Source: Caldilineaceae bacterium
GTDB lineage: Bacteria > Chloroflexota > Anaerolineae > Caldilineales > Caldilineaceae
DNA length: 30,063 bases
Assembly: GCA_028819675.1 (NCBI GenBank)
Contig: JAPPKT010000487.1
Location: 1 to 30,063 of the forward strand
Direction of reading: 5' to 3'
Positions 1-30,063 of the stretch are shown one piece after another. A program made the translations under genes and the position numbers. The notes beneath the pieces were generated by a model. It saw nothing but the letters and a program-made list of their open reading frames with translations, was not told the origin of the DNA and ran no database searches. Position 1 is the stretch's first letter. The number at the start of each line of letters is the position of its first letter.

Positions 1-36
1 ACCCATGCCGACGACAGCAACGCGTACCTTTTTCAT
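1..36 (-). CDS. Start of a Rossmann-fold protein, probably a Gfo/Idh/MocA-type oxidoreductase (partial)
   Basis: Only the first 12 codons lie in the window, reading MKKVRVAVVGMG on the minus strand and running off the left edge. The beta-strand followed by the start of a glycine-rich dinucleotide-binding loop is typical of NAD(P)-dependent oxidoreductases. In a sugar-catabolic operon the Gfo/Idh/MocA family is the likeliest choice. The start codon at 36 has an AGGA ribosome binding site about 8-10 bases upstream. The gene follows the enolase-superfamily gene by about 85 bases and is probably the next gene of the same operon. The family call is inference from 12 residues. Confidence 0.5.
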   Translation of the reverse strand, partial: MKKVRVAVVGMG

Positions 37-120
37 GTAGTTTCCTGTTGTCCACGGTCCAGGGACAGGCTGAACGCAGTCCGTCCCTGCCTATGTATGT
101 CCATCGCCGCCGTTCGGCGA

Positions 121-1266
121 TTACCGTTCGACCGTCAGAGCGTAGTGCCCTTCAATGTAAGGGTAACGTTCGGCAACCCCTTCTGCCAATTCGATTCCCA
201 GGCCGGGGTTGTCCGGTAGATGCAGATGGCCGCCGTTCATTGCCGGCGGCTTCGCGGCAATATCCCACTGCAGCGGCCCTTGAATCTGGCAAACCTCCAG
301 AATCTCCAGGTTGGGTAAGGCGGCAACCGCGTGCGCGTGCGCCATCGCCATCAATCCATTATGCCAGGAGTGGGGATAGAGTTTGAGGCCGTGATGCGCC
401 GCCAGCTCCGCGATGCGTACCAGTTCTGTCAGGCCGCAGACACCCGCGTCAGGCTGCACGATATCATAGGCCCGCTTTTCAATATACGGGCGAAACTGCT
501 CCAGAGTCGTGAAGCTCTCGCCGCCGGTTACAGGCATTTCCACTGCCGCGGCGAGTGCGGCATAGCCGTCGATTTCGCTCCAGGGTATCGGCTCCTCCAG
601 CCAGGCGAACTCCAATCGGTCCAGTTCCCTGGCAATGGGCAGCGCCTCCTCCAGCGTAAGCCGGCAGTTACCGTCCAGCGCCAGCTTCATTCGTCCCGCC
701 ACCGCCTGATGCAGCTCTCGCACCAAACCGAGAAAGCGGTCAACGGTCACGCCGTCCCACTCCCAGTCCGTGCCGATGCGGAACTTCATCACCGGGAATC
801 CCTGTTCTACGTATCCCAGTGCCTCCTCGATCAACTGTTCGGGCCGGTCCCGCCAGTCATAGCGGCATCCGCTCGAGGCATACATCGGTACTGACGAGGC
901 CGGGCTGTCGCTCAGCAACTCGCTGACCCGCTTGCCCGCCGCTTTCCCCCGCAGATCCCACAGGGCGCAGTCGATGCCGGCGACGGCCGCGTCATGAGCG
1001 CGGTCCCTGCCATTCGGATGCGGCGGCGTGGCCTTGTCTGTCGGGTCCTTGCCGATGAGAGTCGGCGCCAGCCAGTCGACCCATTCGGCGATACGCGGCG
1101 GCACCCCGTATGCGCTCGCCTCCCCGATGCCAACCAGTCCTTCATCGATATGAACCCGGACGACCGCACAATCAGCCTTTACCGTGCGATAGCTGGCAGT
1201 GATCCACTGCCGTTCCGGTTCGTGCATGCGCGAAAGACATACAGTGTCGAGATCTGTAATCTTCAT
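121..1266 (-). CDS. Mandelate racemase/muconate lactonizing enzyme family protein (enolase superfamily)
   Basis: A 381-residue protein of normal length for this family. These enzymes use a divalent metal to abstract the proton alpha to a carboxylate; many members dehydrate or racemise sugar acids. An N-terminal capping domain (about residues 1-120) is followed by a TIM barrel. The metal ligands are visible as D198 (LALDGN), E224 (WLEEP) and E250 (TGGES), with the same spacing as in mandelate racemase. The second-strand catalytic motif is K161-x-R163, and H299 sits in PHSWHNG. The barrel therefore appears catalytically intact and of the mandelate racemase-like subgroup. The start has a strong AGGGGA site lying just after the TAA of the upstream gene, 11 bases away. 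It is in an operon with ABC sugar-uptake genes, so a sugar-acid dehydratase role is plausible; the exact substrate is unknown. Confidence 0.9.
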   Translation of the reverse strand: MKITDLDTVCLSRMHEPERQWITASYRTVKADCAVVRVHIDEGLVGIGEASAYGVPPRIAEWVDWLAPTLIGKDPTDKATPPHPNGRDRAHDAAVAGIDCALWDLRGKAAGKRVSELLSDSPASSVPMYASSGCRYDWRDRPEQLIEEALGYVEQGFPVMKFRIGTDWEWDGVTVDRFLGLVRELHQAVAGRMKLALDGNCRLTLEEALPIARELDRLEFAWLEEPIPWSEIDGYAALAAAVEMPVTGGESFTTLEQFRPYIEKRAYDIVQPDAGVCGLTELVRIAELAAHHGLKLYPHSWHNGLMAMAHAHAVAALPNLEILEVCQIQGPLQWDIAAKPPAMNGGHLHLPDNPGLGIELAEGVAERYPYIEGHYALTVER

Positions 1267-1277
1267 TAAGTTCCCCT

Positions 1278-3239
1278 TTAACAGGGCTGCTTGTACGAAG
1301 GCTCGTTGACGTATCGAGCCGTCGCTATATCCAGTTCGATCCGCGTCGCCGGCGGGAGCTCGACCTGCAGGTAGACGTCGTTAACGTCCTCCTTTACGGT
1401 TGAATGCTCGACTTCAGGCGACTGATATGCTGGCGGCCGGCCCGGGTAACTGCTTGTCCTCTTCGTATAGCGGACTACCTCGAAACGGTGTTCGCCGAAG
1501 CTGCCCGCCTGCAATATCACCATACGCGACTCGTACGGGTTCAGGTTGACCAGTTCCACCACCGTGCGCTCCGCCTCCAGCCTCGTTACGAGCGCGGCCG
1601 TGTCAGGAGGCAGGCCCGGCCGCTTGAGGACTGCGTCGTAGTACCGCAGCCGGCAGTGGAGTAGCCCGCCGTTATAGATGATCTGGGGCGCGCCCAGCGT
1701 AAGCTGAACCAGCGCCTCTGTGATCACGGGGTTGAGCTGTTGCCAGTGGTGGATGTGCACCTGCGTCAGGTCCTCCACGTCTTCTCGGATCAACGCCAGT
1801 CGACGGCAGACCTGTCCGTAGGTTGAGGCCAGTATCTGCTCAGGATAGTCGGGGTTATCACCGGCAAGGAACCTTAGCCAGGGCTGTTCGTGGCCGTTGT
1901 CCTCCTTGTTGCGGAAACCCTGAACGCGGCGCCAGTCGTACTTCTCAACCCGTCGCAGCGCCTCGATCCGCCCCCAGTCGGCGGGATCCATCGTCATGTT
2001 CCACACAGCCGTGGGGTAGACCGGCGACATCGGCTGATAGTCGAACCAGCCTTCGTCGTTGTGCCGGTAGGGGACGACGAATATCCCATCCTCTTCGTCG
2101 TCCAACTGGTCCACCCAGTGGCTTCGCAGGCTCATTTCCCCAGCGCTGGGACTTCGCATCTCGCCCAAATCCCAGATGGCGTCGTACTGATCGTTGGCCA
2201 GCTGCAGGTATCCCTTGTCACCGGTGAGCAGAAAGGCGTTGCCGCCGCTGACGGTCGCGGCCATGCCAATATTGTAGTAACCGTGGGGCCAGCTCCAGCC
2301 GTAAAGACCGCCGTACCAGCGTCCATCCATGTACTCGCCGACCTCTCCCGACAGCCCGACGTTGTCCGGCAGCAGGCCGTCCGGTTTCCGCCGGTCAACC
2401 CGTCCGGACTGCTCTGCCGCGGGAGAGTTGCTCGCGGCCCGCTCCCGCCAGGCGTCAAAATACTCGACGATCCAGCGCCGGTACTTCTCATCGCCGGTGA
2501 GCAGGAAGGCATTCGCAATCAGACTCGTGACCATCAGATTCCCGGCTACGTCTCCCTTGCCCATGCGCTCCTGCATCGCCTCCCCCATGCGACGCGCCAG
2601 GGCCGTGTCCTTCAGATCGTCGTATTCATGGACGCCCTCGATGTCGGTGAATGGGAGGCCATACGTGCGCATGGACGCGCTCCAACCGTAGCTCGGCTCC
2701 GGGCCGTCCGTGAAGCCCCAGCGCGGCCCGCCGCTGCCGTTGTGCGGCGCCCTGATCAGCTTGCGTTCAGGATCGTAGTTGGGCGCATCGGGGTTCTCGT
2801 TCAGATACAGGCCGGCAAATCGTACTGCGCGCTGGCGATTGCGCTCATTTGTCGGGTCGGCCAGACAGAGAAAGTAGAAATAGATGTAGCTCTCGCTCTG
2901 GTGGAACTGATCATAGCCCCGTTCATACTCGTCCATCACCGGCCCGAGCTCTTCCAGCTGTCTCGTGATGGCGTCCCACTGGCGCTGCCCCTGCGTGAGC
3001 AGGTGATCGCCGCCCCCGAGCAGATAGTAGAGGGGCCAGTTGTAGGAGCTCTCGTAAAAATCATCGGCGCCGTCGCGTGAGTCGCTCCACTTGTCGGCCC
3101 ATATCAGCGTCCCGTCGGGCCTTGTGTACTTCTCCAAGAAGGGTTCTACGGACCGGTCCATCAGATCAAAAAGCGCCCGCTCCATCACGGCCCAGGTGGG
3201 CGGTGCATCAAGAGGGACGCTGGCAGTGAGTGTAAGCAC
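1278..3239 (-). CDS. Unrecognised 653-residue protein, probably an alpha/alpha-toroid fold
   Basis: I do not recognise a named family. The frame is open from 3362, but the best start is the GTG at 3239: GAGAGG lies 8 bases upstream and no good site precedes the longer start. The longer version would also swallow a perfect hairpin at 3321-3360. No signal peptide or membrane segment is evident, so it is probably cytoplasmic. It is rich in Trp, Tyr and Asp. A motif LLTGD followed by a hydrophobic helix occurs twice (AFLLTGDEKYRRW and AFLLTGDKGYLQL), with a weaker copy near the N-terminus. That spacing of paired helices is typical of (alpha/alpha) toroids such as glycoside hydrolases, lyases or epimerases. 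The C-terminal 150 residues look beta-rich, as in many glycan-active toroids. Position between a sugar-binding protein and an enolase-superfamily enzyme suggests a carbohydrate-processing role, which is inference. Confidence 0.8.
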   Translation of the reverse strand: MLTLTASVPLDAPPTWAVMERALFDLMDRSVEPFLEKYTRPDGTLIWADKWSDSRDGADDFYESSYNWPLYYLLGGGDHLLTQGQRQWDAITRQLEELGPVMDEYERGYDQFHQSESYIYFYFLCLADPTNERNRQRAVRFAGLYLNENPDAPNYDPERKLIRAPHNGSGGPRWGFTDGPEPSYGWSASMRTYGLPFTDIEGVHEYDDLKDTALARRMGEAMQERMGKGDVAGNLMVTSLIANAFLLTGDEKYRRWIVEYFDAWRERAASNSPAAEQSGRVDRRKPDGLLPDNVGLSGEVGEYMDGRWYGGLYGWSWPHGYYNIGMAATVSGGNAFLLTGDKGYLQLANDQYDAIWDLGEMRSPSAGEMSLRSHWVDQLDDEEDGIFVVPYRHNDEGWFDYQPMSPVYPTAVWNMTMDPADWGRIEALRRVEKYDWRRVQGFRNKEDNGHEQPWLRFLAGDNPDYPEQILASTYGQVCRRLALIREDVEDLTQVHIHHWQQLNPVITEALVQLTLGAPQIIYNGGLLHCRLRYYDAVLKRPGLPPDTAALVTRLEAERTVVELVNLNPYESRMVILQAGSFGEHRFEVVRYTKRTSSYPGRPPAYQSPEVEHSTVKEDVNDVYLQVELPPATRIELDIATARYVNEPSYKQPC

Positions 3240-3320
3240 GAGGCTCACCTCTCTTGTGTGTGGAATTGTGTGTATTCGGTTGCCGCCGGCACGAACTGAA
3301 CTGTCTACGGGTAAGCGTTC

Positions 3321-3360
3321 GCCGCTGCGCCAAGGCCCTGCGGGAGGCCGGCGCAGCGGC
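3321..3360 (-). other. Intercistronic hairpin with an 11-bp perfect stem
   Basis: The arms at 3321-3331 (GCCGCTGCGCC) and 3350-3360 (GGCGCAGCGGC) are perfect reverse complements, with an 18-base interior that can itself pair GGCC with GGCC. It lies between the substrate-binding protein stop (3411) and the GTG start of the next gene (3239). No T-run follows on the minus strand, so it is more likely an mRNA-stabilising or processing hairpin, or an attenuator, than an intrinsic terminator. Such hairpins often protect abundant binding-protein messages in ABC transporter operons. Confidence 0.6.
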
Positions 3361-3410
3361 ACAACGCTATCAGCGCATCTGCAATACCTTCAGCTGTGTT
3401 GCGCTTGCCT

Positions 3411-4946
3411 TTACCGTGGGTTCTTGGCCCGCCACTCCTGCAGCTGGCGGTTCACTTCATTGATGATGGTCTGGGCGCCGGCCTCATTCAGCTTCTCGAT
3501 GGCCTCGGGCGCGCCATCCTCATATGCGACCCAACCGTACTGGATCGGTAACACAAACTCGTTATAGACGGCCGACGTCTGGGCAATCTCAGTCTTGATC
3601 GGTTCGCGGTCCACTACGAAGCCCAACGCTTCCGACGGGAAGGCCGTGTCGTTCATCTCTTTGGTTGCTTCCCAGGCCCCGACCTGCTTGGCGTCACGGT
3701 AGTAAGCGTTGAACTGATTGCCGAACATCCAGTCCGTGTTCGGATTGTATGTGCTGGTGTTGCCGTCCACACCATCTGGGAATCGCATGACCTGATTGGC
3801 CTCATCTTCCCAGACCCAATGCACGCCCTCAATGCCGCGCGAAAGCAGGTTATAGATATAGGCATTGGTGTTGAACTCCTCCAACACCTCCATTGCCTTA
3901 CCCGGATTCTTGGAAGTGGAGCAAATGGCGTTCATCGTTGCCGTAGCACCGGCAGTGTCCAGAATCAGTGGGACTGTCAAGCTCTTGCTCAGGAACTCGA
4001 AGCCGTAGGCGTTCTGCGCCTCAACGTCGTTCCCCGGCTTTTCTACATGATAGCCCATAGCATACTGACCGGCACGGAAAGCGGATCGAGCCTCGTCATT
4101 GGGCAGCGGCTCAAGCGGCATATAGCCTTCATCCACCCAACGCTTGGTCGACTCGGCCGCCATCTGAAATTCAACTGTTTCTACCATATTGACGGCTGTC
4201 AGCGTCTCGTCATCAGCCTTCATGCCCAGAAAGCCAATACCGTCATCTAAGGGATCGAAGCCGTAGTACTGGGAGAGAAAAAGTCCCCGTCCCGGTGCAG
4301 CAACGATTACAGGCGTAATGCCCTCGCCGTCACGCACATCGGCCAACCAGGGCTCCATATCTTCCCACTTCGTCACGGAAGCCAGATCGAGGCCGTACTT
4401 CTCGGCCAAATCCTTGCGAGGATGGACGCCCCAGGGCTTGGGAAAGATCTGCTGATTGATGACGCCATAGATGACGCCATTTACGCGTGCCGCGTCCCAG
4501 GTCGTGGGTGGCATGCTCCCCCACAGGCCAGGCGCGTGATTGAGCAGCAGATCGTCCAGCGGCGCCAGGACGCCGTTGGCAACATTGTTGGCGTAACTGT
4601 TGATCCAAGCCGCGGTGAAAATGATATCGCACTCTTCTCCGGCAGACAGGCGCAACTGCATCTTGTCGTTAAACGCGCCGAAGTCGATTGGTTCCAGGGT
4701 CAGGTGTACGCCGATCTTCTCGTGGAGGACTTCATTCATCGCATCCTCCACCATCTGCAGGTCCGCCGGAATACCGCGGCTTCCGTAGGAGTAAGTAATA
4801 TTAACCAGTCCTTCGGCTGGCGCAGGCGCGGCCTGTTGGCCTTCGTCTGCCGATGTAGCCGCCGGCGCGGGCGCCGGGCAGGCCGTAAGGACCAGTGAGG
4901 CGACCAGCAAAACGCTGAGCATAGCCAAAATACGGTGTCGTGTCAT
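3411..4946 (-). CDS. ABC transporter substrate-binding lipoprotein, carbohydrate type
   Basis: A 511-residue extracellular solute-binding protein. Residues 1-23 form a lipoprotein signal peptide with the lipobox LTAC and C23 as the lipidated cysteine. An Ala/Pro/Glu-rich linker follows to about residue 45. The mature part has the family 1-type pattern: an early beta-strand (NITYSYGS), then IGVHLTLEPIDFGAFNDKMQ and EECDIIFTAAW, as in binding proteins that pair with YtcP/LplB-type permeases. It is predicted to be anchored on the outer face of the membrane and to deliver a sugar, oligosaccharide or related solute to the two permeases encoded upstream. A strong AGGAGA site precedes the ATG. No ATPase gene is present in the window, so a shared MsmK-type ATPase elsewhere is expected. 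Ligand identity cannot be read from the sequence. Confidence 0.92.
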   Translation of the reverse strand: MTRHRILAMLSVLLVASLVLTACPAPAPAATSADEGQQAAPAPAEGLVNITYSYGSRGIPADLQMVEDAMNEVLHEKIGVHLTLEPIDFGAFNDKMQLRLSAGEECDIIFTAAWINSYANNVANGVLAPLDDLLLNHAPGLWGSMPPTTWDAARVNGVIYGVINQQIFPKPWGVHPRKDLAEKYGLDLASVTKWEDMEPWLADVRDGEGITPVIVAAPGRGLFLSQYYGFDPLDDGIGFLGMKADDETLTAVNMVETVEFQMAAESTKRWVDEGYMPLEPLPNDEARSAFRAGQYAMGYHVEKPGNDVEAQNAYGFEFLSKSLTVPLILDTAGATATMNAICSTSKNPGKAMEVLEEFNTNAYIYNLLSRGIEGVHWVWEDEANQVMRFPDGVDGNTSTYNPNTDWMFGNQFNAYYRDAKQVGAWEATKEMNDTAFPSEALGFVVDREPIKTEIAQTSAVYNEFVLPIQYGWVAYEDGAPEAIEKLNEAGAQTIINEVNRQLQEWRAKNPR

Positions 4947-5098
4947 CTGTGTCTTCTCCTCTTGGGTGAACAGAGCGTTGAAATTCCTATGCTAGAAAGT
5001 GGGTATTGCCGGACGGCGAGAATTCCATTCCGTCGTCGTATGTCTCTAAAGTTAAATCCTCCGCATTCACAGTGGGAGCTTGGACTCCTCGAACGGCA

Positions 5099-6007
5099 CT
5101 ATCCTTTCAGCCCACCGATTGTAATCCCGCGGACGAAGTATTTCTGCAGCAGTAAGAACGTAAATAGCGCCGGTCCGAAAGCCAAAACGGCCATCGCCAT
5201 GCGCGCCGATAGCGTCGGAATCGGCATTCCCGTCGTTTGCGGATTGGCCGCCATGATATTGATGTTGGCCATCAGCACGTAGAGCAGAAACTGGAGCGGA
5301 TACATCGAGCTGTCGTCGATAAACAACAGCGCCAGAAACCAGTCGTTCCAGTAGCGCAGCACAAAAAAGAGTCCTATGGTTGCCAGCACTGGCTTGGAGA
5401 GCGGTACCACAATCTGGAAGAATATCCGCCACTCGCCGGCGCCGTCTATCCTGGCCGCGTCCAGCAATTCCGTCGGCAGTTGGGCAAATGAGGTCCGTAT
5501 AATCAGTACATACCAGGCTGTGACCATATACGGCAATATCAGAACAAAAATATTGTCCTTCAAGCCCAGGTAACGGGTAACCAATATATAAAAGGGAACC
5601 ATGCCGCCGTTAAACAGCAAAGTGAAAAACACGTAGAACGACAGCGGCCCGCGCAGCCGGAAATCTTTTCTCGCCAGCGGCCATGCAAGCAGAGAGCAGA
5701 CCAGCAGCCCGGCTACAGTCCCGACCGTCGTTACGAAAGCCGTCACCCCGTACGCCCGCAATATCTGTCTTGGTTCCTGCAGTATGTATTCGTACGCGAA
5801 GGTCGTAAAACCGACCGGCAGAAGTTGGTAGCCCTCTTTCGCTAGTCGCAGTTCGTCAGAAAGCGATATGCTAACGACAAGTATGAGCGGAATCAGACAG
5901 GTCAAGCCGACCAGCGTCAGCACTGTGTGGACTGCGAACCGGCCCAAATACGCTTGTGCACGGTAGCGGTTGAGCGGTGTTGACTGGCGGGAGGTCGTTA
6001 CGGACAT
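5099..6007 (-). CDS. Carbohydrate ABC transporter permease (YtcP/MalG-like)
   Basis: A 302-residue inner-membrane permease with about six hydrophobic segments. The first is at about residues 28-52, after a basic cytoplasmic N-terminus. The conserved EAA loop that contacts the ATPase is visible as ELLDAARIDGAGEWRIF around residue 190. The C-terminus YFVRGITIGGLKG is characteristic of the YtcP branch of carbohydrate permeases. Its ATG lies 9 bases after the stop of the partner permease, so the two are clearly co-transcribed; there is little Shine-Dalgarno match, suggesting translational coupling. It forms the channel heterodimer with the product of the preceding gene. Confidence 0.93.
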   Translation of the reverse strand: MSVTTSRQSTPLNRYRAQAYLGRFAVHTVLTLVGLTCLIPLILVVSISLSDELRLAKEGYQLLPVGFTTFAYEYILQEPRQILRAYGVTAFVTTVGTVAGLLVCSLLAWPLARKDFRLRGPLSFYVFFTLLFNGGMVPFYILVTRYLGLKDNIFVLILPYMVTAWYVLIIRTSFAQLPTELLDAARIDGAGEWRIFFQIVVPLSKPVLATIGLFFVLRYWNDWFLALLFIDDSSMYPLQFLLYVLMANINIMAANPQTTGMPIPTLSARMAMAVLAFGPALFTFLLLQKYFVRGITIGGLKG

Positions 6008-6016
6008 GGAGGCGGC

Positions 6017-7030
6017 CTAATACAGTGCGTAGTCTTCGTTGACTCGTCGTACCACCCAGTTGGCCCCCACGACCAGCAGGAATCCGACAAACGACTGGTA
6101 AAAGCCGGCTGCCGCGGCCATGCTGATCTCACCCAGCTCGACCAGTGAACGGTATACAAATGTGTCGATGACGTCGGTCGTGGAATAGAGCAGCGGATTA
6201 TCTCGGGGCAAAAAGAAGAACAGACCGAAGTCGGCATGAAAAATGCGGCCAATTGCCAGCAGCGTGAGAATGATGATCATCGGGTACAGCATCGGCAAGG
6301 TGATGAAACGGATCTGTTGCATCTTGCCCGCACCGTCGATTTTGGCCGCTTCGAACAACTCCGGGGAAATGCCGAGAATCCCAGCCAGGTAGATGATACT
6401 GCTGAAACCGATTCCATTCCACAAATTGGCGAGCACCAGGATGACCGGCCAGTATTCCGGTGACCGGTACCAGGCAATCCGATCCAGTTGGAGTGCATCT
6501 ACCCACTGGTTGATCAGCCCGGTCTGGCCATTGAGGAATGCAAAGACGAAGTAGCTGACAATCACCCAGGAGATGAAGTAAGGGAAAAACAGCATCGTCT
6601 GATAGTACTTGCTCATGCGGCTGCGATAGGCCTCGTTCATCAGTATCGCAACCGTCAACGCACATACGGTAGTCGTGCTGATGAATAGGAGATTCATCAG
6701 CAGTGTATTGCGCGTGATTCGGAAGGCTGCATCCGTCCCGAATAGAAATTCGAAATTCCGGAATCCGACCCATTCGCTGCCCAGGATTCCCAGATTGAAG
6801 CGGTAGTCCTTGAAGGCGATGACAATGCCCAGCATGGGCAGGTAGGCGAAAATGAAGAGCAGGACGATTCCCGGAAGCGACATCGAGAGCAACGAAAGAT
6901 TCGTTTTGAACTCCCGCTGGTTGCCGAAGAGCCGGTGCAAGAAGGATTCACTCAGTGACGCCGGTTGTTCAGACCCGTGCGGGCCTGGCGACGACGAGGC
7001 CTGTCTGTCCAACTGCTTCTCGGTGATCAC
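6017..7030 (-). CDS. Carbohydrate ABC transporter permease (LplB/YteP-like)
   Basis: The partner permease, 337 residues from the GTG at 7030. The open frame extends to 7156, but the extra 42 residues (Cys/Arg-rich) look untranslated. The GTG has AGGA about 9 bases upstream, so I chose it. The cytoplasmic N-terminus (about 50 residues) is followed by a first membrane segment (SLPGIVLLFIFAYLPMLGIV), then about five more. The EAA loop reads ELFEAAKIDGAGKMQQIRF near residue 240. The family imports oligosaccharides or similar solutes together with a YtcP-like subunit and a lipoprotein binding protein, both encoded immediately downstream. It is the first gene after the operon promoter. Confidence 0.92.
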   Translation of the reverse strand: MITEKQLDRQASSSPGPHGSEQPASLSESFLHRLFGNQREFKTNLSLLSMSLPGIVLLFIFAYLPMLGIVIAFKDYRFNLGILGSEWVGFRNFEFLFGTDAAFRITRNTLLMNLLFISTTTVCALTVAILMNEAYRSRMSKYYQTMLFFPYFISWVIVSYFVFAFLNGQTGLINQWVDALQLDRIAWYRSPEYWPVILVLANLWNGIGFSSIIYLAGILGISPELFEAAKIDGAGKMQQIRFITLPMLYPMIIILTLLAIGRIFHADFGLFFFLPRDNPLLYSTTDVIDTFVYRSLVELGEISMAAAAGFYQSFVGFLLVVGANWVVRRVNEDYALY

Positions 7031-7170
7031 TTGAGAATTTCCTGGTGACACAGGGGAATACAGTCTGTCCGGCCATCTTGAATGGCCGCAGCAAAAGCAT
7101 ATTCTATCTTGCTGCCTGAGCTGGTCAAAGGGCCCGCGTCCCCATTGCCTCAACACGCTTGGGACGCCTG

Positions 7171-7185
7171 ACCGGAGGAACCGGT
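7171..7185. promoter_or_regulatory. Candidate operator palindrome at the ABC operon start site
   Basis: A perfect inverted repeat, ACCGG-N5-CCGGT, sits just downstream of the -10 element and overlaps the predicted transcription start. A bound repressor here would block the promoter, which fits a substrate-inducible uptake operon. The arms are only 5 bp, so chance occurrence in GC-rich DNA is possible. No regulator gene lies in the window. Confidence 0.3.
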
Positions 7186-7188
7186 GAT

Positions 7189-7217
7189 AGGCTACACGAC
7201 GCCCAATTCTTTGTCAA
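7189..7217 (-). promoter_or_regulatory. Sigma-70-type promoter of the ABC transporter operon
   Basis: On the minus strand a perfect -35 TTGACA (7217-7212) is followed by exactly 17 bases and a -10 TAGCCT (7194-7189). Transcription would start near 7182, giving a leader of about 150 bases before the GTG at 7030. The spacing and the perfect -35 make this a convincing promoter; the -10 matches only 3 of 6 consensus bases. Confidence 0.55.
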
Positions 7218-7261
7218 ATTTTTCACCACTCTCAGAAATAGGGCATCTAACATTGATACAT

Positions 7262-7267
7262 TATAAT
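7262..7267 (+). promoter_or_regulatory. Candidate -10 element for the oligopeptidase gene
   Basis: A perfect TATAAT lies 56 bases before the peptidase ATG in the divergent intergenic region, so transcription would begin near 7274 with a leader of about 50 bases. The -35 region at the usual distance (TAGGGC) is poor, so activity may need an activator. It is the only good -10 in the gap on this strand. Confidence 0.4.
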
Positions 7268-7322
7268 GGTCCCGCGGTACCCCCTTGACGCAGTACATGA
7301 CAATTGCATGTGAGGATCTTTA

Positions 7323-9473
7323 ATGTCAGTTCTGACTGGCGAGTGCTCTGCTGTGCCAGAGTCACAAGCGAACCTGAAGCCACCGGTGGCGACGGTACGG
7401 CCCGTCACCCATCGCAATCACGGCGACGAACGAGTCGACCTATACTATTGGTTGCGGGAGCGCGACAACCCGGCCGTTCTGGCCTATCTCGAAGCCGAAA
7501 ACAGATATACGGAAGCGATGCTGGCCCATACTGAGGCTCTGCAAGAAACACTCTACGACGAAATGAAGAGTCGTATCCAGGAGACCGATGAATCGGTGCC
7601 CGTTGCCCACGGCGGCTATTTCTACTACCACCGCGAAGAAGAGGGCAAGCAGTATCGAATCTACTGTCGCAAAAAGGGCAGTCTGAACGCCGACGAACAG
7701 GTGTTGATAGACCTGAACCTCGAGGCAGAAGGGCGCAACTACCTGCGCATGGGAAATTTCTCGGTCAGTCCCGACCATTCACTCCTGGCCTTTGCCCTCG
7801 ATACCGACGGGTCGGAAACATACACGCTGCAGGTCAAGGATCTGGAAACCGGCGAACTGCTGCCGGACCGGATCGAAAACACGTACTACGGGCTCGAATG
7901 GGGCAACGACAATCGCACACTCTACTACACCACCCTCGACCCTGCCCTTCGGCCCTACAAACTGCACCGCCACCGCCTGGGTGACCCCACCTCCGATGAC
8001 GAGGTCGTCTATCATGAGGAGGATGAGCGCTTCTTTCTGCGGCTCTATAAGGCCAAAAGCGAGCGCTACATCTTTTGCGCTCTTGGGAGCGCCGTAACCT
8101 CCGAAATATATGCCATCGACGCGGACAAGAGCGACGGGCAGCCCATTCTGGTACAGCCGCGCGTGCAGGATTTGGAGTACTTTGTCACCCACCATCGCAG
8201 TCGGGCAGGGGAAGAACGCTTCCTTATTCTTACAAACTGGGAGGCGGAGAATTTTCGCGTGATGGCGGCGCCGGTTGACGCGCCCGCCAAAGAAAACTGG
8301 CAGGAGCTGATTCCTCATTCCGCCGAGGTCATGTTGGACCATATTGAACCGTTTCAGGACTTCCTGGTTGTCTGGGAGCGGGAGAACGGCCTAACTCATA
8401 TCCGGATTCAGGACCTGCAGACCGGGGCCTCTTTCAGAGGCGAAGAGTCTTCCTCCCACCGTGTCGAACAGTTGGAGCCCGTCTATACAGTCTCCCGCGG
8501 CCAGAATCCTGATTTCAACAGTCAGGTCCTGCGCTATCGCTACACTTCTCTTGTCTCCCCGCCGACAGTCTTCGACTACGAGATGGGAAATCGTAACCGT
8601 ACGCTGCGCAAACAGGACGAAGTGAACGGCTATGATCCTGCGGCCTACAGGACCGAGCGCATCTGGGCGACTGCGTCCGACGGCGTCCAAGTACCGGTTT
8701 CGCTTGTCTACCCCGCTGAACTGAACAAGGATGGCCAGAACCCCTGCTTACTGATCGGCTATGGCTCCTATGGCATGAGCTATGACCCCTTTTTCAGCAG
8801 CAACCTTGTGAGTCTGCTGCAACGGGGCTTCGTAGTCGCCTACGCTCATATTCGCGGCGGCGGTGAGATGGGAAGACAGTGGAAAGAAGACGGCAAATAT
8901 CTCAATAAGAAGAACACCTTCACCGATTTCATTGCCTGCGCGGAGGCAATCATCGATAGCGGCTACACATCTCCTAGGCGCATGGTGATCAGCGGGCGCA
9001 GTGCCGGCGGCCTGCTGATGGGCGCGGTAACCAACGAACGGCCGGATCTGTTCGCAGGCGTCGTCGCCGGTGTTCCTTTTGTCGACGTCGTTAACACAAT
9101 GCTCGACGCCAGCATCCCACTAACGGTCATCGAATGGGAGGAATGGGGCAACCCGGCCGATCCGGAGTACTACCACTACATGAAGAGCTATTCACCCTAT
9201 GACAACGTCGAGGCCAAGGACTACCCGGCCATTCTGGCCACCGCGGGCCTCAACGATCCGAGAGTGCAATATTGGGAGCCAGCCAAGTGGGTGGCCAAAC
9301 TGCGGGCGTGCAAGACCGACGATAACCCGCTACTACTCAAAACCGAGATGGGGGCCGGTCATTTCAGCAAGTCCGGTCGCTACGACTACCTGGAGGAGGT
9401 TGCCTTGGAGTATGCGTTCATTTTGGACACCACTGATTCTGTCCCTTTCAATGACGGGAGCGGTGGACGATGA
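7323..9473 (+). CDS. ptrB: Prolyl oligopeptidase family serine peptidase, oligopeptidase B-like (S9A)
   Basis: A 716-residue protein of the usual length for oligopeptidase B, which cleaves short peptides after basic residues in the cytoplasm. The N-terminal half (about residues 70-430) is the seven-bladed beta-propeller that limits access to small peptides. The C-terminal half is an alpha/beta-hydrolase domain. The catalytic triad is visible: S560 in ISGRSAGGLLMG, D645 in AGLNDPRVQYWEPAKW, and H680 in GAGHFSKSGR. The motif GRSAGG and the following NERPDLF are typical of the oligopeptidase B branch rather than prolyl oligopeptidase proper. No signal peptide is present. The ATG is preceded by GAGG at a good distance. 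Substrate specificity for Lys/Arg is inferred from the family. Confidence 0.92.
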   Translation: MSVLTGECSAVPESQANLKPPVATVRPVTHRNHGDERVDLYYWLRERDNPAVLAYLEAENRYTEAMLAHTEALQETLYDEMKSRIQETDESVPVAHGGYFYYHREEEGKQYRIYCRKKGSLNADEQVLIDLNLEAEGRNYLRMGNFSVSPDHSLLAFALDTDGSETYTLQVKDLETGELLPDRIENTYYGLEWGNDNRTLYYTTLDPALRPYKLHRHRLGDPTSDDEVVYHEEDERFFLRLYKAKSERYIFCALGSAVTSEIYAIDADKSDGQPILVQPRVQDLEYFVTHHRSRAGEERFLILTNWEAENFRVMAAPVDAPAKENWQELIPHSAEVMLDHIEPFQDFLVVWERENGLTHIRIQDLQTGASFRGEESSSHRVEQLEPVYTVSRGQNPDFNSQVLRYRYTSLVSPPTVFDYEMGNRNRTLRKQDEVNGYDPAAYRTERIWATASDGVQVPVSLVYPAELNKDGQNPCLLIGYGSYGMSYDPFFSSNLVSLLQRGFVVAYAHIRGGGEMGRQWKEDGKYLNKKNTFTDFIACAEAIIDSGYTSPRRMVISGRSAGGLLMGAVTNERPDLFAGVVAGVPFVDVVNTMLDASIPLTVIEWEEWGNPADPEYYHYMKSYSPYDNVEAKDYPAILATAGLNDPRVQYWEPAKWVAKLRACKTDDNPLLLKTEMGAGHFSKSGRYDYLEEVALEYAFILDTTDSVPFNDGSGGR

Positions 9474-10195
9474 TTAGGTTGATCGATAGAGAGTTCGTGC
9501 GAATACGATCCTATGCATTTCCTTCGACTTCCCTGCCGCGACTGTCGAAGTCGCTGCCGCCGAATCTGCGGCGAGAAATGACGAGTCTGGAAGTGGATGG
9601 GGATGATCTGGTGACCCTTCGCTACCATCTGCGAAGCCGGGTCGCCTGCATCCAGACACGCGACGGAGTTGTTTCCTGGCAAGTCAGTGAGCCCTGTAAA
9701 CTGCAGATCAGTTACCGCAAGAGTATTGCGCAGTCTCACCGGGACACTGAGCCCGCCGAACAGGTGGCCAGGATCTCAACCTGGGACTCCCTTTCCCCTG
9801 CAAGAACTGATCCAAGAGAGTCGACGGGCTCCCTGATTGGAGAAGAACAAGAGGAGCACAGTCTGGGCCATAGTATCATCGCTCAACCTGTTCTCGATGA
9901 GGAACACGAATCGTCTCTAGGCGTTCACAACGGTGAACTCGCCCACCTGCACTTCGAAAATGGAAGAAATGGCTCAATTGCGGGAATCCACCCCCGTGAG
10001 AATGAGGGAAACGGCGCGGGAGACCAGGTACGGCGCGGATATGTCCGTCTCGAACTGCTGGAAGGTGAGTCCAAGACGACGCATACCATCTTGAGTTGCG
10101 ATTCCTACACTCTCGCCAGCCTCGGACGTTTCTGTCTGCTGGCAGAAACACTGGCAAGATGGATGAAGGCGACAACGGGCGTGGTCGATAGCTAG
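9470..10195 (+). CDS. Doubtful hypothetical protein overlapping the peptidase stop
   Basis: An open frame of 241 codons begins with an ATGA overlap with the peptidase stop and has GGAG just upstream, which would suit translational coupling. I recognise no family. The first 85 residues (for example LEVDGDDLVTLRYHLRSRV) could be real. From about residue 110 the composition (many Glu, His, Asn, Gly) resembles the antisense of another gene. The opposite strand between about 9850 and 10110 reads as protein-like text broken by stops, such as FETDISAPYLVSRAVSLIL. So either this is a short real protein with a spurious extension, or the stretch is decayed coding sequence. It is 56 bases from the next gene. 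Confidence 0.35.
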   Translation: MIRLIDREFVRIRSYAFPSTSLPRLSKSLPPNLRREMTSLEVDGDDLVTLRYHLRSRVACIQTRDGVVSWQVSEPCKLQISYRKSIAQSHRDTEPAEQVARISTWDSLSPARTDPRESTGSLIGEEQEEHSLGHSIIAQPVLDEEHESSLGVHNGELAHLHFENGRNGSIAGIHPRENEGNGAGDQVRRGYVRLELLEGESKTTHTILSCDSYTLASLGRFCLLAETLARWMKATTGVVDS

Positions 10196-10251
10196 ATAGA
10201 ACAGCGGATTTCGTACTACCAACCCATATCCACTGCAGTTTGAGGACTAAA

Positions 10252-10995
10252 ATGACTCGGATTGCCATGTGGTGTGCGCCGCGCACCATTTCAACGGCAC
10301 TCATGCGTGCCTGGGAAAATCGCCCGGACACGATCGTGATTGACGAGCCGTTTTATGCTCATTACCTGCACGTCACCGGCATCGACCATCCAGCGAGTGA
10401 AGAAATCATCGCCAGTTATGAGACCGACTGGCGCCTCGTTGCTCGCACGCTAACCGAAGACCATCTGCCCGAAGGCGCGACGATCTGGTACCAGAAGCAT
10501 ATGGCCCATCACATGTTGGACCATATCGAGCTGGACTGGCTGGACAAGCTGACCAACTGCTTTCTGATCCGGTCGCCGGTTGAGGTCATCACCTCTTATA
10601 TCAAGGTGCGGGCCCAGCCCACGCTCTTGGATCTCGGTTTCCCGCAACTGCTGCGGCTGTTTGAGGCCGTCCGCCGCAACTCAGGCTCGATTCCTCCGGT
10701 CATAGACAGTCAGGACGTGTTGGAGGACCCCAGCGGCACTCTCAAGCTGTTATGTAAAGCAGTGTCAGTGCCCTTCTCCGAGCGGATGCTCTCCTGGCCG
10801 CCGGGCCGCCGCGGCAGCGACGGCGTCTGGGCGCCCTATTGGTACGCAGCCGTGGAAAGATCAACCGGCTTCGCTCCCTACCGTCCCAAGAACGAAGCCG
10901 TACCCCCGCAACTACAGGACCTTCTCGCCGAGGCACAGGAAGCCTACCAGGAACTTTACCGTTTCCGCCTTACGACGAGGGATCGCAGTCAGTGA
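10252..10995 (+). CDS. Sulfotransferase-like protein, aminotransferase-associated type
   Basis: A 247-residue protein of the P-loop-like sulfotransferase fold. The N-terminal WCAPRTISTALMRAWENR matches the phosphosulfate-binding loop of a distinctive subfamily (consensus like W-x-GPRxxSTALM). KHMAHHM near residue 83 and LIRSPVEVITSY near residue 105 correspond to its conserved second motif and the 3'-phosphate-binding Arg-Ser element. Known members of this subfamily occur beside, or fused to, branched-chain aminotransferase-like proteins, and such a gene follows here after 50 bases. I chose the ATG at 10252 because TGAGGA lies just upstream; a TTG four codons earlier is weaker. It is presumably cytoplasmic and PAPS-binding, but neither the acceptor nor real sulfotransfer is established. 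Confidence 0.8.
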   Translation: MTRIAMWCAPRTISTALMRAWENRPDTIVIDEPFYAHYLHVTGIDHPASEEIIASYETDWRLVARTLTEDHLPEGATIWYQKHMAHHMLDHIELDWLDKLTNCFLIRSPVEVITSYIKVRAQPTLLDLGFPQLLRLFEAVRRNSGSIPPVIDSQDVLEDPSGTLKLLCKAVSVPFSERMLSWPPGRRGSDGVWAPYWYAAVERSTGFAPYRPKNEAVPPQLQDLLAEAQEAYQELYRFRLTTRDRSQ

Positions 10996-11045
10996 ACAGT
11001 GGCGGGGTTGGACGCGCAGTCCGTTGACCTTTGGAGTACTGAAAA

Positions 11046-11951
11046 ATGCTGCAGAGATTCTACGAAGCCAATCGCCATCTTCTGGTCAACATCAACGGGC
11101 AACTCGTTCACAGGGACGAGGCCGGAGTCAGCCCTTTCGACTCCTCCGTGCAAAATGGCGACGCCGTCTGGGAGGGCCTGCGACTCTACGACGGGCGTAT
11201 CTTCAAACTGGAGGAGCATCTGGACCGGCTCCAGGACGGCGCAAAGGCCCTTGCCTACGAAGGCGTTCCTTCGAATGAGGAGATCGTGGATCAGGTGCGG
11301 CGAACGCTTAAAGCCAATGAAATGCAGGACAACGTCCACGTTCGCCTTACACTTACGCGCGGCGTCAAGTACACAAGCGGTATGGATCCCCGCATCAATA
11401 CGAGCGGCACAACGCTGATCGTCCTGGCCGAACACAAACCGCCGGTCTACGACCGCGGCGGCATCCGCCTGATCACCTCCGGCATCCGTCGCATTCCCCC
11501 GGACTGTCTGGACCAGAACATCCACTCCTGCAATATGCTCAACTCAATACTGGCCAAGATCCAGGCCAACACCGCCGGCGTCGACGATGCGGTGATGCTG
11601 GATACGAACGGTTTTGTCGCCGAAACCAATGCCACCCATCTCTTCCTGGTCAAACGCGGTATCGTTGCGACCTCCCACACCCACTCCTGCCCCGAAGGAA
11701 TCACCCGCGCCACTGTGCTGGACCTGTGCCGGACACATCGAATTCTCGCAGAAGTGCGCGATATCTCCCTGCCCGAGCTATATCGGGCCGATGAGCTGTT
11801 CTGTACCGGCACGATGGGCGAATTAACACCTGTGACCGAGTTGGACGGACGCACAATTGGGGCAGGAGACGGCGGGCCAGTCACCAAACGACTGAGTCAA
11901 TTATACGCCGAACTGACCCGTAGCTCAGGTTATCCCATTCTAGTCGACTGA
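11046..11951 (+). CDS. Class IV aminotransferase-fold protein with the PLP lysine replaced by histidine
   Basis: A 301-residue protein, the usual length for the branched-chain/D-amino acid transaminase/aminodeoxychorismate lyase fold (PLP class IV). Family landmarks are VSPFDSSVQNGDAVWEGLR near residue 30, the LDRL segment near 60, NGFVAETNATHLFLV near 190 and CTGTMGELTPV near 255. The segment that normally carries the Schiff-base lysine reads NIHSCNMLNSILAKIQA. Aligned with the corresponding IKSLNLLYNVMTKQRA-type segment of D-amino acid transaminases, the lysine position is H160. K171 further on is the usual second, non-catalytic lysine. Normal transamination should therefore be impaired or absent. 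A GGAG site precedes the ATG, and it probably forms a pair with the sulfotransferase-like gene. Function unknown: possibly a PLP or ligand sensor, or different chemistry. Confidence 0.85.
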   Translation: MLQRFYEANRHLLVNINGQLVHRDEAGVSPFDSSVQNGDAVWEGLRLYDGRIFKLEEHLDRLQDGAKALAYEGVPSNEEIVDQVRRTLKANEMQDNVHVRLTLTRGVKYTSGMDPRINTSGTTLIVLAEHKPPVYDRGGIRLITSGIRRIPPDCLDQNIHSCNMLNSILAKIQANTAGVDDAVMLDTNGFVAETNATHLFLVKRGIVATSHTHSCPEGITRATVLDLCRTHRILAEVRDISLPELYRADELFCTGTMGELTPVTELDGRTIGAGDGGPVTKRLSQLYAELTRSSGYPILVD

Positions 11952-12197
11952 AATACAAGCAGTGTCACGCCAGGCTGGCCCGACTTGCTCAGATTCCGAG
12001 AGGCCAAGGTCAGGCAATGCGCGAAGGCTGTGGCCGCGCTCATCGCGACTTCAGTGACGGTATCTGAAACTCCGCGCAAGAACCGTGCTCGTCTCCTGGG
12101 AGCTACTCTGCTGGCAGTCCGCCGGAGGAACCCTGTGCTGTGTCAGGCCAGGCCTCCAACTCCTCGAAGGCAACACGGCACGATTTCCTTGCCCCTT
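11952..12197. other. Intergenic stretch, no gene recognised
   Basis: Between the aminotransferase-fold gene and the promoter at 12198 I see no convincing coding sequence. A 94-codon plus-strand frame at 11985-12269 is Arg-rich, lacks a ribosome binding site and runs through the promoter, so I did not call it. Given the aminotransferase remnant on the far side of the next gene (15133-15435), this gap may be debris of the same rearrangement, but I could not align it to anything. Confidence 0.4.
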
Positions 12198-12227
12198 TTG
12201 ACTGCTCTCACAGTAGAAATGTATACT
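12198..12227 (+). promoter_or_regulatory. Sigma-70-type promoter of the 928-residue membrane protein gene
   Basis: TTGACT (12198-12203), 18 bases, then TATACT (12222-12227): five of six consensus bases in each element with acceptable spacing. Transcription would start near 12234, leaving a leader of about 78 bases. In that leader AACGG...CCGTT (12240-12265 region) with an inner GCCC-GTTT-GGGC can fold into a small hairpin. This suggests the membrane-protein gene is transcribed independently of the genes before it. Confidence 0.6.
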
Positions 12228-12311
12228 CTGAAAGGCAGTACAACGGTGAATGCCCGTTTGGGCCGTTAAGCTACCTGACAAACCTTCCTCGCCGAGCCAA
12301 CCAAATTCCCC

Positions 12312-15098
12312 ATGCAGAAGACCTTAGACTCAAAGGCGCCTGGAGCCATCACCACAGGAGGCTGGCTTCAGACTCTGGCGGTTATTTCATACATAGCTAT
12401 ACTAACGGCGCTCTTGATTGGCCCCCTCTGGCATCCGCAAGGAATCCCAGGGGGCAACTCCGACCTGAGAATCCACATTCTGCGCGCGGCTGCTGTAGAG
12501 CAATCCTTTGAACAAGGCGTGATATGGCCGCGTTGGGTCCCTGATGTTTACCGTGGTCTGGGCGCCCCAGTCTTCCACCACTACAGTCCAGGTCTGTATT
12601 GGCTTATCGCAGCAGTTCACTGGACAGGTATCCGTCTGGACACTGCCTTTCGGATAGTGATCGCCTGCGCGTTTTTTCTTTCAGGAGTGGGGGTATACGG
12701 CTGGCTCAAAAGGATATTCAGCCAGCCTGCAGCCCTGGCAGGCGCCGCCCTATTCCTTGCTCAACCCCATTTCATCTTTGCAGAGTACTACTACCTGGGT
12801 GATTACCCACAGATGTTGGCCCTCCTGCTGCTGCCGGTCTGTCTGTGGGCAGTAACGGCTCTTCACTTCCGGCCGACTCCATGGTACTGGCTGTCTGCTG
12901 TGGTCGCACTTTCGGCCTTGGTGCTCAGCCACAACTTGACCGCGATCATGGGAGCGGTCATTCTGTTGCTCAACTGGCTCCTTCTGGCCCTGGTCTACCG
13001 TAGCGTTGGCGGGTTGCTGCGTTGCGCTCTGGCCGCCCTTGTTGCGGCTTCAGTTACGGCCGCCTTCTGGATGCCTGCCCTCGTCGACCTACCCTTTGTG
13101 CAGTTCGAGAACGCGCTCAACGTCAGGATCAACTACAAGGCAGGCTTCTATAGTTTGCTTGAGCTTACATCTTTCCAGCCGGCCTTTCTGGACAGCAGCG
13201 CGGGGAATCCCTTGATGCCTCCTGCCTTCACTTTTGGCGTAATCCAGTGGCTGGCCCTGGGATTGTGTCTGATCAGTTCAGTTTTTGCGAGGTCTCGCGA
13301 ACGAAGGCTTTGGGGCCTCGCCGGCTGCCTCTTGGCACTGTTCTTTTTGGCTCTTACGATGCCCATTTCTGAGCCAGTCTGGGATTCCCTGCCATGGCTG
13401 CACTTTCTCCAGTTTCGTTTTCGGCTGCTGCCGTTCGCAACAATAGGCTCCCTTTCTGCAGCCGCGCTGGCGGTGGACGTCTGGCCAGGTAGGCATCGAT
13501 GGATTCCAGCATTCCTCCTGCTCTTTGGCTCCATCTTGCCCGCGTTTCCTTATCTTTTTCCGAATCTGGCCTCGTTCACTTCCTTCTGGTCGGTTGAAGG
13601 CATTCCTGGCAAGAGCGAAATTTCAGGTCAGGAGCAAACTCTCGATTGGGACTACATTGTTGGCACCGGTGAATTCCTGGTTCGTGGTGCCGATATGGAC
13701 TTGGCCAAAGGAGTGAAGGAGGAACCTGAGGCAACACCACTTTACTGGCACTCCCCTCACCAAGCCGTAGCAGACTTGCCCTCCCAGTCAGGTCCATCTC
13801 TGCTCCGGCTACATTTCCATCCTGGCTGGGCAGCAGGACAGGGGGCAGAGCTTGAAAAAGGAACGTCAGGCTGGACCCAGGTTGCAAAGAGACCTGAAAG
13901 CGGAGAGCAACTTGAAATCCATTGGGCTGGCACTACATCGCAGCGCTGGGGACAGCGCATCAGCCTTTTCGGGATCTTCATAACCGCTGCGGGTTTTGCA
14001 ATGCTAGCCCGTAAGCGTCAACCCTTCGTCGCAGTTCAAGGGAGAGAGGCACCAAATGTCGAGAGGCGGGGTTCTCCGACAGTAGTGGTCCCTATGACAG
14101 TCACCGTTTTTCTGGTGCTCCTGGCTCGCTACGCAGTAGACCAGTATTCAGAAGGACCTTACATCTGGCATTCCCCTCCCGGCCACGTGCCCTTCTCCAT
14201 CCAGGGGGAGCCAACAAATATTGGAGACACTTCCACGGGTCAAATGACTCTGCTTGGCTGGAAGCTGCTAAGCAGTCCCACCCCCAAACCTGGTGAATCG
14301 ATCATCATCCGTCTGTTCTGGCGGGCGAATCAGAAAATTGACGAAGATTTGCACACTTTGCTCCACCTGTATTCGCCTTCTCTGAAACACTCTTGGGCCG
14401 CCGACGCTCAGGGTACCATTCGTATTCCAACTAAGATCTGGGACCCTGATAAGTACTACATCGAAACGATGTTTCTTCCGATTCCTCTGGATGTCCCACC
14501 GTTGACACTTTCGCTGGCAGCGGGATTGTCCTCCTCTACCCATGGAAGACTGGACGTAACGGGGTCGGATAGCGGCCTCATGCCCCTGCGCGACATTGAA
14601 GTCGCTCCTGTCCGGCCAGGAATGTTTCAGCAGGTGCGGCCCGAGATTGAATCGCCGGCCGAAACTGAAGACGGCATGCGCTTGCAAGGATACGACCTGG
14701 CTTCTCAAAGTGAAGATCTCGCGCTCCGCCTCTTCTGGGAAACTGGAGACGGAGTCTCGAACGACTGGATAACCTTTATACACATGCTGGACAGCCATGG
14801 CGACCTGATCGCTCAATTCGATGGCCCTCCTTTGGGCGGACTGCTGCCCACCAGCCAGTGGCACAGCGATGCGCTCTATATCGACCGGCGAGAAATCACG
14901 TTGCCTGGCAATCTTGCACAAGGAGACTATCATCTTCGCGTTGGACTCTATGATTTTGCCACAGGAGAACGATTGCCTCTCCGACCGCATGATGCCGAGG
15001 ACAATCAGTTCGAAGACGGGCAGCTATTGGTAAGGCTGGAACTTCAACTATCAGAGGAGATGCAGGACTCCTGCTATATCTGTTCAGGCGACCAGTAG
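12312..15098 (+). CDS. Large membrane protein, PTPS-related/GT-C glycosyltransferase-like, with periplasmic beta domains
   Basis: A 928-residue protein with a short cytoplasmic N-terminus and about ten hydrophobic segments between residues 20 and 400. A further segment follows near 545 and another near 600. The first outer loop carries GGNSDLRIHILRA with D51 and H55, an acidic/His arrangement typical of GT-C enzymes, which use polyprenyl-phosphate sugars. The following WPRWVPDVYRGLGAPVFHHYSPG and AEYYYLGDYPQ segments match the 6-pyruvoyl-tetrahydropterin-synthase-related membrane family. After residue 600 there are two beta-sandwich-like repeats: one begins LLGWKLLSSPTPKPGESI, the other LQGYDLASQSEDLALRLFW. 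Such repeats cap large membrane glycosyltransferases in Chloroflexota. The likely role is cell-surface glycan or glycoprotein assembly; the substrate is unknown. Codon choice looks somewhat less GC-biased than in the neighbours, by eye. Confidence 0.75.
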   Translation: MQKTLDSKAPGAITTGGWLQTLAVISYIAILTALLIGPLWHPQGIPGGNSDLRIHILRAAAVEQSFEQGVIWPRWVPDVYRGLGAPVFHHYSPGLYWLIAAVHWTGIRLDTAFRIVIACAFFLSGVGVYGWLKRIFSQPAALAGAALFLAQPHFIFAEYYYLGDYPQMLALLLLPVCLWAVTALHFRPTPWYWLSAVVALSALVLSHNLTAIMGAVILLLNWLLLALVYRSVGGLLRCALAALVAASVTAAFWMPALVDLPFVQFENALNVRINYKAGFYSLLELTSFQPAFLDSSAGNPLMPPAFTFGVIQWLALGLCLISSVFARSRERRLWGLAGCLLALFFLALTMPISEPVWDSLPWLHFLQFRFRLLPFATIGSLSAAALAVDVWPGRHRWIPAFLLLFGSILPAFPYLFPNLASFTSFWSVEGIPGKSEISGQEQTLDWDYIVGTGEFLVRGADMDLAKGVKEEPEATPLYWHSPHQAVADLPSQSGPSLLRLHFHPGWAAGQGAELEKGTSGWTQVAKRPESGEQLEIHWAGTTSQRWGQRISLFGIFITAAGFAMLARKRQPFVAVQGREAPNVERRGSPTVVVPMTVTVFLVLLARYAVDQYSEGPYIWHSPPGHVPFSIQGEPTNIGDTSTGQMTLLGWKLLSSPTPKPGESIIIRLFWRANQKIDEDLHTLLHLYSPSLKHSWAADAQGTIRIPTKIWDPDKYYIETMFLPIPLDVPPLTLSLAAGLSSSTHGRLDVTGSDSGLMPLRDIEVAPVRPGMFQQVRPEIESPAETEDGMRLQGYDLASQSEDLALRLFWETGDGVSNDWITFIHMLDSHGDLIAQFDGPPLGGLLPTSQWHSDALYIDRREITLPGNLAQGDYHLRVGLYDFATGERLPLRPHDAEDNQFEDGQLLVRLELQLSEEMQDSCYICSGDQ

Positions 15099-15132
15099 AT
15101 CAACTACGGACCAGTTGCGTCCATTTCGGGCG

Positions 15133-15435
15133 CGGTTTCGGATGGAGACGGATGAATCGGCGAAGGTCAGATGCCGGGGTGGAACAGCAGATGTGCTGCG
15201 CCCAATCGCCTTCTCGCGCTGACTCGCATCCGGAACAGAAAGCGGCGGGCAAGTCCGTCAACGCCTTAAGCAACTGTGCGCCGACCTGACCTTTAGCACA
15301 GGCTTCCCCATTCTGGTTGGCTGCTTCGACTATCAGGTTAGACAAGGTGGATTAAACGGGCTGCAAGAGGTGGTTGACGATTGGTTAAGAACCGAGTACC
15401 CGTCTCGCGTGCGCGGCGAACAGTATATTCGCTAA
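15133..15435 (+). pseudogene. Decayed 3' fragment of a class IV aminotransferase gene
   Basis: One frame ending at TAA 15433-15435 reads, after about 15223, ASGTESGGQVRQRL, then KQLCADLTFSTGFPILVG. This matches the C-terminus of the intact gene at 11046-11951 (GDGGPVTKRLSQLYAELTRSSGYPILVD). By hand count 57 of 81 bases (15241-15321 against 11868-11948) and 16 of 27 residues agree. Upstream in the same frame, TDESAKVRCRGGTADVLRPI resembles the family's ADELFCTGTMGELTPV segment, but a TGA at 15220-15222 interrupts it. The 5' two thirds of the gene are absent. The tail continues for 37 residues beyond the intact homologue (ending RVRGEQYIR) and is of unknown origin. Confidence 0.65.
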
Positions 15436-15463
15436 TCGCAGGAGAACTTCCGCTGCCCCCTGA

Positions 15464-16720
15464 TCACTCTTCGCTTCCGGTAAGAAGCTCTACGGTGTGA
15501 TAAATGCGCAAGTGCTTCCCAAGCCGCCGCAGGTGGTTGTCGATCTGGGTCATGCAGCCGATGTTGCCGGTGACCACGGCCTGCGCGCCGGTTCCGAGAA
15601 TGGCTTCGGCCTTGCGCTGGCCCAGCTGGGCGGCAATCTCCGGCTGTTCGATATTATAGCTCCCCGCCGACCCACAGCAGATCTCCCCCTCGGGAATCGG
15701 AACAAGAGTAAGATTCTGTATCGCCCCCAGCAGACGGCGCGGCGCGTCCGTCACGCCCTGCGCGTGCGCAAGATGGCAGGCGTCGTGATACGCGACCGTC
15801 ATCGGCGCAGGCAATGCAGGCGGCGGCTCGATGCCGAGTGCGTCCAGGAAGACCGTCAAATCCTGCACCTTGTCGGCGAACTCTCGCGCCGCCTGCTCTT
15901 CTGCCTCGCCTGCAAACAGCAAAGGGTACTCGTGCATGCCGGAACCACAACCAGCCGCGTTGGTCACCACTGCATCGAGGTCGTCCAGGTTGAACGCGTC
16001 GAAGTTGCGTCGGGCCAGCGCCCGCGCCTGGTCTGCCGCGCCGGTATGCATCGAAAGTGCGCCGCAACAAACTTGGCGCGGCGGGATGACCACTTCTACA
16101 CCATTGCTGGTCAAAACCTCGACGGTGGCGCTGTTGATCCCAGGGGCTAGCACTTGTTGGGCGCAGCCGCTCAGCAGCGCAACTCGCGCCCGCTGCTCCC
16201 CCCGAGCCGGCGCCAGTCGCGGCAGAGCGACGCGCGGCGGCAACCGTTCGGGCAGCAGATCAAGCATCGTTTGCAGCGCCGCGGGCAGGAACGGTTTGAG
16301 AAATTTCGTATAGCGTCCCAACATTGCTGCGGCGCGGAATCGTCCGGGGTAGGGGAGCGTCTGGTTGGTCAGCGTGCGAGACAATTCCTCCATTGCGGAA
16401 CGGCTACGCCTTTTTTCCGTCATCTCCCGAAAAGGTGTGAGCAGTTCCCCGTACTCGACCCCAGAAGGGCACGCCGTGACGCAGGCCAGGCAGCCCAGGC
16501 ATCGGTCTACGTGCGGCAGCACCTCCTCCTGGGACAGCTCACCTTCCAGCGCGCCCTTCATCAGAATGATGCGCCCGCGCGGCGAGTCCATCTCCTCCCC
16601 CAACGCCAGGTATGTCGGGCAGGCCGGCAGACAGAAGCCGCAATGGACGCAGTTGGCGACGGCTTCCGCCATTGACGGGGCTTGGGGACCGAGAGAGTCT
16701 ACCGGTATCGAGTGGCGCAT
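15464..16720 (-). CDS. glcF: Glycolate oxidase iron-sulfur subunit GlcF
   Basis: A 418-residue protein, standard for GlcF, the subunit that passes electrons from the flavin subunits GlcD/GlcE to the quinone pool during oxidation of glycolate to glyoxylate at the inner membrane face. Two 4Fe-4S motifs are complete: C24, C27, C30, C34 ([12 protein letters not shown]) and C74, C77, C80, C84 ([12 protein letters not shown]). Two CCG-type cysteine domains follow, with [11 protein letters not shown] near residue 220 and [11 protein letters not shown]...[10 protein letters not shown] near 310-355. It lies 19 bases after the quinone oxidoreductase gene and ends the long minus-strand array. Homologous lactate-oxidase LutA or glycerol-3-phosphate GlpC proteins share the motifs, but glcD and glcE upstream support GlcF. 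Confidence 0.92.
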
Positions 16721-16739
16721 GGGATTGCAGTCTCTGGCG

Positions 16740-17708
16740 TTAAGTCGTTAACAGAACCTTGCCCTTGGTCTGGCGCGCTTCCAGGTATGTATGTGCGCCC
16801 TCGGCATCGTCGAGAGGGAATGTGCGGTCGATGCGGATCTCCAGCTTACCCTCCGCGATCCAGCTGAAAATGTCATTGGCGCGGCCCTCCAACTCCGATC
16901 GCGTGAGCATATGGGAGGCCAGCGTCGGTCGCGTCAGGAAGAGCGAGCCCTTCTGGTTGAGTATCTGCGGGTCGATTGAGGGAACAACGCCGCTCGCCTG
17001 GCCGAACAGTACCATATAGCCGCGCGGCTTCAGGCAGTCCAGGCTCTTGTCGAAAGTAGCGATGCCGACCGAATCGTACACGACCTCGACACCTTCGCCG
17101 CCGGTCAGATCGCGCACCGCTTCCGCAAAGTCTACTTCTGTGTAGCGGATCGTAGCATCTGCACCGGCCGCCTTGGCGATGCGCGCCTTCTCCTCGGTGG
17201 AAACCGTTCCGAGCACACGCGCGCCGCGCAGTTTGGCGATCTGTACCAGCAGAGCCCCTGTGCCGCCGGCCGCGGCATGCACCAGGCAGGTATCGCCCGG
17301 CTTGAGCGGATAGGTGCTGCACGCGAGGTAGTGGGCGGTCAGCCCCTGGATCATCGCCGCCGCCCCGTGCTGGGCATCTACGCCATCCGGACGGTGGACC
17401 AGATTTTTCGAGGGAACGATGGCGTACTCGGCATAGGATCCAGTCGACATCCCGTAAGCCACGGCATCGCCGACCGTTGCTTCGGTTACGCCCTCGCCCA
17501 CGGCATCGACAACCCCCGCGCCTTCGACTCCGGGGGTGAAGGGCAGCGGCAACGGATACCAACCACGCCGGTGATAGGTGTCGATAAAGTTGACGCCTGC
17601 CACCTCGATCTTTACGCGCGCTTCCCCCGCACCCGGCTCAGGTGTCGGCACGTCAACGCTCTGCAACACATTGGGGTCGCCGACCTCTTGCACTCGAATC
17701 GCCCTCAT
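16740..17708 (-). CDS. NADPH:quinone oxidoreductase, zinc-free MDR family (zeta-crystallin type)
   Basis: A 322-residue medium-chain dehydrogenase/reductase of the quinone oxidoreductase class, which transfers electrons from NADPH to quinones or reduces activated alkenes. The N-terminal GroES-like domain includes [20 protein letters not shown], the characteristic quinone reductase signature, and lacks the structural and catalytic zinc cysteines of alcohol dehydrogenases. The Rossmann domain carries [19 protein letters not shown] near residue 145, the NADPH loop of this class, and [12 protein letters not shown] near 205. The start has a strong GAGGAGA site. It sits between glcE and glcF, an unusual place, and may recycle quinone or simply share the transcript. 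Substrate is not deducible. Confidence 0.9.
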
Positions 17709-17749
17709 CTGATTTCTCCTCTATTTGTTGCCTTGGTTGTTTGCTGCCA

Positions 17750-18925
17750 TTACCACGGTTCAAACTTCCCCTCCGGGTCCAGAGCCGCCGCAATCCGTCG
17801 CAGAAACGCGTTTTGCAGCGGTCTACCCAGCAATGGGCCTTTATGGTCTCTGGCGTCGCCTTCGTCGCGGTTTGCCCCTTCACGTCGCGCGCGGCCGATC
17901 AGCTGTATACCTTGCAGGCCCAGTTCCTGCAAGAGGCCGTGGAGGTCTCGGGATGAATCCTGCTCAACACCTGCTTGTGCCGTTACGTCTGGCCAGCCCA
18001 ACCAGAGCAGATTTCCGCCGACGCTATAGCGCCGCGTCGCGGTATGGGAGCCCCTAAGCGCTTCCTCCACCGCCGGGATCCGTTGCGGCGTCAATGGGAT
18101 CCGAACCAGCCCCATTCCTTCCGTAAGCCATCTCATGGAACGCACCGTTTGCCAGAGGCCCTCTTCTTCTTCCTGGTCCTGGTACAAGGAGAGACTGCGC
18201 ATTTGCCCCGTGCCTGCGGACACAACCGTCCGCAACGCCTGCGCCCGCTCCTGCAGAACGGTCAGCAGTCCGCCAATGCGCACCCAGAGGGTCCAACCCT
18301 GCCCCTCCGGCGCAAAGTCTACCGCGTGCAGGTCGATGGCGCTGCGCGTCACCGCATCGAGAGCGCCTAGCAGATCGGAAAGCCCGTCAAATTCCGCTGC
18401 CACGGTCGCGTACGCCGAGGGCTGGGGGAAGACTTTGAAGGTCAGTTCGGTCAATATGCCCAATCGTCCCAGACTGCCGACAAACAGTTTGGGGAAGTCG
18501 AACCCAGCCGCGTTCTTCACCACCGCGCCCCCGCCCCGCACCTCCTGACCCTTCCCGTCGACAAAGCGAATGCCGATCAGAAAGTCACGAATGCCGCCGT
18601 AGCGGTAGCGTCCCGGCCCGCTCAGGCCGGCGGCGACCGTTCCCCCCAGCGTTGCTCCGCGTTCGGCCAGTGGCGGATCGAAGGGTAGATACTGGCCCTT
18701 CTCCGCCAGCAGCGCCGTCATCTCTGCTAAGGGTGTACCGGCGCGGGCGGTAAAGGTATACTCTTCGGGCTGATAGTCGATGACCCCTTTCAGCGCGGAC
18801 AGGTCAAGACATTCCGCGTCCACTTGGCAGTCTCGCTGCGACAGAGCTGGTTTGGAGCCGCCTCCTCGGACGCGCACGCTCTTCGCCCCCTGTACTGCCT
18901 CCTGGATTTCAGAAACGCTGTTCAT
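17750..18925 (-). CDS. glcE: Glycolate oxidase FAD-binding subunit GlcE
   Basis: A 391-residue FAD-binding PCMH-type protein, close to the usual GlcE length of about 350. The FAD-binding region shows YQPEEYTFTARAGTPLAEM near residue 55, ERGATLGGTVAAGLSGPGRY near 88-107 and VVKNAAGFDFPKLFVGSLGRLG near 135-155, the last being a reliable GlcE signature. The C-terminal half is the more variable substrate/subunit interface. It works with GlcD and GlcF as the membrane-associated glycolate dehydrogenase. The ATG at 18925 has little ribosome-binding match. It is separated from glcD by the lipoprotein sugar dehydrogenase gene, and the quinone oxidoreductase follows after 41 bases. Confidence 0.9.
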   Translation of the reverse strand: MNSVSEIQEAVQGAKSVRVRGGGSKPALSQRDCQVDAECLDLSALKGVIDYQPEEYTFTARAGTPLAEMTALLAEKGQYLPFDPPLAERGATLGGTVAAGLSGPGRYRYGGIRDFLIGIRFVDGKGQEVRGGGAVVKNAAGFDFPKLFVGSLGRLGILTELTFKVFPQPSAYATVAAEFDGLSDLLGALDAVTRSAIDLHAVDFAPEGQGWTLWVRIGGLLTVLQERAQALRTVVSAGTGQMRSLSLYQDQEEEEGLWQTVRSMRWLTEGMGLVRIPLTPQRIPAVEEALRGSHTATRRYSVGGNLLWLGWPDVTAQAGVEQDSSRDLHGLLQELGLQGIQLIGRARREGANRDEGDARDHKGPLLGRPLQNAFLRRIAAALDPEGKFEPW

Positions 18926-19000
18926 GGTTCAAGCACTTTGCCGGCCAAACTCCCGTTCCGTCTGCAGGGAACTAAAACATGCTTCCTGCCCGGAGGAATC

Positions 19001-19036
19001 CAGTGTAACTGTGCGCCACGGCGCCACAGTGAACTG
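19001..19036 (-). other. Imperfect hairpin between the sugar dehydrogenase and glcE
   Basis: ACTGTG (19008-19013) pairs with CACAGT (19025-19030), and outside it CAGT (19001-19004) pairs with ACTG (19033-19036) across a small internal loop. It lies in the 138-base gap between the two minus-strand genes and has no T-run after it, so it is not a classical terminator. It may modulate expression of glcE relative to the gene before it. Confidence 0.35.
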
Positions 19037-19063
19037 AGGCCGCAGGCCGTTTACTCTTGCTAC

Positions 19064-21196
19064 CTATTCCCCGATAATCAGGTACAGAGCGCCATCCTGA
19101 TAGCCGGTTACGTACAAATTGCCCTCTTCGTCCTCGCCCACGCCGCTGACAGGGACTTTGGCGTTTACGGGCAGTGTACTCAGCCAACCATCATAGATGC
19201 TTCCATTTGAATCGGCTTTCGACCGTTTCAACCCCCAGACCCTGCCACTGCAGAAGTCGCCGTAGAAGAATACGCCGTCCAATGCAGGATAGTCATTGCC
19301 GCGATAAACAGCGCCCCCCACGATCGCACAGGAGTACACGTGATCGTACTCGACAACAGGCGAAATCAAGCCCTGCGCGCTGCACGACACCGACTCGAAA
19401 CACCTGCTCCCTTCTTTGATGTTCCAGCCGTAGTTTTCACCACCGCGGCTTGCTGCAGGCTGAAAGTTCACCTCTTCGTGCTTTATGTGGCCCGCATCCG
19501 GAATGTACAGATCGCCGGTCAACTTGTCAAAGGCAAAGCCCCATGGATTGCGCAGCCCCAGAGCCCAAATTTCGCCGCGGTGACCGTCGACCTCTGCAAA
19601 TGGGTTGTCCGGCGGGATGCCGTACGGCCTGACGTCCGATTCTACGTCAATGCGCAAGATCTTGCCCAGCAGCGTGCCCGGATCCTGCGCACGATTCTCA
19701 ACATCCTTAAGCGTAGGGTGGCCGCCGTCACCGCTGCCAATGTAAAGGAACCCGTCAGGACCGAAAACAATGCGGCCGCCATTGTGGACCTGGTCCGGCT
19801 GGGCGATCAGGAGCACAACCTCCTCGCTCTCAGGGTCGGCACGGTCAGGATTGGCAGTCGTCCTGAAGCGGCTGATGACCGTGTCCCCGGCTCTGTCCGT
19901 ATAACTTGCATAAAAGTAATCTTTGTCGACATAGCCCGGCGGAAATGCCACGTTGAGCAAGCCCCGCTCTCCACAGCATCGAACCCGACTTGAAATGTCG
20001 AGGAAAGGTGTCTCTTCGACTACGCCGTCCTTGACGACACGAATCTGACCCTCCTGCTCGACGACGAACAGGCGCCCAGACCCATCGCCGGCATGCGTGA
20101 CCTGCACAGGAAGCGCAAGACCTTCGGCAGTCTTGATCAAATCGAACTTCGGCAGCTCTGTATCTCCCACCGGGTCATCGGATCGTGAACCAAAAACCCT
20201 TATCTCTCGCCACGCCACCCAACTCGGACTGTCAAGCGTCAGTATCTGCACCTCGCTGAGGCTGCGCGGCGGAACGATGGGGACCTCCAGCGTCTGTCCG
20301 TCTTCCGTGTGCTGGCTGTCGAACCGCCAATACATCGTCCGCGTGCTGGAACCGTTCCCCAGCCAGATCTCGTGCGTCGTCGGGCCAGCAGGCGACTGTG
20401 CCATCTCCAGTTCCAGCTTGTCGACAACGTATAGTTCGTCGAAGGAGACCGAATACCACTGCGGCGCAGGAAGACCTGCAGTCCAAAAAGTATCCGGCTC
20501 CCCGTCAATCGCCTGGCCGGCCAGCTCCTCCCCTGCCGAGGCGAACGCAGATCCAACCGGTGCTACATTCTCCTCCACCGGCGTCGACGGTTCAGCTGCA
20601 GTTCGCTCGGTCCCGCCGGCCTCGATCTCTCCACTTGCCTCTCCCACCGGTTCGGCAGCCGGCGACCCAAAAACCCTTACCTCTCGCCACCCGACCCAAC
20701 TGGGACTATCGAGAGTAACTACTAACACTTCATTTAACCTGCGCGGAGGCTCAACGGCAATCTCAACTGTCTGGCCATCCTCCGTATGTATGTCAAACAG
20801 CCTCTCCTGGAGGACGCGTGTGTCAGAACCGCTCCCTAGCCAGACTTCATGCGTGGTTGGGCCGGCGGGCAGTTGCGTCACGACCAGCTCGATTCTGTCA
20901 ACCAGGTAGAAGCTATCGAATGCTATCGAAAACCACTGCGGCGCCAACTGCTGCGAATTCCAGATCGATTCCAGATCCCCGTCGATCGCCAACTGCGCAA
21001 ACTGGCTTCTTTCAAAGGCGTCCGCAGTTCCCAGCATGGCAACGTTTTCGCTGGCCGGAGTCGGCGCAACATTCGGCTCGGGTTGCGGTTCAACAGTAGA
21101 TTCGACGCCTGGTTGAAGAAGCTCTTCACTCGGATTGCAAGCGCCGATAAAGGAAAGGACGAGCAGGGCAGTGGCAAAGAGTACAGTTCTTCTCAC
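19064..21196 (-). CDS. Lipoprotein PQQ-type sugar dehydrogenase with two N-terminal discoidin-like domains
   Basis: A 710-residue secreted protein. Residues 1-20 form a lipoprotein signal peptide with lipobox IGAC (C20). Two F5/8 type C-like (discoidin) domains follow at about residues 50-180 and 210-340. Each contains AIDG...W, THE(V/I)WLG(S/N)GS, HTEDGQT(V/L)E and TLDSPSWV(G/A)WRE(V/I)RVFGS, so they are a clear internal duplication. The C-terminal 360 residues are a glucose/sorbosone dehydrogenase-type six-bladed propeller. It shows DQVHNGGRIVFGPDG with the presumed catalytic His, IGSGDGGHPTLKD, GLRNPWGFAFD and a final GNLYVTGYQDGALYLI. Members oxidise aldoses with PQQ outside the cytoplasm; the discoidin domains should bind glycans and anchor it to polymer. 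It lies inside the glcD-glcE pair. PQQ dependence is inferred. Confidence 0.88.
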   Translation of the reverse strand: MRRTVLFATALLVLSFIGACNPSEELLQPGVESTVEPQPEPNVAPTPASENVAMLGTADAFERSQFAQLAIDGDLESIWNSQQLAPQWFSIAFDSFYLVDRIELVVTQLPAGPTTHEVWLGSGSDTRVLQERLFDIHTEDGQTVEIAVEPPRRLNEVLVVTLDSPSWVGWREVRVFGSPAAEPVGEASGEIEAGGTERTAAEPSTPVEENVAPVGSAFASAGEELAGQAIDGEPDTFWTAGLPAPQWYSVSFDELYVVDKLELEMAQSPAGPTTHEIWLGNGSSTRTMYWRFDSQHTEDGQTLEVPIVPPRSLSEVQILTLDSPSWVAWREIRVFGSRSDDPVGDTELPKFDLIKTAEGLALPVQVTHAGDGSGRLFVVEQEGQIRVVKDGVVEETPFLDISSRVRCCGERGLLNVAFPPGYVDKDYFYASYTDRAGDTVISRFRTTANPDRADPESEEVVLLIAQPDQVHNGGRIVFGPDGFLYIGSGDGGHPTLKDVENRAQDPGTLLGKILRIDVESDVRPYGIPPDNPFAEVDGHRGEIWALGLRNPWGFAFDKLTGDLYIPDAGHIKHEEVNFQPAASRGGENYGWNIKEGSRCFESVSCSAQGLISPVVEYDHVYSCAIVGGAVYRGNDYPALDGVFFYGDFCSGRVWGLKRSKADSNGSIYDGWLSTLPVNAKVPVSGVGEDEEGNLYVTGYQDGALYLIIGE

Positions 21197-21260
21197 CTCT
21201 CACCTACCCCGAAAGTCTGTGTTTCTGTCAAAGCATATTTCTCGCGGACCTGGTCTTCCC

Positions 21261-22706
21261 TTACTCCCTGAAGATGACGCCCGCCTTCTCCAGCGGATGG
21301 GGCCCAACGTGCGTCAACGACTCGGCCTCGCCCGCCGGCAGCATCTTGCCGCGATTGGCCAGAGACTTGCTGTCAACGCTGCGGCGCACATCCTCCATCG
21401 CCTGCATCTCCAGCGGACCATACATTCTGGGAAGGAAGGCGCGCTTTTCCATGCCGACTCCGTGCTCGCCCGTGATGGAGCCCCCTAGGTCGACGCACAA
21501 CTCGAGGATTTCTCCGGCAAGTTCCTCCGCCCGTTCCAGTGCGCCCTCCTCGCGGCCGTCGAACAGGATCAGCGGGTGCAGGTTGCCGTCACCGGCGTGG
21601 AATACGTTGGCCACGTCGATGCCGTAGCTGGTGCTGAGCCGGTCGATCTCCGCCAGCGCGTCACCCAACCGGCTGCGGGGTACGACCCCATCCTGCACGA
21701 TATAGTCTGGGGCCAGTCGACCCACCGCCGAGAAAGCGGCTTTGCGCCCCTTCCAGATGCGGGCGCGTTCGTCAGCGGTCTGCGCCATGCGTACCTCCAA
21801 AGGCGCGGTCTCTTCGATCAGCTGCATCAATTGGGCGAATTCGGCCTCCACCGCGCTCTCTTCTCCCTCCAACTCGACAATCAGCAGCGCCGGCGCCGTC
21901 GGATAGCCCGCCTTGGCGCCTACCTCCGCCGCCTTGATCGCCAGCGCGTCCATGATCTCGATCGCGCCCGGCAGCAGTCCGGAGGCAACCACCGCAGTCA
22001 CCGCATCCCCCGCCGCATGTAACGAATCGTATGCCGCCAGCACGGTGCGATAGGTCTGCGGGATCGGTAGTAATCGCAATGTTATCTCCAGCGCGACGCC
22101 GAACAGCCCTTCACTACCCACAAAGAAGCCCGGCAGATCGGGGCCTATGCCTTCCAGGCTTTCGCCGCCCAGCTCGACGACCTCGCCGTCAGGCAGCGCA
22201 ACCGTCATCCCCAAAACATGGTTGCTGGTCATTCCGTACTTCAGGCAGTGCGCACCCCCGGAGTTGAATGCTACATTGCCGCCGATTGTGCAGATCGACT
22301 GGCTGGAAGGATCGGGCGCATAGTAGAGACCGTAAGGCTTTGCCGCCTCGGAGACCTTGAGATTGATCACGCCTGGCTCTACCACGGCGATGCGGTCCGC
22401 CGCGTCCAGCCGCAGGATTCGGTCGAGGCGATTCAGGGCGATGACGATGCCATCGGCGATAGGCAGCGAGCCGCCCGATAGACTGGTGCCGCTCCCCCGC
22501 GCTACGAACGGTACGCTGTACCCGTGGCAGAGACGGATCGTTTCGATTACCTCCTCGCGATTTTGAGGAATAACCACCGCCGCCGCTCTCTGCTGAAATG
22601 CCGTCAGCGCGTCCGATTCGTACGCCATCAGCTGGGCCGGACGGGTCAGGAGGCGGTCGGCATCATACAAACGCGACAGCGTCTCGATCAGTGGATGTAC
22701 GTTCAT
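21261..22706 (-). CDS. glcD: Glycolate oxidase FAD-linked subunit GlcD
   Basis: A 481-residue protein of the GlcD family (usual length about 480-500), the catalytic flavoprotein that oxidises glycolate or a similar 2-hydroxy acid. The FAD-binding PCMH domain is seen in [21 protein letters not shown] around residue 70 and in [21 protein letters not shown] around residue 142. The C-terminal FAD-oxidase domain has [21 protein letters not shown] near 375 and [17 protein letters not shown] near 415, containing the conserved catalytic histidines. Its ATG overlaps the TGA of the upstream XdhC-like gene by ATGA, so the two are translationally coupled. D-lactate or 2-hydroxyglutarate dehydrogenases are related, but glcE and glcF in the same array support glycolate. 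Confidence 0.93.
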
Positions 22707-23485
22707 CTGCCCGTCTCCCTAACGCGATTCCGCACCTGCACAATCTCTGCCATGATCGCCAGCGCGATCTCTCCAGGGCTGCGACCTCCAAGGTCAAGCC
22801 CTATCGGCGCGTGAATGCGGCTAATCTGCTCGTGGCTCACGCCCGCCTCGCGCAAGGCTGCAACTCGTTTCGCATGCGTGCGTTTTGAGCCGAGCGCGCC
22901 AATGTAACCGACGGGGTGGTCCAGGGCGTAAATCAGGGCCGGCGTGTCCAGTTTCTCATCATGCGTGAGCGTAACGACGTACGTTGACTCGTTTAGCTCC
23001 ATCTCCCGCAGAGCGTCTTCAGGCCAGCTCCTGATTAACTCGTCCGCATGGTCGAATCGGTCCTGTGTAGCGAATATGGGTCGGGCGTCGACAACCACAG
23101 TACTGAGACCAAGTTCGCGGGCAAAGGAGACAAGCGGAATCGCGATATGGACCGCCCCCACGATGACCAGCCTCTCCTGCGGAACATGCACGTCGATCAG
23201 CAGTTCCAACTCCCGCTCTTCTACCTTCAGCGAAACACGTGTCGTACGGCGTGCCTCCATGGCTTCCGCCGCCCGAGCGATGGTGGCCTTCTCCAGTGCC
23301 GTGTCCCCCAACGATCCAATTGCCGCCAGGGAGTGACCGTCCCCGCCTGCCCGGCGCTCACGATGTACCAGCAGTTTACGCCCGATTTCGTCTCCGCTCA
23401 GTACGGTTACGACCGCGCACAATTCATCCTGCCGGATTGCCCGTGCCGCCGCATCGAAGAGTTCAGCCACCCATCCCTTCTCCAA
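22703..23485 (-). CDS. XdhC/CoxF-type molybdenum hydroxylase maturation protein, Rossmann-domain part
   Basis: A 260-residue protein of the XdhC/CoxF family, which binds molybdenum cofactor, helps its sulfuration and inserts it into molybdenum hydroxylases. The first 100 residues are a divergent XdhC/CoxI domain ([39 protein letters not shown]). From about residue 107 the XdhC C-terminal Rossmann domain is clear: [73 protein letters not shown] and [25 protein letters not shown]. The frame opens with TTG at 23485, one base after the preceding stop; a GTG at 23470 with AAGGGA just upstream is an equally good start. It serves the CoxL/CoxM enzyme encoded upstream. Confidence 0.88.
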
Positions 23486-23486
23486 G

Positions 23487-23801
23487 CTACCAATTCAAAG
23501 GCTCTATGAAGACTTCAATCGTGCCCCCGCAAGCAAGGCCCACCTCCCAGGCCGTCTCGTCGGCGATGCCGAAGGAGACAAGACGCGGCTTGCCCGTCTC
23601 CAATACCTCCAGCGCCTCCTGTACAGTGGCGCTTTCGACACAACCACCGCTGACGGACCCCACCATCGCGCCGTCCTCGGACACTGCAAGCTTCGCGCCC
23701 AAAGGACGCGGCGCCGAACCATACACCTGCACGACCGTTGCCAGGGCGACCTGTTTACCTGCCAGCTGCCAGTTGTCGATATCGGCCAGGATCTCTTTCA
23801 T
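23487..23801 (-). CDS. XdhC/CoxI N-terminal domain protein (stand-alone)
   Basis: A 104-residue protein consisting only of the XdhC/CoxI domain. It shows VALATVVQVYGSAPRPLGAKLAVSEDGAMVGSVSGGCVE, interrupted here for length, and a C-terminal FGIADETAWEVGLACGGTIEVFIEP. The GSVSGGCVE and GLACGGTI cysteine motifs are the conserved molybdenum-cofactor-binding elements of this domain. The frame could begin at a TTG at 23831, but the ATG at 23801 fits the family N-terminus. Neither has a good ribosome binding site. It lies one base before the Rossmann-part gene, so the usual XdhC function appears to be divided over two polypeptides, each with a version of the domain. It presumably acts on the CoxL-type enzyme. 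Confidence 0.85.
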   Translation of the reverse strand: MKEILADIDNWQLAGKQVALATVVQVYGSAPRPLGAKLAVSEDGAMVGSVSGGCVESATVQEALEVLETGKPRLVSFGIADETAWEVGLACGGTIEVFIEPLNW

Positions 23802-23877
23802 AATAGGAGCTACTTTTCCCTGTGTATACAAGAATTGTTCGGCGCGACATGCCTCTATGAGGACAATGCAGACTCCA

Positions 23878-25158
23878 TCACGCCTGTGCGTCCGCCATCA
23901 CCTGCGCCAGCTGCTCCAGGCTGATCAGATTGTGTACCGGCAGGAACTCGTCGGTATGCGGCAGCGCCGCCTGGATGCCCCGCGTCAGCGGTTCGTAGCT
24001 TGGTGAACCCAGCAATGGGTTTAGCCAGATCAGCCGGTGACAGCTGCGTTGCAGCCGCCCCATCTCCTGTCCCAGCATCTCCGGATCGCCCCGGTCCCAG
24101 CCGTCGCTGATTACCAGGACGATTGCCCCCTGCCCGCAGACGCGCCGCGCCCAGTCAAAATTGAACGCGCGGATCGCTTCACCAATGCGCGTACCTCCGG
24201 CCCAGTCATGCACCGCGTGTGCGGTCTGGTCCAGAGCCAGGTCGATGTCTCGCCGCCTCAGATGGCGCGTGATCCGGGTCAACCGTGTGCTGAAAACAAA
24301 CGCCTCTACCCTGTCCAGCGCGTGGGTAATCGAGTACAGGAACTGCAGCAGCACGCGGCTATAGCGATCCATCGAGCCGCTGATGTCGGCCAGTGCCACA
24401 ATCGGGCGGCGCCGGGTTTTGCGCTGGCGCCGGGCAATAACGAGCGGCTCCCCGCCGTAGCGCACATTCTGGCGCAGCGACCGCCGCAGATCAACCTGGT
24501 CGCCGTGCGTTGCGGGTACCCGGCGCCGGGTGCGTCTTTCTGCCGGTGTCCACTGCAACTCCTGCATAAACTGCTTCACCTGTTGCAACTCAAACTCGGT
24601 CATCGTCGCGAAATCTCTGCTGCGCAGGGCCTCGACGCTGCTGTAGGTATAGATCTTTTCGACAAGGGGCTCTTGGTCGACCCGTTGGTGTTCGTCTTTC
24701 TTCTCGCGGTCGGCCCGGATCAGGCGGTATTGAATCTCTCCCTGCGGCGTCTGTTGCAGCAGTTCTCCAAGATTTATGCGAGCAAGCTCCTGTCTTTCCC
24801 TCGCCCGCCAGAACAGGTCAAACGCCTCGTCGAACAGCTCCAGATGATCCTGCCGGCTGACCAGAATAGCTCTGGCCGCGTCCCGTGCTTGCTCCTTGAC
24901 CCGCAGATTGATTTGCGTCAGAGCCTCCACCAGATCGAGAATCTGTGTTGGCGTGACCGGGATGCTCAGCCCGCGCAATAGGCGGGCAAAGAGCAGCATG
25001 TTCTGCAGAAAATTGCCGTGGGAGGGAGGGGGTTCCGAACCCGGCCCGGAGGGGGTAGGTGTGAAGTGCGGGAGATGAAGTCCTGTCTCACCGCTTCCAT
25101 TGCTCTCTACACTCGTGATAGTCTCTTCGGCCACCGCGCCGCTATCGGTTTCACTCAT
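23878..25158 (-). CDS. CoxE-like VWA domain protein
   Basis: A 426-residue protein of the CoxE family (VWA-containing). With a MoxR ATPase, members mature aerobic CO dehydrogenase-type enzymes by inserting copper/sulfur or remodelling the active site. The N-terminus (residues 1-45) is acidic and Pro-rich; a helical domain follows with LLRGLSIPVTPTQILDLVEAL near 60. The C-terminal VWA domain has a complete MIDAS: DISGSM beginning at D258, GGTRIGEA near 320 and ISDGWDRGD near 350. The start at 25158 was chosen because the ATG overlaps the MoxR stop by 8 bases. The longer open frame to 25323 lies within moxR and would add an atypical Arg/Trp-rich leader. Cytoplasmic. Confidence 0.9.
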   Translation of the reverse strand: MSETDSGAVAEETITSVESNGSGETGLHLPHFTPTPSGPGSEPPPSHGNFLQNMLLFARLLRGLSIPVTPTQILDLVEALTQINLRVKEQARDAARAILVSRQDHLELFDEAFDLFWRARERQELARINLGELLQQTPQGEIQYRLIRADREKKDEHQRVDQEPLVEKIYTYSSVEALRSRDFATMTEFELQQVKQFMQELQWTPAERRTRRRVPATHGDQVDLRRSLRQNVRYGGEPLVIARRQRKTRRRPIVALADISGSMDRYSRVLLQFLYSITHALDRVEAFVFSTRLTRITRHLRRRDIDLALDQTAHAVHDWAGGTRIGEAIRAFNFDWARRVCGQGAIVLVISDGWDRGDPEMLGQEMGRLQRSCHRLIWLNPLLGSPSYEPLTRGIQAALPHTDEFLPVHNLISLEQLAQVMADAQA

Positions 25159-26134
25159 CGCGCGATGCCAGTGCGGTGTCCTGGCTCCGTAACACCTGTA
25201 CGATTTCGCGGACGGTCTGTCCCTGCACCTTTTCAATATCATCCCGGTACTTGAGAAGCACACCCAGCGTTTCGTCCACCACGTTCTCAGTGAGTTCCTC
25301 CTGATCGAGCGCGGTGAGAGCATTCATCCAGTCCAGTGTCTCGGCGACGCCCGGGAACTTGTAAAGCTCCCCGCGCCGCAACTCCTGCACAAAGCCAACG
25401 ACCTCTCGCGACAGTTTCTCAGAAGCGTGCGGAGCCTTTGCGTGCAGGATCGCATACTCCTTTTCGAAGCTGGGGTAGTCGATCCAGTGGTAGAGGCAGC
25501 GGCGTTTCAACGCGTCGTGAATCTCGCGCGTGCGATTGGATGTAATGACCACCACCGGCGGCGTCGGCGCCTGGATCGTGCCAATCTCAGGTATGGTAAT
25601 CTGAAAGTCGCTCAAGACCTCCAGCAAAAAAGCTTCGAACTCCTCGTCGGCTCGGTCCAGTTCATCGATCAGCAGAATCGGCGCCTTCCCGTTGTGTTGA
25701 CCGCGGCTGTCTATCGCCTGTAGAAGCGGGCGCCGCAGCAGAAACGTGTCGCTGAACAGGTCCTGGATCACCGCCTCTCGCAACTCCCTGCCGGCCGCTT
25801 CATCGGAATGCTCCGGCGGACTTGAGCCCTGTTCAGTCGCTTCCAACAACCGGATCTGAAGCATCTGGCGCGCGTAGTTCCATTCATACACCGCCGTGCT
25901 CACATCCAGCCCCTCGTAACACTGGAGCCGGATAAGCCGCGTGTCGAGCATCTGCGACAAAATCTTCGCCACTTCCGTCTTGCCGACGCCGGCCTCCCCC
26001 TCAAGGAACAGGGGGCGCTTCAATTTGAGTGCAAGGAAGATAGCCGTCGCCAGGCTGTGGTCCGCAATATACGCTTTCGTTCGCAGGGCTTCGGCGACGG
26101 ATTGAACGGAGGGCAACTGATTCGGAGTGGTCAT
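25151..26134 (-). CDS. MoxR family AAA+ ATPase (CoxD-like)
   Basis: A 327-residue AAA+ ATPase of the MoxR family, which acts as a chaperone with a VWA partner. Walker A is GEAGVGKT at residues 46-53. Walker B is ILLIDELDRADEEFEAFLLEVLSD around residues 150-175, including the family's acidic residues. Sensor 1 is VVITSNRTREIHDALKRRCLYHWIDYP near 200, with the arginine finger RRC. The C-terminal lid domain follows. The start overlaps the kinase stop by ATGA and its stop overlaps the coxE start by 8 bases, so the three are translationally linked. In the cox-type operons the CoxD ATPase with CoxE finishes the molybdenum active site. Confidence 0.93.
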   Translation of the reverse strand: MTTPNQLPSVQSVAEALRTKAYIADHSLATAIFLALKLKRPLFLEGEAGVGKTEVAKILSQMLDTRLIRLQCYEGLDVSTAVYEWNYARQMLQIRLLEATEQGSSPPEHSDEAAGRELREAVIQDLFSDTFLLRRPLLQAIDSRGQHNGKAPILLIDELDRADEEFEAFLLEVLSDFQITIPEIGTIQAPTPPVVVITSNRTREIHDALKRRCLYHWIDYPSFEKEYAILHAKAPHASEKLSREVVGFVQELRRGELYKFPGVAETLDWMNALTALDQEELTENVVDETLGVLLKYRDDIEKVQGQTVREIVQVLRSQDTALASRDE

Positions 26135-26742
26135 TGGGGCGCCGCTGTATTGGGTTGAAGTAATGACTGCAGCCAGCGTGAGGCTTCCTGCGGCCTGTTG
26201 AACCGGTGCACGTTCATGTGTTTAAACTCTTCGCCGTCCAGAAGTGTAAGATATTTCTTGCGATGGCGGCGATGGCTAGTAAACGCGTACCATACGATAC
26301 TGTTTCGGCCAAAAATATTGCGGAGAGATTCGCGATTGCCGTTCCACAACTCCTGTTGTGAAAAAAACCGCCGAGCCGTCCGCCAGATTACCCGGCACAT
26401 CACCGGGATCAAGCCGTAGTCCAACCAGACAAGATCCGTGGCACGGCTCCAGACGATGTCCCGGCTCTGGCTATAGTTGCCGTCAACGACCCAGGCCTCT
26501 TCCGCCGTCGCAGCTTGCACCCGCCCGCGGAAAACCGGCCTTGAGGCCGGCTGCCACTTCTCTTCCCAGTAAAGCGCGTCAAGCTCTACGTGAGGCAGAG
26601 ATAGATTCTGCGCTAACTGCCGCGCCAGCGTCGTCTTTCCGGAGCCGCTGACACCGATTACGACCAGACGAAGAGGTTGTGAAGAAGAGTAAGAGGAGCG
26701 AGAACTTCCTTCCGTTCCCGCTCCAAGGCTTTCAGTCCTCAC
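26131..26742 (-). CDS. Small P-loop kinase-like protein (adenylate kinase-like/FlaR-type)
   Basis: A 203-residue P-loop NTPase. The Walker A loop GVSGSGKT is at residues 30-37, followed by ARQLAQNLSLPHVELDALYWE, the arrangement of the topology-modulation/FlaR-like small kinases. Later motifs include WVVDGNYSQSRDIVWSRATDLVWLDY around 85-110 and a basic segment RRFFSQQELWNGNRESLRNIF typical of the family. The first 22 residues are Ser-rich and unusual; a GTG at 26742 is the only in-frame start found. Its stop overlaps the MoxR ATG by ATGA. Substrate is unknown. Its place between the CoxM-type gene and moxR suggests a role in cofactor or enzyme maturation, but coincidental operon membership is equally possible. 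Confidence 0.8.
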   Translation of the reverse strand: MRTESLGAGTEGSSRSSYSSSQPLRLVVIGVSGSGKTTLARQLAQNLSLPHVELDALYWEEKWQPASRPVFRGRVQAATAEEAWVVDGNYSQSRDIVWSRATDLVWLDYGLIPVMCRVIWRTARRFFSQQELWNGNRESLRNIFGRNSIVWYAFTSHRRHRKKYLTLLDGEEFKHMNVHRFNRPQEASRWLQSLLQPNTAAPQ

Positions 26743-26765
26743 TCTCCGTTTCTCACTACTCGTCC

Positions 26766-27623
26766 TTAAGCTCTGTCTCTGGCCGTGAGCAATGCTTGAA
26801 TGCCTATTGACTTGGCCAATTCCTGGCGGTAACCGGCCGAGGCGAACATATCACCCGTAGCATCGGGAATCGACAGACCGCTGACAGCGCTCACAATTGC
26901 ATCGTCGCTGAGATCCGAACCGACCAGACTTGACGCGACCGCGCTCGCCGAAACTGCGGTGGACGAAACGCCGTTGAAGCAGAGGCTGGCCCCCGTGCAA
27001 CTGCCCCCGTCCCCTCGCGAAACCAGGGCCGCCGCGCCGCACAGCGCATAGCCGGACGCCGGATGCTCGAACTTCACATATGCCGAACCGGTTCCCGCTG
27101 CCGTAGCAGGTATTTCGACCTCGGTGAGGATCTCATCCGGTTGTAATGCGGTCATCATCAGATCGACAAAGAAATCGGACGCACTGACCGAACGGCTGCC
27201 CCCGGCTCCCGTCACATGCAGTGTCGCGCCCAGCGCCAGCGCCGCCGCCGGAAGGTCCGAAGCCGGATCGGCATGAGAGAGGTTGCCGCCAATCGTCCCG
27301 CGGTACCGTACCTGGCGGTCGCCTATCTGCCCCGCCGCTTCCGCCAGCAACGGTGCCGCCGCCTGCACATCAGCCGAATTGGCAATCTCATTGTAGGTGA
27401 CACACGCGCCGATGCGGATACTGCCGTTGGACCGGCTGATGCCCTGCAACGCATCGATGCGCCCGATATCGACCAGCGCAGCTGGCGCCGCCAGCCTGAG
27501 CTTCATCACAGGAATCAAACTGTGACCGCCCGCCAGGACTTTGGCGTCTGGATTGTCGGAAAGGATCTGAACCGCCTCCTGAACGGATGACGGGCGATGG
27601 TAATCGAATTTGGATGGGTACAT
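26766..27623 (-). CDS. CoxM-type FAD-binding subunit of a molybdenum hydroxylase
   Basis: A 285-residue FAD-binding subunit (medium subunit) of the xanthine dehydrogenase/CO dehydrogenase family. It transfers electrons from the 2Fe-2S subunit to the final acceptor. The FAD-binding motifs are visible: KVLAGGHSLIPVMKLRLA around residue 32, and YRGTIGGNLSHADPASDLPAA around residue 105. The protein is of normal length and its C-terminal domain appears complete. The ATG at 27623 has GGGAG at good spacing; an upstream ATG at 27650 lacks one. It follows the CoxL-type gene by 86 bases. The usual order of genes is M-S-L, so the L-M order here without a small subunit downstream is atypical, and a coxS-type gene must lie elsewhere. 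Confidence 0.9.
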   Translation of the reverse strand: MYPSKFDYHRPSSVQEAVQILSDNPDAKVLAGGHSLIPVMKLRLAAPAALVDIGRIDALQGISRSNGSIRIGACVTYNEIANSADVQAAAPLLAEAAGQIGDRQVRYRGTIGGNLSHADPASDLPAAALALGATLHVTGAGGSRSVSASDFFVDLMMTALQPDEILTEVEIPATAAGTGSAYVKFEHPASGYALCGAAALVSRGDGGSCTGASLCFNGVSSTAVSASAVASSLVGSDLSDDAIVSAVSGLSIPDATGDMFASAGYRQELAKSIGIQALLTARDRA

Positions 27624-27709
27624 TCGTTTTACTCCCGTTGTGCGCTTCAAGTTTTTCGTTCTCAGCCAATCGCTGCGTTACGCAGTAACCGACGACGAAG
27701 AAACAGAAG

Positions 27710-30063
27710 CTAGTTCATTGCGTTCCAGACCTTCTCCGATGTCACCGGCATGTCGATGTGGTTCACGCCGAAGGGCGACAGCGCATCGACCACCGCGTTC
27801 ACTACCGCTGCCGGCGACGCGATTGTGCCCGCCTCTCCAACACCCTTGACGCCAAGCGGGTTATGCGGGCAAGGGGTCACCGTACGGTCGGTTTCGAAAG
27901 AGGGCAGGAAGTGGGCCTTGGGTACCGCATAGTCGAGCATCGTACCGCTCAGCAAGTTGGCGCCTTCGTCGTATACGGCCGTCTCATAGAGTGACTGCCC
28001 CACGCCCTGCGCAATGCCTCCGTGTACCTGTCCATCCACAATCATTGGATTGATGACGTTGCCCACGTCGTCAACCGCCAGATAGCGCTGCAGATCAACC
28101 TGACCCGTGTTGGCGCAAACCTCGACGACCGCGATGTGCGTGCCGAACGGGAAAACGAAGTTCTCAGGATCGTAGAAGCTGGTCGCCTCCAGCGCCGGCT
28201 CGATACCCTTCGGCAGGTTGTGTGCGAGGTACGCCTGCAACGCTACGTCGGGTAACGACTGCGCCTGGTCCGGGGAGCCCTTGACGAAGAAGTTCCCATC
28301 TTCAAACTCCAGGTCCTCCTCGGCGGCCTCCAGCAGGTGGGCCGCGATGGTCCGCGCCTTGTCAACGACCTTCTCGGCCGCAGAAGCAATCGCGCTGCCG
28401 CCCGTCGCCGCACTGCGGCTGCCGTACGTGCCCCAGCCGTGGGGCATGACCCCTGAATCGCCCTCGATTACGTCGATATCTTCGTAGGGTACACCCAGCG
28501 CGCTGGCAACGATCTGGGCATAGGTGGTCTCGTGGCCCTGGCCGTGGCCGGAACAGCCGCTGTACACGGTCACCTTGCCGGTGGCGTGGACGCGCACGAC
28601 TGCGCTCTCCCACTGGCCTGCCTGGGCGCCAAGAGAACCAACCACGGCTGACGGCGCCAGACCGCAAGCCTCGATGTAGGTTGAAAGGCCAATGCCAACG
28701 TACCTGCCCTGTTCTCTGAGAGTAGCCTGCTCATTACGGAAGTCGTCGTATCCTATCGCTTCCAGCGCCTTGTCCAGTGCGCCTTCATAGTTGCCGCTGT
28801 CATACGCAAGCGCAACCTGCGTCTGGAACGGGAAGTTGTCCGGTGCAACAAAATTGCGTCGGCGAATCTCGGCTGGATCGAGGCCGGTGACACGCGCTGC
28901 CTCGTCCACCAAACGCTCTACAACGAACGTAGCTTCAGGCCGGCCCGCGCCGCGGTAGGCGTCAACGGGTACAGTGTGCGTGAACACCCCGTAAACGTGG
29001 CAGTGAATTGCCGGCAGATCATATTCACCCGACATCAATGTACCGTACAGATAGGTTGGTACCGCCGGCGCAAATGTTGACAGATACGCGCCCATGGCCG
29101 CGTACGTGTCGACCCGCAGGCCGATGAATTTGCCGTTCGCGTCGACTGCCATTTCGGCGTGGGTCACGTGGTCGCGGCCGTGCGCATCGGTCAGATAGGT
29201 CTCCGTGCGCGTCGCCGTCCACTTGACCGGGCGGCCGGTCTGCATCGACGCCCACGCCGCGATCGCCTCATCGGCATAGTGGTGGATCTTGCTCCCGAAA
29301 CCACCGCCAACCTCCGGCGCGATCACCCGGATCTTGTGCTCCGGCAAACCCAGCGAAGCCAGACTTATCAGCAATCGGTGGATATGAGGATTCTGGGTCG
29401 TCATGTAGAGAGTCAACTCGCCCGTGATGCTATTGTAGTCTGCCAGCGCGGCGCGCGGCTCCATCGCATTCGGAATCAGACGGTTGTTGACGATGTCCAG
29501 GCTGGCGACGTGCGCCGCATTGGCAAATGCGGCGTCTGTACTCTCCTTGTCGCCAATCTCCCAGTCGAAGGCGATGTTGTTCGGCGCCTCGTCATGTACC
29601 AGCGGCGCCCCGTCTTCCGTCGCCTTCTTCGGATCGGCAACACCGTCGCGCGGGTCGTAGTCCACGTAAATCAGTTCGAGCGCGTCATGCGCCGTGTACA
29701 GGTCCTCGGCAACCACGATGGCCACGCCGTCACCGACGTACCGGGTCGTGTCTTTCGCCAGCATGTAGTGTTCAGGAATCACCATGTCCGGCAGCAGCCA
29801 GCCGACAGGAATGCCGCCCGGAACGCCGCTATCCACAATATCACTGGCCGTGTAGACGGCAATCACGCCGTCCAACGCCTCGGCTTCGCTGGCGTCGATA
29901 CTGTTGATCTTGGCGTGGGCATAGTCGCTACGCAAAATCGTGCAGTAGGCCATGTTAGGCAGTTGCAGATCGTCTGTATATTTTGCCCGCCCGGTAATCA
30001 GCTCAGGATCCTCTCGTCGGCGGATGGATGAACCGAATACACCCGCACCATTGCTTTCACCTG
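27710..30063 (-). CDS. CoxL-type molybdopterin-binding large subunit, form II-like (partial, N-terminus beyond window)
   Basis: The gene runs through the right edge. The frame reads GESNGAGVFGSSIRRRED, then PELITGRAKYTDDLQLPNMAY, so the ATG near 29953 is internal; about 784 residues are visible. It is the molybdopterin-cytosine-dinucleotide subunit that hydroxylates the substrate. Visible motifs are PEVGGGFGSKIHHYADE, the active-site loop AYRGAGR (DNA 28940-28960), GCSGHGQGHETTYAQI and the catalytic Glu in GVKGVGEAGTI near the end. AYRGAGR marks the form II group; authentic CO dehydrogenases (form I) have AYxCSFR. So the real substrate may be an aldehyde, aromatic or N-heterocycle. It is maturation-linked to the downstream moxR, coxE and xdhC genes. 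Confidence 0.92.
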   Translation of the reverse strand, partial: GESNGAGVFGSSIRRREDPELITGRAKYTDDLQLPNMAYCTILRSDYAHAKINSIDASEAEALDGVIAVYTASDIVDSGVPGGIPVGWLLPDMVIPEHYMLAKDTTRYVGDGVAIVVAEDLYTAHDALELIYVDYDPRDGVADPKKATEDGAPLVHDEAPNNIAFDWEIGDKESTDAAFANAAHVASLDIVNNRLIPNAMEPRAALADYNSITGELTLYMTTQNPHIHRLLISLASLGLPEHKIRVIAPEVGGGFGSKIHHYADEAIAAWASMQTGRPVKWTATRTETYLTDAHGRDHVTHAEMAVDANGKFIGLRVDTYAAMGAYLSTFAPAVPTYLYGTLMSGEYDLPAIHCHVYGVFTHTVPVDAYRGAGRPEATFVVERLVDEAARVTGLDPAEIRRRNFVAPDNFPFQTQVALAYDSGNYEGALDKALEAIGYDDFRNEQATLREQGRYVGIGLSTYIEACGLAPSAVVGSLGAQAGQWESAVVRVHATGKVTVYSGCSGHGQGHETTYAQIVASALGVPYEDIDVIEGDSGVMPHGWGTYGSRSAATGGSAIASAAEKVVDKARTIAAHLLEAAEEDLEFEDGNFFVKGSPDQAQSLPDVALQAYLAHNLPKGIEPALEATSFYDPENFVFPFGTHIAVVEVCANTGQVDLQRYLAVDDVGNVINPMIVDGQVHGGIAQGVGQSLYETAVYDEGANLLSGTMLDYAVPKAHFLPSFETDRTVTPCPHNPLGVKGVGEAGTIASPAAVVNAVVDALSPFGVNHIDMPVTSEKVWNAMN

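Follow-up and report, generated by a model that had tools for sequence, protein, structure and literature searches.

How can a protein with the fold of the class IV aminotransferases be kept by selection when the lysine that should hold its cofactor has been replaced by histidine? The question is raised by one gene in a 30,063-nucleotide stretch of Caldilineaceae DNA (contig JAPPKT010000487.1, here called the window), and by the position in its product where the Schiff-base lysine would be expected:

11046..11951, + strand: class IV aminotransferase homologue lacking the lysine, H branch (His at the lysine site), 301 aa plus stop, recognized from the open reading frame, the Aminotran_4 match, the structure model and homologues
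11523..11525, + strand: codon (CAC) of His160, at the position of the Schiff-base lysine; H in 200/200 homologues

The protein scores above the gathering score of PF01063 (Aminotran_4) in a profile search and its model also fits the fold, and all 19 of the NCBIfam families listed, the models compared including those for BCAT, D-amino acid transaminase and aminodeoxychorismate lyase, score it below their curated cut-offs (best 258.9 against 363). Among the residues looked for in fold type IV PLP transaminases, the Schiff-base lysine is missing, with His160 in its stead; the others are present, each in 200/200 homologues: Arg61, which we take to be the PLP-phosphate-binding Arg of class IV enzymes, the loop threonine Thr256, and Glu193, the acid of the pyridine nitrogen. 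That the position of Glu193 is the one contacting the PLP pyridine nitrogen is described in the accessible portion of a review (PMC9309667). Compared with seven relatives the gene gave a dN/dS of 0.04-0.12; dS exceeded 1, which is close to saturation, for four of the seven. Because these ratios are low the gene looks maintained, as the first-pass annotation had supposed.

That annotation had also read His160 as a replacement of the PLP lysine in an otherwise class IV fold and had proposed that conservation of the histidine be checked among close homologues. The reading holds: the site is His in the best 120/120 matches from a 5.8-billion protein database and in the best 80/80 genome loci (84,980 genomes; loci of 66-99% identity), and Lys at 160 was found in 0/200 of these close homologues. 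Both His codons are in use at the site (CAC 53, CAT 27; n=80). Since the two sets overlap and were both picked by similarity, more distant relatives were also examined. Two Chloroflexota loci at 60% identity (L085, L086) both have His. A draw of 148 Planctomycetota genomes gave 61 with a match at E 1e-50 or better, and 30 loci were retrieved and read; the best 25 (L119-L143, 55-68% identity) have His in 25/25, at least one of them being a repeat (the L119 genome was already in the earlier set as L046), and the other five comprise one Asn-type locus (L144), three Lys-type loci (L145, L147, L148) and one very divergent His protein (L146). By record titles the His family is spread over Chloroflexota, Planctomycetota and Gemmatimonadota; Acidobacteria, Actinomycetota and Proteobacteria each appear as the label of a single MAG. 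A plasmid homologue at 36.5% identity (L118) has Lys at the site, and the three H-bearing genomes whose paralogues were read (G012, G019, G021) carry separate Lys-bearing class IV proteins as well.

The divergent protein L146 (1219-2145, - strand) was rejected as a family member, having neither R61 nor K108 and sitting on a very long branch (2.67). It keeps H160 and H98, its locus has no sulfotransferase match, and it is possibly a further derived offshoot.

The closest solved structures to the protein are 7z79, an "aminotransferase-like protein" of Variovorax paradoxus, and its mutant 9j32 (N174K); those who deposited them had evidently seen that Asn occupies the lysine site. In contrast to the protein studied here, 7z79 has Asn for His160, Ser for Glu193 and Ser for Asn163. 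A profile search from seven N-type plasmid proteins returned Asn at the site in 120/120 of the matches listed, and the loss of the lysine in fold type IV is not without precedent, this Asn sister branch already having a crystal structure (7z79 and 9j32). In trees of 45 and 54 rows, which carried long-branch warnings for L093, P0158 and L146, the rows without the lysine all fall together, separate from every Lys row (support 100/98 and 100/99), and within that clade the N group has support of 100/99 in both trees and the H group 100/98 and 100/99. On this placement the product of 11046-11951 is a member of the lysine-less clade of 7z79, with a class IV aminotransferase fold. The trees are read most simply as showing that the lysine was lost once, which is not proven, because the root was placed at midpoint.

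The positions that bear on what this clade kept, lost and gained are the following:

11226..11228, + strand: Arg61, retained; R in 200/200 of the H set and 11/11 Lys-bearing rows
11622..11624, + strand: Glu193, kept by the H branch but not by the N branch; E in 200/200 H; in N (n=120), Ser in 92 and Thr in 28
11337..11339, + strand: His98, clade-specific (Tyr in 5mqz); H in 200/200, in 120/120 of the N set and in 0/11 Lys rows
11367..11369, + strand: Lys108, clade-specific and invariant, in the loop after strand 97-105; 200/200, 120/120, 0/10 lettered Lys rows
11436..11438, + strand: Lys131, invariant in the H branch; 200/200 H, 92/120 N, 1/11 Lys rows

Besides these and H160, the residues N163, R100, R105, E129, D156, N195, K171 and T256 are each found in 200/200 of the H set. 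Among the N-type matches listed (n=120), H98, R100, R105, K108, E129, D156, N195 and T256 are each present in 120/120, R61 in 119/120 and K131 in 92/120, and position 163 is Ser in all 120. The Lys-type rows (n=11) have R61 and Glu193 in 11/11, K131 in a single row, and neither H98 nor, in the 10 lettered rows, K108. Judged by this comparison, H98 and K108 are gains of the lysine-less clade, invariant in both of its branches. The H branch keeps E193 and R61, the N branch is without the acid, and the clade as a whole gained H98 and K108; the pattern therefore looks like repurposing rather than decay.

The archaeal-type branched-chain aminotransferases 5mqz, 5e25 and 5cm0, together with IlvE, have the same fold and up to ~40% identity to the protein, and 5mqz shares with it R61, R100, E193 and the phosphate loops; unlike it, all four have the Schiff-base lysine, and 5mqz is without H98 and K108. 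Some members of both lysine-less branches are named branched-chain amino acid or D-amino acid aminotransferase in public databases; because the lysine is missing, such names are unsupported. Our search of the accessible literature found no paper on the lysine-less family, its His branch or its sulfotransferase partner, and a publication on 7z79/9j32 may exist.

That partner lies immediately upstream:

10240..10995, + strand: sulfotransferase (PF19798, Sulfotransfer_5), ending 50 nt upstream of the aminotransferase gene; listed start TTG, in-frame ATG at 10252

Its product scores 185.5 bits against 23.2 for PF19798 in a profile search, and across 28 sequences the residues P14 R15 S18 T19 and R111 P113 S119 are invariant; these motifs, PR..ST and R.P.....S, are presumably the 5'-phosphosulfate loop and the 3'-phosphate motif. 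The model (pLDDT 92.3) has as its closest folds PAPS-dependent sulfotransferases, with 4gox (14.0), 5wrj (13.9) and 4gbm (13.6) tied. By profile, motif and fold, then, the product is a predicted PAPS-dependent sulfotransferase. A sequence search of the PDB gave mostly antibody matches among the 60 listed, the relevant ones being 4gbm and 4gox at weak E values of 0.041 and 0.065, and the phage collection held no match to the partner. The sulfotransferase domains of CurM (curacin) and olefin synthase (4gbm, 4gox) differ from it in protein context, have only 15-16% identity to it and are tied with tyrosylprotein sulfotransferases in the fold match.

The first-pass annotation had asked whether homologues sit beside a sulfotransferase-like gene, and most do. 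A sulfotransferase homologue lies on the same strand within 199 nt upstream in 65/80 loci; one further locus has it upstream at 1,921 nt. None was seen upstream in the remaining 14/80, two of which have short upstream sequence (just 58 nt in L022 and 1,912 nt in L073); among the other 12, ten genomes carry a sulfotransferase homologue elsewhere and two (L066, L071) have no detectable one. The planctomycete loci show the gene upstream in 21/25 (20 within 90 nt, one at 892 nt), with none seen there in L125, L128, L135 and L136. Of 39 long proteins found to contain the sulfotransferase part, 16 have an aminotransferase domain with a readable site: nine are sulfotransferase-first with His and seven are aminotransferase-first with Asn, some of the 16 coming from truncated or single-contig ORFs, so that individual fusions may be prediction artefacts. 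Two N-type genes (L087 of Chloroflexota and L144 of a planctomycete) have a sulfotransferase gene after them. Because opposite gene and domain orders occur in the two branches, the arrangement is hard to explain without a functional link between aminotransferase and sulfotransferase.

A 42% homologue of the sulfotransferase on a Dolichospermum plasmid (L111) adjoins cysC (adenylyl-sulfate kinase), which is consistent with use of PAPS; no aminotransferase was annotated or matched in that stretch. We also take the Arabidopsis proteins At3g05190 and At5g27410 to be sulfotransferase-aminotransferase fusions, and found no paper with either in the literature search.

The partner is apparently not obligatory for the clade, because N-branch plasmid loci show none and that branch can, to judge by them, function with no sulfotransferase linked to it. 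The annotation of nine N-type plasmid loci, hand-picked from the best matches, shows no sulfotransferase within ~6 kb, a tblastn search of seven N-type plasmid loci found none, and the plasmid collection has just five records with a detectable sulfotransferase homologue vs 328 with an aminotransferase match. Within ~6 kb, amino-acid ABC transporters occur in six of the nine, and one more has a transporter of the branched-chain type; a chloride channel gene occurs in five (one of them short) and a pyrroline-5-carboxylate reductase gene in three. Three plasmids of Agrobacterium, Paracoccus and Thioclava (L112, L116, L117) share a recurrent set made up of an amino-acid ABC transporter, the Asn-type lysine-less aminotransferase gene, a chloride channel (ClC) and a pyrroline-5-carboxylate reductase-like gene, a content that suggests that some amino acid is taken up and degraded, an anion perhaps being set free.

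Around the H-type genes, crude ORF clustering of 80 loci and three intermediates found no neighbor other than the sulfotransferase that points to a substrate; the biggest clusters, taken as the aminotransferase and the sulfotransferase, cover just 65 and 52 of the 83 loci, because the ORF caller at times retained ORFs of the opposite strand, and weak neighbors could be missed. Clusters of 32 and 16 loci (L059_3034_4980 and L033_3996_5594) were rejected as neighbors since they look like opposite-strand frames, and the remaining recurrent clusters were set aside, being mainly from Chloroflexota loci among L025-L080 or close kin of 11046-11951.

Taken together, we favor, at somewhat less than an even chance, a maintained fold type IV enzyme that would bind PLP or PMP non-covalently, use His160 as acid/base and work with the upstream sulfotransferase; a His-based reading is favored because the H branch has His for Lys along with the other cofactor contacts checked. 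Its computed basis is the histidine, its conservation, the clade, the retained cofactor residues, the low dN/dS and the sulfotransferase linkage, from which we infer cofactor binding, what His160 does, the sequence of the steps and any chemistry with a leaving group. PLP or PMP would be anchored by Arg61, Glu193 and the phosphate loops 218-221 and 255-256, with no Schiff base; His160 would act as general acid/base at cofactor C4', by analogy with E1, ColD and SpnQ; and the sulfotransferase would sulfate either the substrate, possibly so that a hydroxyl can leave in an elimination, or the product. The chemistry of the curacin and olefin-synthase sulfotransferases hints at such a sulfate leaving group. 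The idea was suggested by the likeness of the partner to those enzymes and by the chloride-channel neighbors in N-type operons, and it leans on a tied fold ranking and on analogy.

The analogy is with sugar 3-dehydrases. In E1, ColD and SpnQ, as described in the accessible part of PMC8987622, a His stands where their aminotransferase relatives have the catalytic lysine, as it does in the H branch, and in these dehydrases it deprotonates PMP and expels a hydroxyl; the same text has ColD regenerating PMP by transamination with glutamate. Unlike the H branch, these are fold type I enzymes acting on nucleotide sugars, so that any likeness would be convergence and the comparison amounts at most to "works like." In its most specific form, the protein would be a fold type IV counterpart of E1/ColD that eliminates a sulfate installed by its own, sometimes fused, sulfotransferase on amino or keto acid substrates, which we regard as quite unlikely.

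Several observations count against the His-based reading. The Schiff-base lysine is absolutely conserved in all catalytically active aminotransferases according to the portion of the JBC review available (PMC9309667); the N branch shares H98 and K108 yet is without E193, and PLP chemistry may therefore be no part of what the two branches have in common; no neighbor other than the sulfotransferase was found, in a crude search, to hint at a substrate; and the N-branch plasmid loci examined show no sulfotransferase nearby, and 2/12 H-bearing genomes have no detectable homologue of it.

The main rival, which we judge somewhat unlikely, is a pseudo-enzyme with no chemistry of its own, serving the sulfotransferase as a regulatory or scaffold subunit that binds a cofactor or ligand. 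It would account for the absence of Lys from both branches as sampled (0/200, 0/120), for the further loss of E193 in the N branch and for the close genetic link and fusions with the sulfotransferase, but a scaffold has no need of an invariant active site (H160, E193, R61, H98, R100, R105, K108, T256), nor would it explain N-branch genes that lie beside amino-acid transporters with no sulfotransferase nearby. Because the His is conserved and the sulfotransferase gene usually adjoins that of the protein or is fused to it, the evidence suggests two-protein chemistry rather than a dead enzyme.

An unlikely alternative, and a less probable one than the scaffold, is that the site has dispensed with PLP altogether and binds or transforms a small anionic substrate through H98, K108, R100, R105 and H160; new H98 and K108, invariant in both branches, and an N branch without both Lys and Glu fit such a site, whereas the H branch keeps all the PLP contacts checked (R61, E193, T256) except the lysine. 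It is very unlikely that the lysine has simply moved, with K108 or K131 forming the Schiff base of an ordinary transaminase. K108 occurs in 320/320 H and N proteins and in 0/10 lettered Lys-bearing rows, and K131 is invariant in the H branch; relocation, however, leaves the invariance of H160 itself needless, and K108 is common to an N branch that lost the PLP-ring acid and falls in a loop that the model gives with lower confidence (block means 76 and 64). An artefact or a decaying paralogue, to which the decayed C-terminal copy at 15181-15318 might point, is refuted for the intact gene by its open frame, its dN/dS of 0.04-0.12, homologues in MAGs of several phyla and the use of two His codons.

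If His160 does act as a base in the His-based enzyme that we favor, the solution of E1 and ColD would have arisen independently in a second B6 fold, and if the elimination of sulfate were true as well, the result would be a B6 chemistry of elimination activated by sulfation, with amino or keto acids as substrates. A deep clade has in any case dispensed with a lysine that the accessible text of PMC9309667 treats as obligatory in active transaminases, fixing His or Asn in its place, and in the His branch those other cofactor contacts that were checked stayed in place. With the sulfotransferase partner and the fused forms as a guide, the function could be tested on a pair of purified proteins.

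Elsewhere in the window, a decayed second copy of the aminotransferase C-terminus lies at 15181..15318 (+ strand), ~3.2 kb downstream of the gene, with 46% identity over residues 255-300 and one in-frame stop; matches at a similar distance also occur in three other genomes (G001, G012, G014). No Pfam match at 0.001 was seen for a 694-aa ORF at 1278-3362 (- strand), which has an ABC transporter set and a gene of the enolase superfamily nearby. Genes at 15464-16720, 17750-18925 and 21261-22706 (- strand) look like a glycolate oxidase set, with an iron-sulfur and two FAD subunits (the subunit names being our interpretation), and between them lie a zinc-dehydrogenase-like gene (16740-17708) and a sugar-dehydrogenase-like gene (19064-21196).
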